Source: Kineococcus endophyticus (lineage in GTDB: Bacteria > Actinomycetota > Actinomycetes > Actinomycetales > Kineococcaceae). Taken from it: a stretch of DNA of 64,000 nt. Below, piece by piece: positions 1 to 64,000 of this stretch; within the stretch, counting starts at the first letter, position 1; each line of letters starts with the position of its first letter. Position numbers and translations under genes: made by a program. The notes below the pieces were generated by a model that ran no database searches, was not told the origin of the DNA, and saw only the letters and a program-made list of their open reading frames with translations. The stretch is from the NCBI RefSeq assembly GCF_040796495.1, contig NZ_JBFNQN010000006.1, forward strand, positions 186,001-250,000, read 5' to 3'.

Positions 1-1175
1 AACCCTGTCGGGGCGCTGCCGGGGGCGACGAGGACCTCGGCGTCGGGGAACGCCGCGACGAGTGCCTCGGCGGGTGTGGTGGGCCGGACCGCGGGGGTCA
101 CCTTGGCGAACGTGCCGCCCTGCAGGCAGGGGACGACGGCGTTCGGGCCCAGGACCGCCAGCGTGCGGCCGGCGACCGTCCGCAGCGGGAGGATCCCACC
201 GTCGTCGTGCAGCAGGACGGTGCCGGCGGCGGCCGCGGTGCGCAGCAGTTCCACCCGCTCCGCCGCGTCGCCCGGGGCGACGGTGCCGGTCCGGGCCACC
301 CGGCGGCCGAGCCGGACGACGCGGTCGGCGGCGTCGCGCACCCGGTCCGCCGGGACGGCGCCGGCGCGGACGGCGTCGGCCAACGCCGGCCCGAAGCACC
401 GCGGCGCGCCCGGCATCTCGAGGTCGAGACCGGCGAGCGCGGAGGCGACCGTGTCGCGCGTGGCGAACCAGTCGGACATCGTCACCCCGTCGAAACCCCA
501 CTCCTCGCGCAGGACGCGCAGCAGGGCGGAGTTCTCGCAGCAGTGCTCGCCGCGGACGCGGTTGTAAGCGGTGAGGACCGTCCAGACGCCGGCCTCGACG
601 GCGGCTTCGAACGGGGCCAGGTACACCTCGCGCAGTTCCCGCTCGTCGACCGCGACGTCCATCGCCTGGCGGCGCGTCTCGGTGTCGTTGGCGACGAAGT
701 GCTTGGCGCACGCGGCGACCCCGTGCTCCTGCAGGCCCCGGATCCAGGCCGCCCCCAGGACGGAGGTCAGGTGCGGGTCCTCGGAGAACATCTCGAAGGC
801 CCGGCCCGAGAACGGGGTGCGCGGCAGGTTGAGGTTGGGGCCCAGCACGACGTCGACGCCGTCGCGGCGCGCGTCCTCTCCGAGCAGGCCGGCGACGCGC
901 CGGACGAGGTCGGGGTCCCAGCTCGCCGCGAGGGACGTGCCCGAGGGCAGCAGGGTCGCGGTGTCGCGTTCGTCCATCGTGCGGCTGACGAGCCCGAGGG
1001 GCCCGTCGAGGAGCGTGAGTTCCGCGACCCCGGCCACCGGCAGCCCGTGGGCCGTCCAGCCGTTCACCCCGGCCGTCGCGGCGGCCAGTTCGTCGAGCGG
1101 CAGCTCGTCGAGGGGCAGCTCGTCGAGGGGCAGGTCCCCGACCGCGGATCCGGTGGCCTCCTGGAGCTCGGTCAC
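1..1175 (-). CDS. Glycoside hydrolase family 3 beta-glucosidase, C-terminus cut by window edge
   Basis: This is the N-terminal part of a GH3 beta-glycosidase, which hydrolyses terminal beta-glucosides or related sugars; the C-terminal domains lie outside the window. The GH3 catalytic domain is clear. It has a KHF-VANDTE motif near residue 157, the EEWGFDGVTMSDW block near residue 230 whose Asp is the family nucleophile, and the MPG motif just after it. The GTG start is chosen because GTGA overlaps the stop of the upstream flavin monooxygenase gene by 4 bp. The N-terminus carries three LPLDEL-type repeats from a 15-bp tandem repeat. No signal peptide is seen, so it is probably cytoplasmic. Substrate is unknown; context suggests a plant glycoside. 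Confidence 0.88.
   Translation of the reverse strand, partial: MTELQEATGSAVGDLPLDELPLDELPLDELAAATAGVNGWTAHGLPVAGVAELTLLDGPLGLVSRTMDERDTATLLPSGTSLAASWDPDLVRRVAGLLGEDARRDGVDVVLGPNLNLPRTPFSGRAFEMFSEDPHLTSVLGAAWIRGLQEHGVAACAKHFVANDTETRRQAMDVAVDERELREVYLAPFEAAVEAGVWTVLTAYNRVRGEHCCENSALLRVLREEWGFDGVTMSDWFATRDTVASALAGLDLEMPGAPRCFGPALADAVRAGAVPADRVRDAADRVVRLGRRVARTGTVAPGDAAERVELLRTAAAAGTVLLHDDGGILPLRTVAGRTLAVLGPNAVVPCLQGGTFAKVTPAVRPTTPAEALVAAFPDAEVLVAPGSAPTG
1091..1135. repeat. 15-bp tandem repeat inside the GH3 gene (3 copies)
   Basis: Three consecutive 15-bp units (cgtcgagSggcagct, the last differing at one base) encode repeated L-P-L-D-E near residues 14-30 of the GH3 protein. The repeat is in frame, so slippage would change the protein by five residues at a time. 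Confidence 0.85.
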
Positions 1176-2278
1176 GCCATCGTCCGGAAGTTCGGCATGA
1201 CGCGCTCGGCGAACAGGCGCATCGACTGGTCCGTCGCGCGACGGCGTTCGGGGGTCAGGGGACCGCCCATGAAGCCCCCGAGGAGGTTCCCGACGCCGAG
1301 GTCGGCGTACTGCTTCAGCTTGGCGGTCACAGTCTCGGGGGAGCCGTGCAGGCACCACACGCGCTTCCACTCCGGGGTGGTGCCGTCGGTGGGTTCCCTC
1401 AGGTCGACGCCGCTGATGGCCTCGGCCTTCTTGTTCGCGACGAACTCGCGCTCGACGGTGCGCTGGTACTGCCCGAGCAGGACGTCGAGCTCGGCCTCGG
1501 CCTGCTCGTCGGTCTCGGCGAGGTGGACGTACTGGTAGCTGTGCGTCGTCCACTCCAGCGCGTGGTCGAGGACGGGCTGCGCGTGGCCTGCGGCCTCGAG
1601 CGCGGTGCGGTAGCGCTGGTAGGACGCCGCGAACACGGTGAACGGGTCCTCCGGCACCATGTCGTGCGGCGGGAGGAAGTTGAGGATGAACGCCGGCTGG
1701 CCCAGGGCTGCAGCGCGTTCGGTGCTGGAGGGGCGGGCGGCGACCGGCATCATCGTGGGTGTCCGGCCACCGTAGGGCGTCGGGCTGATGCGGCTGACGA
1801 CGGCGCCGGAGTAGTGCGAGTTCGAGAACTGCACGGGTTCGTCGTCCGGCTGCTTCGCGAACAACCGGCCGACGACCTCCAGGTTCTCCTGGGACAGCCG
1901 CGAGGTGTCCTGGAAGTTGACGCCGAACCCGATGGACTCCTCCGGCGTGGTGCCCGATCCCACGCCCACGAGCAGCTTGCCGTCGGTGAGCTGGTCGAGC
2001 AGGGCCAGCCGCTCGGCGAACCGCACGGGGTGGTGCAGCGGGACGGTCTGGACCGAGAACCCGTACCAGAGCTCGGGGTGCCGGGCCGCGAGGTAGGCCG
2101 CGAACATGAACGGGTCGCTGGCCTGCGGGGCGTAGCCGGTGAAGTGGTGGTCGGGCTGGAAGACGGCGTCGAAACCCAGCTCGGCGCCGCGGTCGACGTG
2201 CTCGACGAGGGCGTCCATGACGGCGCGGTCCTCGGACGGAGCCGTCGAGCGGGTGGTGAGGAAGAGGGAGAAGTGCAC
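1172..2278 (-). CDS. LLM-class flavin-dependent monooxygenase
   Basis: A bacterial luciferase-like monooxygenase of 368 residues, the usual family length. These enzymes use reduced FMN or F420 and oxygen to oxidise small organic molecules in the cytoplasm. The N-terminal barrel strand HFSLFLTTRS, the GFDAVFQPDHHF segment and the GVGSG-type phosphate-binding stretch support the family. The GTG start at 2278 has a GGAG ribosome-binding site 7 nt upstream. The longer in-frame extension is arginine/proline-rich shadow sequence and is rejected. It lies 14 bp downstream of a flavin reductase gene, so the two probably form a two-component monooxygenase. It overlaps the GH3 gene by 4 bp. The substrate cannot be read from sequence. 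Confidence 0.88.
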   Translation of the reverse strand: MHFSLFLTTRSTAPSEDRAVMDALVEHVDRGAELGFDAVFQPDHHFTGYAPQASDPFMFAAYLAARHPELWYGFSVQTVPLHHPVRFAERLALLDQLTDGKLLVGVGSGTTPEESIGFGVNFQDTSRLSQENLEVVGRLFAKQPDDEPVQFSNSHYSGAVVSRISPTPYGGRTPTMMPVAARPSSTERAAALGQPAFILNFLPPHDMVPEDPFTVFAASYQRYRTALEAAGHAQPVLDHALEWTTHSYQYVHLAETDEQAEAELDVLLGQYQRTVEREFVANKKAEAISGVDLREPTDGTTPEWKRVWCLHGSPETVTAKLKQYADLGVGNLLGGFMGGPLTPERRRATDQSMRLFAERVMPNFRTMA

Positions 2279-2292
2279 GGTGGGCTCCGGTC

Positions 2293-2823
2293 TCAGACGA
2301 GGGTGGGGACGCCGTAGGCGCCACGGGAGAAGACGAGGGAGTGGGGCACGTCCGGGTCGGCCCCCAGGGCGACGACGCGGCCGAGGACGAGGTCGTGGTC
2401 GCCGGTCTCGAGGACGTCCTCGACGACGCACTCGACCCACGCTGCGGCGCCGTGCACGACGTGACCACCGCCGGGCGTCCGGTCCCAGCCGAAGCGCTCG
2501 AACCGGTCGTCCTCCTTGCGGGCGAACGCCCGGCAGACGTCGACCTGGTGCCCGGCCAGGACGCTCGCGGTGAACGCCCCCGCGGCGCGGACCAGCGGCC
2601 AGGTCGTCGAGGCCCGGTCGGGCAGGAAGCAGACGAGCGGCGGGTCGAGGGAGACCGACCCGAACGTGCCGACGACCATCGCCGCCGAGGGGCGGTCGTC
2701 GGCAGGACCGCCGGCCGTGACGAGGGTGACGCCGGTCGGCACGTGGCCGAGGACCGAGCGGAACGCGCGGGCGTCCCCGGCCGGGACGGGGGTCAGGGGG
2801 GTCGCTGTCGCGAGCTCGGGCAT
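2293..2823 (-). CDS. Flavin reductase family protein
   Basis: A 176-residue flavin reductase (HpaC/ActVB-type fold). It uses NAD(P)H to reduce free FMN or FAD and hands it to a partner monooxygenase, here most likely the luciferase-like protein encoded 14 bp downstream. Typical features are FRSVLGHVPTGVTLVTA near residue 22, the VGTFGSVSLDPPLVCF core, and a GDHDLVLGRVV strand near the C-terminus. The ATG is preceded by GGAAGGTC at good spacing. It is the first gene of a minus-strand operon that reads into the GH3 gene. It is divergent from a TetR gene, with a palindromic operator between them, so TetR control of the whole unit is likely. Confidence 0.88.
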   Translation of the reverse strand: MPELATATPLTPVPAGDARAFRSVLGHVPTGVTLVTAGGPADDRPSAAMVVGTFGSVSLDPPLVCFLPDRASTTWPLVRAAGAFTASVLAGHQVDVCRAFARKEDDRFERFGWDRTPGGGHVVHGAAAWVECVVEDVLETGDHDLVLGRVVALGADPDVPHSLVFSRGAYGVPTLV

Positions 2824-2874
2824 CTGCGGGACCTTCCGGTGGAGGCGGCGGTGCCAGGACCGAACGGACTCGAA

Positions 2875-2892
2875 TCAGAATCCGTGTTCTGA
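2875..2892. promoter_or_regulatory. Palindromic operator between flavin reductase operon and tetR
   Basis: A perfect 6-6-6 inverted repeat, TCAGAA-tccgtg-TTCTGA, lies 52 bp from the flavin reductase start and 60 bp from the tetR start. It is the only clear palindrome in the divergent gap, so it is the best candidate binding site for the adjacent TetR protein. Confidence 0.55.
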
Positions 2893-2937
2893 ACAGTAGG
2901 TGGGCCCGTCCGCCCCGTCAACCACCGCCCGCTGGGC

Positions 2938-2943
2938 TAGGTT
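2938..2943 (+). promoter_or_regulatory. -10 box of a leaderless tetR promoter
   Basis: TAGGTT matches the actinobacterial TANNNT -10 consensus and ends 8 nt before the tetR GTG. No ribosome-binding site lies between them, so transcription probably starts at or next to the start codon. Confidence 0.5.
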
Positions 2944-2951
2944 CGGGAACC

Positions 2952-3638
2952 GTGTCCGACCGACCCGACCCGGCCCACGCCCCCGCGCTCGCCGTGCAGG
3001 AGGGCCCGGCGATCCGCGAACCCCTGCAGGCCCGCAGCCGCGAGTCCTTCGCGCGCGTCCAGGACGCGGCGCTGAACCTGTTGCGGGAGAAGGGGGACGA
3101 CTCGTTCACCCTGGCCGAGGTGAGCGAGCGCTCGGGGGTCTCCACCGGCAGCATCTACGGGCGGGTCAAGGGCAAGGACGCGCTGCTGCGCCTCGTCCAC
3201 GTCCGCGAACTCGAACGCATCGATGCCGACACCGAGGCCGTCCTGGCAGCGGCCCTGGAGGGCCACTCCTCGGTCGAGGACGGCGTGCGCGCCCTCGTGA
3301 GCGCCCTCGCCGAGCTCCTGCGCGCCGAGGCGGGGGTGCTGCGGCCCTTCATGCTGCGCGCCGTGCACGACGCCGAGGTCGCCCGGGCCGGCAAGCGGTC
3401 CTCGGACCGCGCCATCGAAGCGTTCTGCGGCGGCCTGTTGCGCTACCGGGACCAGATCCGCCGCGACGACCCGCAGGCGGCCGTGGAGTGGTGCCACACC
3501 GTCGTCTACAGCGTCCTGGCCCGCCGGTTGGGCCTCGGCAGCACCGCCGAGGGGGCCGACCCCACGGACCTCGGCGTCATGGTCGAGCGGCTCGCGTCGA
3601 TGGTGACCTCGTACCTCACGAGCCCGGACCCGCACTGA
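2952..3638 (+). CDS. TetR/AcrR family transcriptional regulator
   Basis: A 228-residue TetR-type repressor. The DNA-binding helix-turn-helix is at about residues 30-80 (FARVQDAALNLLREKG, then LAEVSERSGVSTGSIYGRVKGKDALL). The remaining all-helical part is the ligand-binding and dimerisation domain. GTG at 2952 is used because a TANNNT box sits immediately upstream. It is divergent from the flavin reductase/monooxygenase/GH3 operon and upstream of the sugar transporter/isomerase operon, so it may control both. The ligand is unknown; a phenolic glycoside or its aglycone would fit the neighbours. Confidence 0.88.
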   Translation: MSDRPDPAHAPALAVQEGPAIREPLQARSRESFARVQDAALNLLREKGDDSFTLAEVSERSGVSTGSIYGRVKGKDALLRLVHVRELERIDADTEAVLAAALEGHSSVEDGVRALVSALAELLRAEAGVLRPFMLRAVHDAEVARAGKRSSDRAIEAFCGGLLRYRDQIRRDDPQAAVEWCHTVVYSVLARRLGLGSTAEGADPTDLGVMVERLASMVTSYLTSPDPH

Positions 3639-3643
3639 CCCGA

Positions 3644-3672
3644 CCGTCCCATCCGCCGTGTGGATGGGACGG
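3644..3672 (+). terminator. Hairpin after tetR
   Basis: Inverted repeat CCGTCCCATCC / GGATGGGACGG, 11-bp perfect arms with a 7-nt loop, begins 6 nt after the tetR stop. It most likely ends tetR transcription; a second role as an operator for the transporter operon cannot be excluded. Confidence 0.6.
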
Positions 3673-3748
3673 ATGGGGAACGGTTGTTTCCCTTCCCCCG
3701 CTCCTGCCAGCACAGTGTCGTCAGGTACTGCGCGAAGGAGCGGAGAGC

Positions 3749-5149
3749 ATGACCCACCCCCTGGTGCGGAGCGTCGCAGCTCCGGCCCCACCGGCCCCGG
3801 CAGCGCTGCCCTTGCGGCGGCGGGAGGAGTTCGCTTACGGCGCCGGCGACCTGGCCTCGAACCTGTCGTGGAACTTCGTCGGCTCGTTCCTGCTCTTCTA
3901 CTACACGAACGTCGCCGGAGTCCCGATCGCGGTGCTGGGCACGCTCTTCCTCGTCGCCCGGCTGCTCGACGCCGTCGTGGACCCCTTCATCGGCGTCCTC
4001 GTCGACCGCACCTCCTCGCGGTTCGGCCGGGCCCGGCCCTACCTGCTCTTCGCCGCCGTCCCGTTCGGCGCGCTGGGGGTGCTGACGTTCACCGTCCCCG
4101 ACGTCGGGGACTCCGCCAAGCTCGTCTACGCCTTCGTCACGTACCTGACGCTGGGGATCCTCTTCTCGCTGGTCAACGTCCCGTACAGCGCGCTGCTGCC
4201 CATGATGACGCGCGACCGCGACGAGCGGATGCGGCTCGGGTCCTTGCGGGCCGTGGGGTCCTCTGTGGGCACGATCGTCGTGACGGCCGGCACCACCCCC
4301 CTCGTCGCCGCGCTCGGCGGTGGTCAGCACGGGTGGACGACGGCGACGGTCCTCTACAGCGTGCTCAGCGTCGGCTTCTTCGCCTGGACCTTTGCCGGCT
4401 GCCGCGAACGGCACACCCTCCCCGTGGACCCGCGCACGCACGACCTGCGCGCCACCGTCCGCGGCCTGCCGCGCAACCGGGCCTGGACCGTCACGGTCGC
4501 CTACGGAGTCCTCAACTTCGTCCGCCTCGGGCTCGTGCTCGCCGTCACCATCTACTTCGCCCTCGACGTCCTGCGGCGGCCGGCGGCCGTCTCGGTCCTG
4601 CTGCCCCTGGTCTCCGGGGCGATGCTCGTCGGAGGGCTGCTCGCCCCGCGGTACTACCGGCGCCTTGGGCTGCGCCGGGGGAACCTGGTGGCCCTGGCCG
4701 TCGGCGGACTCGCGTGGGCCGGGCTCGGTCCGGTCGTCGGGCACTTCGGCGCGTTCGTCGCCGTCTACGCCGTCGCCAGCCTGGCGGTCGGCCTGTCCAT
4801 GACGTCGATGTTCACGATGGTCGCCGAAGCCGTCGAGCACCAGGAAGCCCGGACCGGCGCACGCCAGGAGGGCCTGCTGTCCGCCGGGGTCAGCTTCGCG
4901 GTCAAGGCCGGATCGGCCGTCGGTGCCGCCGCCGTCGCCTACGCGCTGGCGTGGGCCGGGTACGACCCCTCCTCGCCGGGGTCGGCGACCGGCACCGTGA
5001 GTTCCCTCTACCTGCACGTCCCGCTCGTGCTCATCGCCCTGCAGGCCGTCGTCGTCCTCCTCTGGCCGACCACGCTGCCGGGCGCCGACCGAACCCCTGC
5101 TCGAACCCCTGCTCGAACCCCTGCTCGAACCCAGGAGACCGTCCGATGA
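3749..5149 (+). CDS. GPH (MelB-like) sugar/glycoside:cation symporter
   Basis: A 466-residue integral membrane transporter of the glycoside-pentoside-hexuronide family. It imports a glycoside with Na+ or H+. About twelve membrane segments are visible. The family signature is near residues 58-95 (LLDAVVDPFIGVLVDRTSSRFGR), and the Asp residues of that helix are the usual cation ligands. The ATG follows gaaggagcggagag. Upstream in-frame extension is low-complexity R/P/G sequence and is rejected. Its stop overlaps the next ATG (ATGA). It heads a four-gene operon with two TIM-barrel proteins and a C-glycoside deglycosidase beta-like protein, so the cargo is probably a sugar conjugate used by them. 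The C-terminus carries a T-P-A-R repeat. Confidence 0.9.
   Translation: MTHPLVRSVAAPAPPAPAALPLRRREEFAYGAGDLASNLSWNFVGSFLLFYYTNVAGVPIAVLGTLFLVARLLDAVVDPFIGVLVDRTSSRFGRARPYLLFAAVPFGALGVLTFTVPDVGDSAKLVYAFVTYLTLGILFSLVNVPYSALLPMMTRDRDERMRLGSLRAVGSSVGTIVVTAGTTPLVAALGGGQHGWTTATVLYSVLSVGFFAWTFAGCRERHTLPVDPRTHDLRATVRGLPRNRAWTVTVAYGVLNFVRLGLVLAVTIYFALDVLRRPAAVSVLLPLVSGAMLVGGLLAPRYYRRLGLRRGNLVALAVGGLAWAGLGPVVGHFGAFVAVYAVASLAVGLSMTSMFTMVAEAVEHQEARTGARQEGLLSAGVSFAVKAGSAVGAAAVAYALAWAGYDPSSPGSATGTVSSLYLHVPLVLIALQAVVVLLWPTTLPGADRTPARTPARTPARTQETVR
5090..5133. repeat. 12-bp tandem repeat at the transporter C-terminus
   Basis: The unit cgaacccctgct is repeated about 3.6 times, coding R-T-P-A repeats at the cytoplasmic end of the symporter. 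It ends 12 bp before the downstream start codon and overlaps the region carrying that gene's ribosome-binding site (ccaggagacc). Confidence 0.88.
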
Positions 5150-6171
5150 CCCACCGCATCACCCGGGGCGTCAGCCTCTACTCGTTCCAGGAGGAGTTCT
5201 TCCTGCGCACGATGACGATCCGCGACGCCGTCGCCGTGGCCGCCCGCATCGGCGCCCGCGACATCGAGATCATCCCCGAGCAGTCGATCCCGGGGTTCCC
5301 GCACGTCACCGATGCGTGGGTCGAGCAGTGGCACGCGACCATGGCCGAGTTCGGGACCCGTCCCCTCGCCTACGACTTCTTCCTCGACACCCTGCGCCAC
5401 CCGGGCCGCCGGCTCACCCACGAGGAGCAGGTCGCCTCGGTGCGCCGCGACGTCGACCTGGCGGTCCGCCTCGGCACGACGATGCTGCGGGCCATCATCA
5501 GCACGCCCGCCGAGGTGCTGCGCGACGCCGCCCCCTACGCCGAGGAGGCCGGCGTGAGGCTCCTGCTGGAGGTGCACGCGCCGTTCCACTACCGGCACCC
5601 GTGGGTGCTGCAGCACCTCGAGGTCATGGACGCCCTCGACTCGCCCGCGCTGGGGTTCATGCCCGACATGGGGTGCTTCGTCGAACGCTTCCCGCGCGTG
5701 GCTTCCGAACGCGCCCTGCGCGAGGGCGCCCGCAAGGACCTCGTCGACCTGGTCGTGAAGACGTACGACGACCACGGGGACGTGCACGGGCTCATGGACA
5801 CCGTCGGCTACAGCGGCGGGGGACCGGTCGAGGTCGGCCTCGCCCGCCAGGCCACCCACTACACGTGGCGCGACCCGCGGATGCTGCTCGAGCAGATGCA
5901 CCGCACCCACCACGTGCAGGCCAAGTTCTACGAGATGACCGACGACGGCGTGGAGTACTCCATCCCCTACGACCGCATCGTCGACGTCCTCGTCGAGGGC
6001 GGGTACCAGGGGTGCCTGTCGAGCGAGTACGAGGGGAACCGGCACGTCCAGGACGCCTTCCCGGTGGACTCCGTCGAGCAGGTCACCCGCCAGCACGCGA
6101 TGTTCGAGCGGCTGCTGAGCCGTCACGAGAGCGTGCCGACCACCGGGCCGACGACAGAGCAGGAGGGCTGA
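5146..6171 (+). CDS. Sugar isomerase/epimerase-like TIM barrel; probable C-glycoside deglycosidase alpha subunit
   Basis: A 341-residue AP-endonuclease-2-type TIM barrel. Metal-ligand candidates are E142 and H144 in LLLEVHAPF, D174 in GFMPDMG and E294 in SSEYEG. On its own it would be called a sugar phosphate isomerase/epimerase. The next gene, 6 bp downstream, encodes a homologue of the small C-glycoside deglycosidase beta subunit. In characterised CarBC/DgpBC complexes the alpha subunit is a TIM barrel of this size, which cleaves the C-C bond of 3-oxo-C-glycosides. It is therefore proposed as the alpha subunit. The start overlaps the transporter stop by 4 bp (ATGA). Family is certain; deglycosidase activity is inference. 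Confidence 0.82.
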   Translation: MTHRITRGVSLYSFQEEFFLRTMTIRDAVAVAARIGARDIEIIPEQSIPGFPHVTDAWVEQWHATMAEFGTRPLAYDFFLDTLRHPGRRLTHEEQVASVRRDVDLAVRLGTTMLRAIISTPAEVLRDAAPYAEEAGVRLLLEVHAPFHYRHPWVLQHLEVMDALDSPALGFMPDMGCFVERFPRVASERALREGARKDLVDLVVKTYDDHGDVHGLMDTVGYSGGGPVEVGLARQATHYTWRDPRMLLEQMHRTHHVQAKFYEMTDDGVEYSIPYDRIVDVLVEGGYQGCLSSEYEGNRHVQDAFPVDSVEQVTRQHAMFERLLSRHESVPTTGPTTEQEG

Positions 6172-6177
6172 TCCGCC

Positions 6178-6570
6178 GTGTTCGAGAAGTACGTGATCGT
6201 GCCGGGGACGTTGCGCAACGTCGTGGAGTCCGGTCGGGCCACGGCCTACGAACTGGGGGTGCGGATGCCGTACTACCGCGGGCTGGGGCTCTCGATGGTC
6301 GAGGACGTGTCGGTGACCGTCGACGGGGTGCGGGCCGAGCCCGCCGCCACGACGTTCACCGTGCACGGCAACAGCTACCCGCTGACCGCGATGGGTGAGG
6401 TCGTGGACGACCGCTGGGAACTGGGGGAGGTGGCGACCGTCCGGGTGGAGCACCCCGGCGGACTCGCGGCCGGCGTCCACGACGTCGAGGTCAGCCAACG
6501 GCTGAGGATCTCCTACATGCCCGTTCCCGGGGGTGGCCGCGCCCGCGCCGAGGTCGAACTGTCCGCCTGA
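6178..6570 (+). CDS. C-glycoside deglycosidase beta-subunit-like protein (DUF6379-type)
   Basis: A 130-residue beta-rich protein resembling the beta subunit of C-glycoside deglycosidases (DgpC/CarC, DUF6379). Visible blocks are KYVIVPGTLRNVV at the N-terminus, YELGVRMPYYRGLGLSMVEDV in the middle and F-T-V-H-G-N-S-Y-P near residue 60. Known beta subunits pack against the TIM-barrel alpha subunit. The GTG start sits 6 bp after the alpha-like gene, whose last codons carry the aggagg ribosome-binding site, so the two are translationally linked. The length fits the family. The call rests on recalled family features, not a search. Confidence 0.75.
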   Translation: MFEKYVIVPGTLRNVVESGRATAYELGVRMPYYRGLGLSMVEDVSVTVDGVRAEPAATTFTVHGNSYPLTAMGEVVDDRWELGEVATVRVEHPGGLAAGVHDVEVSQRLRISYMPVPGGGRARAEVELSA

Positions 6571-6613
6571 CCGACTCCGCCGCCGAACCGCCCCCACGCT
6601 GGAAGGAACCACC

Positions 6614-7408
6614 GTGCCGCACACCCTGGCCCCGAACGTCGAACTCCTCTTCACCGAGGCCGGCGACTACCCCGACCGCGTGCGTGCCGCCGCCGCCGCG
6701 GGTTTCACGTCCGTGGAGATGTGGGGCCCGACCGGCCGCGACGCCCCCGCGAAGCCGAAGGACCTGCGTGCCCTCGAGGAGGCGTTGCAGGAGACCGGGC
6801 TGCGGCTGGAGGCGCAGCTCGCCGAACCCCGTACCCAGTTCATGATCCCGCCGAAGGACCACGGCGACTTCTACCGCGGCATCGAGGAAGGGGCCCGCAT
6901 CGCCGCAGACCTCGGGTGCCCGCGGATCGTCGTGCAGGGCGGGACGGGTTTCGGCGGCCGCAAGCGCGCCGACCAGCACGAGGAACTGGCCGGGATCTAC
7001 CGTCGTGCGCTGGAACTCGTCGAGGGCTCCGGTGTCGTCCTCGTGCTCGAACCGGTCAACACCCGCGTCGACCACCCGGGGACCCTGCTGGACCGCACGG
7101 CGGACGCCGTGGACGTCGCCCGGCAGGTCGACTCACCGCAGTTCGGGATCCTGCTGGACGTCTACCACTCCCGCGTCATGGGGGAGGACCTGGCCGAGGA
7201 GCTGGACCGCGCCGGTGACCTCGTCCGCTACGTCCAGGTGGCCGACGCCCCCGGCCGCGGGGAACCGGGCTCCGGGTCGGTGGACTGGCCGGCGGTCTTT
7301 GCGACGCTGACGTCCGCCGGCTACGACGGCCCGGTGGGTCTGGAGTACGCGCCGACGACGGACTCCGCCACGTCCACGAAGCTCGTGCGCGAGATCGCCT
7401 CGCGCTGA
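6614..7408 (+). CDS. Hydroxypyruvate isomerase-like TIM-barrel protein
   Basis: A 264-residue Hyi-type xylose-isomerase-like TIM barrel. Likely metal ligands are Glu in VLVLEPVN, Asp in GILLDVYHS and Glu in VGLEYAP. The VQVADAPGRGEPGSGSVDW block is the hallmark of the hydroxypyruvate isomerase family. Members interconvert small keto and aldehyde sugar acids, or act as isomerases of 3-keto sugars in glycoside catabolism. The GTG start follows GGAAGGA at 4-nt spacing. It is the last gene of the transporter/deglycosidase operon, so it probably processes the oxidised sugar released by the upstream complex. Exact substrate unknown. Confidence 0.82.
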   Translation: MPHTLAPNVELLFTEAGDYPDRVRAAAAAGFTSVEMWGPTGRDAPAKPKDLRALEEALQETGLRLEAQLAEPRTQFMIPPKDHGDFYRGIEEGARIAADLGCPRIVVQGGTGFGGRKRADQHEELAGIYRRALELVEGSGVVLVLEPVNTRVDHPGTLLDRTADAVDVARQVDSPQFGILLDVYHSRVMGEDLAEELDRAGDLVRYVQVADAPGRGEPGSGSVDWPAVFATLTSAGYDGPVGLEYAPTTDSATSTKLVREIASR

Positions 7409-7422
7409 CCTGCTGCGTGCCC

Positions 7423-7767
7423 TCAGTCGACGATGTCGAAGATCGTCACGAGCTTGGTGACCTGGAGCAGGTAGAGCACCTGCGGCGCGGGCTTGACGAG
7501 GGTCACGCGGTGCGGGGTGACGGCCCGCGTGAGCCGGACGAGGAACGAGGCTCCCGTGGACTCCAGGAACGTCACCGCCGACAGGTCGACCCGGACGGGC
7601 AACCCGGCGGCGCCGGCCCGGGCGCAGAGGTCGTCGAGGACGGACCCCAGGGCGGCGTCCACCTCACCGTGGAGGGTGATCGTGGTGAGCCCGGCCTCGT
7701 GGTCGACCTCGAGGTGACCGCCGTCGGTCGCCTCGTCGGGGCCCTGGCCGGACTCGGAGTTGATCAC
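7423..7767 (-). CDS. STAS-domain anti-anti-sigma factor
   Basis: A 114-residue single-STAS protein of the RsbV/SpoIIAA type. In partner switching, the unphosphorylated form binds an anti-sigma kinase and releases the sigma factor. The core VRVDLSAVTFLESTGASFLVRL is present, and the Ser of ESTG (about residue 69) is the site such kinases phosphorylate. GTG start. It lies 42 bp downstream of a GHKL ATPase gene in the same direction, the usual kinase/antagonist pair. It converges on the Hyi-like gene with a 14-bp gap. Confidence 0.87.
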   Translation of the reverse strand: MINSESGQGPDEATDGGHLEVDHEAGLTTITLHGEVDAALGSVLDDLCARAGAAGLPVRVDLSAVTFLESTGASFLVRLTRAVTPHRVTLVKPAPQVLYLLQVTKLVTIFDIVD

Positions 7768-7809
7768 GCTGGTCCTTCGCTTCGTCGTCCGTCCCGGTCC
7801 GGAACGGTC

Positions 7810-8331
7810 TCACGGGGAGAGTAGGTCACGTCGGCTCGCCGTCACAGGGGTCGGCGTGGCGCGCCGGTGCGTCGCGGTGCCGTCGTGGGCGCGGTCCGAC
7901 CGTACGAGGTCCTGCCGGACGAGGCGGCACCAGACGGTCTTGACCGGTGACGGCCCGTCGTGCGGCGGGTCGTCTCGGGCGGGGGCGTGGTGCCGGACTC
8001 CCCAGTCGCGGCTGAGGAGCTCCACGAGGTGCACGCCGCGGCCCCCGAGGTCCACCGGGTCCGCGACGGTCGTGACCGGGAGCGAGGGGTCCCCGTCGCT
8101 GACGGACAGGACGACCCCGTCGGACTCGACGCACTCCACGCCCAGCAGGATCGGTGGACCCGCGTGGCGCACGGCGTTGGTCACGAGCTCGGTGAAGAGG
8201 AGCTTGGCCTGGTCCAGGTGGGCGCTGGAGTGCTGGTGGCACCAGTGCTCCTCCAGGAAGTGCCGCGCCAACCGCCCCGACGTCAGGTCGACGGGGACGA
8301 CCAGGGTCGAGGCCGGGGTGGGCGCGCACAC
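7810..8331 (-). CDS. GHKL ATP-binding anti-sigma regulatory factor (RsbW-like)
   Basis: A 173-residue serine-kinase-type ATPase. The N box is ELVTNAVRHA near residue 49, followed by an SDGDPSLP segment and the G box GGRGVHLVELLSRDWGV. Such proteins hold a sigma factor or signalling protein and phosphorylate a STAS antagonist, here probably the product of the next gene. The GTG at 8331 lies 4 bp after the stop of the small upstream gene. A longer start at 8388 would overlap that gene and adds only low-complexity R/A/P residues, so it is less likely. The tail after TVWCRLVR is Arg-rich and variable. Confidence 0.82.
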   Translation of the reverse strand: MCAPTPASTLVVPVDLTSGRLARHFLEEHWCHQHSSAHLDQAKLLFTELVTNAVRHAGPPILLGVECVESDGVVLSVSDGDPSLPVTTVADPVDLGGRGVHLVELLSRDWGVRHHAPARDDPPHDGPSPVKTVWCRLVRQDLVRSDRAHDGTATHRRATPTPVTASRRDLLSP

Positions 8332-8335
8332 GAGG

Positions 8336-8584
8336 TCATCGTGGGGCGCGGGAGCCCGGTGCGCTCGTCGACCGGTCCGCCGCAGCACCCGCCGTGGAGC
8401 CGGACCGCCGCGAGCCGCGCTTGCCGACGACCTTGGCGGACGCCCGCAGGCCCCGGGACAGGACCGTCTTGCCCTCGGCGCGCTCCAACCGGGTGGCCAA
8501 GTGGTCGAGGGCCTTGGCGCTCAACGGGACGGCCACACCCCCGACGAACCAGCGCTTCGCGCCCTGGGAGAACTTGTTCGGCAC
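8336..8584 (-). CDS. Small basic protein of unknown function
   Basis: An 82-residue protein not assigned to a family. The first 55 residues look structured (KFSQGAKRWFVGGVAVPLSAKALDHLATRLERAEG), with one short hydrophobic stretch near residue 15. The C-terminal third is a disordered S/A/G/R-rich tail. The GTG has an aggagat ribosome-binding site 6 nt upstream, which is good evidence that it is translated. It sits between the Asp23 gene and the anti-sigma ATPase gene on the same strand. Confidence 0.65.
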   Translation of the reverse strand: MPNKFSQGAKRWFVGGVAVPLSAKALDHLATRLERAEGKTVLSRGLRASAKVVGKRGSRRSGSTAGAAADRSTSAPGSRAPR

Positions 8585-8625
8585 GACGATCTCCTCTGCT
8601 GGATGGGGTGGTGGTGGAACGGGTG

Positions 8626-8668
8626 GCGCCCGGGCGCGGCCGTCTGCTCGACCGGGCCCGGGCGCGGC
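8626..8668. repeat. GC-rich palindrome and direct repeat between asp23 and the small basic gene
   Basis: A 12-bp palindrome GCGCCCGGGCGC (8626-8637) and two copies of cccgggcgcggc (8629-8640 and 8657-8668) fill this short gap. It may attenuate transcription from asp23 into the downstream genes; no U-tract follows. Confidence 0.4.
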
Positions 8669-8688
8669 AGGTGAGCTGCCTCAGGGCG

Positions 8689-9162
8689 TCACTGGACGCG
8701 GGGCGCGCTCTCCTCCTCGTCCCGGTCGTCCTCGGGCAGGTGGACGTCGGAGACCTCGAGGTTGACCTCGGTGACTTCCAGGCCGGTCATGCGCTCGACC
8801 GAGGCGATGACGTTGCGGCGCACGGCGGAGGCGAGGTCGGCGATGGGGACGCCGTACTCGGCGATGAGTTCGATGTCGACGGCGGCCTGGCGCTCGCCGA
8901 CCTCGACGGAGACGCCCTGGGAGTGGTTGGTGCGGCCGCCGGGGATGCGCTCGCGCAGGGCGCCGACGGCGCGGGCGGCGCCGCCGCCGAGGGCGTGGAC
9001 GCCGGAGATGTCGCGTGCGGCGATGCCGGCGATCTTGGAGACGACGGTGTCGGCGATGGTGGTGGCGCCGTGGTCGCTGCTCAGCCCGGAGCGCTGGCTG
9101 CTGCCGTTCGCCGGGGCGGTGCCGGTCACGTTCGGGCGGGTGGTGGCGGTCGTGTCGGACAC
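8689..9162 (-). CDS. Asp23/Gls24 family envelope-stress protein
   Basis: A 157-residue protein with one Asp23 domain. TTIADTVVSKIAGIAARDISGVHALGG begins near residue 33 and the domain ends with RMTGLEVTEVNLEVSDVHLP. Homologues are membrane-associated alkaline or envelope stress proteins. The Ser/Thr-rich first 30 residues and acidic tail are typical. GGAGGAATC immediately precedes the GTG start. A 104-bp GC-rich gap with palindromes follows it. It is divergent from a sigma factor gene whose downstream partner is a second Asp23-like protein. Confidence 0.9.
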   Translation of the reverse strand: MSDTTATTRPNVTGTAPANGSSQRSGLSSDHGATTIADTVVSKIAGIAARDISGVHALGGGAARAVGALRERIPGGRTNHSQGVSVEVGERQAAVDIELIAEYGVPIADLASAVRRNVIASVERMTGLEVTEVNLEVSDVHLPEDDRDEEESAPRVQ

Positions 9163-9452
9163 GATTCCTCCTGGTCTCTCCGGTCGGGGTCCGGCCGCTC
9201 GGCTGCAGCCGGTTCAGGGGGTTCGAGCGCCGGAGCGACGAATCGTCACGCTGCGAGACGTGTGAGCTGCGTCACAGGTTCTGGCCATCCGGGTGCTACC
9301 CACGTGTTTGGGGAACCCCGAAACGTCCTTCTAGACAACGATTTTGCGGTATCACACGCCGATTCCTTCGACTCGCGGCGTGTCGGGCGACGTGGTGCGC
9401 TTCAACCGCACCAACCGCACCACCGTCCGGGAAGACCTGTGGAGAAGACCTC
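9163..9452. other. Divergent intergenic region between asp23 and the sigma factor gene
   Basis: This 290-bp gap must hold promoters for both directions. The main visible structure is the GTTT-N-GGG...CCC-N-AAAC inverted repeat at 9306-9324. A GGGTAG element reads toward asp23 on the minus strand (9294-9299) but lacks a well-spaced upstream half. The 9241-9300 stretch is AT-richer than its surroundings. No additional gene is supported. Confidence 0.5.
9306..9324. promoter_or_regulatory. Inverted repeat upstream of the sigma factor gene
   Basis: gtttggggaaccccgaaac is a 19-bp near-palindrome that contains GGGAAC, the usual -35 core of ECF-type promoters, reading toward the sigma gene. No convincing -10 box is seen at 16-17 bp, so it may be a binding site or an autoregulatory promoter. 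Confidence 0.35.
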
Positions 9453-10022
9453 GTGGATGCAGAACGCGCTGAGGTTCCCGACGACGTGCTCGCCCGGCGA
9501 GCAGGTCTCGGGGACCGTGACGCCTTCGCACTCATCGTCGACCGCCACGGCCCCGCCCTCCTGCGCTACGCCGGCAACCTGCTGCACCGCAGCGACCAGG
9601 CCGAGGACTGCGTCCAGGACGCCTTCCTCGCCGCCTGGCGCGGGTTGCCCACCTTCCGCGGGGACTCCACGTTGCGCACCTGGCTCTTCACCCTCGCCCG
9701 GCACGCGGCCTTCGCCCGCCTGCGCCGCTGGCCCAACGCCGGCAGCCGTCCGTTCATCCCGGTCGAGGAGGTGCAGGACCGGCTGCGCGACTTGCGGGAG
9801 GACCCCGAGCGGTCCAGCGTGGAGAGCGCCCTGCGCGAGGCCCTCGAACTCGCCCTGCAGCTGCTGCCACCGCGACAACGCACCGCGTGGTTGCTGCGCG
9901 AGGTGGAGGGACTGAGCTACGAGGAGGTCGCCTCCGTGCTCGGCACCACGTCGACCGCCGTGCGCGGTCTCCTGGAACGTTCCCGGACCACCCTGGCCAC
10001 GACCCTGGAGGAATGGCGGTGA
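9453..10022 (+). CDS. ECF-like RNA polymerase sigma factor
   Basis: A 189-residue group-4 sigma factor. Region 2 spans about residues 20-90 (AFALIVDRHGPALLRYAGNLL, DQAEDCVQDAFLAAWRGLP, then STLRTWLFTLARHAAFARLRR). Region 4 is at about 130-185 (LLPPRQRTAWLLREVEGLSYEEVASVLG and a helix-turn-helix). GTG at 9453 has GGAGAAG 5 nt upstream; a longer frame exists but has no ribosome-binding site. No anti-sigma gene follows. Instead it overlaps by 10 bp an Asp23-like gene, so that protein may be its effector or regulator. The divergent asp23 gene is a likely target. Confidence 0.88.
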   Translation: MDAERAEVPDDVLARRAGLGDRDAFALIVDRHGPALLRYAGNLLHRSDQAEDCVQDAFLAAWRGLPTFRGDSTLRTWLFTLARHAAFARLRRWPNAGSRPFIPVEEVQDRLRDLREDPERSSVESALREALELALQLLPPRQRTAWLLREVEGLSYEEVASVLGTTSTAVRGLLERSRTTLATTLEEWR

Positions 10023-10483
10023 CCACGACTCCCGACCAGAACCCCGCGACCACCGGCACCCCGGCGTCCGGGGACCAGCTGCTGGCCCAGGCCGCCGAGG
10101 CCCTCCGGTTGCACACCCCGTCGGGGTGGCAGGTCTTCCGGGTGAACCTCCTCGAGACGGTCCGCCGTGCCTACCGCCCGTCGGCCCCCATCCGCGGCCG
10201 GCACGAACGCGGGGAGTTCGTCGTCTCCTGCGACGTCCTGACCGCCGACGTGCGCGAGGCCGTCGACCGGCTCCCGCAGGCCGAGGTCACCGCGGTCCGG
10301 TGCGTCACCGACGAGGAGGACCACCTCGAACTCCTCACCGTCGAGACCGGCGTCCGCTACGGAGCGCACGTCCCCACCGCGGCCGAGGAGGTGCGCCGAG
10401 CGGTCGTCGCGACCATCCGGGAACTGCTCGGCGAGGTCGACGGCGTCCGCGTCCACGTCCACGTGGGCGACGTCTTCCCCTGA
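10013..10483 (+). CDS. Asp23-like protein co-transcribed with the sigma factor
   Basis: A 156-residue protein whose C-terminal half resembles an Asp23/Gls24 domain: a central LLTVETGVRYGAHVP strand, AAEEVRRAVVATIRELLGEVDGVRVHVHVGDV at the end. The first 35 residues are Thr/Pro/Ala-rich and probably disordered. The ATG at 10013 overlaps the end of the sigma gene by 10 bp; a GTG at 10019 is an alternative. The overlap implies coupled translation. Function is not known; a link to envelope stress is inferred from the resemblance and from the divergent asp23 gene. A strong terminator follows. Confidence 0.65.
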   Translation: MAVTTTPDQNPATTGTPASGDQLLAQAAEALRLHTPSGWQVFRVNLLETVRRAYRPSAPIRGRHERGEFVVSCDVLTADVREAVDRLPQAEVTAVRCVTDEEDHLELLTVETGVRYGAHVPTAAEEVRRAVVATIRELLGEVDGVRVHVHVGDVFP

Positions 10484-10511
10484 CCGGCCCTCGACCGACC
10501 CGTGACGCGAC

Positions 10512-10542
10512 TGCGCCCCTCCCCGGACCGGGGAGGGGCGCA
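10512..10542. terminator. Bidirectional terminator between convergent genes
   Basis: tgcgcccctccccgg and ccggggaggggcgca form a perfect 15-bp stem around a single central base (a 3-5 nt loop in practice). It lies between the Asp23-like gene and the convergent membrane protein gene, so it can serve both. Confidence 0.8.
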
Positions 10543-10547
10543 CTGCG

Positions 10548-11096
10548 TCAGCGACGGGACGGCAGCAGGCCCTTCACGACCTGCGACGCCTTCTGCTGCT
10601 CACCCTGCTGGGACGTCAGGACGAGCAGGACGCCCGTCAGGGCCGGGATCGTCCACTGCAGCACCTTGAGCTTCTTCATCGACGCCGCGACGTCCGGCGG
10701 GGTGTCCTGGTTCGGGTCGACCCCCGAGTTCGCCGGCGCCTTGGAGTCCTTGCCGAGGCGGGCCCCCTCCAGACCGGACCAGGCGGTCACGCCCATCGCG
10801 GCCAGGGTCACCACGGTCTTCACGGCGCTGTTCCCACGGGTGCCGGACTGCGCCACGACGCGCCCGCGGTTCGCGCTGACCAGGCCGATGGCGCCGATGG
10901 AGTGCGCGGCGAGCGCGGCCGCGTTGACGGGTGCCCAGCGGGCCCAGCCGGCGGCGGCGACGTGCGTGCGGTCGGACGGGTCGCCCACGGCCGCGGAGGC
11001 ACCGTTGAGGCCGACCGCCCCGAACAGCGAACCGCCGAACCAGGCTGCCAGCCCGATGTCGTGCAGCGAACGGATGACGGTCTGACGTTCTCCCAC
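10548..11096 (-). CDS. Integral membrane protein of unknown function
   Basis: A 182-residue membrane protein. Hydrophobic segments are visible near residues 10-32 (SLHDIGLAAWFGGSLFGAVG), 55-75, 92-108 and 145-162 (WTIPALTGVLLVLTS). The N-terminal half resembles DUF4149-like or CopD-like small membrane proteins found in actinobacteria, but this is not certain. The GTG start has GGAGGAGCAGG upstream. A SigB/SigF-type promoter about 80 bp upstream suggests induction by general stress, matching the flanking Asp23 and DUF2382 genes. Confidence 0.72.
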   Translation of the reverse strand: MGERQTVIRSLHDIGLAAWFGGSLFGAVGLNGASAAVGDPSDRTHVAAAGWARWAPVNAAALAAHSIGAIGLVSANRGRVVAQSGTRGNSAVKTVVTLAAMGVTAWSGLEGARLGKDSKAPANSGVDPNQDTPPDVAASMKKLKVLQWTIPALTGVLLVLTSQQGEQQKASQVVKGLLPSRR

Positions 11097-11177
11097 GGTG
11101 TCCTGCTCCTCCTCGGTGCGTCGCCGCCGCGGAATCCCTCCACGGACGGCGCCGGTGCGGTGACCGGCAGCCTGCCC

Positions 11178-11202
11178 CTACCCCGTGGAACCGCCGACAA
11201 CC
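11178..11202 (-). promoter_or_regulatory. SigB/SigF-type stress promoter
   Basis: On the minus strand, GGTT, 15 bp, then GGGTAG fits the actinobacterial SigB/SigF consensus (GNNT-N14-16-GGGTAY) except for the last base. It points at the membrane protein gene, with a predicted 5' leader of about 70 nt containing its ribosome-binding site. Confidence 0.55.
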
Positions 11203-11290
11203 CCACGGTTGGACGCGCCGTGAACGGGCGGGAGGGGCGCGGAGGTCGCCGCGACCACGGCGACCGAGACCGCAGGACGAGAGGGAGACC

Positions 11291-12148
11291 ATGGCCCGCA
11301 ACAGCTTCACGCCCGAGGACCTCTACGAGGCGACCGTCGTCGCCGACGACGGCGACAAGATCGGCAAGGTCGAGGACGTCTACCTCGACAACGGCACCGG
11401 CCAGCCCGAGTGGGTGTCGGTCAAGACCGGGCTCTTCGGTTCCAACCTGTCCCTCATCCCGCTCGCCGAGGCGCAGGCGGACGCCGGGACGCTGACCGTC
11501 CCGTTCGGCAAGGCGAAGGTCAAGGACGCCCCGCCCCACGATCCGGGCCGCGAGCTCAGCGAGTCCGACGAGGACGAGCTCTACCGGTGCTACGGCCTCG
11601 GGACGGGGCAGGCGGCCCGCGACACGGGCACCGCGACCGGTGACGCGACGGGCACCGCGGCGACCGGCGGCGCCGGGTACGACCTGGCGGACGACGCCCG
11701 TGAGCGGAGCACCGTGGGTCACGAGACCGTCGGCCACGACACGTCGGGCCCCACGACCGACGACGCCATGACGCGCTCCAAGGAGGAGCTGCGCGTCGGC
11801 ACCGAGACGGTGGAACGCGGCCGCGCCCGCCTGCGCAAGCACATCACCACCGAGAACGTGTCGCGCACGGTGCCCGTCTCGCACGAGGAGGTCCGCGTCA
11901 CCCGCGAACCGATCACGCAGGAGAACCGGGGCGCCGCCCTGTCCGGGGGAGACCTGACGGAGGAGGAGCACGAGGTGGTCCTCACCGAGGAGCGCGCCGT
12001 CGCCGACAAGGAGACCGTCCCGGTGGAGCGGGTCCGCCTCGACACCGAGACCGTCCAGGGCGAGGAGACCGTGCAGGCCGAGCTGCGCGAGGAGCAGATC
12101 GACCTCGACGCGGGCGAGCGCACCACGCGCGGGTCGGACCGCTCCTGA
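11291..12148 (+). CDS. PRC-barrel and DUF2382 (YsnF/AvaK-type) stress protein
   Basis: A 285-residue two-domain protein. Residues 1-80 form a PRC barrel (FTPEDLYEATVVADDGDKIG, then VEDVYLDNGTGQPEWVSV). Residues 80-150 are an acidic/Gly-Thr-rich linker. Residues 155-275 are a DUF2382 domain built of repeated charged strands (EELRVGTETVERGRARLRKHI, VEVERVRLDTE-like repeats). Such proteins are common in stress-tolerant actinobacteria; a general-stress role is likely, but the biochemistry is unknown. The ATG follows gagagggagacc. The next gene encodes a second DUF2382 protein. Charged repeats make its codon use very regular. Confidence 0.87.
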   Translation: MARNSFTPEDLYEATVVADDGDKIGKVEDVYLDNGTGQPEWVSVKTGLFGSNLSLIPLAEAQADAGTLTVPFGKAKVKDAPPHDPGRELSESDEDELYRCYGLGTGQAARDTGTATGDATGTAATGGAGYDLADDARERSTVGHETVGHDTSGPTTDDAMTRSKEELRVGTETVERGRARLRKHITTENVSRTVPVSHEEVRVTREPITQENRGAALSGGDLTEEEHEVVLTEERAVADKETVPVERVRLDTETVQGEETVQAELREEQIDLDAGERTTRGSDRS

Positions 12149-12555
12149 ACCAGCGTCCCGACGACGTCCCGGCCGACAGGACCACCTCCGAGGTGGTCCT
12201 GTCGGCGGAGGCGTTGCGCACCGGGACCGTGCGGGTGGCCCGGGAACGCGTCCGGATCAGCAAGCGGATCGTCGAGACGACGCGCACCGTCGAGGTCCCC
12301 GTGCGGGTCGAGCAGCTCGTCGTCGTCCACGAACCCCTCGGACCGGATGACCCCGTCCCGGACGTGGACCCCACCGCGCCCGTGGAGGAACTGGTCGTGG
12401 TGCTCCACGAGGAGGTTCCCGAGGTCACGCTGCGCGTGCACCCCGTCGAGCTCGTGCGCATCGGGATCGACACGGTGCCCGGCGAGGTGGTGGTCGAGGC
12501 CGACGTCCGTTCCGAGGAGGTCGAGGTCGACGAGCGGCCCGCCCGGGGGAACTGA
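12145..12555 (+). CDS. Stand-alone DUF2382 protein; start uncertain
   Basis: A second DUF2382 protein, about 120-136 residues. It shows two charged repeat blocks: EALRTGTVRVARERVRISKR with RTVEVPVRVEQLVV, and ELVVVLHEEVPEVTLRVHPV. The only GTG start (12193, 120 residues) lies inside one arm of a perfect 17-bp hairpin. No in-frame ATG or GTG exists between the upstream stop and 12193. A CTG at 12145 overlaps the upstream TGA as CTGA and would give 136 residues; it is listed here because overlaps of this form are common in the window. The frame is open throughout, so coding potential is clear even though the start is not. Confidence 0.6.
   Translation: MNQRPDDVPADRTTSEVVLSAEALRTGTVRVARERVRISKRIVETTRTVEVPVRVEQLVVVHEPLGPDDPVPDVDPTAPVEELVVVLHEEVPEVTLRVHPVELVRIGIDTVPGEVVVEADVRSEEVEVDERPARGN
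12172..12206. repeat. Perfect 17-bp inverted repeat across the start of the second DUF2382 gene
   Basis: gccgacaggaccacctc and gaggtggtcctgtcggc are exact reverse complements around one central C. The transcript would form a very stable hairpin 24 nt after the upstream stop, burying the GTG at 12193. It could terminate transcription, block the second start or act as a protein-binding palindrome. It has no U-tract and lies in an open coding frame. Confidence 0.85.
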
Positions 12556-12580
12556 GGCGTCCCGGGAGCGTTCAGGAGGA

Positions 12581-13759
12581 GTGGACGTACTCGGGGTGCC
12601 CGCGCGGGTGCTGCGCGACAGGACCGGGGGGACGCTGGCCCGCCCCCTCGCCGGGGGCCGCTCGTTCCCCCTGACGTGGGTCCGCTCCGGTCCCGTGCAG
12701 GACGTCCCGGTCCTGTTCGTCCCCGGGGGCCCCGGCATGGCGTCCGTCCTGCCGTACGAGCGGTTGCGCGCCACGGCCGCCGCCCACGGCGTCGGCTCGG
12801 TGATGGTCGAGCACCGGGGGATCGGGTTGTCCCGCACGGACGGCGCGGGTCGTGACCTGCCGGTGGCCGAGGTGACGGTCGAGGCCGCGGCGGACGACCT
12901 GGCCGCCGTCCTGGACCACCTCCGGATCGAGCGCGCCGTCGTCGACGGCAGTTCCTACGGGACCTACCTGGCGCAGGTGTTCGGGGTCCGGCACCCGCAC
13001 CGCGTCGCGGCGATGGTCCTGGACTCGCCACTGCTGTCCGTGGCCGACGACCTCGTGGCCGTCCGGGCGCACCGGCGCCGCCTGCTGTGGGACGCCGGCA
13101 CCGCGCTGGCTGCGGCGGTGCGGTCGGTGGACGCCGACCCGGACGAGGCCGCCTCCGTGGTCCCCACCGTCTACGAGTTCGCGGGGCCCGAGGCACTGCT
13201 GCGGCTGCTGCGCGCGCGTGCGGAGGGGAAGCTCGAGGGGCTGTGGCGGCAGGTCGCCCGGCTCTCCGAGGGTGAGCTCGACGGCCGGGGCGTGCGCCAC
13301 GTCACCGAACCCGACCTCGTGGCCGGCATCGGCTTCGGCCAGCTCGGGTACGGGCTGCCGCCGGACGGCGGGCCGTTGGACCCGCAGGTCGCCTTCGCCC
13401 GTGTGGCCGCCTCGCGTCCGCCGTACCGGGGCGAACCGTACGACCTGCCCTCACTCGTCCCGGGTTTCACGTGGCCCACCGTCGTCGTGTCCGGCGACCT
13501 CGACCTGCGGACGCCGCGGCCCGTCGCCGAGCGGTTGGTGGACCTCCTGCCGGACGGGGTCCTGCTCGAACTGCCCGGTCTCGGGCACAGCGCGATGGAC
13601 ACCCACCAGCGTGCGGCCGTCCTCGTCGCCGCGGCCGTCCAGGCCGGCACGGCACACCGGTTGCCGGCGCTCGCGGACCGGATCGCGGCCCTGCCCCGCC
13701 GCGGGGCGTCGCGGCTGCTCGGCACGGCCGTGCGCGCCGCCGTCCGGCTCGGCGGCTGA
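12581..13759 (+). CDS. Alpha/beta hydrolase, proline iminopeptidase-like (S33)
   Basis: A 392-residue alpha/beta hydrolase. VLFVPGGPG near residue 46 is the oxyanion-hole motif of S33 peptidases. DGSSYGTYLAQ near residue 123 is the nucleophile elbow (GxSxG). The Asp of SGDLDLRTP and the His of GLGHSAMD near the C-terminus complete the triad. S33 members cleave N-terminal residues from small peptides or hydrolyse esters. No signal peptide. The start is ambiguous: GTG 12581 abuts the AGGAGGA site and GTG 12596 is 15 nt from it. The TAP-like C-terminal region is recognisable. No functional link to neighbours is seen. Confidence 0.82.
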   Translation: MDVLGVPARVLRDRTGGTLARPLAGGRSFPLTWVRSGPVQDVPVLFVPGGPGMASVLPYERLRATAAAHGVGSVMVEHRGIGLSRTDGAGRDLPVAEVTVEAAADDLAAVLDHLRIERAVVDGSSYGTYLAQVFGVRHPHRVAAMVLDSPLLSVADDLVAVRAHRRRLLWDAGTALAAAVRSVDADPDEAASVVPTVYEFAGPEALLRLLRARAEGKLEGLWRQVARLSEGELDGRGVRHVTEPDLVAGIGFGQLGYGLPPDGGPLDPQVAFARVAASRPPYRGEPYDLPSLVPGFTWPTVVVSGDLDLRTPRPVAERLVDLLPDGVLLELPGLGHSAMDTHQRAAVLVAAAVQAGTAHRLPALADRIAALPRRGASRLLGTAVRAAVRLGG

Positions 13760-13772
13760 CCCGCAGCCCCCC

Positions 13773-15920
13773 TCACTCGCCGTCGGCGAGCACGAACGGC
13801 CACACCGAGTCCGCGCCCGCCCGCCGCACGAGCCGGGAGGCCACGGTCAGCGTCCAGCCGCTGCGGGTCCGGTCGTCCACGAGCAGCAGGTTCCGGCCCC
13901 GGACGAGGTCGGGGTCGGGGAGTTCGAACCGGCGCGCCACCTGGGCCAGCCGGTGCGCGGAGTTCACGTCCGTCCGCGTCGGGGAGTCGTCGAGCAGACG
14001 GAACGTCGTCACCAGCGGGAGCCCCGTGTACCGCGCGAGACCGTCCGCCAGGTGGGAGACGAGCTGGGGGCGTGAGGCCGAGCACATGGCCACGATCCCG
14101 TCGAGCCCGAGCTCGCGCGCCCAGTCGTCGAGCACGGCGGCCGCGGCGTGCCGCAGAGGGACCGGCGTCTCCTGGTCCGGGGAACCGGGGGCGAAGAGTT
14201 CGCGCACCGCCCCACCCCAGCCGAGGTCGGTCGTCCGGGCCACGGCGCGGCCGACGCCGGGCTGCTCGGCCGGCGCGATCCGCCCCGAGAGCGCGACGTC
14301 CAGGCCCTTCATGCCGGTGGGCCAGACCTTCTTCGGTTCCAGCGGGACGCCGGGCCGGTCCAGGTCCGCCCCGGCCTGCGCCACGGCCGCCTCGTCGACG
14401 GTGAGCGGGACGTCGAAACCCCCGCAGTTGTCGCAGCGCCCGCACGGCGCTGCGTCCGGGTCGTCGAGGGCCCGGCGCAGGAACTCCAGCCGGCACCCCG
14501 TCGTCGTGACGTAGTCGACCATCGCCTGCTGCTCGACCTCGCGGGTCGCGCTGACCCGCGCGTAGCGCTCGGCGTCGTAGGCCCACTCCTGGCCCGTGGC
14601 CTGCCAGCCGCCCTTCACCCGCCGGACGGCGCCGTCGACGTCGAGCACCTTGAGCATGAGTTCGAGGCGGTTGCGCCGCAACGTGACCCGCGTCTCCAGG
14701 GCCTGCGTGGACAGGGGTTCCCCGGCGTCGGCCAGGACGCTGAGCGCGAGGCGCACGTCCTCCTCGGCCGGGAACCCGATCGAGGCGAAGTACCGCCAGA
14801 TGTCGCGGTCCTCGGCGCCCGGCAGCAGCACCACCTCGGCGTTGTCGATGCCGCGGCCCGCACGCCCGACCTGCTGGTAGTAGGCGATGGGGGAACTCGG
14901 TGCCCCCAGGTGCACGACGAACCCCAGGTCGGGCTTGTCGAAACCCATGCCGAGCGCGCTCGTCGCGACGAGCACCTTCACCCTGTCGTTGACGAGGTCG
15001 TCCTCGGCCTGCAGCCGCTCCGCGGACTCCGTCTGCCCGGTGTAGGGGACGGCCTCGATGCCGTGCGAGCGCAGGTGCGCGGCGACGTCGGTGGCCGCCG
15101 ACACCGTCAGCACGTAGATGATCCCCGACCCGGGGAGTTCGGGCAGGTGCTGCACCAGCCACGCGAGCCGGTGGGCGTGCGTGGGCATCCGGACGACGGC
15201 CAGCCGCAACGACTCCCGGTCCAGGGAACCCCGCAGGACCAGCACGTCCTCGAGCGTGCGGGTGCCCGTCACCGACAACTGCTCGGCGACGTCGGCCGTC
15301 ACGCGCGCGTTCGCCGTCGCCGTCGTGGCCAGGACCGGGATCCCGTCGGGCAGGTCGGCCAGCAGCGTCCGGATCCGGCGGTAGTCCGGCCGGAAGTCGT
15401 GACCCCAGTCGGAGACGCAGTGCGCCTCGTCGACCACGAGCAACCCCGTCGTGGCCGCCAGCGGGGGCAGCACCTCGTCGCGGAACCCCGGGTTGTTGAG
15501 GCGTTCGGGGGAGACGAGGAGGACGTCGACGGCGCCCGCGCGGACCTCCTCGTACACCCGGCCCCAGTCGTCGCCGTTGGTCGAGTTCACCGTCACGGCC
15601 CGCACGCCGGCCCGTTCGGCGGCCGCGATCTGGTTGCGCATCAACGCGAGCAGGGGGGAGACGATGACCGTCGGGCCGGACCCGCGGGCGCGCAGCAGGG
15701 CCGTCGCCACGAAGTACACCGCCGACTTGCCCCACCCCGTCCGCTGGACGACCAGGGCCCGGCGCCGGTCGGCCACGAGCGCCTCGATCGCCGTCCACTG
15801 GTCCTCGCGCAGGGCCGCGGCCGGGTCGCCGACGAGGCGGCGCAGGACCTCCTCGGCCTCGGCGCGCAGGTCGGCGCGCGCGTCGGCGCTCACGGGCTGA
15901 GGGACTGCTCCAGCGGACAT
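13773..15920 (-). CDS. RecQ-family ATP-dependent DNA helicase with phosphoribosyltransferase-like C-terminus
   Basis: A 715-residue DNA helicase. Walker A is TGWGKS (K65), the DEAH box is VVDEAHCVSDWGHDFRPDY (164-180), and motif VI is YYQQVGRAGRG near 355. A four-Cys zinc site (TTGCR... CGRCDNCGG, about 475-500) is followed by a linker. It unwinds 3'-tailed DNA in repair. The region after about 560 is not a standard HRDC domain. It ends with NLLLVDDRTRSGWTLTVAS (about 675-695), which resembles the PRPP-binding loop of phosphoribosyltransferases. ATG 15920 is used; the upstream extension is shadow sequence from the divergent gene. No strong ribosome-binding site is visible. Confidence 0.9.
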   Translation of the reverse strand: MSAGAVPQPVSADARADLRAEAEEVLRRLVGDPAAALREDQWTAIEALVADRRRALVVQRTGWGKSAVYFVATALLRARGSGPTVIVSPLLALMRNQIAAAERAGVRAVTVNSTNGDDWGRVYEEVRAGAVDVLLVSPERLNNPGFRDEVLPPLAATTGLLVVDEAHCVSDWGHDFRPDYRRIRTLLADLPDGIPVLATTATANARVTADVAEQLSVTGTRTLEDVLVLRGSLDRESLRLAVVRMPTHAHRLAWLVQHLPELPGSGIIYVLTVSAATDVAAHLRSHGIEAVPYTGQTESAERLQAEDDLVNDRVKVLVATSALGMGFDKPDLGFVVHLGAPSSPIAYYQQVGRAGRGIDNAEVVLLPGAEDRDIWRYFASIGFPAEEDVRLALSVLADAGEPLSTQALETRVTLRRNRLELMLKVLDVDGAVRRVKGGWQATGQEWAYDAERYARVSATREVEQQAMVDYVTTTGCRLEFLRRALDDPDAAPCGRCDNCGGFDVPLTVDEAAVAQAGADLDRPGVPLEPKKVWPTGMKGLDVALSGRIAPAEQPGVGRAVARTTDLGWGGAVRELFAPGSPDQETPVPLRHAAAAVLDDWARELGLDGIVAMCSASRPQLVSHLADGLARYTGLPLVTTFRLLDDSPTRTDVNSAHRLAQVARRFELPDPDLVRGRNLLLVDDRTRSGWTLTVASRLVRRAGADSVWPFVLADGE

Positions 15921-15974
15921 GCCCCGGATGCTGCCACCGTCCTCCGACAGACCGGGCACGGCAGACTCGGGGCT

Positions 15975-16358
15975 GTGGACGACACCGTCGCGGCCCGCCT
16001 GACCACCGAGCGCACCCTCTGGTGCTGCACCCTGCGTCCCGACGGGTCCCCGCACCAGACCCCCGTCTGGTTCGTGCACCTCGCCGGTGCCTTCTGGATC
16101 GGGACGGCGGCCCACAGCGTCAAGGTGCGCAACGTGCGCGCCGACCCGCGCGTCAGCCTCGCCCTGCCCGACGGGGACGCCCCGGTCGTGGCCGAGGGGG
16201 ACGCGGCCGTGCGCACGAGCGGGTACCCCGACGAGGTCGTCGCCGCGTTCGACGCCAAGTACGGCTGGGACGTCCGCGACCCCCTGGGCGACGGGACCGG
16301 GGGGGCGCTGCTCGAGGTCGGCGTGCGGCGCTGGCTCATGGCGGGCACCGCGCACTGA
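15975..16358 (+). CDS. PPOX-class (FMN/F420) pyridoxamine-oxidase-fold protein
   Basis: A 127-residue split-barrel flavoprotein. ERTLWCCTLRPDGSPHQTPVWFVHLAGAF and IGTAAHSVKVRNVRADPRVSLAL are typical of small PPOX enzymes, where S-x-K-x-x-N and R contact the cofactor phosphate. Actinobacterial members often use F420 rather than FMN; the cofactor cannot be decided here. The GTG start is divergent from the helicase gene. A CAGACT box ends 7 nt before it, suggesting a leaderless transcript. Substrate unknown. Confidence 0.82.
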   Translation: MDDTVAARLTTERTLWCCTLRPDGSPHQTPVWFVHLAGAFWIGTAAHSVKVRNVRADPRVSLALPDGDAPVVAEGDAAVRTSGYPDEVVAAFDAKYGWDVRDPLGDGTGGALLEVGVRRWLMAGTAH

Positions 16359-16408
16359 GGACCGTCCCCGCGGCTCAAGCGGTGCGGCGCGCGGGTCGAT
16401 GACCGGAC

Positions 16409-17770
16409 GTGACCTACGTCGCCCACGAGCCGCCCGGGACCGGGCTCGTGCACGAGGACGACCTCGACCGGCACGACGTGGAGGGCTCCTGGGTCGAGTG
16501 GGCCGCCGGCGCCGACCTGGCCGACGAACCGGACGTCGCGCTGCAGCTCCTCGCGGCCCGGCCGCCGGACACCGGTGACGACCCGCAGGCCCTCGCGGCC
16601 GACGAGGCACGACTGCACCTGCTCGCCGGCCGGCCCGACCGGTCGCTGGAGGCGCTGGCCCGGGCGGGTCTGACCGACCTCGCGGCCGCCCCCGCCGAGG
16701 ACCCCCGGTCCGCGCTGCTGGCGGCCTGCCGCGCCGCCGCCGGGGACGGCCGGGCCTACCGCTGGCTGCTCGCCGGCCTGCGCAACCCCGAGTGGGCCGC
16801 CTCCTGGCCGGCCGCCTACGTCGTCGCCGCGGCGGCCGCCGCCCGCGCCGACCACGACACCGCCGACGAGATGTGGACGCGCACCGTCGTCGTCCACGGC
16901 ATCCGCACCCGCCGCTCGCTCCTGCACGCCGCGGTCGCCGCCGTGGCCCGCCGCGACCGCGAGGACCCCGCGACGGCCTGCGCCGACCTCCGGGACGCCG
17001 CCTCCCTCCTCGACGAGGTCCCGCACGGCGTGAGCGCCGACCCCGGACCCGTCCTGGAGGCCGTGGCCGCGCTGCGCGCCCGCGGGGACGGGGAGGGGGC
17101 CCGGCTCCTGCTGCTGGCCGTGGCCCGGGCGACCGCGTCGCACCCGCTCGTCGCCGCCGAGCTGGCGGCCGACCGGGCCCGGTTCGACCGCGCGGCAGGC
17201 GCCGTCGCGCGGGCCCTCGACCGGTCGCTGCGGGACGGCGACGGGGCGGGGGAGCACCGTCCCGCGGCGCTCGCCGTCACGGTCGCGACCGGGATCGCCG
17301 CCTGGGCCCTCGGCGGGCAGCTCGCCGGCGGCCTCGCGACGGAGGCCGTGCTGGCCGGCGTGGTCCTCGCGGTGGCCGCCCTCGTCGCCGGGCCGGTCCT
17401 GGCCCAGACGGTGCGCTCCCGGGGTGCGCGGAGCCGACGCCGCCGCGAGGCCGCCGTCGCGCACCGCGCCCGCGCCCGGCTGTTCACGCGCTGCGCGTGC
17501 GTCGAGACGCCCGTGGTCGCCGGCGCCCACGTCGCGGACCTCCTGCAGGGCCACCTGCGGCGCGTGGGGCCGGGGTCGTCCGCCCTGTCCTTCGTCACCG
17601 CGCGCCTGGTGTCGGCCGCCGACCTCGCGGTGTGCCCGACGACGGGCTTCCTGTGGCTCGTCCCCGCCCGGGCACCCGGCCGCGAGCTGCTGCTGCGGGG
17701 TGCGGTGGCGGCGGGTGCGCCCGCCGAGGAGGTCCCCGGTCAGTCCGTCCCCACCGGGTTCTACCTCTGA
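16409..17770 (+). CDS. Conserved hypothetical protein with tetratricopeptide-like helices and two membrane segments
   Basis: A 453-residue protein I do not recognise. Residues 40-280 are alanine-rich helices resembling degenerate TPR repeats (LHLLAGRPDRSLEALARAG, RADHDTADEMWTRTVV). Two adjacent hydrophobic segments follow at about 290-335 (PAALAVTVATGIAAWALGG and ATEAVLAGVVLAVAALVAG). After a basic stop-transfer region there is a soluble C-terminal domain with conserved-looking Cys residues (LFTRCACVETP, AADLAVCPTTGFLWL). That arrangement could bind metal, but this is not shown. GTG start without a clear ribosome-binding site. It ends just before a ketopantoate-reductase-like gene. Confidence 0.65.
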   Translation: MTYVAHEPPGTGLVHEDDLDRHDVEGSWVEWAAGADLADEPDVALQLLAARPPDTGDDPQALAADEARLHLLAGRPDRSLEALARAGLTDLAAAPAEDPRSALLAACRAAAGDGRAYRWLLAGLRNPEWAASWPAAYVVAAAAAARADHDTADEMWTRTVVVHGIRTRRSLLHAAVAAVARRDREDPATACADLRDAASLLDEVPHGVSADPGPVLEAVAALRARGDGEGARLLLLAVARATASHPLVAAELAADRARFDRAAGAVARALDRSLRDGDGAGEHRPAALAVTVATGIAAWALGGQLAGGLATEAVLAGVVLAVAALVAGPVLAQTVRSRGARSRRRREAAVAHRARARLFTRCACVETPVVAGAHVADLLQGHLRRVGPGSSALSFVTARLVSAADLAVCPTTGFLWLVPARAPGRELLLRGAVAAGAPAEEVPGQSVPTGFYL

Positions 17771-17778
17771 GGTGGTGC

Positions 17779-18840
17779 TTGACTGCCACGGTGCGCTACG
17801 TCGTCATCGGAGCAGGAGCCATCGGCGGAACCCTCGGGGGCCGCCTGGGGCAGCACGGTCACGAGGTCGTCCTCGTCGCCCGTGGTGCGCACGCCGACCG
17901 TCTGCGCGCCAAGGGGTTGCGGCTGCTGACGCCGACCGGGCCCGTCGAGCTGCACGCCCCGGTCGCGAACTCGCCGGCCGACGTCGAGCTCACCCCCGAC
18001 GACGTGCTCGTCCTCGCCGTGAAGGTCCAGGACGCGGCGGGGTTGCTCGCCGACTGGGCCGCCGCCCCCGTCGGGGACTCCACGGCCGGACAGACCCTGC
18101 CCGTCGTCTGCGCGCAGAACGGGGTCGAGGGCGAGCGGCTGGCCCTGCGGTGGTTCCGCCGTGTCGTCGGGGCCTGCGTGTTCCTGCCGGCCAGCCACCT
18201 CGAACCCGGTGTCGTCATCTCCGAGGGCACGCCCGTCTCCGGCGGCCTCGTCCTCGGGCGCTACCCCCACGGCCGGGACGAGCTGGTCGAGGCCATCGCG
18301 GCCGACCTGGCCGCCTCGGGCTTCGCGACCGCCGTCAGCGACGACGTCATGGCCGCCAAGCGGGGCAAGCTGCTCGACAACAGCGGCAACGCCCTCGACG
18401 CCGTGTGCCGGCCCGGGCCGGGCTGGGAGGAGCTGCGGTCGCGGGCCCGCACGGAGGGCGAGGCGGTCCTCGCCGCGGCCGGTGCCCCCGCGCTGACCCG
18501 CGAGCGGGCGCTCCCGCAGCTGGCCGAGCTCGGGTTCGCGACGGCCGAGGTCGCCGGGACGGAGCGCCTGGGCTCCTCGAGCTGGCAGAGCCTGCACCGC
18601 GGCGGCTCCATCGAGACCGACTGGCTGAACGGCGAGATCGTCCACCTCGGCCGCCGGCACGACGTCCCCACCCCCGTCAACGAGGCCCTGCAGCTGCTCG
18701 CGGCGACGTCGGTGCGCGAGGGCCTGGGACCGCGGGCCTTCGACGTGGCGGACGTGCTGGCGCTGGCGGACGGGCACCCGGTCGCGCACACCGGGACGCG
18801 CGCGGGGGAGCCCGCGGCGGTCGGCGCGGAACGGGCCTGA
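17779..18840 (+). CDS. Ketopantoate reductase family protein (2-dehydropantoate 2-reductase-like)
   Basis: A 353-residue NADP-dependent dehydrogenase of the PanE/ApbA family. The Rossmann motif GAGAIGGTLGGRLGQHGHEVVLVAR is at residues 10-35. VLAVKVQD, the QNGVEGE loop and AAKRGKLLDNSGNAL in the C-terminal helical domain supply the family Lys/Asn residues. PanE makes pantoate for coenzyme A, but actinobacteria often carry several paralogues acting on other 2-oxoacids. TTG 17779 is preferred because GAGGTGG lies at correct spacing; GTG 17791 is the alternative. It begins 8 bp after the previous stop and is followed by a VOC protein. Confidence 0.83.
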   Translation: MTATVRYVVIGAGAIGGTLGGRLGQHGHEVVLVARGAHADRLRAKGLRLLTPTGPVELHAPVANSPADVELTPDDVLVLAVKVQDAAGLLADWAAAPVGDSTAGQTLPVVCAQNGVEGERLALRWFRRVVGACVFLPASHLEPGVVISEGTPVSGGLVLGRYPHGRDELVEAIAADLAASGFATAVSDDVMAAKRGKLLDNSGNALDAVCRPGPGWEELRSRARTEGEAVLAAAGAPALTRERALPQLAELGFATAEVAGTERLGSSSWQSLHRGGSIETDWLNGEIVHLGRRHDVPTPVNEALQLLAATSVREGLGPRAFDVADVLALADGHPVAHTGTRAGEPAAVGAERA

Positions 18841-18853
18841 GAGGCTGACCGGC

Positions 18854-19504
18854 ATGCGCGTGGACCACGTCGGCTTCGCCGCCGGGCCGGAGGGCCTGGC
18901 CGAGACCGCCCGGTCCCTGGCGGCGCGGCTCGGGGTGCGGGTCGTCGAGGGGGGCCCCCACCCCCGGTTCGGGACCCGCAACGCGGTCCTCCCGCTGTCC
19001 GAGGGCACCTACGTCGAGGTCGTCGAGGTGCTCGACCACCCCGTCGCCGACAAGGCGCTGTTCGGGCGGGCCGTGCGCGAGCGCACGGAGGCCGGCGGTG
19101 GCTGGTTCGCGTGGAGCGTCCTCGTGGACGACATCGAGAGCTACCGCGACCGGCTCGGCGAGGACATCGAGGAGGGCGTGCGCCGCCGTCCCGACGGGGT
19201 CGAGCTGCGCTGGCGGCAGATCGGCGCTCCCGCCCTCAACACCGAACCCCAGCTGCCCCTGCTCATCGAGTGGGACGGCCCGCAGACCCAGCACCCGTCG
19301 GCGCTGTCGCTGGCCGGGGGGACGAGACTGGCCGGTCTCACCATCGCCGGGCAGCGCTCTCGCGTGCGCCAGTGGCTGGGGCTGTCGCCGGACTTCTCCT
19401 CGGACCGTGTCGAGTTCACCTGGCTCGACGTCGTGGGCAGCCCGCGCGCGACGGGTCTGCGCTCGGTGACGTTCGAGACCACGCGCGGCACCGTCGAGAT
19501 CTGA
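18854..19504 (+). CDS. VOC/glyoxalase-like protein
   Basis: A 216-residue protein with the VOC fold. MRVDHVGFAAG at the start, GTRNAVLPLSEGTYVEVVEVLDHP near residue 40 and a later half with WDG and TWLDVV strands fit the Glyoxalase_3-type group. VOC proteins bind a metal with paired beta-alpha-beta-beta-beta modules and act as lyases, isomerases or dioxygenases. His5 and Glu56/59 are possible ligands. The substrate is unknown. It lies 13 bp after the ketopantoate-reductase-like gene and 12 bp before cardiolipin synthase, in a likely single transcript. Confidence 0.78.
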   Translation: MRVDHVGFAAGPEGLAETARSLAARLGVRVVEGGPHPRFGTRNAVLPLSEGTYVEVVEVLDHPVADKALFGRAVRERTEAGGGWFAWSVLVDDIESYRDRLGEDIEEGVRRRPDGVELRWRQIGAPALNTEPQLPLLIEWDGPQTQHPSALSLAGGTRLAGLTIAGQRSRVRQWLGLSPDFSSDRVEFTWLDVVGSPRATGLRSVTFETTRGTVEI

Positions 19505-19516
19505 GCGCGGACCCGG

Positions 19517-20989
19517 ATGGACTGGCCCGACTGGCTGCCCTCGCTGACGGCGTCGGCCATCGCCCTGCTCGTCGTCGACCTCGTCGTGCGCGTCACGGCT
19601 GTGGCCGTCGTCCCGGTGAACCGGCGGCCGAGCTCGGCCCTGGCGTGGCTGCTGACCATCTTCTTCATCCCCTACGTGGGGGTCGCCGCGTTCCTGCTCA
19701 TCGGCAACCCCAAGCTGCCGCGCGCCCGGCGGCGCAAGCAACGGGAGATCAACCGGCTGATCCTCGACTCCACGAAGGGGATCGACCTCGTCTCGACCGA
19801 CCACCCGTGGCCGCCGTGGCTGACCGGGATCGTCGAGCTGAACCGCAACCTCGGGTCCATGCCGCTCGTCGGCGGGAACTCCGCCGTGCTGTGCGGGGAG
19901 TACGACGAGGCGATCCGCGCGATGGCCCGCAGCATCGACGGTGCCCGCGAGTACGTCCACGTCGAGTTCTACATCATGACCAAGGACCCGACGAGCGAAC
20001 CGTTCTTCACCGCCCTGGAGCGCGCCGTCGAGCGGGGCGTCAAGGTCCGGCTCCTGCTGGACCACGTGGGCTCCCTGCGCTACCCGGGGTACCGGCGGAC
20101 GATCCGCTACCTCGACGACATCGGGGTCGAGTGGCACCCGATGCTGCCGGTGCAGCTGCACAAGCTGAAGTACCAGCGCCCGGACCTGCGCAACCACCGC
20201 AAGCTCCTCGTCGTCGACGGCGACGTGGCGTGGCTGGGGTCGCAGAACGTGCTGGACCGCAGCTACAACAAGCGCGGGAACCTCAAGCGCGGTCTGCAGT
20301 GGCAGGACCTCATGGTCCGGCTCGAGGGTCCGGTCGTCTCCGGGGTCGAGGCGATGTTCATCACCGACTGGTACTCCGAGACGGACGAGCTCCTGGAGTC
20401 CGAGCGCCCGGAGGTGTCCCCGGTGGGTTCCCCCGGCCGGCTGGAGTGCCAGGTGGTGCCGAGCGGCCCGGGGTTCGACGGGGAGAACAACCTCAAGCTG
20501 TTCAACGCGCTGCTGTACTCGGCCCAGCGCCGCATCTCCATCACGAGCCCGTACTTCGTGCCGGACGAGTCGATGCTGTCGGCGATCACCACGGCCGCCG
20601 AGCGCGGCGTCGACGTCGAGCTGTTCGTCTCCGAGCTCGGCGACCAGGCGCTCGTGCACTACGCCGAGTGCTCCTACTACGAGAACCTGCTCCGCGCCGG
20701 TGTGCGGATCTTCCGCTACCCCGCGCCGTACGTGCTGCACGCCAAGCACATGACGGTCGACGAGGAGGTCGCCGTCATCGGTTCCTCCAACATGGACATG
20801 CGCTCGTTCCTGCTCGACCTCGAACTCACGCTCATGGTGTGCGGCCGGGAGTTCTCCGACGACCTGCGCCGCGTCGAGGACGAGTACCGCGCCAAGTGCA
20901 GCGAGCTCACCCTGGAGCAGTGGCTGGCGCGCTCGCGCATGCAGGTCATCAAGGAGAACGTCGCGCGGCTCACGTCCGCGCTGCAGTGA
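19517..20989 (+). CDS. cls: Cardiolipin synthase (phospholipase D family)
   Basis: A 490-residue membrane-bound cardiolipin synthase that joins two phosphatidylglycerol molecules into cardiolipin and glycerol. Two N-terminal membrane helices (about 8-30 and 40-65) precede two PLD domains. The HKD motifs are HRKLLVVDGDVAWLGSQN near residue 227 and HAKHMTVDEEVAVIGSSN near 408. The motif NPKLPRARRRKQRE after the second helix is a typical basic juxtamembrane stretch. Length and domain order match the bacterial ClsA type. Its last 20 bp overlap the convergent gene at 20970. Confidence 0.93.
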   Translation: MDWPDWLPSLTASAIALLVVDLVVRVTAVAVVPVNRRPSSALAWLLTIFFIPYVGVAAFLLIGNPKLPRARRRKQREINRLILDSTKGIDLVSTDHPWPPWLTGIVELNRNLGSMPLVGGNSAVLCGEYDEAIRAMARSIDGAREYVHVEFYIMTKDPTSEPFFTALERAVERGVKVRLLLDHVGSLRYPGYRRTIRYLDDIGVEWHPMLPVQLHKLKYQRPDLRNHRKLLVVDGDVAWLGSQNVLDRSYNKRGNLKRGLQWQDLMVRLEGPVVSGVEAMFITDWYSETDELLESERPEVSPVGSPGRLECQVVPSGPGFDGENNLKLFNALLYSAQRRISITSPYFVPDESMLSAITTAAERGVDVELFVSELGDQALVHYAECSYYENLLRAGVRIFRYPAPYVLHAKHMTVDEEVAVIGSSNMDMRSFLLDLELTLMVCGREFSDDLRRVEDEYRAKCSELTLEQWLARSRMQVIKENVARLTSALQ

Positions 20990-21587
20990 CGCGCCGGACC
21001 CCCAGCGCCGCGAGTTCGAGGTCCGCCAGGTCCGCAACGACGCGTGCGTCCCCCGTCAGCCAGCCCCCGGCCGGATCGGGGTCGACGGCGAGCAGGACCC
21101 GTCCCGGCCTGCGCTGCAACGCCCGCAGCGCGAGCACGCGGTCCCCGGCCGCGGTGCCCGCCAGCCGGCGCGCGTCCCGGGCCCGCGCCGCCCAGCGCAG
21201 GCGCTGCACGACCCGGACCCCCACGACGAGCAGGACCGGCAGCAGCGCCGTCAGCAGCCCGAGGACGGTCGCCAAGTGCAGCACGGCGTCGCGCTGCTCC
21301 CCGGCGGCCCGGGCCAGGGACGCGGCGCTGTCGGCCGACCGGTCCAGCAACCCCGCCACGTCGTCGCCCACGAGCGGGGCGCGACCCAGCGAACCGCCCG
21401 TCGAGCGCAGCCCGTCGGCCAGCGCCGTGGAGCCGTCCGCGAACCGGCGCGCCGGGTCGGCAACACCCGCGACGGCGGCGTGCACGGCCCTGCCGGCCAG
21501 CACCGAGGCGACGACGACGAGCAGGCACCCGGCGTCGCCGACGACCTGCCGGGTCCGGCGCGCGGGGAGGTCGGCGTAGAGGGGCAC
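20970..21587 (-). CDS. Conserved membrane protein of unknown function
   Basis: A 205-residue protein with two likely membrane segments: CLLVVVASVLAGRAVHAAVAG near residue 20 and VLGLLTALLPVLLVVGVRVV near residue 108. The region between them (about 45-105) is Ala/Asp/Ser-rich and probably extracellular. The C-terminal 75 residues are cytoplasmic, basic and helical. The GTG start and good codon bias support it. It overlaps the 3' end of cls on the opposite strand by 20 bp. No family recognised. Confidence 0.68.
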   Translation of the reverse strand: MPLYADLPARRTRQVVGDAGCLLVVVASVLAGRAVHAAVAGVADPARRFADGSTALADGLRSTGGSLGRAPLVGDDVAGLLDRSADSAASLARAAGEQRDAVLHLATVLGLLTALLPVLLVVGVRVVQRLRWAARARDARRLAGTAAGDRVLALRALQRRPGRVLLAVDPDPAGGWLTGDARVVADLADLELAALGVRRVTAART

Positions 21588-21615
21588 CGGTCCAGTCTCG
21601 TTCCGCGGGTGCGGT

Positions 21616-23499
21616 TCAGCCCAGCTGGGAGTCCACCCAGCACCAGCGCCACGCCTCGCCGGGTTCGGCGCTCACCATCGTCGGGTGCGCCGTCGCGGTG
21701 AAGTGGGCGCGGGAGTGCCGCAGTTCGGAGGAGTCGCAGCAGCCGGTGTAGCCGCAGTGCAGGCAGGTCCGCAGGTGCACCCACGCCGTGCCTGCGGCGA
21801 CGCACTCGGCGCACTCCAGGGGCGGTGCGCCCCAGCGCTGCGTCGCCTCGTCCCGCCCGACCGAGACCCGCAGGTGGTCGCAGCCGTCACCGGCCGTGCG
21901 GGGGGCCAGGGCGCGGTCGGGCGCCAGCGGTTCGAGGTCTTCCAGCCGGTCGAGCAGGGCCTCCTCGAAGTCGACGTCGGCCAGGGCGCGCTGCAGGACC
22001 TCCGGGCTCGCGGCGCCGCGGTCGCGGGCCTGCACGACGACGGCACGTTCGGCGGCCAGCATCTCCAGCCGCAGCGTGGAGTACACGACCGAGGGCGTCA
22101 TGACGTCCGACAGGGGCCGGCCCAGCCGTTCCCAGGCGGCGTGCGAGCGCGACTTCGACCGGCCGCGCAGCTGCATGACGAGGTGCTTCGGTTCATCGCC
22201 GGTGAGGAGTTCGTCCAGGCGGCGCAACCCCGCCGCGGCCGCGGCGTCCCCCAGGGCGGCGGCCGCGAGCGCGTCCTGCGCGGGGTCGGGGCCGGGGATC
22301 GCGAGCCGCCGCACGACCGTCGGCAGCGTCAGCCCCTGCACGAGCAGGGTGCCGACCACGGTCGTGAACGCCGCGAGGAGCAGCACGTCCCGCCCGGGCA
22401 CGTCCTCCGGGATGAGCTGCGCGGCAGCGAGGGTGACCACCCCGCGCATCCCCGCCCAGGACAGCAGCAGGGAGACGCCCGGGGACCAGGCCCGGGCGCG
22501 CAACCTCGGCACGGCGTGGAAGAACCCCGAGGCGGCGAAGACGAAGACGAACCGCGCCGCGATCGTGGCGACGAGCACGCCGGCGCAGACGGCGACGACG
22601 CGGGCACCGGAGTACCCGCTCTCGGCCGCGCCGGCCAGCAGCAGCGGGAACTGCAGGCCGATGAGGAGGAACACCGCGTTCTCGAGGAGGAACGCGACCG
22701 TGCGCCAGTTCAGCGTCTCCGCGACCCGGGACGCCGCCGTCTGCACCTTCGGCGAGACGTGCGCCATCGCCAGGCCGGTGACGACCACGGCCAGCACCCC
22801 GGACACGTGGACCGCCTCGGCCGGCAGGAACGCGAGGTAGGGGGCGACGAACGACAGCGCGGTGTCGAGGACGGGGTTCTCGATGCGGCGGCGGACGAGG
22901 GCCAGGACCGCGGCGACGACCCCGCCGATGACCACGGCGCCCACGACGGCGAGGACGAACTCACCGCCGATGTGCCAGGGGGACAGCTGGGTGGTGAGGG
23001 CGGACGTGGCCGCGGCCAGGGCGATGAGGGCCGAGGCGTCGTTGAGGAGGCTCTCCTCCTCGAGCATCGTCGCGACGCGGCGCGGCAGTCCGAGCCGGCG
23101 ACCGATGGCCGTGGCGGCCACGGCGTCCGGCGGCGCGACGACCGCGCCGAGCGCCATGCACGCCGCGAGCGCGACCCCCGGCAGCAGCCACGACGTCGTC
23201 CAGCCCACGACGAGCGTCGTGAAGACCACGAGGACGACGGAGAGCAGGACCGTCGCGGTCTTGTTGCGGCGGAAGTCCACGAGCGAGGTCGACGCGGTGG
23301 TGGCGTAGAGCAGCGGGGGGAGCAGGCCGTTGAGGACGAGTTCGGGGCCGAGGCTGAAGGACGGGACGCCGGGGACGAGCGCGGCGAGCGCGCCCACGAC
23401 CACGAGGACCAGCGGGGTCGGCCAGCCGAACCGGTCGCAGGCCGCCGCCACCGCACACACCCCGACCGTCAGCGCCACGAGCGCGATCGCGATCTCCAC
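21616..23499 (-). CDS. CPA1 Na+/H+ antiporter fused to a C-terminal UBP-type zinc finger
   Basis: A 627-residue membrane antiporter exchanging cytoplasmic Na+ for H+. Residues 1-400 hold about twelve membrane segments. They include LEEESLLNDASALIALAAA near 150, with the Asn-Asp pair of CPA1 exchangers, and WAGMRGVVTLAAA near 350. Residues 400-530 are a cytoplasmic helical region. Residues 535-620 form a UBP zinc finger (GCDHL, CAECVAAGTAWVHLRTCLHCGYTGCCD, RHSRAHF-TATAHP), with Cys and His ligands in the usual order. The fusion is rare outside actinobacteria. The finger binds ubiquitin C-termini in eukaryotes but its bacterial role is unknown. GTG start, weak ribosome-binding site. Confidence 0.9.
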   Translation of the reverse strand: MEIAIALVALTVGVCAVAAACDRFGWPTPLVLVVVGALAALVPGVPSFSLGPELVLNGLLPPLLYATTASTSLVDFRRNKTATVLLSVVLVVFTTLVVGWTTSWLLPGVALAACMALGAVVAPPDAVAATAIGRRLGLPRRVATMLEEESLLNDASALIALAAATSALTTQLSPWHIGGEFVLAVVGAVVIGGVVAAVLALVRRRIENPVLDTALSFVAPYLAFLPAEAVHVSGVLAVVVTGLAMAHVSPKVQTAASRVAETLNWRTVAFLLENAVFLLIGLQFPLLLAGAAESGYSGARVVAVCAGVLVATIAARFVFVFAASGFFHAVPRLRARAWSPGVSLLLSWAGMRGVVTLAAAQLIPEDVPGRDVLLLAAFTTVVGTLLVQGLTLPTVVRRLAIPGPDPAQDALAAAALGDAAAAAGLRRLDELLTGDEPKHLVMQLRGRSKSRSHAAWERLGRPLSDVMTPSVVYSTLRLEMLAAERAVVVQARDRGAASPEVLQRALADVDFEEALLDRLEDLEPLAPDRALAPRTAGDGCDHLRVSVGRDEATQRWGAPPLECAECVAAGTAWVHLRTCLHCGYTGCCDSSELRHSRAHFTATAHPTMVSAEPGEAWRWCWVDSQLG

Positions 23500-23526
23500 G
23501 GCGGGGAGACTACGGCGCGGAGCGGG

Positions 23527-23555
23527 GCCGCGGGACCGGGTACCGGTCCCGCGGC
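23527..23555. terminator. Hairpin after the aldehyde dehydrogenase gene
   Basis: gccgcgggaccgg / ccggtcccgcggc form a 13-bp perfect stem with a GTA loop. It starts 12 nt after the minus-strand aldehyde dehydrogenase stop and before the antiporter start, so it probably separates the two transcripts. Confidence 0.75.
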
Positions 23556-23566
23556 TGCCCCGACGG

Positions 23567-25030
23567 TCAGAAGGGGTAGGACCCCGGGCGGCGGCGCATC
23601 GTGACCCAGCGCGTCTCGGTGAACGCCTCGACGTTCGCCTCCACGCCGCCGTGCCGCGATCCCGTCCCGGACGACCCGACGCCGCCGAACGGGGCGTTCG
23701 CCTCGTCGTTCACCGTCTGGTCGTTGATGTGCACGATGCCGGTCGGGATGCGCTGCGCCAGTTCGTACCCGGCCATCGCGTCGGCGGTCACGATCCCCAG
23801 CGACAGGCCGTACTCGGTGTCGGCGGCGAGCTGGACGGCCTCGTCGTCGTCGCGGAAGGGGACGACGGAGGCCACGGGGCCGAACACCTCGTCGCAGTAG
23901 GCGGCGGCGTCGCGCGGCGGGTTCGCGAGCACGGTCGGCCGGTAGAACAGGCCCTCGTACGTCCCGCCGGCGCGCAGTTCGGCGCCCTTGGCGACGGCGT
24001 CCTCGACGAGGCCGTGGACGCGGTCGCGCTGCGTCTCGTCGATGAGGGGCCCGAGGTGGACCTGGCCGGCCGCGGGGTCGCCGACGTGCATCGACTCGGC
24101 CTTGGCCGCGAGCTTCTCGACGTAGGACGCGTAGAGCGACTCGTGCACGAGGTGCCGGCCCACGGTCATGCAGATCTGTCCCTGGTGCAGGAACGCACCC
24201 CACGTCGCGAGGTTCACGGCCTCGTCGACGTCGGCGTCGTGCCGGACGAGGAACGCGGAGTTGCCGCCCAGTTCGAGGTGGGCCCGCTTGAGGTGCTTGC
24301 CGGCCAGTTCGCCGACGCTGCGGCCGGCGCGGGTCGAGCCCGTGAACGCGATGACGCGGACGCGCGGTTCGGTGACCAGTGCCTGCCCGACGTCCCCGCC
24401 ACCCGGGACGAGCTGCAGCAGCCCCGGCGGCAACCCGGCCTCCTCGAAGATCCGGACCATCGTCACACCGCCCGTGACGACCGTGCGGGGGTCGGGCTTG
24501 AGCAGCACGGCGTTGCCGAGGGCCAGCGCGGGTGCGACGGCGCGGATGCCCAGGATGAGCGGCACGTTGAACGGCGAGATGACGCCCACGACCCCGACCG
24601 GCACGCGCTGGGCCAGGGACAACCGCGGTTCCTCGCTCGTCAGGACCGACCCCGACGCCGCCGACGGCAGCGCAGCCGCCTCGTAGCACTCGGCCGCCGT
24701 CACGTGCAGGGCGAACCCGGCCAGCGGCGGGACGGCACCGACCTCGCGCACGTTCCAGCCGGAGATCTCTTCGGCGTGCTCCTCCCACAGCGCTCCCGCG
24801 CGGCGCAGGACGGCGGCGCGGGCGGAGTGCGGCAGGGCGGCCCAGTCGCGCTGGGCCTTCGCGGCGCCCTCCGCGGCACGGGCGACGTCGGCGGCGTCCG
24901 CCATCCCGACCTCGACGAGGGTCTCGCCCGTGGCGGGTTCGACGCTGGGGGTGCTGCCGCCGCCCCCGGGCACCCAGGCCCCGTCGACGTGGATGCGGCC
25001 GGCGAAGTCCTGCGGGTCCAGAAGTGTCAC
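23567..25030 (-). CDS. Aldehyde dehydrogenase (benzaldehyde dehydrogenase-like)
   Basis: A 487-residue NAD(P)+-dependent aldehyde dehydrogenase that oxidises an aldehyde to its acid. The catalytic Cys is in GQICMTVGRH (about 285), the general base Glu in LELGGNSAF (about 254), and the nucleotide loop is FTGSTRAGRSVG near 232. The sequence around PFNVPLILGIRAVAPALALGN and GPLIDETQRD resembles aromatic aldehyde (XylC-type) enzymes, which is a soft assignment. GTG 25030 has gaggagg 5 nt upstream. It follows a zinc alcohol dehydrogenase gene by 43 bp, so the pair could oxidise an alcohol to an acid in two steps. Confidence 0.9.
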   Translation of the reverse strand: MTLLDPQDFAGRIHVDGAWVPGGGGSTPSVEPATGETLVEVGMADAADVARAAEGAAKAQRDWAALPHSARAAVLRRAGALWEEHAEEISGWNVREVGAVPPLAGFALHVTAAECYEAAALPSAASGSVLTSEEPRLSLAQRVPVGVVGVISPFNVPLILGIRAVAPALALGNAVLLKPDPRTVVTGGVTMVRIFEEAGLPPGLLQLVPGGGDVGQALVTEPRVRVIAFTGSTRAGRSVGELAGKHLKRAHLELGGNSAFLVRHDADVDEAVNLATWGAFLHQGQICMTVGRHLVHESLYASYVEKLAAKAESMHVGDPAAGQVHLGPLIDETQRDRVHGLVEDAVAKGAELRAGGTYEGLFYRPTVLANPPRDAAAYCDEVFGPVASVVPFRDDDEAVQLAADTEYGLSLGIVTADAMAGYELAQRIPTGIVHINDQTVNDEANAPFGGVGSSGTGSRHGGVEANVEAFTETRWVTMRRRPGSYPF

Positions 25031-25073
25031 GAGTCCTCCTCGACAGGTGTGGACCCCCATCGTGCACGAGGAC

Positions 25074-26102
25074 TCAGGGACGCAGGACGGTGATCCCCGC
25101 AGTTGTCGCGGCGCCCACCTCGGCGAGGGCGCGGGGCCCGGCCTCCAGCGGCAGTTCCCGCGTCACGAGGTCGTCCAGCGGGAAGCGCCCGGAGGCGACG
25201 AGCGCCAGGAGGCGCGGGTAGTCGTGGGCCGCCATGCCGTGGCTGCCGAGCACCTGCAGCTCCCCGGCGATGACGAGGTCCATCGGCACCGACGGTGTCC
25301 CCGCGGCGGCCGGCAGCAGGCCGACCTGCACGTGCCGTCCGCGTCGGCGCAGCGAGCGGACGGACCCCTCGCACGTCGCCGGCAGCCCGACGGCGTCGAG
25401 GGACAGGTGGGCGCCACCGCCGGTGAGGTCGCGGACCGCCTCGACCGCGCCGTCCGCCGGCACGGCGTGCTCGGCGCCGAACGCCAGCGCGAGCTCGCGC
25501 GCGGCCGGGGAGGGGTCGACGGCCACGACGCGCGCCCCGGCGGCGGCCGCGACGGCCACGGCCGACAGCCCGACCCCGCCCGCGCCGTGGACGGCGACGA
25601 ACTCCCCGGCGCGCACGGCCCCGACGTCGGTGACGGCGCGGAACGCCGTCGCGACCCGGCACCCCAGCGCGGCCGCGGAGGAGGCGGAGAAACCTTCCGG
25701 CAGCGCGACGAGGTTCACGTCGGCGTGGTCGAGGGCGACGAGGTCGGCGAACGAACCCCACCCGGTGAACCCCGGCTGGGTCTGCGACCGGCACACCTGC
25801 TGCGCGCCGGCGGCGCACTCCGGGCACGTCCCGCAGGCCGTGACGAACGGGGTCGTGACGCGGTCGCCGACGCGCCAGTTCCGCACGTCGGCGCCGACCG
25901 CGGCCACCGTCCCGGCGAGTTCGTGCCCCGGCACGTGCGGCAGCACGACGTCGTCGTCGTGCCCCTGCCACGCGTGCCAGTCGCTGCGGCACACCCCCGT
26001 CGCCTCGACGGCCACGACGACCCCGTGCGGGGCCGGCGTGGGGTCCTCGACGTCGGCCAGGTGCGCGGGCGCGTCGAACTCGGTGACCAGGACGGCGCGC
26101 AC
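25074..26102 (-). CDS. Zinc-dependent alcohol dehydrogenase
   Basis: A 342-residue medium-chain dehydrogenase. Catalytic zinc ligands are Cys in GVCRSDWH (about 38) and His in PGHE (about 60). The structural zinc Cys cluster is CGTCPECAAGAQQVC (about 90-104). The NAD-binding motif is GAGGVGLSAVAVAAAAGARVVAVD near 174. It oxidises alcohols or reduces aldehydes in the cytoplasm. The GTG start lies 3 bp after the purB stop, with a GAGGAC ribosome-binding site inside purB. The downstream aldehyde dehydrogenase is the probable pathway partner. Confidence 0.92.
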   Translation of the reverse strand: MRAVLVTEFDAPAHLADVEDPTPAPHGVVVAVEATGVCRSDWHAWQGHDDDVVLPHVPGHELAGTVAAVGADVRNWRVGDRVTTPFVTACGTCPECAAGAQQVCRSQTQPGFTGWGSFADLVALDHADVNLVALPEGFSASSAAALGCRVATAFRAVTDVGAVRAGEFVAVHGAGGVGLSAVAVAAAAGARVVAVDPSPAARELALAFGAEHAVPADGAVEAVRDLTGGGAHLSLDAVGLPATCEGSVRSLRRRGRHVQVGLLPAAAGTPSVPMDLVIAGELQVLGSHGMAAHDYPRLLALVASGRFPLDDLVTRELPLEAGPRALAEVGAATTAGITVLRP

Positions 26103-26105
26103 GGT

Positions 26106-27539
26106 TCAGTCCTCGTCGAGGACGGACACCAGCGCGGCGGCGTCACCCGTGTAGTCGGCCGGCGTCAGAAGCGACAACCGGGCCGCCTCCCCGTCGGGCA
26201 GTCCGAGGCCGGCGACGAACTCCTGCAGCTTGGCCTGGTCGACCTTGCGACCGCGGGTCAGTTCCTTGAGGCGCTCGTAGGGTTCCGGCAGCCCGTGCAC
26301 GCGCATGACGGACTGCACGGCCTCGCCGAGGACCTCCCAGTTCTGGTCCAGGTCGGCCGCGAGCGCCACGGGGACGGCGTCGAGGCCGGCGAGCCCGCGC
26401 TGGGCGTTCTCGATCGCGAGCAGCGAGTGGCCGAACGCGACACCGATGTTGCGCTGCATGGAGGAGTCGGTGAGGTCGCGCTGCATCCGCGACGTCGTGA
26501 GCGTCTCCTCCAGCACCCGGAACAGCCCGCCGGAGACCTCGAGGTTCGCCTCGGCGTTCTCGAAGCGGATGGGGTTCACCTTGTGCGGCATGGTGGAGGA
26601 GCCGACGGTTCCCTGACCGCGGACCTGGGCGAAGAACCCGTAGGAGATGTACGTCCAGACGTCGGTGCAGAGGTTGTGCAGCACCCGGCCGTAGCGGGAG
26701 ACGTCGGCGTACAGCTCGGCCTGCCAGTCGTGCGACTCGATCTGCGTGGTCAGCGGGTTCCAGGTGAGACCGAGACCGGTGACGAACTCGCGGGAGACCG
26801 CCGGCCAGTCCGTCGTCGGGACCGCGGCGCGGTGCGCGGCGTACGTCCCGGTGGCGCCGTTGAACTTCCCCAGGAACTCCGCACCCTGGACGTTCCGCAG
26901 CTGGCGGCGCATGCGGTGGGCGAGGACGGCGAGTTCCTTGCCGAGCGTCGTCGGCGTCGCGGGCTGGCCGTGGGTGCGGGACAGCATCGGCACGTCGCGC
27001 AGGTCGTGGGCCATGCGGACGACGTCGTCGACCAGGCTCGTCGCGGCGGGCAGCCACACCTGCTGCACGGCGTCGCGGACCATGAGCGCGTAGGACAGGT
27101 TGTTGATGTCCTCGCTCGTGCAGAACAGGTGGGTGAGTTCGGCGACGTCCGCGAGCGACGTGCCCTCGAGGCGGCGCTTGATCCAGTACTCGACGGCCTT
27201 GACGTCGTGGACGGTGACGCGCTCGATCTCGCCGAGTTCGGCGACGGCCGCCGCGTCGAACCGCAACGGGAGCTCACGCAGGAACGCGGTCTCGTCCTGC
27301 GTGATGCGGCGCACGCCGGGGACGACGTCGTGGGTGCCGAGGAAGACGAGCCACTCGACCTCGACGTGGATGCGTCGGCGGTTCAGCGCCGCCTCGGACA
27401 GGTGCGCGGCCAGCGGCGCGACGGAGCGGCGGTAGCGCCCGTCGAGGGGGCCGAGCGCGGGGTCGCCCAGGTCTGCGGCGTCCGGGGTGGCGGTGAGGGG
27501 GGTGGTGGCGGCGTCCAGCTCGTCGGTCACGGGCCACAT
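26106..27539 (-). CDS. purB: Adenylosuccinate lyase
   Basis: A 477-residue fumarase-superfamily lyase that works twice in purine synthesis: SAICAR to AICAR, and adenylosuccinate to AMP. The signature GSSTMPHKVNPIRFENAEANLE lies near residue 320. The catalytic His is in SRTHGQPATP near 182. LGPLDGRYRRSVAPL near residue 28 marks the longer (E. coli-type) subgroup. The ATG start is used; GTG four codons in is possible. It heads a three-gene run with the two dehydrogenases, separated by 3 bp and 43 bp. No functional link to them is obvious. Confidence 0.93.
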   Translation of the reverse strand: MWPVTDELDAATTPLTATPDAADLGDPALGPLDGRYRRSVAPLAAHLSEAALNRRRIHVEVEWLVFLGTHDVVPGVRRITQDETAFLRELPLRFDAAAVAELGEIERVTVHDVKAVEYWIKRRLEGTSLADVAELTHLFCTSEDINNLSYALMVRDAVQQVWLPAATSLVDDVVRMAHDLRDVPMLSRTHGQPATPTTLGKELAVLAHRMRRQLRNVQGAEFLGKFNGATGTYAAHRAAVPTTDWPAVSREFVTGLGLTWNPLTTQIESHDWQAELYADVSRYGRVLHNLCTDVWTYISYGFFAQVRGQGTVGSSTMPHKVNPIRFENAEANLEVSGGLFRVLEETLTTSRMQRDLTDSSMQRNIGVAFGHSLLAIENAQRGLAGLDAVPVALAADLDQNWEVLGEAVQSVMRVHGLPEPYERLKELTRGRKVDQAKLQEFVAGLGLPDGEAARLSLLTPADYTGDAAALVSVLDED

Positions 27540-27588
27540 GGTCCCACGCCGTCACCACCGCTCCCGCGGTCCCGGGTCGTCGCGGCGC

Positions 27589-27789
27589 TCAGGCCTTGTC
27601 GACCGAGGACTCCTTGTGCGCGGCCTTCTTGCCGGACTTGTCGCTCTCCACGACGACCTGCGGGTCGTCCTCGGACGCCTTCCGCTTCTGCCCGTACAGC
27701 TCGAAGTCGTCGGTCTTCTTGTCCGTGACCTTCCCCTCGGTCGTGCCCTGCGGGGTGTTCCACTCGACGTGATCGCCCTTCTTCACCAT
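27589..27789 (-). CDS. Hypervirulence-associated TUDOR-domain protein (DUF2945-like)
   Basis: A 66-residue basic protein. KKGDHVEWNTPQGTTEGKVTDKKTDDF is the core of the small TUDOR/DUF2945 family, and the Lys/Ser/Asp-rich tail is typical. The function in bacteria is unknown; members are common in actinobacteria and plant symbionts. ATG start. It sits alone between purB and the MOSC gene, on the same strand as both. Confidence 0.8.
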   Translation of the reverse strand: MVKKGDHVEWNTPQGTTEGKVTDKKTDDFELYGQKRKASEDDPQVVVESDKSGKKAAHKESSVDKA

Positions 27790-27838
27790 GCGTCCAGCGT
27801 CACGGGAGTTCGGGGGCCCCGCACCCCGGAACCCGACC

Positions 27839-28405
27839 TCAGGGCAGCGGGTGCCGGCGCAGGACGGGCTCGCCCGCGCGGGCGGGGTCGAGCGGGACGG
27901 GAGAGCGGAGCACCCCGGCGCCCAGGGCGATGCGGCCGTCGGTCACCGGCGTGCAGCGCAGACCGCCGCGCCCGCGCAGCGCCCGGTGGGCCCCCGGCGC
28001 GGCGACGCGGTCCATCCAGGCGCAGGGGTTGGCCGGCCGGCCACCGTGCAGGGTGACGGACCCGGCCGCCGTGACGACGTCGAAGTCGTGCCCGCGCAAC
28101 GGGTCCAGCTCCACGCCGCGCACGACGACGTTGCGCCGGGCCAGCAACGGGTCCGGGACGGCGGGCAGTTCCAGGTCGCGGGCGACGGCCTTCCACGCCT
28201 CCAGGGCGAGGAACGTCACCGCGGCGTCCATGTGCGCGGCCTTGCCGAAGAACCGGTCCCCGCGGATCCCCTTGCCGGCCACGACCTCGACGACGTCCGG
28301 GGTGTGCGTGGGGACGTCCGCGGCGCCGTCGCGCGGGCGGCCGAAGTAGGCGTGCTCGGGGGAGACGAGGAGGTGCACCACCTCGACCGGGTACTCGTGG
28401 GTCAC
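27839..28405 (-). CDS. MOSC domain-containing protein
   Basis: A 188-residue MOSC-fold protein. The family is related to molybdenum cofactor sulfurases and is thought to carry sulfur or metal groups. GIRGDRFFGKAAH near residue 48, RRNVVVRGVELDPLRG near 97 and GRPANPCAWMDRV near 125 are characteristic; the Cys of the last block is the conserved MOSC cysteine. The GTG overlaps the stop of the fructosamine-kinase-like gene by 4 bp (GTGA), so the two are translationally coupled. A substrate cannot be inferred. Confidence 0.85.
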   Translation of the reverse strand: MTHEYPVEVVHLLVSPEHAYFGRPRDGAADVPTHTPDVVEVVAGKGIRGDRFFGKAAHMDAAVTFLALEAWKAVARDLELPAVPDPLLARRNVVVRGVELDPLRGHDFDVVTAAGSVTLHGGRPANPCAWMDRVAAPGAHRALRGRGGLRCTPVTDGRIALGAGVLRSPVPLDPARAGEPVLRRHPLP

Positions 28406-29163
28406 AGGGCCAGCGTCTCGCGCGCGGCCCGGACCGCCTGCCCGGCGTACCCGGCGCCGAACAGCACGGTGTGGACGAGCAGCGGGTGCAGCTGGTGCAG
28501 CGGGACCCGGCGACGCCACCCGGCCTGGAGGGTGGCGGCCTCGGCGTAGGCGGCGAGGACGCGGTCCAGGTGCGGGAGCCCGAAGAGCGCCAGCATCGCC
28601 AGGTCCGTCTCGGGGTGGCCACCGTGGGCGGCGGGGTCGACGAGCACCGCTCCCTCGGACGACCACAGCACGTTGCCGGACCACAGGTCCCCGTGGAGCC
28701 GGGCCGGTGCGGACGGTCCGCCCGGGAGGTCTGCGGCGAGGAGGCGTTCGCAGACCGCCTCGACCACCTCGGCGTCGGCCGCCGTCAGGTGCCCGGCGTC
28801 CCGGGCCGCGCGCAGGTACGGCCGCAGCCGCTGTTCGGCGTAGAACGCGCTCCAGCCGGTCGGCCCGGTCGTCATCGGCAGGGGCAGCGCCGCGATCCAG
28901 CCGTCTCCGTCGAGGTCCGGCGGCGGCGCGCCGAAGCGGTCCGCCCCGGCGGCGTGCGTGCGGGCGAGGTCGCGGCCGAACGCCTCCGCGGCGGCGGCCG
29001 TCGGCGCAACCCCCACGACGCGCCGGAGCAGCAGCCCGTCGTCCTGCACGGCGAGCACCGGGCACACCGCGACACCGTCCGCCGCGGCCAGCCAGCGCAA
29101 CCCCGCCGCCTCGGCGTCCCGGGGTCCTGGACGGTCGTGGCGCTTGAGGAACGTCTCGCTCAC
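28402..29163 (-). CDS. Fructosamine kinase family protein
   Basis: A 253-residue aminoglycoside/fructosamine-3-kinase-type enzyme. Such kinases phosphorylate ketosamines formed by glycation, so that the protein adduct breaks down. The catalytic loop is LHGDLWSGNVLW near residue 158, and the DFG-equivalent Asp is in VLVDPAAHGGHPETDLAM. FETFLKRH at the start follows the family pattern. GTG 29163 has GAGGATG 6 nt upstream; the longer frame is rejected. It overlaps the MOSC gene by 4 bp. Confidence 0.86.
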   Translation of the reverse strand: MSETFLKRHDRPGPRDAEAAGLRWLAAADGVAVCPVLAVQDDGLLLRRVVGVAPTAAAAEAFGRDLARTHAAGADRFGAPPPDLDGDGWIAALPLPMTTGPTGWSAFYAEQRLRPYLRAARDAGHLTAADAEVVEAVCERLLAADLPGGPSAPARLHGDLWSGNVLWSSEGAVLVDPAAHGGHPETDLAMLALFGLPHLDRVLAAYAEAATLQAGWRRRVPLHQLHPLLVHTVLFGAGYAGQAVRAARETLAL

Positions 29164-29336
29164 GCGCCCATCCTCACCCTGGGGACGACGGCGCGCAGAC
29201 GACGTCGCGGTCTCCACAGGGCTGCCCGACGACCGCCCGTCCACAGCTCGGACCGTCGTCCCGGCCTGACCCGCCCCCCGCGACCTACGGTCGCCCGGCG
29301 TCGATCACGACGCACCCCCCACGGCAGGAGCAGAGC

Positions 29337-29578
29337 ATGGATCCCGGTCAGGCCCACGTCGACACCCTGGCCCGCCGCCTCGCCGCCGAGGCCGAGGACG
29401 TCCGCTCCGTGGGGCGGCACCTGCGCGCGTCCGCGGACGTGGAGTGGACCGGCCTGGCCGCGACCCGCTTCCGGGCCGAGCTGGGGAGGACGGGGGAGCG
29501 GGTCGACCGCCTGGCCCGCACGGTCGAGGACGCGGCCGGCAGCCTGCGTGCGCATGCTGCGGCGATGGCGGGTCCGGT

Positions 29579-29582
<4 letters not shown>
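29337..29582 (+). CDS. WXG100-like small secreted/chaperone protein
   Basis: An 81-residue all-helical protein with a central W-T-G (about residues 37-39), flanked by helices HVDTLARRLAAEAEDVRSVGRHLRAS and LGRTGERVDRLARTVEDAAGSL. This is the hairpin architecture of WXG100/EsxA proteins of type VII secretion. The ATG follows ggcaggagcag. Its stop overlaps the GTG of a lipase-like gene by 4 bp (GTGTGA), the usual small-partner/large-effector order. The C-terminal YxxxD/E secretion signal is not obvious, so it may be a chaperone. Confidence 0.72.
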
Positions 29583-31771
<2,189 letters not shown>

Positions 31772-31775
<4 letters not shown>

Positions 31776-32308
31776 GACGACCGGGTGTCCTGGCCGGCGC
31801 TCGCGGTCGCGCGCAGGGTCGCGCCCCAGCGCTCGACGTACGCGGCGAGCGCCGGGGTGTCCGCGCCCTGCGCCTCCGCCTCGCGGTCGATGAGGTAGAG
31901 CCCGGGGGCGGGCACGGCCGCGCCCAGTTCGGAGAGCACGGGCTTGAGCAGCAGGTCGGCGGCCAGGGCGTGGCCGGGGGCGGCGCCGAGCATGAGCGGG
32001 ACGGCCGTCACGCCGCGCAGTCCCTCGCCACCGGCGAACTGGTCGAGGAACAGCTTGAGCAGACCGGTGTAGGTGGCCTTGAACGTGGGGGAGGCCACGA
32101 CGAGCAGGTCCGCGGAGGCGACGTCGGCGACGGCCTGCTGCACGGTCGGGTCGCCCCAACCGAGCAGCCCCGGGCCGAGCGTCGTGACGTCGACGACCTG
32201 GTCGACGGGGGCCTGCGCGAGCAGTTCGGCGGTGGTCACGGCCGCCGTCAGGGTGCGGGAGCCCGCCTTGGGGTTGCCGCAGACGACGACCGTCCGCAGT
32301 GCGCTCAC
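31772..32308 (-). CDS. NADPH-dependent FMN reductase (SsuE/MsuE-like)
   Basis: A 178-residue flavodoxin-like oxidoreductase. VVVCGNPKAGSRT near residue 8 binds FMN phosphate, and LLVVASPTFKATYTGLLKLFLDQF near 90 is the NADPH-dependent FMN reductase core. It reduces FMN for a flavin monooxygenase. The GTG overlaps the stop of the upstream flavin reductase gene by 4 bp (GTGA), so two flavin-reducing proteins are co-expressed. No monooxygenase gene is adjacent; it would have to act in trans. Its stop overlaps the toxin stop (CTAG). Confidence 0.85.
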
Positions 32309-32844
32309 CCGGCGGGCCGCGGCGTGAGGGTGCGGAACCCCGAGGAGTGCCAGACGAGGGGTTCGGTGTCAGGGGCGGTGCCGGCGGCGTGGACCTGCAG
32401 GAGGACGACGTCGTGGTCGCCGGCGGGGAACTGCGAGTGGATGGAGGCCTCGATCCACACGGGGGCGCCGTGGATGAAGTGCGCGCCGCTGTCGGTGGTC
32501 GTCGTCTGGATGCCGGCGAACCGGTCGGCGGCCTTGGAGGCGAGCTGGCGGGCGGCCAGGTCGTGGGCCTCGCCCAGCACGGAGACGCCGATGCGCGCGG
32601 CGGTCTTGAGCTTGGGCCAGCTGGTGGAGGTGTGCTGGACGGCGAACAGGACCAGCGGGGGGTCCAGGGAGATGCCGACCTGGAAGGAGGAGGCGACCAG
32701 GACGACCGGTTCGGGCCCCTCGCCGGAGTCGACGACGGCCGAGAGGGCGGCGACGCCGGTGGGGAAGAGGGCGAACGTCGTGCGCAGCGCCATCGGATCG
32801 GCGTCCACGGCGACGAGCTCGGGCGGGGTGGGGGTGTCGGTCAC
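32305..32844 (-). CDS. Flavin reductase family protein
   Basis: A 179-residue HpaC/DIM6-type flavin reductase. Features are LRTTFALFPTGVAALSAV near residue 20, VASSFQVGISLDPPLVLFAV near 50, HFIHGAPVWIEASIHSQF near 125, and the GDHDVVLLQVHA strand. The GTG at 32844 has GGAGG upstream. It is the first gene of a two-gene operon with the FMN reductase. It is distantly like the reductase at 2293-2823 but clearly a different protein. Its role is supply of reduced flavin, or use of bound FMN as a cofactor itself. Confidence 0.86.
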   Translation of the reverse strand: MTDTPTPPELVAVDADPMALRTTFALFPTGVAALSAVVDSGEGPEPVVLVASSFQVGISLDPPLVLFAVQHTSTSWPKLKTAARIGVSVLGEAHDLAARQLASKAADRFAGIQTTTTDSGAHFIHGAPVWIEASIHSQFPAGDHDVVLLQVHAAGTAPDTEPLVWHSSGFRTLTPRPAG

Positions 32845-32943
32845 GGTCGGGCCTCCAGCCGGTGGGGTCGTGGCGTCAGAGTCAACCGCACGGCCCCGCC
32901 ACGCCTTCCACGGACGTGACGGATGTCGCAGGCGAGCGGTCCG

Positions 32944-32949
32944 TACGCT
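32944..32949 (+). promoter_or_regulatory. -10 box of a leaderless pat promoter
   Basis: TACGCT fits TANNNT and ends 7 nt before the pat ATG at 32957. There is no ribosome-binding site in between (ggcgcgc), so the transcript is probably leaderless. Confidence 0.55.
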
Positions 32950-32956
32950 GGCGCGC

Positions 32957-34060
32957 ATGACGACTCCCAGCACCCCTCTGGCCCCGCGGCTGCGGGCCAA
33001 CATGGCCAAGGTCCCGGCGTACGTCGCGGGGAAGCCGGCCGTGGCCCGGGAGGGTCTGGAGGTCTTCAAGCTGTCCTCGAACGAGAACCCGTACCCGCCG
33101 CTGCCGAGCGTCCTGACGGCGATCACGCGGGCCGCCGCCACCGTGAACCGCTACCCCGACCCGATGGCGACGCAGATGGTGGCGACCATCGCGCAGAAGT
33201 GGGGCGTCGAGCCGGAGAACCTGGCGGCCGCGACGGGCAGCGTGCGGCTGCTGGCCCAGCTCGCCGAGATCACGTGCGCCCCCGGCGACGAGGTCGTCTA
33301 CGCCTGGCGGTCCTTCGAGGCGTACCCCATCACCGTCGCCATCTCCGACGCCGTGCCCGTCGAGGTGCCCCTGACGGCCGACGCCCGCCACGACCTGCCC
33401 GCGATGCTCGCCGCGATCACCGAGCGGACGCGGCTGGTCGTCCTGTGCTCGCCGAACAACCCGACGGGCCCCGCGCTGCGTCGCGGGGAGCTCGAGGAGT
33501 TTCTGGCGCAGGTGCCCGGCGACGTCCTCGTCGTCCTCGACGAGGCCTACCGCGAGTTCGTGGACGACCCGGACGTCCCGGACGGCGTCGACGTCTTCCG
33601 CGCGCACCCGAACGTCGTCGTCCTGCGGACCTTCTCCAAGGCCTACGGCCTCGCGGGCCTGCGCGTCGGTGTCGCGGTGGCCCACCCCGAGGTCGCCGGC
33701 ACGCTGCGCAAGGCGGCCACGCCCTTCGGCGTCTCGGCCATCGCGCAGGCCGCCGTCGTGGCCTCCCTGCAGACGGCCGCCGAGGCCGAGCTGATGAGCC
33801 GCGTGCGCGCGCTCGTCGCCCAGCGCCGCGTCCTCCTGGACGGTCTGCGCGCCCAGGGCTGGGACGTCCCGGACGTGCAGGGCAACTTCCTCTGGCTGCC
33901 GGTGGGCGAGGACGCCGTCCCGCTCGCCGAGGCCTTCGCGGCCGAAGGGCTCGTCGTGCGGGCGTTCGCCGGGGCGGGGGTGCGGATCACCGTGGCCGAG
34001 GACGCGGGCGGTGAGCGCCTCCTCGAGGTGGCGGCGCGCCTGCGAGCCGGACGTCCGTGA
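32957..34060 (+). CDS. pat: Aromatic amino acid / histidinol-phosphate aminotransferase
   Basis: A 367-residue fold-type I PLP aminotransferase of the HisC family. The PLP lysine is in RTFSKAYGLAGLRVG, near residue 230. The Asn/Asp contacts are in SPNNPTG and VVLDEAYREF. FKLSSNENPYPPLPSV and the overall pattern resemble Pat/HisC2 of mycobacteria and corynebacteria, which transaminates aromatic 2-oxoacids, rather than the biosynthetic HisC. It makes phenylalanine or tyrosine from the keto acids, or takes part in their catabolism. ATG at 32957 fits the leaderless promoter. Its end overlaps the convergent AraC gene by 74 bp. Confidence 0.9.
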   Translation: MTTPSTPLAPRLRANMAKVPAYVAGKPAVAREGLEVFKLSSNENPYPPLPSVLTAITRAAATVNRYPDPMATQMVATIAQKWGVEPENLAAATGSVRLLAQLAEITCAPGDEVVYAWRSFEAYPITVAISDAVPVEVPLTADARHDLPAMLAAITERTRLVVLCSPNNPTGPALRRGELEEFLAQVPGDVLVVLDEAYREFVDDPDVPDGVDVFRAHPNVVVLRTFSKAYGLAGLRVGVAVAHPEVAGTLRKAATPFGVSAIAQAAVVASLQTAAEAELMSRVRALVAQRRVLLDGLRAQGWDVPDVQGNFLWLPVGEDAVPLAEAFAAEGLVVRAFAGAGVRITVAEDAGGERLLEVAARLRAGRP

Positions 34061-34967
34061 CGGTCCCCTCCCGGTAGCGGGCCGGGCTGACGCCGTACCG
34101 GCGCTTGAAGGCCGCCGACAGGCTGAACGGGGACGCGTACCCGACGCGCCCGGCGACGGCCGCCAGGGTGAGGCCCCGGTCGGTGAGGAGGTCCGCGGCC
34201 ACGGCCAGCCGCCAGTCCGTCAGGTAGGCCATCGGTGACGTGCCCGTCACCGCCGCGAAACGCTTCGTCAACGCCGACCGCGAGGTCCCCGTCCGGCGGG
34301 CGAGCGCGTCGAGGGTCCACGGCGCCTCCGGCGACGCCCGCAGGAGCCCGAGCGCCTCCTGCACCACGCCGTCGGGGGCGGGGGCCTGCCCGGGGCCGTC
34401 CGTCGTCCACGCCCTCAGGGACGCCAGGAGCAGGAGGTCGAGCAGCCGGTCGAGGACGAGCGGCTGAGCGGGGGCGTCGACGGCCACCTCGCGGTTGAGC
34501 AGGCCCAGGAGAGCGGGGTCGGGGTCGCGCGCGACGAGCGCCGGGGGGAGCGCCTCCAGCAGCAGCCGTCCGACCTGCCCGCGGCCCGCGTACGTCCCCA
34601 CGAGCAGGCGGTCCGGCCCGGACGGGTCGTTGCCCCACGTCCGGACCCCCGCGTCCCACGGCTGCGCCAGGTCCCGACCGTCCGGGCCTGAACACCGCTG
34701 ACCGGGGCCGATGACGGCGCCGGTGAGCGTCTCCGGAGCGTCCGCCAGGATGTAGGGGGCCGTGTCGCGGACGAGCAGCACATCGCCGCGGGCCAGCGCG
34801 TGGACCCCCACGGCCGTCAGGGCGCAGGCCCCGCCGTCGAGGACTGCGATCAGGGTCAGCGGGGCCTCGTCGTCGACCTGCACGGACCACGGGGCTGACA
34901 TGACCACCTGGAGCAGGAAGGCGTCCCGGGCCCGAGGGCCGTCGAAGGCGCCCAGCCACGCGTCCAC
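33987..34967 (-). CDS. AraC-family transcriptional regulator with N-terminal cupin
   Basis: A 326-residue AraC regulator. The N-terminal part (about 1-170) is the cupin-type sensor seen in DUF6597/cupin_6 AraC proteins (PWSVQVDDEAPLTLIAVLDGGACAL, LARGDVLLVRDTAPYIL). The C-terminal double helix-turn-helix is at about 210-305 (WTLDALARRTGTSRSALTKRFAAVTG... AVAGRVGYASPFSLSAAFKRRYG). GTG 34967 begins 5 bp after the stop of the NAD(P)-binding gene, which is therefore its likely partner and target. The last 25 residues are Pro/Arg-rich and overlap pat on the other strand. Confidence 0.86.
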   Translation of the reverse strand: MDAWLGAFDGPRARDAFLLQVVMSAPWSVQVDDEAPLTLIAVLDGGACALTAVGVHALARGDVLLVRDTAPYILADAPETLTGAVIGPGQRCSGPDGRDLAQPWDAGVRTWGNDPSGPDRLLVGTYAGRGQVGRLLLEALPPALVARDPDPALLGLLNREVAVDAPAQPLVLDRLLDLLLLASLRAWTTDGPGQAPAPDGVVQEALGLLRASPEAPWTLDALARRTGTSRSALTKRFAAVTGTSPMAYLTDWRLAVAADLLTDRGLTLAAVAGRVGYASPFSLSAAFKRRYGVSPARYREGTVTDVRLAGAPPPRGGAHRPRPRPR

Positions 34968-34971
34968 CCGC

Positions 34972-35808
34972 TCACCGTAGCGAGGGCACGGCCGCCCGCT
35001 CGGAGGTCGACGGCACCCACACGCCGGTGGCGGCCGTCCGGCGGGCGAAGTCGGCGAAGTCGCGGGGTGGGCGGCCCAGGGCCCGCTGGACGCCGTCGGT
35101 GACCGAGGCGTTGCGACCGTCGAGGACCATCGCGAAGAGGTCGGCGAAGTCGGCCGGTAGCCCTTCACGCTCGAGCTCGGCGACGTACTCCTCGTGGCTG
35201 ACGGGTTCGTAGCGGACCTCGCGACCGGTCGCGGCGGACAGCTCGCGCGCCACCTCGGTGAAGGTCAGCAGGCGCGGGCCGGACAGCTCGTACACCTCGC
35301 CGTCGTGGCGGGGGTCCAGCAGCGCCGCCGTCGCCACGTCGGCGATGTCGTCGGCGTCCACGAAGGGTTCCCGGGCCTCCCCGGCGGGGATCGACAGGAC
35401 GCCGGACAGGACGGGCTCGAGGAAGAAGCTCTCGGAGAAGTTCTGGTCGAACCAGTTGCAGCGCACGATCGTCCAGGCGAGCCCGGACGCCTGCAGTGCG
35501 CGCTCGCTGGCCAGCGCGCCCTCCTCCCCGCGGCCGGAGAGCAGGACGGCCTTGTGCACGCCGGCGGCGCGGGCGGTGGCCGAGAACCGCGCGATCAGCT
35601 CGGGGACGCCGGGGAGGGCGAGGTCGGGGTAGTAGGTGACGTACGCGGCGTGGGCACCGGCGAGGGCGGCCTGCCAGGTGCTCGCGTCGTCCCAGTCGAA
35701 GCGGGGGGAGGTGGACCGCGACACGGCCCGCACCCGCTCCCCGCGCCCGGTGAGGCGCTCGGCCACGCGCCGGCCGGTCTTGCCCGTTCCTCCGATGACG
35801 ACGATCAC
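34972..35808 (-). CDS. NAD(P)H-binding protein, NmrA-like atypical SDR
   Basis: A 278-residue atypical short-chain dehydrogenase. IVVIGGTGKTGRRVAERLTGRG at the start is the GGxGxxG nucleotide-binding motif. ALLDPRHDGEVYELSGPRLLTFTEVARELSAATG near residue 180 is typical of NmrA/azoreductase-like proteins. These are redox sensors or quinone/NAD(P)H-binding enzymes without the usual YxxxK. The GTG start has GGAGG 5 nt upstream. Transcription runs on into the AraC gene. The gene is divergent from the 2-oxoacid dehydrogenase operon. Confidence 0.85.
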   Translation of the reverse strand: MIVVIGGTGKTGRRVAERLTGRGERVRAVSRSTSPRFDWDDASTWQAALAGAHAAYVTYYPDLALPGVPELIARFSATARAAGVHKAVLLSGRGEEGALASERALQASGLAWTIVRCNWFDQNFSESFFLEPVLSGVLSIPAGEAREPFVDADDIADVATAALLDPRHDGEVYELSGPRLLTFTEVARELSAATGREVRYEPVSHEEYVAELEREGLPADFADLFAMVLDGRNASVTDGVQRALGRPPRDFADFARRTAATGVWVPSTSERAAVPSLR

Positions 35809-35966
35809 GATGTCCTCCGAGTGGTCTGCGGTGGGAGTGTCCGCCCATCGGGCGTGACGCCAGTCCACCCGCCCACTCCCGCGGTGACCATGTGCCGCAG
35901 ACCCGTCGGCATGCGCATCCGGCCAGGACCCGGCGCCCGCGTGACGTCCCACCCGCGTGGCGGTTC

Positions 35967-36020
35967 CCAACCTACGGTTCCGTAACGTACGCTCGCGTCA
36001 CCTACGGAACCGTAGGTTGG
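35967..36020. promoter_or_regulatory. 18-bp inverted repeat operator with divergent -10 boxes
   Basis: ccaacctacggttccgta (35967-35984) and its exact complement (36003-36020) flank an 18-bp spacer. The right arm contains a full palindrome ACCTACGGaaCCGTAGGT (36000-36017), a form typical of TetR-family operators. The spacer holds TACGCT (35988-35993) as a -10 for the E1 operon and TACGTT on the minus strand for the NmrA-like gene, so bound repressor would cover both. Confidence 0.75.
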
Positions 36021-36068
36021 TGACGATCGTCCGAGTGCTCGCACCCGACGACCCACGGAGGAACGCAC

Positions 36069-37265
36069 GTGACCGACACGGCGGCGGGCCCGGTACGGGC
36101 CCATGAGGGTGGCCCGGTACGGGCCCACGAGCAGCACCCCGCCCCCCGGCGGCAGGAGATGGTCCAGCTCCTCGACGAGCACGGGGTGCGTCACCGGCAC
36201 CCCGAGCACGACCTCGACCTGACGCCGGCCGAGCTCCTCGGGCTCTACCGCGACATGGTCCTCATGCGCCGCTTCGACAGCGAGGCCGAGGCGCTGCAGC
36301 GCAAGGGGCAGCTCGGCCTGTGGGCCGGCAGCCGCGGTCAGGAGGCCTCCCAGATCGGCGCCGGCCGTGCGGCCCGCCGCCAGGACCAGCTCTTCCCCAG
36401 CTACCGCGATCACGGCGCGCTGCTGTCGCGCGGGGTGGACCCGCTGCACATCCTCAGCATCTTCCGCGGCATCGACCACGGCGGCTGGGACCCGGTCGAG
36501 ATGGGCGTCCACCCGTACACCCTCGTCATCGCCGCGCAGATGCTGCCCGCCGTCGGGTACGGCATGGGCGTGCAGCGCGACGGGGCCGTCGGGACGGGCG
36601 ACCCGGACCGCGACACCGCCGTCATCGCCTTCTTCGGTGACGGCGCCACCTCCCAGGGCGAGGCCGCAGAGGCCCTCAACTGGGCCGCGGTCTTCAACGC
36701 CCCGGTCGTCTTCTTCTGCCAGAACAACCAGTGGGCCATCTCCGAGCCGGTCTCGCGCCAGTCCCCGGTGCCGCTGCACCGCCGGGCCGAGGGCGCCGGG
36801 ATGCCCGGGGTGCTCGTCGACGGCAACGACGTCCTCGCCGTCCTCGCGGTCGTGCGCAGCGCCCTGGACCGTGCCCGCGCCGGTGGTGGCCCCACCTTCG
36901 TGGAGTCGTACACGTTCCGGATGGGCGCGCACACGACGTCGGACGACCCGACGCGCTACCGCCTCGCCGCCGAGGTCGACGCCTGGCGGGAGAAGGACCC
37001 GATCGACCGGCTGCGCACGCACCTGACCGCCGAGGGCGTGCTGGACGAGGAGTTCGCGTCGCAGCTCGCCGCCGACAGCGAGACGCTCGCCGAACGGCTG
37101 CGCGCCGGGGTGTCGGCGATGGTCGACCCCGACCCGGTCTCGATGTTCGAGCACGCCTACGCCGAACCGCACCCGCAGGTCCTGGCCGAGCGCGACGAGT
37201 TCCTCGCCGCGTGGGAGCAGCAGGACGCCGACTCGCACGCCGCAGCTCACGGAGGGACGCGCTGA
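36069..37265 (+). CDS. pdhA: 2-oxoacid dehydrogenase E1 component, alpha subunit
   Basis: A 398-residue thiamine-diphosphate-dependent E1 alpha. It decarboxylates pyruvate or a branched-chain 2-oxoacid and passes the acyl group to E2. The ThDP motif is [16 protein letters not shown] ... [11 protein letters not shown] (about 180-220). [27 protein letters not shown] near residue 65 fits the family. Pyruvate versus branched-chain substrate is not decidable from sequence alone; the BkdA-like length and lack of an E3 gene favour branched-chain. The N-terminus carries a duplicated GPVRAHE segment. The GTG start follows acggaggaac. It shares one base with the E1 beta start. Confidence 0.87.
36087..36127. 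repeat. Duplicated 17-bp palindromic element in the E1 alpha N-terminus
   Basis: ggcccggtacgggccca occurs twice (36087-36103 and 36111-36127), 24 bp apart. Each copy has complementary arms ggcccg/cgggcc around GTA. They encode a repeated GPVRAHE and lie 18 nt into the gene, where the hairpins could slow translation initiation. Confidence 0.75.
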
Positions 37266-38248
37266 TGGAGACCATGGCGATCGGCCGCGCGATCAACGCC
37301 GGCCTGCGCGCGGCGATGGACCGCGACCCGCGGGTCCTGCTCATGGGCGAGGACATCGGCGCCCTCGGCGGGGTCTTCCGCGTCACCGACGGCCTGCAGA
37401 AGGACTTCGGCGAGGACCGCGTCATCGACACCCCCCTCGCCGAGGCCGGCATCGTCGGCACCGCGATCGGGATGGCGCTGCGCGGGTACCGCCCCGTCTG
37501 CGAGATCCAGTTCAACGGGTTCGTCTACCCGGCGTTCAACCAGATCACGACGCAGCTGGCGAAGCTGCGCGCACGGTCGCGCGGCCGCCTGTCGGTGCCC
37601 GTCGTGCTGCGCATCCCCAGCGGCGGTGGCATCGGCTCGGTCGAGCACCACTCCGAGAGCCCCGAGGTCCTCTTCGCCCACACCGCCGGGCTGCGGGTCG
37701 TGGCCCCCAGCACGCCGCACGACGCCTACTGGATGGTCCAGCAGGCCATCGCGTCGGCCGACCCGGTGCTGTTCCTGGAACCCGAGCGCCGCTACTGGCA
37801 GAAGGGCGAGGTCGACACCGACCTCGGCCCCGGCCAGGTGACGCCGCTGCACAAGGCCCGCGTCCTGCGGCCGGGCACGGACGCGACCCTCGTCGCGTAC
37901 GGCCCCACGACCAAGCTCGCCCTCGACGCCGCGGCCGCCGCCGCGCAGGACGGCACCGAGCTCGAGGTCGTCGACCTGCGCTCCATCTCCCCGCTCGACG
38001 TCGACACCGTCGCGGAGTCGGTGCGCCGCACCGGCCGCCTCGTCACCGTCTCCGAGGCGCCGACGTTCCACGGGCCGATGGCCGAGCTCGCCGCGCGCAT
38101 CCAGGAGTCGTGCTTCTACTCCCTGGAGGCCCCGGTCAAGCGCGTCGGCGGGTGGCACCTGCCCTACCCGGCCGCCCGGGTCGAGGAGCACTACCTGCCC
38201 TCGGTCGACCGCGTCCTCGACGCCGTCGAGCAGACGCTGGCCGCGTAG
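37265..38248 (+). CDS. 2-oxoacid dehydrogenase E1 component, beta subunit
   Basis: A 327-residue E1 beta. It forms the alpha2-beta2 E1 with the preceding gene product. Characteristic segments are [21 protein letters not shown] near residue 24, with the ThDP-binding Glu, [23 protein letters not shown], and [19 protein letters not shown] near 120. ATG 37265 shares the A with the E1 alpha stop (TGATG), and ggaggga lies 8 nt upstream. Two Met codons follow closely, so the exact start may be 37274. Confidence 0.92.
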
Positions 38249-38298
38249 CCTCCTCCCGCACACCCGCCGAAGCCCGCACCGCAACCCGAAGGACTCCG

Positions 38299-39564
38299 TT
38301 GAACCAGCGGTTCGCCCTCCCCGACGTCGGCGAAGGTCTCACCGAGGCCGAGATCGTCTCCTGGAAGGTCAAACCCGGTGACACCGTCGCCGTGAACGAC
38401 GTCCTCGTCGAGATCGAGACGGCGAAGTCGCTCGTCGAGCTGCCGAGCCCGTGGGCCGGCACGATCGCCGAACTGCTCGCGGCCGAGGGCGACACCGTCG
38501 AGGTCGGCGCGGACATCGTCGTCGTCCGCGACGGTTCGTCCGTCCCGGCGGAGCCCGCTCCCGAACCCGGACCCGCGGCGGAGAACGGTTCCGGTGCGAC
38601 GCTCGTCGGGTACGGCACGAAGGAGAGCGCGCCCCGGCGCCGTCGTGGCACTCCCGCGCCTGCGCCCGCAGCCAGCGCGCCGGCGGTTCCCGCCGAGGCG
38701 CACGTCCTGGCCAAACCCCCCGTGCGCAAGCTCGCGCGCGACCTCGGGGTCGACCTCGCGGCGGCGACGCCCACGGGCCCGGGCGGCACCGTCAGCCGCG
38801 CCGACGTCCTCGCCCTCGTCCCCGCCCCGCCGGCCGAACCCGAACGGCGGTTCGTCGACCACGAACGCGAGCGGCACGTCCCCATCCGCGGCGTCCGCAA
38901 GGCCACGGCCGCGGCCATGGTCGAGAGCGCGTTCTCCGCCCCGCACGTGACGGTGTTCACGACCGTCGACGCCACCCGCACCATGAAACTGGTGCAGCGG
39001 CTCAAGACCGACCCCGAGTACGCGGGGATCCGCGTCTCCCCGCTGCTGCTGGTGGCCAAGGCGCTGCTCGTCGCCGCCAAGCGCAACCCGGACATCAACG
39101 CGACGTGGGACGAGGCCAACCAGGTCATCGTCGTGAAGAACTACGTCAACCTCGGCATCGCGGTCGCGACCCCGCGCGGGCTCCTCGTCCCCAACGTCAA
39201 GGACGCGGACGACATGTCGCTCAAGGAACTCGCGGTGCACCTCGGTGAACTCGCGGCGACGGCCCGCGAGGGCAAGGCGAAACCCCGCGACCTGGCCGAG
39301 GGCACCATCACCATCACCAACGTCGGGACGTTCGGCATCGACACCGGCACGCCGATCCTCAACCCCGGTGAGGCCGCGATCCTCGCGGTCGGCAAGATCT
39401 CCCAGCGGCCGTGGGTGCACAAGGGCAGGATCAAGCCCCGGTACCTCGCGCAGCTCAGCCTGTCGTTCGACCACCGCATGCTGGACGGCGAGAGCGGGTC
39501 GCGTGCGCTGGCCGACATCGCCGCCGTCCTGGAGGACCCGGCGCGCGCCCTCACCTGGAGCTGA
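38299..39564 (+). CDS. Dihydrolipoamide acyltransferase, E2 component
   Basis: A 421-residue E2. Residues 1-78 are one lipoyl domain with the lipoylated Lys in [13 protein letters not shown] (about residue 44). A Pro/Ala/Glu-rich linker follows to about 130. The E1/E3-binding domain ([18 protein letters not shown]) is at 133-175. The catalytic domain ends with [22 protein letters not shown], with the active-site His in DHRMLDG. It takes the acyl group from E1 and gives acyl-CoA. TTG start with GAAGGA at 8-nt spacing. No E3 is present nearby, so it must use the shared lipoamide dehydrogenase. Confidence 0.93.
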
Positions 39565-39565
39565 A

Positions 39566-39582
39566 CCCCGGCCGGGCCGGGG
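39566..39582 (+). terminator. Terminator of the 2-oxoacid dehydrogenase operon
   Basis: ccccggcc-g-ggccgggg begins 2 nt after the E2 stop. It is a perfect 8-bp GC stem with a very small loop; a wider loop reduces the stem to 7 bp. There is no U-tract. Confidence 0.55.
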
Positions 39583-39682
39583 AGCGCGACCACCGAACGG
39601 GGGACTCCCGCCCGGGGCGACGCAGGACTACTGTGCGGCGCCTCGGGGATCGCTGAGGATTCCCTGTCCGGAGGAGAACGCC

Positions 39683-40771
39683 ATGGCGCACCGGCTCCGC
39701 ACCGCAGCACTCGTCCTCGCCGTCACCACGACCACCGCCGTGGTGGCGGCCCCCGCCCATGCCGGAGCGCCGCCGGGCGGCCCCGTCACCGTCGTCGCCC
39801 AGGGCCTCGACGACCCCTTCGGCCTCGCGTCCGAGGGCGGGAAGTTCTACGTCGCCGAGAGTTCGGCCGGCGAGGTCAGCGGGTTCGTCCCGGGCGGCCG
39901 GCCGACCGTCCGGCTCGCCGACTTCGCCGCGCCGGCCGGCGTCGACCGCCGCGCGGGAACGTTGTACGTCGTCACCGGCGAGGCGCAGGACCCCGCGGCG
40001 ACGGGTGGTTCGACCCTCTGGTCGTCCCGGCGCGGGGAACCGCGTCGCGTCCTGGCCGACCTCATGGCCTTCGAACTCGCGAACAACCCCGACGGTCAAC
40101 CGCAGTTCGGGCCCGACGGCGCCCCGCTCGACGCGCTGAGCAACCCCTTCGCCGTGCTCTCCGGCCAGGGGTCGGACCGGCGGGTGTTCGTCGCCGACGC
40201 CGGAGCCAACGACGTCCTCGCGGTGGACCCGGACGGGACGGTCCGTGCGTTCTTCGTCCCGCCGGCCGTCACCACCGGGCTGTGCGAGGGCCTGGAGAAC
40301 AACGGCGTCGCGGACGGGGGGTGCGACCCCGTGCCGACCGGCCTGGCCTGGGGACCCGACGGGCACCTGTTCGTCTCGACGTTGTCGGGCGAGGCGCCGC
40401 TGGAGGGTCGCGTGTACGAACTCGACCCGCGCGACGGCACGGTCGTCGGCGAGACCAGCGGGTTCACGGCACCGACGGGAGTCGCCGTCGGCGACGACGG
40501 CACCCTCTACGTCTCGGAACTGCTCGAGGGCGCCCCGGCGGGGGAGGGGCCCCCGCCGGCGGACTTCGACCCGACGACCGTCGGCCGGATCGTGGCCGTC
40601 GCCCCGGACGGGGAGCGCTCCGCGGCCCAGGTGACGATGCCGCTGGGTCTGCGGTTCACGGGCGGGCACCTGTACTCGACGGCGTTCAGCGTGGCGGGCC
40701 TGTTCCTCGGTCAGCCCGGGCTCGGCCAGGTCGTCCGCGTCGACGACGGGGCCTTCGAGCCGCTGGACTGA
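39683..40771 (+). CDS. Secreted ScyD/ScyE-family beta-propeller-like protein
   Basis: A 362-residue protein with a Sec signal peptide (residues 1-27: basic MAHRLR, hydrophobic core, AHA cleavage). The mature part shows repeated NHL/propeller-like blades such as LDDPFGLASEGGKFYVAESSAGEVSGF, DGHLFVSTLSG and GDDGTLYVSELLEG. This matches the ScyD/ScyE family, whose members are lectin-like or extracellular; function in actinobacteria is unknown. ATG follows cggaggagaacgcc. It stands alone, with a terminator 9 nt downstream. Confidence 0.82.
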   Translation: MAHRLRTAALVLAVTTTTAVVAAPAHAGAPPGGPVTVVAQGLDDPFGLASEGGKFYVAESSAGEVSGFVPGGRPTVRLADFAAPAGVDRRAGTLYVVTGEAQDPAATGGSTLWSSRRGEPRRVLADLMAFELANNPDGQPQFGPDGAPLDALSNPFAVLSGQGSDRRVFVADAGANDVLAVDPDGTVRAFFVPPAVTTGLCEGLENNGVADGGCDPVPTGLAWGPDGHLFVSTLSGEAPLEGRVYELDPRDGTVVGETSGFTAPTGVAVGDDGTLYVSELLEGAPAGEGPPPADFDPTTVGRIVAVAPDGERSAAQVTMPLGLRFTGGHLYSTAFSVAGLFLGQPGLGQVVRVDDGAFEPLD

Positions 40772-40779
40772 GCACGGGA

Positions 40780-40809
40780 GGAGGGTGGGCCCGACCGGAC
40801 CCACCCTCC
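40780..40809. terminator. Bidirectional terminator between convergent genes
   Basis: ggagggtggg / cccaccctcc, 10-bp perfect arms with a 10-nt loop, lies between the ScyD-like gene and the convergent lyase gene. Confidence 0.7.
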
Positions 40810-40815
40810 CTCACG

Positions 40816-41667
40816 TCACAGCGGACGGATGCCGTACGCGTCCGCGAGTTCCTGGATGCGGCGGGCGCGGCCCAGGCGCGGCAGGTCGGACCCGTCGCGC
40901 ACGACACCGCCGCTGCGCTCGAAGTCGGCGATGAAGTCGCGCGCCCACGTGGCGTCGGAGACGTTCGGGCTCATGACCTCGTTGATGACGTACGCCTGCT
41001 CGGCGTCGAGGCAGAGCTTGCCCATCATCCCCATCGCGACGCCGACGCCGGAGGCCTCGCGCAGCTCGGGGTGGCCGCCGCCGGTGGTCGGACCGTCGAT
41101 CGGGCCGGGGAGCTTGCCGATCGCGCTGGCCACGACGAGCTTGGTGCGCGGGTAGGCCATCGCCATGTCCTCGGCGCTGGCGCCGGTGTCGCGGCGGTAG
41201 TCCCCGGAGCCGAAGGCGAGGCGGAACGTCCCCTTGGCGCAGGCGATCTCGCGGGCGGCCTCGATGCCGAGCGCGGACTCGCACAGCGCGACGACGGGGA
41301 CGGACCCGCCGAGGGCGTGCCACGTCGCCTCGACCTGCTCACCGGCCTCGGTCTTGGCGAGCATGACGCCGAGCAGGTTCGGGACGCCCTTGAGCGCGTC
41401 GACGTCGTCGCGCCAGTGCGGGGTCGTCACGTCGTTGATGCGGACGAAGGCCTGGCCGCCGGCGGCGAGCCACTCGATCGAGTCGGCGCGCGCGGAGTCC
41501 TTGCGGCTGGGGTCGACGGCGTCCTCGATGTCCAGCACGACCTGGTCGGCCCGCGAGCGCGCGGCCACGTCGAAGAGGTCCGTGCGGGTCGCGTTCACGA
41601 GCAGCCACGTCCGCGCGTACGTGGGCTCGACGATGTGCACCTGGCGTTCGGCGGGTTCTGCGGTCAT
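40816..41667 (-). CDS. HpcH/HpaI aldolase / citrate lyase beta-like (CitE) protein
   Basis: A 283-residue TIM-barrel lyase of the CitE group. DQVVLDIEDAVDPSRKDSARAD near residue 40 supplies the Mg-binding Asp/Glu pair, and ALCESALGIEAAREIA with LAFGSGDYRRD follow. Such enzymes cleave CoA thioesters of short hydroxy acids (citryl-, malyl- or citramalyl-CoA). The ATG is preceded by a TACGGT box (41676-41681) at 8-nt spacing, suggesting a leaderless mRNA. A hairpin separates it from the upstream amidohydrolase gene. Substrate unknown. Confidence 0.85.
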   Translation of the reverse strand: MTAEPAERQVHIVEPTYARTWLLVNATRTDLFDVAARSRADQVVLDIEDAVDPSRKDSARADSIEWLAAGGQAFVRINDVTTPHWRDDVDALKGVPNLLGVMLAKTEAGEQVEATWHALGGSVPVVALCESALGIEAAREIACAKGTFRLAFGSGDYRRDTGASAEDMAMAYPRTKLVVASAIGKLPGPIDGPTTGGGHPELREASGVGVAMGMMGKLCLDAEQAYVINEVMSPNVSDATWARDFIADFERSGGVVRDGSDLPRLGRARRIQELADAYGIRPL

Positions 41668-41675
41668 GGGACCCG

Positions 41676-41681
41676 ACCGTA
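41676..41681 (-). promoter_or_regulatory. -10 box of the CitE-like gene
   Basis: On the minus strand TACGGT ends 8 nt before the ATG at 41667, matching TANNNT and leaderless spacing. Confidence 0.45.
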
Positions 41682-41716
41682 GCGCCGCCGGGCAACCGGT
41701 TCCGTCCCGGCGGCGC
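41682..41716 (-). terminator. Hairpin after the amidohydrolase gene
   Basis: gcgccgccggg / cccggcggcgc, 11-bp perfect arms with a 13-nt loop, sits 31 nt downstream of the amidohydrolase stop and overlaps the promoter region of the next gene. Confidence 0.6.
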
Positions 41717-41747
41717 GCCGAGTGGGGAGTCTCACGTCCCGGCTGCG

Positions 41748-43103
41748 TCAGCCCCGGGCCAGCACCCGCCCGCGGGCGGCGACGAGGTCGGCCACCGCCC
41801 GGTCCACGTCGGTCGTGCGCAGCCGCCCGTCCTCCACGACGACGCGCCCCTCGACGGTCGACAGGGCCAGCGGTGGCGTCGGACCGACGACGAGGGCGAC
41901 GACGGGGTCGTCGAGGTCGGCGTGGCCCAGACCGGTGAGGTCCCACAGAGCGAGGTCGGCGCGCTTGCCGACCTCGATCGAGCCGATCTCGTCGGCCCGG
42001 CCCAGGCACGTCGCCCCACCGACCGTCGCGGCGCGCAGGGCGTCGCGGGCCGAGACGGCGTCCGGTCCGCCGACCGCCCGCGCGACGTAGAGCATCTGCC
42101 GCAGCTCGTCGGCCAGGCTGCCCTGTTCGCTGGAGGCGGCCCCGTCGACGCCGAGGCCGACGGGGACGCCGGCGGCGAGCAGGTCGCGGGTCCGGGCGAT
42201 GCCGGCGCCGAGCCGGGCGTTGGAGCTGGGGCAGTGCGCGACCGAGGTGCCGGTGCGGGCGAGGGTGGCGATGTCGGCGTCGGACAGGTGGACGCAGTGC
42301 GCGAGCCACACGTCGGGGCCGAGCCAGCCGAGGTCCTCGAGCACCTCGACGGGCCGGCGGCCGAAGGTGCGCGCGCAGAACTCCTCCTCGTCGGCGGTCT
42401 CGGCGAGGTGGGTGTGCCGGCGGATGCCGAGGTCGGCGGCCTGCGCGGCGGTCTGCCGCAGCAGGTCCGGGGAGACGGAGAACGGCGAGCAGGGGGCGGC
42501 GCCGACGCGGACCATCGACCCGGGCGCGGTGTCGTGGAACCGCGCGACGGCGTCGGCGGTCGCGGCCAGGACCGCGTCGACCGTCTCGACGACCGAGTCC
42601 GGCGGCAGCCCGCCCGCGGACGCCCCGAGGTCCATCGAGCCGCGGGTGGGGGAGAAGCGCAGGCCGACGGCGCGTGCGGCCTCGACGGTCGCGGCGAGCT
42701 GGTCGCCGCCGTCGCGCGGGTGGAGGTAGTGGTGGTCGGTCGTCGTCGTGCAGCCGGTGAGCGCGAGCCGGGCCAGACCCGCCCGGGCGGCGGCCTCGAC
42801 GTCCGTGGCGTCGAGCCGCGCCCACACCGGGTACAGCGTCGTCAGCCACTCGAACAGGCCCGCGTCGACGGCGAAACCGCGCGTCGCCCACTGGTAGAGG
42901 TGGTGGTGGGTGTTGACGAACCCCGGCGTCAGCAGGTGCCCGCGGCCGTCGACGACGCGGTCCGCGGTGGTGCCCGCGGGCGGGTCGCCGGCCCCGACGG
43001 CTGCCACGACACCGTCGGCCACGACGACGAAACCCCTCCGGTGTTCCGTACCGGAGGGGTCGACGGTGGCCACGGCGGCCCCGGTGATCAGCAGGCTCGG
43101 CAT
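41748..43103 (-). CDS. 8-oxoguanine deaminase-type amidohydrolase
   Basis: A 451-residue metal-dependent amidohydrolase of the AtzA/TrzN superfamily. The first metal ligands are in TPGFVNTHHHLYQWATRGF (about 60-78), the next His in RRHTHLAETADEEE near 227 and AHCVHLSDADIATL near 262, and the catalytic Asp in GLGVDGAASSEQG near 305. The THHHLYQW block is characteristic of 8-oxoguanine deaminases, which convert 8-oxoguanine to urate in purine salvage or DNA-damage clean-up. Guanine or triazine-type deaminase activity cannot be excluded. ATG start. Confidence 0.85.
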   Translation of the reverse strand: MPSLLITGAAVATVDPSGTEHRRGFVVVADGVVAAVGAGDPPAGTTADRVVDGRGHLLTPGFVNTHHHLYQWATRGFAVDAGLFEWLTTLYPVWARLDATDVEAAARAGLARLALTGCTTTTDHHYLHPRDGGDQLAATVEAARAVGLRFSPTRGSMDLGASAGGLPPDSVVETVDAVLAATADAVARFHDTAPGSMVRVGAAPCSPFSVSPDLLRQTAAQAADLGIRRHTHLAETADEEEFCARTFGRRPVEVLEDLGWLGPDVWLAHCVHLSDADIATLARTGTSVAHCPSSNARLGAGIARTRDLLAAGVPVGLGVDGAASSEQGSLADELRQMLYVARAVGGPDAVSARDALRAATVGGATCLGRADEIGSIEVGKRADLALWDLTGLGHADLDDPVVALVVGPTPPLALSTVEGRVVVEDGRLRTTDVDRAVADLVAARGRVLARG

Positions 43104-43146
43104 GGGCCGATCCTGCCCGACCGGGCCGCGGGTGTCGCGGGGTTCG

Positions 43147-43662
43147 TCAGCGACGACGGGGCGCGCGGTTCTCCGCGCCGATGAGCCAGGCGTGCTTCTC
43201 CAGGCCGAGGATGAAGCCGTGCAGCAGGTCGGCGGTCGAGGGGTCCTCGGCGTCGATCGGGTCGTGCACGCGGCGGATGGTGTCCACGGTGCGGCGCGTC
43301 ATCGCGACGATCGCCTCGACGGCGGCCTTGGTGTCGATCTCGTCGGCGCCGAAGTCGCCGATGGTCGTGGTGCCCGCGACGGTGGCGGGGCGGGCGTCGG
43401 GGACGCCGCCCACGGCGCGCATGCGCTCGGCCGCGTCGTCGGCGTACGTGCGGGCGTCGTCGATGAGCGCGTCGAGCTGCAGGTGCAGGTCGCGGAAGTT
43501 CGCCCCGACGATGTTCCAGTGGGCTTGCTTGCCCTGCAGGTGCAGCGCGGTGAGGTCGACGAGGACCTCCTGCAGACCGGAGTTCAGCCGCGAGCTGGCG
43601 TCGAAGCCGGCGACGGCGGTCTGGGTCAGGCCGGCGGTGGTGATGTCGTCGATCGTGGTCAC
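43147..43662 (-). CDS. dps: Dps family DNA-binding ferritin-like protein
   Basis: A 171-residue Dps protein. It oxidises and stores iron and shields DNA from peroxide. Ferroxidase ligands are visible in [39 protein letters not shown]: His, then Asp/Glu on the next helix. The basic C-terminal tail (ENRAPRRR) may bind DNA. GTG 43662 is used: GGAGG precedes it, and GTGA overlaps the stop of the fur gene. It is expressed from the fur promoter, so iron or peroxide control is expected. Confidence 0.92.
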
Positions 43663-44135
43663 GGTGTCCTCCATGAGTCGGATGCTGGGTCTGGGCTGGT
43701 TCCGGAGTCGGCGCTGCAGGCGGTGCACAACCCCCACCAGGTGACCTCGGCGCGGTCGAGCACCGGGAAACCCGGTGCCTGCGCGGGGGTCAGGCAGGGG
43801 CTCGTCCCGACGGCGCACGGGACGTCGACGACGGTTCCGCAGCCGCGGCAGACGAGGTGGTGGTGCTCGCCCGCCACCGCCGTCTCGTAGCGCGGGGCGG
43901 AGCCCGTCGGCTGGATGCTGCGCAGGAGGCCCGTCCGGGTCAGGTCCTCGAGCACGTTGTAGAGGCTCTGCCGGGACATGCGGTGACCCGCTGTCCCCAG
44001 CAGTTCTGCCAGGCCCGCGGCGGTCACGTGCGGGTGGTCGGCCACGACCTCCAGGACCGTCCGCCGCGGGGCCGTGCTGCGCAGTCCGGCGTCGCGCAGC
44101 ACCTCCTCCGGGGAGGTGTGGTCGGTCGAGGTCAT
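43659..44135 (-). CDS. Fur family transcriptional regulator
   Basis: A 158-residue ferric-uptake-regulator-type protein. The winged helix is at about residues 20-75 ([50 protein letters not shown]). The metal site has [15 protein letters not shown] near 92 and a second Cys pair, CTAC, near 140. FurA/PerR-type action on the following dps gene is likely. The ATG lies 6 nt after the -10 box, so the mRNA is probably leaderless. GTGA overlaps dps. The C-terminal tail after CTAC is poorly conserved. Confidence 0.88.
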
Positions 44136-44141
44136 GGTTCG

Positions 44142-44178
44142 AGAGTACACCTTCTTTGGACTCTGTCAAAAGAAGGTG
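44142..44178 (-). promoter_or_regulatory. Promoter and operator of the fur-dps operon
   Basis: On the minus strand -35 TTGACA (44164-44169), 16-bp spacer and -10 TACTCT (44142-44147) end 6 nt before the fur ATG. An inverted repeat caccttcttt / aaagaaggtg (44148-44157 and 44169-44178) covers the -35 and the spacer. It is AT-rich against the surroundings and is a strong candidate for Fur-type autoregulation. Confidence 0.8.
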
Positions 44179-44240
44179 AGCCTCGCTTTCGTACGGCAAG
44201 CCTCACCACATCGGCTGTCCTGCAACGTGCCAGAACGCCG

Positions 44241-44272
44241 CAGGGCCCCGGAACGGCTGTTCCGGGGCCCTG
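44241..44272 (-). terminator. Terminator of the marR-DHA2 efflux operon
   Basis: cagggccccggaac / gttccggggccctg is a perfect 14-bp stem with a GGCT loop, 18 nt downstream of the minus-strand transporter stop. Confidence 0.8.
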
Positions 44273-44290
44273 CGGGTCGAGTGCTGTTCG

Positions 44291-46303
44291 TCAGTTCTGC
44301 GCGCCGAGCTCCTCGCGCACGGGAGCCTCGTCGCCCGCGCCGGCGTGACGGCCGCGCGGGGCCGCCGCGTCCTCGCCGAGCGCGGCCTCGATGGACGCCT
44401 CGTCCAGGCCGAGGTCGCGCAGGTTCTCCACGGCCGCGTCGAACGCGGCCTCGCGGCGCTCGGCCTCCAGTGCGAGCTCGGCCATGGCCTGCTGCGCGGC
44501 CTTGGCCTGCTGCACCCCGCTGCGGAGGCGTTCGGCCAGCTCCCCGGGCGCCATCGATCCGTTCACGGGGTCGACGGTAGCCACGCCGGTGCCGGTCCCG
44601 CCACCGCTGGTGGCGACCGGTGCACCGGCCGCCTCGACGGGGGCCGCGGCGGCCGCGGCGGCCGTGGCCTCGGGGGTCTGGCCCTCGGGGGTGCCCTCGG
44701 CGGCCGGGGCGGCGGGACCGCCCTTGAGCGGCAGCGACGGCAGGAACAGCATGGTCATGAACCCGGCGACCATGATGAACGTCGCGACGAGGTAGATCGT
44801 GCTCGTCGACTCGGTGAACCCGACCTTGAACGGGTGGGCCAGGACGCTCGGCAGCTCCTTGAGGACCGAGGTGTCGTCCGTGGCGCGGCCGAGGGTGGCC
44901 TGCAGGTCCCCGCCCCAGCTCTGCAACGCCTGGCCGAACTCCGGGGTGCGCGAGGCGGACTGGTAGGAGCTGCCGATCTTGTCGCCCAGGGTGGAGAACA
45001 GGATCGACAGGAACACCGCGGTGCCCAGCGTGCCGCCCATCTGGCGGAAGAACGTCACCGAACTGGTGGCGACGCCGAGTTCGCTGCGCTTGGCCGCGTT
45101 CTGCACCGCCAGGATGACCGGCTGCATGTTGCCGCCGAGGCCCCAGCCCATGAGCAGCATGATGATCATCGTCTGCCAGATCGGGGTGTCCGCGTTGACC
45201 CGGGAGAACAGGAACAGGGCGACGACCATGAAGCCGGTGCCCACGACGGGCAGGACCTTGTACGTGCCGGTGCGGGCGATGAAACGTCCCGAGAACATGC
45301 TGCCGGACATGATGCCCACGACGACGGGGAGCATCGCGAGGCCGCCCTTGGTCGGGCTCAGGTCCTTGACGACCTGCAGGTACTGCGGCAGGACGGCGAA
45401 CACACCGAACATCCCCATGCCGAGGATGAACGAACCCAGCGACCCGACGACGAACGTGCGGCCGCGGAACATCCGCAGCGGCAGCAGGGCCTCGTCGCCG
45501 TAGGCGCGCTCGGCGAGCAGGAACCCGACGAGGCCGACGGCGCCGATGACGTAGCAGACGATCGACTTGGTCTCACCCCAGCCCCACTCGCGGCCCTGCT
45601 CGGCCACGATGAGCAGCGGAACGAGGGTGGTGATCAGGGTCAGCGCGCCGGGCCAGTCGATCCGGTGGTGGCTCGAACGCTTGGGCAGGTGCAGGTTCTT
45701 CGTCACGACGAAGAGCGCGAAGGCGCCGATCGGGATGTTCAGCCAGAAGATCCAGCGCCACCCGTCGAAACCGGCGAGGGAGTCCAGGCCGGAGAAGAAG
45801 CCACCGGCGACGGGGCCGAGCACGCTCGACGTGCCGAACACCATCATGAAGTAGGCCTGGTACTTGGCCCGCTCCCGCGGCGGCACGATGTCGCCGATGA
45901 TCGTCAGGGCGAGCGACATCAGGCCGCCGGCGCCGAGGCCCTGGAGGGCGCGGAACCCGGCGAGCTCGTACATGGAGGTCGAGATCCCGCACAGGGCGGA
46001 CCCGACGAGGAAGATCACGATCGCGGCGATGAAGAACTTCCGCCGGCCGTACATGTCGGACAACTTGCCGTAGAGCGGCGTGGAGATCGTCGACGTGATG
46101 AGGAACGCGGTCGTCGCCCACGCCTGCAGGGAGAACCCGTCGAGGTCGTCGGCGATCGTGCGGATCGCCGTCGAGACGATCGTCTGGTCCAGCGCGCCGA
46201 GGAACATCCCCAGCAGCAGGCCGGACAGGATCGCCATGATCTGGCGGTGGGTGAAGACCGGGGCCTCCGGTGCCGGCGCTGCGCCGGCGGTCGTGCTGCT
46301 CAT
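44291..46303 (-). CDS. DHA2-family MFS drug efflux transporter
   Basis: A 670-residue drug:H+ antiporter of the EmrB/QacA (DHA2) type with 14 membrane segments. Motif A is LYGKLSDMYGRRKFF near residue 78 and motif C is GLLLGMFLGALDQTIVSTAI at the start. LGPVAGGFFSG is the DHA motif C in segment 5. After the last helix (about 545) there is an unusual 120-residue cytoplasmic tail. Its Ala/Pro linker ends in a helical segment with NLRDLGLDEASIEAALGED, which looks UBA-like. It overlaps the marR gene by 4 bp (ATGA), so it is probably repressed by MarR. Confidence 0.92.
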   Translation of the reverse strand: MSSTTAGAAPAPEAPVFTHRQIMAILSGLLLGMFLGALDQTIVSTAIRTIADDLDGFSLQAWATTAFLITSTISTPLYGKLSDMYGRRKFFIAAIVIFLVGSALCGISTSMYELAGFRALQGLGAGGLMSLALTIIGDIVPPRERAKYQAYFMMVFGTSSVLGPVAGGFFSGLDSLAGFDGWRWIFWLNIPIGAFALFVVTKNLHLPKRSSHHRIDWPGALTLITTLVPLLIVAEQGREWGWGETKSIVCYVIGAVGLVGFLLAERAYGDEALLPLRMFRGRTFVVGSLGSFILGMGMFGVFAVLPQYLQVVKDLSPTKGGLAMLPVVVGIMSGSMFSGRFIARTGTYKVLPVVGTGFMVVALFLFSRVNADTPIWQTMIIMLLMGWGLGGNMQPVILAVQNAAKRSELGVATSSVTFFRQMGGTLGTAVFLSILFSTLGDKIGSSYQSASRTPEFGQALQSWGGDLQATLGRATDDTSVLKELPSVLAHPFKVGFTESTSTIYLVATFIMVAGFMTMLFLPSLPLKGGPAAPAAEGTPEGQTPEATAAAAAAAPVEAAGAPVATSGGGTGTGVATVDPVNGSMAPGELAERLRSGVQQAKAAQQAMAELALEAERREAAFDAAVENLRDLGLDEASIEAALGEDAAAPRGRHAGAGDEAPVREELGAQN

Positions 46304-46842
46304 GCGTTCTCCCCAGGGGCGGTCGTGGTGGTCCGGAGGCAGTCGGCGCGGGCCCGTTCAAGCCCGTCGGCGAAGCGGGACAGCAGCGCCGTGAAGCTCG
46401 CGAGGTCCTCGTCGGAGAAGTCGTCGACCGCGCGGGCGAGGTGCTCGTGGCGCCGCTGCTTCATCTGGGCGACGACCTCGTGGCCGGCCTCGGTGACGTC
46501 CAGCAGGCTGGCGCGCCGGTCGTCGGGGTCGGGCAGCCGGCGCAGGAGCCCGCGCTTGACGAGCTCACCCGTCTGCCGGCTGGTGGTCGAGGGGTCGGTG
46601 CCGAGGCGTTCGGCCAGGCCGCTCACGCGCAGGGCGCCGTGGTCGGCCAGCACGTAGAGGACGACGTGCATGGCGCGCTCGACGTCGCTCTCGCCGCGGG
46701 CGATCTGCGCCTTGAACGAGTGCAGCGCGCGCAGCTGGCGACCGACCTGGTCGGCGACCGCGGCGACGAGCTGCTCGTGCCCCTCGGGGGGCGTCGGGGC
46801 CGAGGTGCTCACAGGCTCCTCGACGGTGGTGCTGGGGGTCAT
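46300..46842 (-). CDS. MarR-family transcriptional regulator
   Basis: A 180-residue MarR regulator. The winged helix-turn-helix is at about 60-125 (LRVSGLAERLGTDPSTTSRQTGELVKRGLLRRLPDPDDRRASLLDVTEAG), with the beta-wing DPDDRRA. The ATG has GGGAG upstream. ATGA overlaps the downstream efflux gene. The expected role is repression of the pair until a drug or phenolic ligand binds. An upstream direct repeat (CTGTAA-N6-CTGTAA) may be its site. Confidence 0.9.
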   Translation of the reverse strand: MTPSTTVEEPVSTSAPTPPEGHEQLVAAVADQVGRQLRALHSFKAQIARGESDVERAMHVVLYVLADHGALRVSGLAERLGTDPSTTSRQTGELVKRGLLRRLPDPDDRRASLLDVTEAGHEVVAQMKQRRHEHLARAVDDFSDEDLASFTALLSRFADGLERARADCLRTTTTAPGENA

Positions 46843-47179
46843 GCGGGTGCTCCCACGGGTCTGTCTGGTGTGTCGCTCGGCCGAACGGAGGTTGCGTCCT
46901 GTAATGCGCGCTGTAACGGAGCGGGACCGTCCGGCGAAGTACTCCCCGGGACATCGGCCCGGTCGGGGCGATCCTTGAGTGCTACATGCAACGACATGGA
47001 CAAGTTACCAGGCGCAAGCACGTACCGGGGGGTCGAACGTGGGGATCGAACGCGCGCCGTGGGCACGGCGGTCGGCCCGCGCCCGGGCCACCAGCAGCTG
47101 GCCTGGTGGCCGGACTGCGCCGTCCGAGGGAGCCTGCGCTACGGTGCCTGTTGACCCTACGTACCGGGAGAGTTACTCA
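46843..47179. other. Divergent gap between marR and the anti-sigma-type ATPase gene
   Basis: This is the only gene-free stretch over 300 bp. It holds a direct repeat CTGTAA-N6-CTGTAA (46899-46904, 46911-46916), a candidate MarR site. The 46970-47010 patch is AT-richer than the rest. TACGGT at 47140-47145 is a possible -10 for the right-hand gene. A long plus-strand extension upstream of 47180 exists but is not supported by composition or a ribosome-binding site. Confidence 0.5.
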
Positions 47180-47599
47180 GTGTCGTTCACGGACTGGTCG
47201 CGCGAGACGACGCTGGCGCCCGTGCCGCTGTCCTCGCGGGCGGCGCGGCACTTCGTGGCCGACTGGTGCATCACCGAGGGCGTCATCGGTGACGTCGTCG
47301 ACACCCTGCTCCTCCTGACCGCCGAGGTCGTCACCAACGCCGTCCTGCACGGCCGCAGCGACGTGCACCTGCGCGTCGGGCGCGTCGGCTCGCGCGTCCG
47401 CATCGCCGTCGGTGACGAGAACACCCGGCTGCCGATGCGGCGCGAGTCCGACCCCGAAGCCCTCAACGGCCGCGGCATCGCCCTCGTCGAGGCCCTCGCC
47501 GACGCGCACGGCGTCGAGGTCGACCCCCTCGGCAAGACCGTCTGGTTCGACGTCGCCACCGCCCTGGCCCCGGTCCGGTCCGTCCGCGCCACCGCCTGA
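47180..47599 (+). CDS. GHKL ATP-binding protein (RsbW-like)
   Basis: A 139-residue ATPase of the anti-sigma regulatory type. LLTAEVVTNAVLHGRS is the N box near residue 48, VGDENTRLP follows, and NGRGIALVEALADAHGVEV is the G box. It has the same architecture as the kinase at 7810-8331, but the two are divergent in sequence. The predicted role is phosphorylation or sequestration of a STAS partner; no such gene is nearby. GTG 47180 follows gggagagttactca. The longer N-terminal frame is rejected. Confidence 0.82.
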   Translation: MSFTDWSRETTLAPVPLSSRAARHFVADWCITEGVIGDVVDTLLLLTAEVVTNAVLHGRSDVHLRVGRVGSRVRIAVGDENTRLPMRRESDPEALNGRGIALVEALADAHGVEVDPLGKTVWFDVATALAPVRSVRATA

Positions 47600-47661
47600 C
47601 GCTCCCACCGCGCCGCTCCCACCGGGGGGTCCCTCCGGAACCGGCTCCCAGGTCCGCGACC

Positions 47662-47667
47662 TACCCT
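47662..47667 (+). promoter_or_regulatory. -10 box of the leaderless CopD-CtaG gene
   Basis: TACCCT (TANNNT) lies 6 nt before the GTG at 47674. The ggggag between them is too close to act as a ribosome-binding site. Confidence 0.5.
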
Positions 47668-47673
47668 GGGGGA

Positions 47674-49689
47674 GTGGCCGCTCCTACCCGCACGGCCCGC
47701 AGCGCACCCGGCACGAGCGGCGTCCTCCTCACCACCTCGGCCGTCCTCCTCGCCGCGCTCGCGGTCCTGCTCACCGCCCTCGCCCTCGCCGGAGGTCTGA
47801 CGCCCTCCGTCCTCGGGGACCCCGGCGCCCTCGTCCGGTACGGGCTGCCGATCGCCCGCACGGTCCACGACCTCTCGGCCGCCCTCGCCGTCGGGGGCTT
47901 CGCCGTGGCGACGTTCCTGCTGCCGCACCCCAGCGACGCCTGGGGCCGCGCGGTCCGCGTCGCCGGCGTCGCCGCGGGCGTGTGGGCGGTCACCGCGCTC
48001 CTCGTCCTGGTCCTCACCGCGATGGACGTCATCGGCGCGGCCCCCGGTGCCGCCGGGTTCGGGGCCCAGTTCGCCCAGTTCGCCCAGTCGATCGACCTCG
48101 GGCGCGCGCTGCTCGTCACGACGGTGCTCGCCGCGGTCGTCGCCACCGTGGGCGCGGCCGCCGCCACACCCACGGGCGCGGCCTGGGGCTTCGCGCTGTC
48201 GGTGCTGGCGCTCATGCCGCTGTCGCTGTCGGGCCACGCCTCCGGCTCGGCCTCGCACGAGACGGCGGTCAGCTCGCTGGCCATGCACCTCGTCGGGGTC
48301 ACCGTCTGGGTGGGTGGCCTCGCGGCCGTCCTGCTCGTCGCGCCCCTCACGGGCCGCCGCGGCGGCACGGCCAAGGGCCACCGCCCCGTCGACCTCACGA
48401 CCCTCGCCTCCCGCTACTCGACCGTGGCGCTGTGGTGCTTCGCGGCCGTGGCGCTGTCGGGGGTCCTCAACGCCTCCGTCCGCCTCGGCGGCTGGTCGGG
48501 CCTGGCCACGTCCTACGGCGCGCTCGTCGTCGGCAAGGTCGTCGCGCTCGTCGCGCTGGGGGCCTTCGGCGTCTGGCACCGACGACGCACCATTCCGCTG
48601 CTGGCCTCCCGCCCCGCGGCCTTCGTCCGCATCGCCGCGGGCGAGCTCGTCCTCATGGGGGCGGCGACCGGCCTCGGGGTGGCGCTGAGCCGCAGCCCAA
48701 CCCCGGTGCCCGACAACGTGCCGGGGACCAGCAGCGCCGAGGCGCTGCTGGGGGAGCCGCTGCCCCCGCCCATCACCGTGGCCCGCTGGTTCACCCAGAC
48801 CAGCCCGGACCTGCTCTGGCTGACGATCGGGGGGCTGGCCCTCGTCGGCTACCTCCTGGGCGTCCGGCGGTTGCGGGCCCGCGGTGACTCCTGGCCCGTC
48901 GGGCGGACGATCTGGTGGGTGGCCGGCTGCCTCGCGCTGCTGTTCGTCACCAGCGGTGGCCCGGCCGCCTACGGCCGCATCACCTTCAGCGCGCACATGC
49001 TGCAGCACATGCTGCTGACGATGGCGGTGCCGCCGATGCTCGTCCTGGGGGCCCCCGTCACCCTCGCGCTGCGGGTGCTCCCGGCCCGCCGGGACCACTC
49101 CCGCGGCGCCCGCGAGTGGCTGCTCGAGCTCGTCCACTCGCGCTACCTCGGCGTCGTGGGCCACCCGCTGGTGGCGGCCGCGCTCTTCGCCGGCTCGCTC
49201 ATCGTCTTCTACTACTCGCCGCTGTTCGAGCTCGCCCTGCGCACCCACGTCGGGCACGAGCTGATGATGTTCCACTTCCTCGGCACCGGGTACCTGTTCT
49301 CCTCGGCCCTCATCGGTGTGGACCCGGGCGGCCAGCGCCCGGCGTACCCGTTCCGGTTGCTCCTGCTGCTGGCCACGATGGCGTTCCACGCCTTCTTCGG
49401 CGTGGCGCTCATGCAGGGCACGACGCTGCTCGCGCCGGACTGGTTCGCCGCGATGACCCCCGACGCGAACCTCCTGGCCAACCAGCAGGAGGGCGGGGAC
49501 ATCGCCTGGGGCATCGGCGAGGTCCCCACGCTCGTCCTGGTCCTGGGCGTGGCCATCGGCTGGTCGCGCTCGGACGACCGGGAGAACCGGCGCCGCGACC
49601 GCAAGGCCGCGCGCGACGGCGACTCCGACCTCACCGAGTACAACGCGATGCTGCAGCGGCTGGCGGACCGGGAGGGCCCCCGCAGCTAG
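47674..49689 (+). CDS. CopD-CtaG fusion: copper-resistance and cytochrome oxidase assembly membrane protein
   Basis: A 671-residue polytopic protein. The N-terminal half (about 45-340) is a CopD-like copper transport domain. It contains VHDLSAALAVGGFAVATFL, LSLSGHASGS and HLVGVTVWVGGLAAVLLVAPL, rich in conserved His. The C-terminal half (about 375-640) is a CtaG/caa3-assembly domain (FSAHMLQHMLLTMAVPPMLVLGAPVTLALRVL, HVGHELMMFHFLGTGYLFSS). It is expected to deliver copper to cytochrome c oxidase. Gene fusion is common in actinobacteria. TACCCT (47662-47667) ends 6 nt before the GTG, so the mRNA is probably leaderless. Confidence 0.9.
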   Translation: MAAPTRTARSAPGTSGVLLTTSAVLLAALAVLLTALALAGGLTPSVLGDPGALVRYGLPIARTVHDLSAALAVGGFAVATFLLPHPSDAWGRAVRVAGVAAGVWAVTALLVLVLTAMDVIGAAPGAAGFGAQFAQFAQSIDLGRALLVTTVLAAVVATVGAAAATPTGAAWGFALSVLALMPLSLSGHASGSASHETAVSSLAMHLVGVTVWVGGLAAVLLVAPLTGRRGGTAKGHRPVDLTTLASRYSTVALWCFAAVALSGVLNASVRLGGWSGLATSYGALVVGKVVALVALGAFGVWHRRRTIPLLASRPAAFVRIAAGELVLMGAATGLGVALSRSPTPVPDNVPGTSSAEALLGEPLPPPITVARWFTQTSPDLLWLTIGGLALVGYLLGVRRLRARGDSWPVGRTIWWVAGCLALLFVTSGGPAAYGRITFSAHMLQHMLLTMAVPPMLVLGAPVTLALRVLPARRDHSRGAREWLLELVHSRYLGVVGHPLVAAALFAGSLIVFYYSPLFELALRTHVGHELMMFHFLGTGYLFSSALIGVDPGGQRPAYPFRLLLLLATMAFHAFFGVALMQGTTLLAPDWFAAMTPDANLLANQQEGGDIAWGIGEVPTLVLVLGVAIGWSRSDDRENRRRDRKAARDGDSDLTEYNAMLQRLADREGPRS

Positions 49690-49691
49690 GT

Positions 49692-50099
49692 CTACTGCTG
49701 GGCCAGCTGGACCTGCAGGGCGTCGGCGTCGATCGTCTTGGTGAAGGGGCAGATCGCGAGGGCCTGCCGGAGCACGGCGTCGGCGTCGCCGCCGGCGTCG
49801 GGCAGGGTCACGCTGAGGTCGTAGCGGGCGGTGTAGCCCGCGCCGTCGCCCGCGGCCAGCGTGACCCGGGACTCCACGCTGGCGCCGTCGGTGCTGCCGC
49901 CGGCGCTCGTCGCGGCGATGCGCAGCGACTCCAGCAGGCAGGACCCCAGGGCCGCCGCCATGAGCTGCTCGGGGTTGGTGCCCTCCCCGGAGCCCTGCAG
50001 GGCGGTGGGTTCGTGCACGTCGAGGGACAGGGAGCCGTCGTCCGAGCGGGCCGAGCCCTCGGTGGCGGTCACGGTGCCGGTGTACAGGTCGTCAGCCAT
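49692..50099 (-). CDS. OsmC/Ohr-family peroxidase
   Basis: A 135-residue organic hydroperoxide reductase-type protein. The two redox Cys are in ALGSCLLESL near residue 53 and AICPFTKT near 118, both conserved. NPEQLMAAAL precedes the first. It reduces organic or lipid peroxides with lipoyl or thiol donors. The ATG is preceded by a TAGCGT -10 (50106-50111) at 6 nt, implying a leaderless transcript. It converges on the CopD-CtaG gene with a 2-bp gap. Confidence 0.9.
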   Translation of the reverse strand: MADDLYTGTVTATEGSARSDDGSLSLDVHEPTALQGSGEGTNPEQLMAAALGSCLLESLRIAATSAGGSTDGASVESRVTLAAGDGAGYTARYDLSVTLPDAGGDADAVLRQALAICPFTKTIDADALQVQLAQQ

Positions 50100-50105
50100 G
50101 GCTCG

Positions 50106-50111
50106 ACGCTA
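50106..50111 (-). promoter_or_regulatory. -10 box of the leaderless osmC-like gene
   Basis: On the minus strand TAGCGT fits TANNNT and ends 6 nt before the ATG at 50099. Confidence 0.5.
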
Positions 50112-50249
50112 GGCACGGATCCCCGGGCCCGCGCGCCCGAGCGAGACGCGGGACCGGAACGCCGGACCCGACCCCCGGGGTGATCGGGGTCACGGCCCTG
50201 CCCGATGATGGGGGCTCGCCCTCCACCGCCAGGAAAGGACCGCGCGCTC

Positions 50250-51647
50250 ATGGCCGAGCCCACCGACCGTCCCACGAGCCGTGAGCCCATCGACTTCACG
50301 GTCGAGACGCTCGGTCCGTGCACCGTCGACTCGCCGCTGGCGCCCCGGCTGCAGGCCCGCCGCACGACGCACCACTACATCGACGAGAACGACCGCGTGC
50401 TCTTCGACGACACGCTCTCGAAGGTGTCGCGGCGCGACGGCGACCTCACCGACCTGCCCAGCCTGGAGCCGACCGGGCCGCGCAAGAAGATCTTCTTCGA
50501 CCCGTCCAAGACGCGCGTCGGCATCGTGACGTGCGGTGGCCTCTGCCCGGGCATCAACAACGTCATCCGCGGCCTCGTCTCGGAGTTGACGACCCACTAC
50601 GGCGTCCGCCGCATCCACGGCTTCAAGAACGGCTACCAGGGTTTCATCCCGCGCTACGGCCACGACGTCATCGACCTGACGCCGCAGGTCGTGGAGAACA
50701 TCGACGGTGAGGGTGGCACGATCCTGGGGACCTCCCGGGGCCAGCAGGACTTCGTCGAGGTCGTGGACTGCCTCGAGCGCATGGGCATCTCGATCCTCTT
50801 CGTCATCGGCGGCGACGGCACGATGCGCGGCGCGCAGAAGATCTCGGCGGAGATCAAGGCGCGGGACCTCAAGATCGCCGTCGTCGGCATCCCGAAGACG
50901 ATCGACAACGACATCCCCTTCATCGACCAGAGCTTCGGGTTCCAGTCGGCCTTCAGCGAGGCCTCGCGCTCGATCCGCTCGGCCAAGGTCGAGGCGCGCA
51001 CCGCGCCGAACGGCGTCAGCGTCGTCAAGCTCATGGGCCGGCACTCGGGGTTCATCGCCTGCTACGCGGCCCTGGCGCAGAACGACGCGGACTTCGTCCT
51101 CATCCCCGAGGTGCCGTTCACGCTCGACGGGCCGGGGGGTTTCCTGGAACGGTTGCGGGAGAAGGTGGCCAGCCAGGGCCACGCGCTCGTCGTGGCCGCC
51201 GAGGGCGCCGGGCAGGAGTTGTTCGACCCGGCCGCGGCCGCGGCCTCGCTCAAGGACGCGTCGGGCAACAAGCGCCTGCAGGACGTCGGGAGCCTGCTGC
51301 GGCAGGCGATCACCGACGACTTCGCCCAGCACGACCTCGAACTCAACATGCGGTACATCGACCCCAGCTACGTCATCCGCAGCGTGCCGGCGAACCCCTA
51401 CGACGCCGTGTACTGCATCCGGCTGGCGCACGCCGCCGTCCACGCCGCGATGGCCGGGCGCACGAACATGGTCGTGGGCCGCTGGCGCCGCCGGTTCGTC
51501 CACATCCCCATCGCGCTCGCCGTCTCGGCGCGCAACCAGGTCGACCCGCACGGGGACCTGTGGTGGTCGGTGCTGGAGGCGACGGGGCAGCCGTGGTCGT
51601 TCGGGGAGTTCTCCGCGGAGCAGGTCACGGCCTTCGGCGGCCAGTGA
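50250..51647 (+). CDS. ATP-dependent 6-phosphofructokinase (plant/trypanosome-like clade)
   Basis: A 465-residue phosphofructokinase making fructose 1,6-bisphosphate. GGDGT (about residue 188) marks ATP rather than PPi use, while PKTIDND (about 214) is shared with the PPi-dependent and clade-X enzymes. MGRHSGF near 261 binds fructose 6-phosphate. The extended N-terminus (about 80 residues before RVGIVTCGGLCPGIN) matches the clade-X enzymes of plants, trypanosomes and some actinobacteria. Cofactor choice is inference from these positions. ATG with aggaaagga upstream. Confidence 0.88.
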   Translation: MAEPTDRPTSREPIDFTVETLGPCTVDSPLAPRLQARRTTHHYIDENDRVLFDDTLSKVSRRDGDLTDLPSLEPTGPRKKIFFDPSKTRVGIVTCGGLCPGINNVIRGLVSELTTHYGVRRIHGFKNGYQGFIPRYGHDVIDLTPQVVENIDGEGGTILGTSRGQQDFVEVVDCLERMGISILFVIGGDGTMRGAQKISAEIKARDLKIAVVGIPKTIDNDIPFIDQSFGFQSAFSEASRSIRSAKVEARTAPNGVSVVKLMGRHSGFIACYAALAQNDADFVLIPEVPFTLDGPGGFLERLREKVASQGHALVVAAEGAGQELFDPAAAAASLKDASGNKRLQDVGSLLRQAITDDFAQHDLELNMRYIDPSYVIRSVPANPYDAVYCIRLAHAAVHAAMAGRTNMVVGRWRRRFVHIPIALAVSARNQVDPHGDLWWSVLEATGQPWSFGEFSAEQVTAFGGQ

Positions 51648-51749
51648 GCCCGCTCCCGGTGACGTTCCGCTGAGCTTCCGGCGGGCGACACCGGCAGTTC
51701 ACAGACTCCGCACAGGGTGGGGTGCACCCCGACCGAGAGGTGCACCCCC

Positions 51750-53792
51750 GTGCGCGAGCCCACCCGTCCTGTCCGTACGCACCGCCGCGCGCTGGCGCTC
51801 GGTGCCGGCGTCCTCCTGGGCGCCGGCACCCTGACGCAGGCCTCCAGCTCCGCGGCGCCCGAGAACCCCGCCCCGGCGGACCGTCCCGCCTACGTCGGCG
51901 CGGTCGAGGTCGTCCGCGACGTCGCCGCCGCCACCCGCGCCACCGGTGAGCAGGTGCTGCGCGGCAGGGTCTTCGAGGACGCCGACCGCAACGGCCGCAG
52001 TTCCGGCGACGCGGGCGTCGAGGGCGTCTCCGTCTCCAACGGCCGTGAGGTCGTCGTCACCGACGCCGACGGGAACTACGAACTCCCCGTCCGGGACGGC
52101 ATGACCGCCTTCGTCACCCAGCCCGCCGGCTGGCAGGTCCCCGTCGACGCCGACGGGGTCGCGCAGTTCTCCTACCACCACCTCCCCGCCGGTTCCCCCG
52201 AGCTCCGGTTCGGCGGGCTCGAACCCACCGGACCGCTGCCGTCGGCGGTGAACTTCCCGCTCGTGCGCGGCGAGGAGTCCGCGCAGGACGACGCCGCCCG
52301 CTGCGCCGTCCTCGCCGACGTCCAGACCTACAGCGGCCGCGAACTCGGGTTCGCCCGCGACGGCCTGCTCGCCGACCTGCTGCAGGAGAAGGACGTCACC
52401 GAGTGCGGTGCCCTCATGCTCGGCGACGTGGCCGGCGACGACCTCGGGCTGTACCCGCGCATCAAGGAAGTCCTCGGCGCGTCCGGGCTGCCGCTGCGGT
52501 TCGTCCCGGGCAACCACGACCTCGACCTCGACGCGACCGACGCCGCGCACTCCTTCGACACCTTCAAGCGGGAACTCGGCCCGACGACCTACAGCTACGA
52601 CGTCGCGGACGTCCACTACGTCGTCCTCAACAACGTGAAGTACCCCTGCACCCCCGAGGACGACGCGGACGGCGCGCGGCCGCACTGCGCCGACCCTGCC
52701 GGCGCACCGAGCTACTCCGGTCAGCTCGGCGACGACCAGGTGCAGTGGCTGGCCAACGACCTCGCGACCGTGCCCGACGACAAGCTCGTCGTCCTCGCCT
52801 CGCACATCCCGCTCGTCTCCTTCGCCGACCAGGACTCCACCAAGCACCAGACGAAGGAGGTCCGCGAGCTGCACGCACTCCTGGCGGGCCGTCCGGCGCT
52901 GTCGATCGCGGGCCACGTCCACGCCACCGAGCGGATGGAGACCGGGGACAGCTACGCGGGGTGGAAGGACACCGTCGGCGTCACGGAACTGCCGTTCCCG
53001 CACGTCACCGCCGGCGCCCCGAGCGGGGACTGGTACTCCGGCGACCTCGACGTCGACGGCCGCCCGATGGCGCTGCAGCGCGACGGCGCCCGCCCGGGGT
53101 ACCTGGTGCTCGACCACGACGGGGCGGAGTTCACCGACACGTTCCGCGCGATCGGGGAACCGGACGACGCGCAGATGGCGGTCTCGCTGAACTCCCCGCG
53201 CTGGCGCGACTGGTTCACCACGCTCACCGGCTGGGCCGCCACGCGTGAGGGCTGGGAGCAGGCGCCGCCGGTGAACGTCAACGACCTCGGCGACCCGGGC
53301 CTTGTCACGACGGCCGACGTCCGCGCCGACACGTTCCTCACGACGAACGTCTGGTACGGCTCGACGAGCACGCAGGTCGAGGTGGCGATCGACGGCGGGG
53401 AACCGCAGACGGCGACGCGCACGCAGCAGGCGGCAGGGGAGAGCGCGAAGGTCGGCGCGCTGTACGCCGATCCGGCCGCGGCGACCCGCCAGTTGCAGGT
53501 CGCCCGGTTCGGGTTCGAGTCCACGTCGGGCGACCCGGCGGCCCAGGGGTACGAGCTGTACGCGGGCAGCGACTTCGGGCCCGGCCCCGCCCAGCCGGGC
53601 GTGAACGTCGCCGACCGCGCGGCCCACGTGTGGCAGTACCGGCTGCCGAGCGACCTCACCGAGGGCGTGCACCGCGCCGACGTGACGGTGACCGACGAGT
53701 TCGGCCGCCAGTTCTCGAAGACGACGACCTTCGAGGTGCGGGCCGAACTGCCGCAGCAGGGGTTCCGGACGGACGCGTTCGGTCAGGACTGA
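51750..53792 (+). CDS. Secreted calcineurin-like metallophosphoesterase
   Basis: A 680-residue exported protein. The signal sequence is residues 1-36 with THRRALALGAG, a twin-arginine-like motif; Sec export is also possible. Residues 70-170 form a carboxypeptidase-regulatory/SdrB-like beta domain (RGRVFEDADRNGRSSGDAGVEGV, VTDADGNYELPV). The phosphoesterase domain (about 185-400) has VLADVQTY, MLGDVAGDD, PGNHDLD and SIAGHVHATE, supplying two-metal ligands. A C-terminal phosphoesterase-associated domain completes it. Substrate unknown; a phosphate-scavenging or cell-wall role is possible. GTG start. Confidence 0.88.
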   Translation: MREPTRPVRTHRRALALGAGVLLGAGTLTQASSSAAPENPAPADRPAYVGAVEVVRDVAAATRATGEQVLRGRVFEDADRNGRSSGDAGVEGVSVSNGREVVVTDADGNYELPVRDGMTAFVTQPAGWQVPVDADGVAQFSYHHLPAGSPELRFGGLEPTGPLPSAVNFPLVRGEESAQDDAARCAVLADVQTYSGRELGFARDGLLADLLQEKDVTECGALMLGDVAGDDLGLYPRIKEVLGASGLPLRFVPGNHDLDLDATDAAHSFDTFKRELGPTTYSYDVADVHYVVLNNVKYPCTPEDDADGARPHCADPAGAPSYSGQLGDDQVQWLANDLATVPDDKLVVLASHIPLVSFADQDSTKHQTKEVRELHALLAGRPALSIAGHVHATERMETGDSYAGWKDTVGVTELPFPHVTAGAPSGDWYSGDLDVDGRPMALQRDGARPGYLVLDHDGAEFTDTFRAIGEPDDAQMAVSLNSPRWRDWFTTLTGWAATREGWEQAPPVNVNDLGDPGLVTTADVRADTFLTTNVWYGSTSTQVEVAIDGGEPQTATRTQQAAGESAKVGALYADPAAATRQLQVARFGFESTSGDPAAQGYELYAGSDFGPGPAQPGVNVADRAAHVWQYRLPSDLTEGVHRADVTVTDEFGRQFSKTTTFEVRAELPQQGFRTDAFGQD

Positions 53793-53823
53793 CCGGCCGC
53801 CGCCCGGTCGGAGGCGGAGGACG

Positions 53824-55587
53824 TCACTTCGCCTCCGACCACCGCCGCACGACCGACACGTCGGCGACGAACCGCACCCCCGACCCCGACGCCCACCGCG
53901 ACGCCGTCTGCTGCAGCGCCGACTCCAGCAGCGCGGCGGAGCGGTCGGCGTCGGGTTCGAGAACGTGCAGCAGGAGTTCGTCGTGCAGGCACAGCACGAT
54001 CCGGCCGCCCGTCCCGGCGAGCCCGGCCCGCACCGTCGCGGCCCAGGCCTTGAACAGTTCCGCCGCGGCGCCTTGGACGACGGCGTTGCGGGCGAACCGG
54101 CCCCGGGCCGCGGTGGCGGCGCCGGGTTCGGCGGGCGCGAGGTCGGAGATCCGGACGAGCCGCCCGCCGTAGGTCCGGACGTCACGGCCTTCCCGGCCCG
54201 CGTCCTCGGCGGCCCGCAGGTACGCCAGGGCGCGTGGGTAGGCGCGTTCCATGCGCCGCAACGCCTCTCCCGCGGCGCCCGACGTCTGGCCGTACATCGC
54301 GGCGAGGACGGCGATCTTCGCGGTGGGCCGGTCCGCGCCGAGGGCCGCGGCGACGGGGGCGTAGAGGTCCGCGTCGCGGGTGGCGGCGACGAGACCGGGA
54401 TCGCCGGAGACGGCCGCCAGGACGCGCGGTTCGACCTGTCCGAGGTCCGCGCGGACGAGGACGTGCCCGGGTTCGGCGGCGACGGCCGGCCGCAGTTCCG
54501 CGGGGAGGTTGTGCAACCCCGCCTGCGCCGTCATGCGCCCCGCGGCGGCGTCGGCCGACGACCAGGCCCCGCGCAACCTGCCGTCGGACCCGACGTGCTC
54601 GTCGAGCCACGGGTACCCGTACGTCGTCGCGAGCCGTTCGGCCTTGCGCCACAGCAGGAGGGCGGCGACCGCCGGGTGGGCGTCGCGCAACCGTTCCAGC
54701 CGGTGCGCGCGGGTGTCGGGGACGTCGAACCCCAGCCCGCGCAGCGCCGCGAGCACCTGCGCGGGATTGCGCAGGTCGACGCCCTCCCCGCCCGGCCCGA
54801 GGTGTTCGCGCACGAGGCTGTCCCGGGCCGCGCGGGCCCGACGTTCCGCGGCCTCGTCGGCCGGACGCGGACCCACGGCGGCCCCGACGATCTCCTCGGC
54901 CGTCGTCCGGTCCAGCGGCAACCCCGTGCGGGACAGTTCGACCGCGAGCGCCGCCGCGGCGGACTCGGCGTACCCCGTCTGCACGGGCAGGGGCGGCCCG
55001 GCGGGTGCGGCACGGCGGTCCGGCAGGGCGGCGAGGCGGGCGTCCTGGGCGGCCGCGACCTCGAGGGCGAGGGCCGCCCACCGGGCGGCGCGGTCGAGGC
55101 GTTCCCCGGAGTCGGTGTCGAACGCCCGGCCGTCGGCCCAGGCGGGGGCCATCGTCCCGTCCTGCGCGACCGGGTCGCCGGCGTCCGACGCGCCGTCGAG
55201 GTCGAGCAGCCCGGTGCCGTGGGCGGCGGCGGGCCGGCGCGAGAGGGGTGGTGGGAGCGGGAGTCCCTGCGCCGCAGCCCACACGGCGCCCGGGTCCTCG
55301 CGGTGACCGCCTTCGACGACGCGGTGGACGGCGGCGAGGTCGTGGCAGCGGGCGAGGTGCACGGGCGCGGTCCTCCCGAGCGTGGACGCGGCCGACCACC
55401 ACGTCCACCGCGGCGCGAACTCGCTCTCCAGCGCCCCCAGCAGTCCGGCCGGGTCGTCGGTGGGGACGCCCCACCGCCCCTGCGGCACGGCCAGCCCCAC
55501 GCCGCCCGGGACGACCGCCAGACCCAGCCGGGGCACCGCGGGCAGGCCGCGCAGGGCGCGCAGGACGGGGTGGTCGAGGACGGGCAC
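53824..55587 (-). CDS. DNA polymerase I-like protein (family A), bifunctional 3'-5' exonuclease/polymerase type
   Basis: A 587-residue family A polymerase. Motif A is VLVRADLGQVEPRVLA (about 380), motif B AKIAVLAAMYGQTSG (about 425) and motif C VLCLHDELLLHV (about 537), with the metal-binding Asp of motifs A and C present. The N-terminal 200 residues correspond to the exonuclease domain but show no DEDD acidic pattern, so proofreading is probably lost. There is no 5' nuclease domain. Residues of motif A differ from the usual DYSQIELR. Possibly a repair polymerase. GTG start. Confidence 0.87.
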   Translation of the reverse strand: MPVLDHPVLRALRGLPAVPRLGLAVVPGGVGLAVPQGRWGVPTDDPAGLLGALESEFAPRWTWWSAASTLGRTAPVHLARCHDLAAVHRVVEGGHREDPGAVWAAAQGLPLPPPLSRRPAAAHGTGLLDLDGASDAGDPVAQDGTMAPAWADGRAFDTDSGERLDRAARWAALALEVAAAQDARLAALPDRRAAPAGPPLPVQTGYAESAAAALAVELSRTGLPLDRTTAEEIVGAAVGPRPADEAAERRARAARDSLVREHLGPGGEGVDLRNPAQVLAALRGLGFDVPDTRAHRLERLRDAHPAVAALLLWRKAERLATTYGYPWLDEHVGSDGRLRGAWSSADAAAGRMTAQAGLHNLPAELRPAVAAEPGHVLVRADLGQVEPRVLAAVSGDPGLVAATRDADLYAPVAAALGADRPTAKIAVLAAMYGQTSGAAGEALRRMERAYPRALAYLRAAEDAGREGRDVRTYGGRLVRISDLAPAEPGAATAARGRFARNAVVQGAAAELFKAWAATVRAGLAGTGGRIVLCLHDELLLHVLEPDADRSAALLESALQQTASRWASGSGVRFVADVSVVRRWSEAK

Positions 55588-55626
55588 CGGGTCAGTCTGG
55601 CCGAACCCACCGACACGTCGGGACCG

Positions 55627-56802
55627 TCAGCGGAAGGCGGAGATCCCCGTGAGCCGCTGCCCGACGACGAGCGTGTGGACCTCGTCGGTGCCCTCGTACG
55701 TCCGCACGCTCTCGAGGTTCGAGGCGTGCCGCAGCGGCGAGTGCTCGAGCGTCACACCGTTGCCGCCGAGCACGGTCCGGGCTTCCCGGCAGACCTCGAT
55801 CGCGACCCGGGTGTTGTCGAGCTTGCCGACGGAGATCTGGTGCGGCTCGAGGGCCCCGGCGTCCTTCAACCGTCCGAGGTGCAGGGCCAGCAGCTGCCCC
55901 TTGGCGATCGCGACGGCCATGTCGGTCAGCTTGCGCTGGGTGAGCTGGAACCCCGCGAGCGGCCGGTCGAACTGCCGCCGGGTCAGCGACCAGCGCAGCG
56001 CGTCGAGGTAGCTGTCGCGGGCGGCTCCCAGGACGCCCCAGACGATCCCGTAGCGCGCCTCGTTGAGGCAGGCGAACGGTCCGCTCAGCCCCCGCGCTCC
56101 CGGCAGCTGCGCGTCCGCGGGCAGCCGGACGCCGTCGAGGTCGACGTCGCACTGGACCGACGCGCGCATCGACAGCTTCGGGACGATGGGGCGCGCCGCG
56201 AACCCGGGGGAGTCCGTCGGCACGAGGAAACCCCGGACACCCTCGTCGGTGCGCGCCCACACGACGGCCACGTCGGCGAGGCTGGCCAGCCCGATCCACC
56301 GCTTGCGGCCGTCGAGGACCCAGTCCGACCCGTCGCGTCGCGCGGTCGTCGTCATGCTGCCGGGGTCGGACCCGGCGTCGGGTTCGGTGAGCCCGAAGCA
56401 GCCGACGGCCCGGCCCGCGGCCATCTCGGGCAGCCACCGCGCCTTCTGCTCCTCCGACCCGTGCTTCGAGATCGCGCTCATGGCCAGCGACCCCTGGACG
56501 CTGACGGCGGTCCGCAGCCCGGAGTCCCCGGCCTCCAGCTCCAGCGCGGCGAGGCCGTACTCGACGGCGCTGCGCCCTGGGCAGCCCTCGTCGTGCAGGT
56601 GCATCCCGAGGACGCCGAGGCGGCCCAGCTCGGGCATGAGCTCGCGGGGGAAGTGGGCGTCCTCGTACCAGCGGGCGACGTGGGGACGGACGTGCTCGTC
56701 GACGAAGGCCCGCACCCGGTCGCGGGTGGCCCGTTCCTCGCGCGACAGCAGGCCGTCGAGGGCCAGCAGGTCCTGGTCGGGGGTGTCCGGCAGGTCGGTC
56801 AC
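55627..56802 (-). CDS. Acyl-CoA dehydrogenase, glutaryl-CoA dehydrogenase-like
   Basis: A 391-residue FAD enzyme. GLTEPDAGSDPGSM is the FAD-contact motif near 140, and YEGTDEVHTLVVGQRLTGI near 370 carries the catalytic Glu position. GVLGAARDSYLDALRWSLTRRQFDRPLAGFQLTQ and the RYGIVWG segment are typical of glutaryl-CoA dehydrogenase, which oxidatively decarboxylates glutaryl-CoA to crotonyl-CoA. The GTG has ggaggag upstream and overlaps the CoA-transferase stop by 4 bp (GTGA). The pairing with a CaiB-type CoA-transferase supports the substrate call. Confidence 0.9.
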   Translation of the reverse strand: MTDLPDTPDQDLLALDGLLSREERATRDRVRAFVDEHVRPHVARWYEDAHFPRELMPELGRLGVLGMHLHDEGCPGRSAVEYGLAALELEAGDSGLRTAVSVQGSLAMSAISKHGSEEQKARWLPEMAAGRAVGCFGLTEPDAGSDPGSMTTTARRDGSDWVLDGRKRWIGLASLADVAVVWARTDEGVRGFLVPTDSPGFAARPIVPKLSMRASVQCDVDLDGVRLPADAQLPGARGLSGPFACLNEARYGIVWGVLGAARDSYLDALRWSLTRRQFDRPLAGFQLTQRKLTDMAVAIAKGQLLALHLGRLKDAGALEPHQISVGKLDNTRVAIEVCREARTVLGGNGVTLEHSPLRHASNLESVRTYEGTDEVHTLVVGQRLTGISAFR

Positions 56803-57989
56803 GGGGTCTCCTCCATCGGGGTGCTGAGCCAGCGGCGGACGGCGTCGTCGTGCTCGCCGAGGCGGGGTGGGGCGTCGCGCCGGGGCGGCCCGGTGCGGTC
56901 CAGCCGGACCGGGCTGCGCACCTGCCGGCCGACGACGGCGCCGTCCACGTCGACGACGTCCAGGAGCGGGTCCAGCCCGAGCGACCCCGCCAGGCGCAGG
57001 CCGTCCCCGATGGTCCCCACGCGACCGGCGGGAACCCCGGCCCGGACGAGCAGGGCCTCGGCGTCGACGGTCGTCGTCGTGCGCAACAGGTCCGCCAGCT
57101 CCGCGCGGAGGGAGGGACGGTTCCGGACGCGGTCGGCGTTCGTCGCGAACCGCGCGTCCCGCGCGAGGGCGGGGGCGCCGAGGGCGTCGACGAGGCGGGC
57201 GAACATCGCGTCCGTGCCGCAAGCGACGGCCAGGGGCCCGTCGGCGCAGGTCAGCAGTTCGTACGGGGCGATCGAGGGGTGGGCGTCGTCGAGGGGCTGC
57301 GGGTCGACGCCCGTGCCGAGGTAGGCCTGGACCTGGTTGACGAGACCGGCCTGCAGGCTGGAGAGCAGGTCGACCTCGACGTGGCTGCCGCGGCCGTCGA
57401 CGGCGCGGCGGGCCAGTGCCGCGAGGACCCCGATCGTCGCGTCCTTGCCGCACAGCACGTCGACGAGCGCGACGCCCACCTTCGTCGGGTGCCCGGGCGG
57501 TCCGGTGATGCTCATGAGCCCGCCGAGGGCCTGCACCACGAAGTCGTACCCCGGCCGGTCCGCCCCGCCGGCGCTGCCGAACCCGGTGATGGACACGGTG
57601 ACGAGCCGGGGGTTCAGGGTCGCGAGCTCGTCCGGGGCGAACCCCGCGGCCGAGCCGGGCCGGAAGTTCCCCACGAGGACGTCGGCGCGCCGCACGAGTT
57701 CGCGGGCGAGTTCCCGGTCGCCGGCGTCGGAGAGGTCGAGGCAGACCGACTCCTTGTTCCGGTTCACGCTGTCGAAGTACGTCGTCCCCGTGGCGCTGAA
57801 GGGTGGGCCCCACCGCCGCGTCTCGTCCCCGGACCCCGGGCGCTCGACCTTGACGACGCGGGCGCCGAGGTCGGCGAGGTGGAGGGTGGCCAGCGGTCCG
57901 GCGAGCACCCGGGAGAAGTCCGCGACGAGGACCCCCTCGAGCGGCCGGCGGGCAGCGTCCGAGGAGGGCGCGTCGGTGCGGGACCCCAC
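56799..57989 (-). CDS. CaiB/BaiF-type CoA-transferase (probable glutarate CoA-transferase)
   Basis: A 396-residue class III CoA-transferase. ADFSRVLAGPLATLHLADLGARVVKVERPG near residue 24, YDFVVQALGGLMSITG near 165 and GVALVDVLCGKDATIG near 190 are family motifs; the Asp of VALVDV is the likely catalytic residue. It moves CoA from a donor such as succinyl-CoA to a free acid. Coupling by a 4-bp overlap to the glutaryl-CoA dehydrogenase gene suggests glutarate, giving a lysine or tryptophan degradation step. GTG start, with no strong ribosome-binding site. Confidence 0.88.
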   Translation of the reverse strand: MGSRTDAPSSDAARRPLEGVLVADFSRVLAGPLATLHLADLGARVVKVERPGSGDETRRWGPPFSATGTTYFDSVNRNKESVCLDLSDAGDRELARELVRRADVLVGNFRPGSAAGFAPDELATLNPRLVTVSITGFGSAGGADRPGYDFVVQALGGLMSITGPPGHPTKVGVALVDVLCGKDATIGVLAALARRAVDGRGSHVEVDLLSSLQAGLVNQVQAYLGTGVDPQPLDDAHPSIAPYELLTCADGPLAVACGTDAMFARLVDALGAPALARDARFATNADRVRNRPSLRAELADLLRTTTTVDAEALLVRAGVPAGRVGTIGDGLRLAGSLGLDPLLDVVDVDGAVVGRQVRSPVRLDRTGPPRRDAPPRLGEHDDAVRRWLSTPMEETP

Positions 57990-58161
57990 GGGCGCATCGT
58001 GCCCCCTCCTGTGCTGCCGCGCAACGGTCCGCCGTCACGCGCGCGCTGCTCCGAACGGGCGATGTCGCGCGCTGTCCGTCCACACCGGTGCCGCGCCCGC
58101 CGACACCTGTGGTGGCAGACCGGTGCACCAGGCCGACCGATCGCAACAGGGAGAGACGGAC

Positions 58162-59769
58162 ATGACCGCGGTGCTCCGACGCATGGGAGTGGGGGCACGC
58201 CTCGGGGCGGCCTTCGGGGTCGTGCTGGTCCTGCTCGGGCTGACCGGCACGGCGGCCCTGCTCGGCGGCCGGGCGCAGAGCCGCGCGGCGGACCGCACGG
58301 CCGATCTCGCGGTCCTGACCGCCTACGTCGCCGACCAGAAGTACTACGACGCCGACGTCTCCGGCTGGCAGGCCGCCTACGCGTGGGACACCTACCGGGT
58401 GGGACCCGCCGCCGCCGTGGAGGACGACTCGGCCAACCGCGCCGGGTTCCTCGCCGACAAGGCCAAGCTCCTGGCCGCGCTCCAGGCCGCCCCGGTGCAG
58501 TTCATGACGGCGCAGGAGAAGGCCGTCAACGCGCAGATCACGCAGAAGTGGACGGACTACTTCGCCTCCGACGACCGCGCCGTCGCCCAGTACGGGGCGG
58601 GCGACCTGGCCGGGGCCGAGAACACCATCCAGAACGAGAGCTGGGTCGTCTACGCGGACATCCTCACGCAGACGCAGGAGCTCACCGACTCCGTCGCGAA
58701 GCGGTCCGCCGCCGTGCGCGCCGAGGGCCGTGCCGCGGCCGAGCGCAGCCGGACGCTGGTCCTGGCGGCCGTCGCGGCGGCCGTCGCGCTGGTCGTCCTG
58801 CTGCTGGTGGCGCTGACCCGCAGCATCGTCGTCCCCCTGCGCCGCAACGTCTCCGACCTCGGTCGCATCGCCGACGGCGACCTGACCGTGGAGCCCGTCG
58901 TGGACGGCCGCGACGAGTTCCGGAGCATGGCCGAGGCGCTCGCGGCCGCCGTGGTCTCGACCCGCCGCACGGTGTCCGGGGTCGTCGAGCACGCCCAGGC
59001 CGTCGCCGGGCAGGCCGACGACCTCTCCTCGCGCGCTGCGTCCCTGTCCGCGGCGAACGCCCGCACGGGGGCCGAGACCGACCGTGCCGCGGCCTCGGCC
59101 GGCGCGGTTTCCGGCGAGGTCGCCACCCTGGCCGCGGGCGCGGAGGAACTGGGCGCCTCCATCGCCGAGATCTCCTCCGGCATGGCGTCCTCGTCGTCGG
59201 TGGCCCGGGAGGCCGTCGAGGTGGCCGAGGCGACCCGGACCGCCGTGGCCGGGCTCGGCGAGGCGACGCGCGACATCGCCAGCGTCGTCAAGACGATCAC
59301 GTCGATCGCCGCGCAGACCAACCTGCTGGCGCTCAACGCGACCATCGAGGCCGCCCGCGCGGGCGAGGCGGGTCGTGGCTTCGCGGTCGTCGCCGGGGAG
59401 GTCAAGGAGCTGGCCCAGGAGACCGGGTCCGCGACCGAGGACATCGCCGGAAAGGTGGCGGCGATCCAGCGCGGCAGCGAGGAGGCGGCCGCCGCGATCG
59501 CGCGCATCGCCGAGGTCATCGGACGCGTCGATGACTACCAGGCCTCCATCTCCGCGGCCGTGGAGGAGCAGAACGCCGTGACCGCGGACCTCGCCCGCAC
59601 GGTGGCCGGCGCGGCCGCCGGCGCGGACGACATCTCGACGATGCTCGCGGGCGTCACCGCCTCGGGAGCCGACGACCGGATCAGCCTCGAGCTCGTCACC
59701 GGGTCGGTGGAGTCGTTGCGCGACAGCGCTACCCGGCTGCGGGAGACGGTCGGCGCCTTCCGCCTGTGA
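58162..59769 (+). CDS. Methyl-accepting chemotaxis protein
   Basis: A 535-residue chemoreceptor. A membrane helix at 13-34 and another at about 196-217 (LVLAAVAAAVALVVLLLVALTRSI) enclose a 160-residue periplasmic four-helix sensor domain. A HAMP domain follows (about 218-270). The signalling tip is VKTITSIAAQTNLLALNATIEAARAGEAGRGFAVVAGEVKELA (about 376-418). It transmits ligand signals to CheA, so the organism is motile. ATG follows gggagagacgg. The ligand is unknown. No che genes are adjacent. Confidence 0.93.
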   Translation: MTAVLRRMGVGARLGAAFGVVLVLLGLTGTAALLGGRAQSRAADRTADLAVLTAYVADQKYYDADVSGWQAAYAWDTYRVGPAAAVEDDSANRAGFLADKAKLLAALQAAPVQFMTAQEKAVNAQITQKWTDYFASDDRAVAQYGAGDLAGAENTIQNESWVVYADILTQTQELTDSVAKRSAAVRAEGRAAAERSRTLVLAAVAAAVALVVLLLVALTRSIVVPLRRNVSDLGRIADGDLTVEPVVDGRDEFRSMAEALAAAVVSTRRTVSGVVEHAQAVAGQADDLSSRAASLSAANARTGAETDRAAASAGAVSGEVATLAAGAEELGASIAEISSGMASSSSVAREAVEVAEATRTAVAGLGEATRDIASVVKTITSIAAQTNLLALNATIEAARAGEAGRGFAVVAGEVKELAQETGSATEDIAGKVAAIQRGSEEAAAAIARIAEVIGRVDDYQASISAAVEEQNAVTADLARTVAGAAAGADDISTMLAGVTASGADDRISLELVTGSVESLRDSATRLRETVGAFRL

Positions 59770-59814
59770 ACGACGCCCTGGTCCGTGTCGGAGGACGGGG
59801 GTAGGACTGGTCGC

Positions 59815-61902
59815 GTGCCGGACACCACCGCCAGCCCCGCCCCTGCGTCGGCCTTCGCCGACCTCGACGCCTTCGCCGCGCTGCCGCGCGTCAGCGGCCT
59901 CGCCCTGTCCCACGACGGGACGCGGCTGGTGACGACGGTCGCGACGCTCACCCCGGACGGAACCCGGTGGCGGGGTGCGCTGTGGGAGGTCGACCCGGCG
60001 GGCCGCCGTCCGGCCCACCGCCTGACCCGGGGCCGGACGGCGGAGTCCTCGCCGGTGTTCGCCCCCGACGGCTCCCTCCTCTTCACGTCGGCCCGGCCCG
60101 ACGCCGAGGCGGGCGACGCACCGGACGACCCGCCGGCGGCGCTGTGGGCGCTGCCGGCGACGGGGGAGGCGCGCTGCGTCGCCTCCCGGCCGGGCGGGGT
60201 CTCCGGCCCCCGCACGGCGCGGACCTCGGCGGCCGTCGTCGTCGCGTCGGACACGTTGCCCGGCGCCGACGACAGCACCGAGGGACCGACGTCGGACGCC
60301 GCCCGCCGGAAGGCGCGCAAGGACGCGACGGTGAACGCCGTCCTGCACTCCGGGTACCCCGTCCGGTACTGGGACACCGACCTCGGACCCGACGAACCCC
60401 GCTGGCTGACGCTGGACCTGCCGGCGGAGACCGCGGCGGGTCAGCGCGAACCGGCGGCCTGGCGCGACCTGACGCCGGTCCCCGGCCGTCGCTACGACGA
60501 GGCGACGGCGGCGCTGACCCCCGACGGCTCCGCCCTCGTCACCACCGAGAGCGTGCCGGGCCCGGGCGGGTCGCAGCGCTCCCGGCTCGTCGTCCTCGAC
60601 CGCACCGACGGCTCGCTGCGCGTGCTGGCCGACGACCCCGCCCGGGAGTTCGCCTCACCGTCGGTCTCCCCGGACGGGCGCTGGGTCGCCGCCGTCGCCG
60701 AGAGCCTGTCGACCCCGGTCGACCCGCCGACCCTGCGGCTGGTCCTCGTCCCGTTCGACGGGTCGAGCGCGCCGCGCGACGTCGTCCCCGGCTGGGAGGT
60801 CTGGGGCGCGGGGACGCCGCAGTGGGGGCCTGGGTCGGACGCCCTGTTCCTCGCCGTCGACGACCACGGCCGGGCGCCCGTGCACCGGGTCGACCTGCGG
60901 GCCGACGGCGAGTCCTCGGTGCGCCGGCTCAGCACCGACGACGGCGCCTACTCCGACCTGCAGGTGGCGCCCGACGGCACGGCGGTCTACGCCGTCCGCG
61001 CGGCCGTGGACGCGCCCCCGGCGGTCGTGCGCCTGGACGCCTCGACGGCGGGCGAGGCGGTCGTCCTGCCTGGCCCGGCGGATGCACCTGAACTGCCCGG
61101 AACCCTCACCGAGGTGCGGACGACCGCCGCGGACGGCGCCGAGCTCCGCGCCTGGTTGTGCCTGCCGGCCGGGGCCGGACCCGAACGCCCCGCGCCGCTG
61201 CTGCTGTGGATCCACGGCGGTCCGCTGTCCTCGTGGAACTCCTGGTCCTGGCGGTGGAACCCCTGGCTGGCGGTGGCCCGCGGGTACGCCGTGCTCCTGC
61301 CGGACCCGGGCCTGTCGACGGGGTACGGCGCGCAGTTCCTGGCCCGCGGCTGGGGTGCGTGGGGCGCCGAGCCGTACACCGACCTCCTGGCCGTCACCGA
61401 CGCCGCGCTGGAACGCGACGACCTCGACCCGGAGCGCACGGCGGCGATGGGCGGTTCCTTCGGCGGGTACATGGCGAACTGGGTGGCCGGTCACACCGAC
61501 CGGTTCCGCGCGATCGTCACGCACGCGAGCCTGTTCGCCCTCGAGCAGTTCGGGGCGACGACGGACGCCGCGCACTACTGGCGGCGCGAGATGACGCCCG
61601 CGATGGTGGCGGCCAACGACCCGGCCGCGCACGCCGGGAACATCGTCACGCCGATGCTCGTCATCCACGGCGACAAGGACTACCGCGTGCCGATCGGGGA
61701 GGCGCTGCGGCTGTGGTGGGTGCTCAACGAGCAGTGGACGGGTGACCCGGCGGACCTGCCGCACCGCTTCCTGTACTTCCCCGACGAGAACCACTGGGTG
61801 CTGACGCCGAAGCACTCCGCGCTCTGGTACGAGACGGTGTTCGCATTCCTCGCCACCCACGTCCACGGGGTGCCGTTCGAGACTCCCGACCTGCTGCGCT
61901 GA
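59815..61902 (+). CDS. S9-family prolyl oligopeptidase-like serine peptidase
   Basis: A 695-residue S9 peptidase. Residues 20-430 form a beta-propeller with WD40-like blades (PSVSPDGRWVAAVAE and similar). The C-terminal alpha/beta hydrolase has the oxyanion strand LLLWIHGGPLSSWNSW near 462, the nucleophile Ser in MGGSFGGYMANW (about 545), Asp in VIHGDKDYRVP (about 620) and His in DENHWVLTP (about 659). It cleaves short peptides. No signal peptide. GTG 59815 lies 7 nt after a TAGGAC -10-like box, so a leaderless mRNA is possible. Confidence 0.92.
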   Translation: MPDTTASPAPASAFADLDAFAALPRVSGLALSHDGTRLVTTVATLTPDGTRWRGALWEVDPAGRRPAHRLTRGRTAESSPVFAPDGSLLFTSARPDAEAGDAPDDPPAALWALPATGEARCVASRPGGVSGPRTARTSAAVVVASDTLPGADDSTEGPTSDAARRKARKDATVNAVLHSGYPVRYWDTDLGPDEPRWLTLDLPAETAAGQREPAAWRDLTPVPGRRYDEATAALTPDGSALVTTESVPGPGGSQRSRLVVLDRTDGSLRVLADDPAREFASPSVSPDGRWVAAVAESLSTPVDPPTLRLVLVPFDGSSAPRDVVPGWEVWGAGTPQWGPGSDALFLAVDDHGRAPVHRVDLRADGESSVRRLSTDDGAYSDLQVAPDGTAVYAVRAAVDAPPAVVRLDASTAGEAVVLPGPADAPELPGTLTEVRTTAADGAELRAWLCLPAGAGPERPAPLLLWIHGGPLSSWNSWSWRWNPWLAVARGYAVLLPDPGLSTGYGAQFLARGWGAWGAEPYTDLLAVTDAALERDDLDPERTAAMGGSFGGYMANWVAGHTDRFRAIVTHASLFALEQFGATTDAAHYWRREMTPAMVAANDPAAHAGNIVTPMLVIHGDKDYRVPIGEALRLWWVLNEQWTGDPADLPHRFLYFPDENHWVLTPKHSALWYETVFAFLATHVHGVPFETPDLLR

Positions 61903-61911
61903 CGGGGTTCC

Positions 61912-61925
61912 GGCCCGCGCGGGCC
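61912..61925. terminator. GC palindrome after the S9 peptidase gene
   Basis: ggcccgcgcgggcc is a perfect 14-bp palindrome 9 nt after the peptidase stop. Loop size is small, so it may be only a weak terminator. Confidence 0.4.
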
Positions 61926-61943
61926 CGGTGGCAGAGTGCGGTC

Positions 61944-62633
61944 ATGCGCTCTGCCACCGGCGACCACGATCCGAGCCAGGCGTGGACGGAGGTCGACGAG
62001 TACCTCGTCCAGACGCTCCTGCCCGAGGACGAGGTGCTCGAACTCGTCGTCGACGAGAACCCGGCCGCCGGCCTGCCGGCGATCGACGTGTCCCCGCTGC
62101 AGGGGGCGCTGCTGTCGCTGCTCGTGCGGATGACCGGGGCCCGCCGGGTCCTGGAGATCGGCACCCTCGGCGGGTTCAGCACGATCCACCTGGCCCGGGC
62201 GCTGCCGCCGGGCGGACGGGTCGTCACGTGCGAGTACGAACCCCGGCACGCCGAGGTCGCCCGGCGCAACCTCGACCGCGCCGGGTTCTCCGAGGTCGTG
62301 GATGTCCGGGTCGGCGCCGCCCTCGACACGCTGCCGCAGCTGCAGGCCGAGGGTGGCGACCCGTTCGACCTCGTCTTCATCGACGCCGACAAGCCGAACA
62401 ACCCGCACTACCTCGAGTGGGCCCTGCGGTTGACCCGCCCCGGCAGCGTCATCGTCGGGGACAACGTCGTGCGCGGCGGCCGGGTCGTCGACGAGGCGAG
62501 CACCGACCCCGTCGTCACCGGGACCCGCTCGTTCCTCGAAGCCCTCGGCGAGGACCCGCGCCTGGAGGTCACCGCGCTGCAGACCGTCGGGTCGAAGGGC
62601 TGGGACGGGTTCGCCCTCGCCCTCGTGCGCTGA
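61944..62633 (+). CDS. O-methyltransferase (CCoAOMT-like)
   Basis: A 229-residue class I SAM-dependent O-methyltransferase. VLEIGTLGGFSTIHLARALPPGGRVVTCEYEP (about 68-100) is the SAM-binding motif. FIDADKPNNPHYLEWALRLTRPGSVIVGDN (about 149-178) carries the metal-ligand Asp residues typical of catechol/caffeoyl-CoA O-methyltransferases. The metal-dependent substrate is unknown. The ATG follows a CAGAGT box by 6 nt. It lies downstream of the S9 peptidase gene, with a GC palindrome in the gap. Confidence 0.88.
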   Translation: MRSATGDHDPSQAWTEVDEYLVQTLLPEDEVLELVVDENPAAGLPAIDVSPLQGALLSLLVRMTGARRVLEIGTLGGFSTIHLARALPPGGRVVTCEYEPRHAEVARRNLDRAGFSEVVDVRVGAALDTLPQLQAEGGDPFDLVFIDADKPNNPHYLEWALRLTRPGSVIVGDNVVRGGRVVDEASTDPVVTGTRSFLEALGEDPRLEVTALQTVGSKGWDGFALALVR

Positions 62634-62642
62634 GCCCCCTCC

Positions 62643-63071
62643 TCACGGGGACGCGAGCTCCGGCGCGATCTGCGCGAGACGGGCCGCGACGGCTGCCTCC
62701 AAGCGCTCCGACGGGGCGATCGCGAAGAACTCCTCGTCGAGCTGCACCCACAACTCCTCGTCGGCAGCGGACAGCTCCTCCCGCCCGGTGGGCCGGAACC
62801 GCAGGAACTCCGCCCGCGCACGCAGGACGAGGTCCGCGACGTCCTCGAGGCCGAGCCAGCGCAGACCCGCAGCAGCGTCGTCGACGTCATCGAGGCGGCG
62901 GCTGAAGAAGAGGTTCTCCACCCCGCCGCCGACGAGCCCCCCGTTCTCGGAGATCCCGTGCAGCGCCAGCACCGCCCCCAGGGCCCGCAGCCCGGGGGGC
63001 GCGGTGCGGTCGTCGAGTTCGTACGCCGTGATCGCCGGGACGTTCAGCGCGTCGATCAGCGGAGTCGGCAC
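62643..63071 (-). CDS. DUF4375/DMP19-like small protein
   Basis: A 142-residue helical protein. The pattern ALGAVLALHGISENGGLVGGGVENLFF followed by AAAGLRWLGLEDVADLVLRARAEFLRF resembles the DUF4375 (DMP19) domain, in which a GG-x-x-x-F-x-N motif precedes a helix. DMP19 itself is a DNA mimic, but most bacterial members are uncharacterised. GTG 63071 starts 5 bp after the stop of the VOC gene. The family call is tentative. Confidence 0.62.
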   Translation of the reverse strand: MPTPLIDALNVPAITAYELDDRTAPPGLRALGAVLALHGISENGGLVGGGVENLFFSRRLDDVDDAAAGLRWLGLEDVADLVLRARAEFLRFRPTGREELSAADEELWVQLDEEFFAIAPSERLEAAVAARLAQIAPELASP

Positions 63072-63076
63072 GGCCG

Positions 63077-63451
63077 TCAGTCGCCCTCGGAGTACCCGTG
63101 CAGGTCGGTCGTGGTGCCCTGCACCTCGACCTCGCGGCCGTCCGGGTCCGTGACGTGCAGGACGCGGCCGTAGGGCTCCTCCACGACGCGGGAGTCGAAG
63201 CCGGCCTCCTGCAGCCGCGCGGCGACGGCCTCGAGCGGTTCGTTCGTCGAGAACGCCAGCTCCGTCGAGCCGGCCGGGGTTCCCGAGCTCGCGGTCGCGG
63301 TGCTGTGCAGGCCGACCTCGCCTCCCCCGGCCGCTTCGAGGCTCACCCAGGACCCGTCCTCCGAGCTCGACGTGCTCGTCAGGCCCAGGGCCACGAGGAA
63401 GCGGCGCATGGCGGCGACGTCCTGGGTGAAGCGGACGGGGGTGACCTTCAC
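63077..63451 (-). CDS. VOC-family protein
   Basis: A 124-residue single-module VOC/glyoxalase-fold protein. [17 protein letters not shown] near residue 8, [17 protein letters not shown] near 35 and [16 protein letters not shown] near 95 are typical. It may act as a small-molecule-binding or resistance protein. The GTG has GAAGGTGG upstream. It is divergent from an aldo/keto reductase gene and reads into the DUF4375-like gene 5 bp later, so those two form an operon. Confidence 0.8.
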
Positions 63452-63591
63452 GGCGTTCCACCTTCGTTCGGGGGCACTCTCGGCTGGAGATCATGCCGCG
63501 GGCCGGTCCACCCGTCGCGCCGAGGTGTCGACGGCCGCGGCCGGGGTTAGCGTTCCCGCGACCGCGACACCACCGATCCCGGGAGGACCAC

Positions 63592-64000
63592 GTGCCCGTG
63601 TCCACCAGCGGAACCATCGACCTCGGCGGCAAGACCGTCCACCGCCTCGGCTACGGCGCCATGCGCATCACCGGCGACGGCGTCTGGGGCCCGCCGAAGG
63701 ACCACGACGAAGCCGTCCGCGTGCTGCGTCGCGCCGTCGAGCTCGGCGTCACCTTCATCGACACCGCCGACTCCTACGGCCCGTTCGTCTCCGAGGACCT
63801 CATCCGCGAGGCGCTGCACGACGCGGGCGGGAAAGGGACCGGCTACGGCGACGTCGTCATCGCCACCAAGGGCGGGCTGACCCGGCACGGCCCGGACGTC
63901 TGGCCGCCGCTGGGTCGCCCGGAGTACCTGCGCCAGTGCATCCTCATGTCCCTGCGCCGCCTCGGCGTCGAACGCATCGACCTGTGGCAGCTGCACCGCA
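63592..64000 (+). CDS. Aldo/keto reductase, C-terminus cut by window edge
   Basis: The first 136 residues of an aldo/keto reductase that reduces aldehydes or ketones with [22 protein letters not shown] near residue 18, [21 protein letters not shown] (about 55-75, catalytic Asp and Tyr), [11 protein letters not shown] (catalytic Lys) and [17 protein letters not shown] are family features. The GTG has gggaggacc upstream. It is divergent from the VOC gene. The NADPH-binding C-terminal part lies outside the window. Confidence 0.88.

Follow-up and report, generated by a model that had tools for sequence, protein, structure and literature searches.

C-glycosides, in which a sugar is joined to an aromatic ring by a C–C bond, resist ordinary glycosidases, and to our knowledge little has been learned of how soil bacteria use them beyond the first two steps. 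The locus considered here raises the question of whether one stretch of DNA could encode a complete route of this kind, and of what part a luciferase-like monooxygenase (LLM) would play in it. A preliminary description of the window (the whole stretch of 64,000 nucleotides analysed) had read it as carrying a candidate C-glycoside island, and this reading was supported, for the deglycosidase beta subunit by a profile search and for the 3-oxidase by a gene found beside the window. In our view, the genes at the left end of the window and just beyond it quite likely form a complete C-glycoside catabolic island of the soil type, arranged as a divergent pair of gene runs. Its two-step core is of a known kind; the LLM with its GH3 glycosidase is the new part.

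Two divergent gene runs

One of the runs, transcribed rightward, comprises genes for a TetR-family regulator, a GPH symporter, a predicted alpha-beta C-glycoside deglycosidase and a sugar isomerase-like protein, and the leftward run those for a flavin reductase, the LLM, the GH3 enzyme, a predicted GMC glycoside 3-oxidase and two further TIM barrels. All genes named in the preliminary description were found at the same or very close coordinates, including the spacing of 6 bp between the alpha stop and the beta start. The features are as follows (window positions; negative numbers lie to its left):

-2771 to -1227 (L002:13230-14774), minus strand: predicted GMC glycoside 3-oxidase (PsG3Ox homology)
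1..1175, continuing to -1230 left of the window, minus strand: GH3 beta-glucosidase, 801 aa, 5' part (PF00933, PF01915, PF14310)
1172..2278, minus strand: LLM, 368 aa (PF00296, 139.7 bits)
2293..2823, minus strand: flavin reductase of the HsaB/FerA/HpaC class (PF01613, 124.8 bits)
2875..2892, no strand: candidate TetR operator TCAGAA-N6-TTCTGA, a palindrome in the divergent promoter region
2952..3638, plus strand: TetR-family regulator (PF00440, 35.6 bits)
3749..5149, plus strand: GPH-type glycoside symporter (PF13347 MFS_2, 278 bits)
5146..6171, plus strand: predicted deglycosidase alpha subunit, a TIM barrel with a metal site (PF01261, 62.4 bits)
6178..6570, plus strand: predicted deglycosidase beta subunit (PF19906, 129.8 bits)
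6614..7408, plus strand: hydroxypyruvate isomerase-like TIM barrel (PF01261, 136.4 bits)

The genes for the LLM, GH3, GMC and the two further TIM barrels are chained by four-base overlaps, the GH3 gene overlapping the LLM stop by 4 bp. The best solved relative of the GH3 enzyme was 7pjj (E 1.5e-121). The flavin reductase scored 139.8 bits against the NCBIfam HsaB model, under its cut-off of 230, and the hydroxypyruvate isomerase-like protein, which has a longer start likewise open at 6533, scored 165.5 bits against TIGR03234, under the cut-off of 353; the latter protein probably acts on the released sugar.

The gene order of the island was kept in two congeners (three species in all), and the deglycosidase and the LLM were found in the same three of 11 genus genomes. 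The congener LLMs were 93-94% identical to that of the window, a higher identity than for the deglycosidase itself. One congener (G001) also had a second deglycosidase locus, without an LLM in its stretch.

The palindrome between the two runs, preserved in the three species with no more than one mismatch, occurred once in the window and in none of 100 shuffles. With up to one mismatch it was present at six places in its own genome, against none for a reversed control pattern. By our own gene calls, the other five copies were located at the 3' ends of genes or between genes that converge, and the single further copies of two genus genomes (G001 and G005) were likewise at a gene 3' end. Because of this recurrence at 3' ends, the role of the palindrome as an operator of the TetR regulator is tentative, and the attempt to define a TetR regulon by operator search was dropped, the other copies resembling a hairpin.

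The luciferase-like monooxygenase and its gene company

The LLM and flavin reductase genes are 14 bp apart, and the reductase is the presumed partner of the LLM. None of the NCBIfam LLM models reached its cut-off with the window LLM, whose identity to two-component LLM monooxygenases, among them RslO1 (7bip) and bacterial luciferase, was 23-25%. A reductase was counted as near when it was encoded at most 8 kb from the LLM (the distance is 5.2 kb in L034); on this definition, 27 stretches showed an FR-type reductase, the type of the window's PF01613 protein, in six cases, an FMN_red-type reductase in 16, both in none and neither in five, where the reductases beyond the window's own and four others were assigned by similarity only. 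The presence of one of two unrelated reductase families in 22 of the 27 stretches, and never of both, suggests that the LLM probably uses FMNH2, not F420. The probable substrate of the enzyme would be the aglycone.

Of 50 genomes selected because they encode a deglycosidase, 28 had an orthologue of the LLM, in a single copy each. These 50 were our choice from 80 loci, themselves the best 80 of 163; we passed over second and later loci of one record, short contigs and several near relatives. Of the loci passed over, L070, L072 and L073 carry the LLM, and others show none in their flanks. With the top five to six LLM candidates per genome scored among those listed, an orthologue was present in one of 296 genomes of a class sample and one of 396 of a phylum sample, both times in the genome under study; G179 and G299, the two further genomes in the class sample with a PF19906 match, were without it. 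In 27 of the 28 genomes the LLM was encoded on the same contig as the alpha subunit, at most 18.2 kb away (median 7.5 kb), and this co-location was seen in Actinomycetota, in Pseudomonadota and on a Deinococcus plasmid. The association is far from chance, with statistics that treat relatives as independent (for instance two Croceicoccus marinus plasmids) and samples that were differently drawn. Among 72,556 plasmid records, ten contained the LLM (E <= 1e-60), 13 the alpha subunit (E <= 1e-40) and six both. The view that the LLM and GH3 enzyme belong to the pathway thus gained support from two congeners, in which the island is kept as a whole, and from co-location in other phyla.

The same distribution has to be weighed for a second reading, in which the LLM, reductase and GH3 enzyme form a separate module for aromatic O-glucosides that has no role in C-glycoside use and shares the neighbourhood in degraders of plant material. 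The LLM is not universal, being absent from 22 of the 50 deglycosidase genomes; to account for its distribution, the alpha tree needs a minimum of 13 changes; and plasmids of Pseudomonas, Streptomyces and N. resinovorum have LLM-GH3 pairs in stretches that, as far as displayed, lack an annotated deglycosidase. However, the LLM, GH3 and GMC genes belong to one overlapping chain whose order is common to three species, and co-location with the deglycosidase is too frequent for chance neighbours. We therefore regard a separate module as unlikely, although it is the alternative that survives best beside the island reading.

The predicted 3-oxidase and deglycosidase pair

The preliminary description had seen no 3-oxidase in the window and had proposed a search for a GMC or Gfo/Idh enzyme left of position 1. 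A GMC gene was indeed found 1.2-2.8 kb to the left, sharing 4 bp with the GH3 gene beyond the window edge. Its product matched PsG3Ox (7qf8) with an E value of 7.4e-163 over 504 residues, and the alignment revealed the catalytic residues His440 and Asn484, the flavin motif AHW-T and a substrate loop of the clade IV type, with the sequence ASPVP. It is thus a predicted bacterial glycoside 3-oxidase (G3Ox/CGOx). One Gfo/Idh probe, for a candidate 3-keto-glucose reductase, gave no match in L002, L003, L008 and L009.

The protein encoded at 6178-6570, described earlier as a homologue of the deglycosidase beta subunit, was placed inside this family by the profile search and not outside it (PF19906, 129.8 bits for a cut-off of 27.6). 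This was the only PF19906 match in its genome and the profile had none in 14 control genomes, so that the match is not a chance one. Among solved structures the beta subunit matched 8qvc_B (E 2.2e-24) and DgpB, 7bvr_B (E 7.4e-16). Judged by homology, the TIM barrel encoded 6 bp 5' of it is the matching alpha subunit, with hits to 8qvc_A (E 5.4e-104), 7bvr_A, the partner of DgpB (E 1.8e-33), and 7dnm_A (E 8.4e-27).

In AgCGD2, the metal is bound by Glu147, Asp179, Lys271, Glu305 and, as fifth ligand, His269, and the catalytic residues are His149 and Glu307. The alpha subunit has E142, D174, K260, E294, H144 and E296 at the same spacing; in an alignment of 86 sequences, E142, H144, D174 and K260 were present in all 86 and E294 and E296 in 85. 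The position of His269 is taken by Gln258. We rejected the idea that this marks a broken metal site: Gln is found in 47 of the 86 sequences and His in 39, so Gln258 may be a natural variant. In the beta subunit, Tyr33 aligns without gaps with Tyr39 of DgpB and is a Tyr in 85 of 85 relatives. The complex is thus a predicted C-glycoside deglycosidase with its catalytic residues present.

The natural substrate may nevertheless be an O-glycoside, since CGE cleaves 3-keto O-glucosides too and PuCGE takes both 3-keto O- and C-glucosides (PMC10628242). The island could then serve mainly for O-glucosides of plant phenolics, hydrolysed by the GH3 enzyme, with the GMC enzyme and the alpha-beta complex removing the rest through oxidation and elimination, and C-glycoside cleavage as a side activity. 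This would agree with the GH3 gene being on the LLM strand in 27 of 27 stretches and with the lack of an alpha match on four of the ten LLM plasmid records. On the other hand, replacing Tyr39 of the PuCGE beta subunit by Phe abolishes C-glucoside cleavage and affects O-glucoside cleavage little, and the counterpart, Tyr33, is kept here; moreover, PsG3Ox, which the GMC enzyme matches, strongly prefers mangiferin over glucose. An island mainly for O-glucosides appears somewhat more doubtful still than the separate module. Action of the complex on another 3-keto sugar, from a non-aromatic glycoside or an anhydrosugar, is improbable: levoglucosan has an analogous oxidation-elimination operon (PMC10628242) and the alpha subunit has Gln instead of the ligand His, but the matched solved pairs include C-glycoside deglycosidases, and a two-component monooxygenase and a GPH symporter fit an aromatic glycoside.

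Proposed pathway and known systems

Under the preferred reading of a complete C-glycoside island, the GPH symporter would import an aromatic C-glycoside and the GH3 enzyme would strip O-linked glucose decorations. From homology and the catalytic residues present, the GMC enzyme is predicted to use O2 to oxidise the sugar at its C3 hydroxyl, and the alpha-beta complex, with its metal ion and catalytic His, to eliminate the aglycone and leave 2-hydroxy-3-keto-glucal, which the extra TIM barrels may hydrate or isomerise. The reductase would supply FMNH2 to the LLM, which would oxygenate the aglycone or a close derivative, and the TetR protein would repress both runs from the shared palindrome.

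It is very improbable that the LLM, reductase and GH3 enzyme instead constitute a so far unrecognised oxidative deglycosylation module, with oxygen put at the sugar-bearing carbon (Baeyer-Villiger or ipso-hydroxylation type), so that the C-glycoside would become an O-glycoside or an ester open to hydrolysis by GH3; this would explain why the LLM and GH3 stay together, sometimes without the deglycosidase, and would mean a second, hydrolytic route beside oxidation-elimination.

We found no description of the LLM-GH3 module within the literature open to search. The island unites both known steps with an uncharacterised, probably two-component monooxygenase in paired divergent runs; the reaction of the LLM with the glycoside or its aglycone becomes a specific, testable question, and the LLM-GH3 pair a marker for further plant-glycoside islands.

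The aglycone could be finished by a cluster resembling those for flavonoid A-ring cleavage, encoded on another contig of the same genome (C2, L104) and made up of VOC, hydrolase, cyclase, FAD, FAH and CoA-transferase genes. A FAD monooxygenase, a VOC protein and an alpha/beta hydrolase are also encoded beside a deglycosidase locus of the congener G001. The C2 cluster was rejected as part of the island: its hydrolase is present in seven of 11 genus genomes, against three for the deglycosidase and LLM, so we regard it as serving aromatic compounds in general, independently of the island. By Pfam family it resembles the fde (naringenin) and ifc (isoflavone) clusters in having a candidate FAD hydroxylase, a VOC dioxygenase and an alpha/beta hydrolase.

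Its GH3 partner sets the window LLM apart from RslO1, bacterial luciferase and other two-component LLMs. The gut dgp (DgpABC) and dfg clusters have an alpha-beta deglycosidase of the same families as here, but dgp has a Gfo/Idh/MocA oxidoreductase in place of a GMC oxidase. The nearest solved relative of both subunits is the deglycosidase of 8qvc, 8qvd and 8umc, which we take to come from Deinococcus aerius; its alpha subunit is 50% identical to that of the window and has the metal ligand His where Gln is found here. PsG3Ox of Pseudarthrobacter siccitolerans, a clade IV C-glycoside oxidase, shares with the GMC enzyme the catalytic His and Asn, the flavin motif and the substrate loop (MDASPVPRPD here, LDASPVPLADDD in PsG3Ox). 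Among soil C-glycoside pathways are PurA with PurBC of Paenarthrobacter No. 37 and CarA with CarBC of Microbacterium 5-2b, in which, as here, a FAD 3-oxidase of the CarA kind is followed by an alpha-beta deglycosidase. The purA gene is found downstream of purBC. The account in PMC12724307 is of PurABC, whereas here genes for the LLM, GH3 and two extra TIM barrels overlap in the run of the oxidase gene.

Gene content and layout of the island

The preliminary description had placed a candidate C-glycoside catabolic island at 2293..7408 and its 3-oxidase outside the window. Gene calls and Pfam matches recovered every gene it had named, and a GMC oxidoreductase matching the clade IV C-glycoside oxidase PsG3Ox was found left of position 1, where the 3-oxidase was to be sought. 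The window spans C6:186001-250000 in a 5.04-Mb genome, and the main features are as follows (negative positions lie left of the window).

-4656 to -3700, TIM barrel, in a run with the GMC gene
-3703 to -2768, TIM barrel, in a run with the GMC gene
-2771 to -1227, GMC oxidoreductase, overlapping the further TIM barrels
extending left to -1230, GH3 (beta-glucosidase family), 4-bp overlap with the GMC gene
1172-2278, minus strand, luciferase-like monooxygenase (LLM), 368 aa
2875-2892, palindrome TCAGAATCCGTGTTCTGA
3749-5149, GPH symporter
5146-6171, deglycosidase alpha subunit (TIM barrel)
6178-6570, deglycosidase beta subunit

The flavin reductase, LLM, GH3, 3-oxidase and two TIM barrels (TIM1 and TIM2) form a single run, with 14 bp between reductase and LLM and 4-bp overlaps from LLM through TIM2. 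The opposite, divergent run comprises TetR, GPH, alpha, beta and an isomerase-like gene; GPH and alpha overlap by 4 bp, and beta starts 6 bp after alpha. The 128-bp gap between flavin reductase and TetR contains TCAGAATCCGTGTTCTGA. This palindrome is conserved across the three species that have the island, with one mismatch at most, and matched once in the window versus none in 100 shuffles. Because each of the five further copies in this genome sits at the 3' end of a gene or in the space separating two convergent ones, a role of TCAGAATCCGTGTTCTGA as a candidate operator for TetR is only plausible. These further sites (TCAGAA-N6-TTCTGA, at most one mismatch; L111:9311, L112:7960, L113:8459, L114:8169 and L110:11147) resemble terminator-type hairpins.

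Some 16-21 kb left of the window lies a sugar ABC transporter-like operon (C6:164804-169656; L110:8805-13657), with what look like two permeases, a VOC-like gene, a LysR gene and a solute-binding protein. The island may reach as far as this operon, since the latter is close to TIM2 in the congeners G001 and G005 (L108, L109). In our genome a cluster of nitrilase-, radical SAM-, flavoprotein- and glycosyltransferase-like genes (L002:605-11203; C6:170604-181202) separates the two; its Pfam support is confined to the radical SAM and amidohydrolase genes, and we take it to resemble Nit1C.

The deglycosidase and the 3-oxidase

The proposed beta-subunit identity of the 6178-6570 protein was borne out by PF19906 (129.8 bits, cut-off 27.6), a family with one match in this genome, none in 14 control genomes, and matches in only 3/11 genus and 3/296 class genomes (this genome included in both counts). 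Two other class members, G179 and G299, have four matches within about 12.5 kb (C113:57297-69763) and three within about 6.5 kb (C77:38872-45400), respectively (L010-L016), which suggests deglycosidase arrays. The best solved match for both subunits was 8qvc (alpha E 5e-104, beta E 2e-24), and the solved chains of DgpB, DfgB and AgCarC2, with their partner subunits, were also among the matches. The single 435-aa chain of 8qrz/8un2, matched by beta at 7-118 and by alpha from 144, looks like a beta-alpha fusion.

The metal ligands and catalytic His-Glu of AgCGD2, as given in PMC8563793, are all kept in alpha with identical spacing, save His269, replaced by Gln258. In an alignment of 86 alpha sequences, the window's own among them, E142, H144, D174 and K260 are invariant; E294 and E296 are each present in 85, the remaining sequence having a gap. 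Residue 258 (window 5917-5919), at the metal-ligand site, divides the set into Gln-type (47/86) and His-type (39/86) sequences. Beta Tyr33 aligns with DgpB Tyr39 and is Tyr in 85/85 relatives; according to PMC10628242, a Tyr-to-Phe mutant of PuCGE lost C-glucoside cleavage while O-glucoside cleavage fell only 2.4-fold. The GMC protein (E 7.4e-163 to PsG3Ox, 7qf8), compared using the catalytic residues and motifs given in PMC10807413 and PMC10646112, retains His440, Asn484 and the GAHW-T flavin motif, and its substrate loop reads ASPVP, of clade IV type.

Conservation and distribution of the monooxygenase

The island was recovered in the same gene order in G001 and G005, with identities to the window (G001 / G005) of 94 / 93% for LLM, 95 / 95% for TIM1 (over only 228/311 residues in the G001 stretch), 91 / 89% for alpha, 87 / 89% for beta, 79 / 77% for GMC, 81 / 83% for GH3 and 78 / 75% for the reductase. 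Deglycosidase and LLM occurred in exactly the same 3/11 genus genomes (p 0.006). A second deglycosidase locus of G001 (L007:9042-13647) holds a divergent alpha-beta pair plus a GMC oxidase and a GPH gene of its own, and its 19.9-kb stretch contains no LLM. This second locus adjoins a VOC/hydrolase/FAD/FAH aromatic cluster (L106).

Beyond the genus, genome contigs were scanned with the alpha alignment and the best 80 of 163 loci were used. LLM was present in the stored flanks (up to 10 kb) of 18, at about 50-62% identity. Whole-genome searches of 50 of the deglycosidase genomes behind these loci recovered a single-copy orthologue in 28 at the E <= 1e-60 threshold, none of them with an E-value above 2.6e-111. 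In 27 it shared a contig with alpha at 1.4-18.2 kb (median 7.5 kb), the two being on separate contigs in G326. Among 72,556 plasmid records (LLM E <= 1e-60, alpha E <= 1e-40), 10 carried LLM, 13 alpha and 6 both (hypergeometric 2e-21, kinship ignored). Three observations count against a universal role of LLM: 22/50 deglycosidase genomes had none; it was absent, among the candidates listed, from the two other PF19906-positive class genomes; and 4 of the 10 plasmid records with LLM gave no alpha match. Samples of 296 genomes from the class and 396 from the phylum showed it, among the matches listed, in our own genome alone (5-6 candidates scored per genome). On the 86-sequence alpha tree, where only part of the unlabelled rows were searched genome-wide, the distribution of the LLM label requires a minimum of 13 changes.

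Predicted pathway and comparison with the soil pathway

The protein families, gene order, catalytic residues, conservation and co-location are all read from sequence. The glycoside would be imported and oxidised at C3, and metal-dependent elimination would then give the aglycone and 2-hydroxy-3-keto-glucal. A TIM barrel may hydrate the released sugar by analogy to AtHYD, for which the evidence in PMC10628242 is itself preliminary. GH3 would serve in O-deglucosylation and LLM in oxygenation of the aglycone. A Gfo/Idh probe, for a candidate 3-keto-glucose reductase, had no match in the island stretches.

In searches combining C-glycoside with LLM, and LLM with GH3 or flavonoid, the only listed match with both "C-glycoside" and "luciferase-like monooxygenase" was PMC12387818, listed as a review of salt-adapted microbes. 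DUF6379 or PF19906 was not mentioned in the literature searched; in both cases coverage was partial, with most subscription papers outside it. The LLM-reductase-GH3 module is uncharacterised as far as we have seen, and we claim no priority for it because of this partial coverage. PurA and PurBC have been described in soil (PMC12724307), in a main text that gave no match for "monooxygenase" or "luciferase". That the core is a new member of this soil C-glycoside pathway is well supported, and the LLM, reductase and GH3 genes inside the oxidase run set the island apart from the known pathway as a variant.
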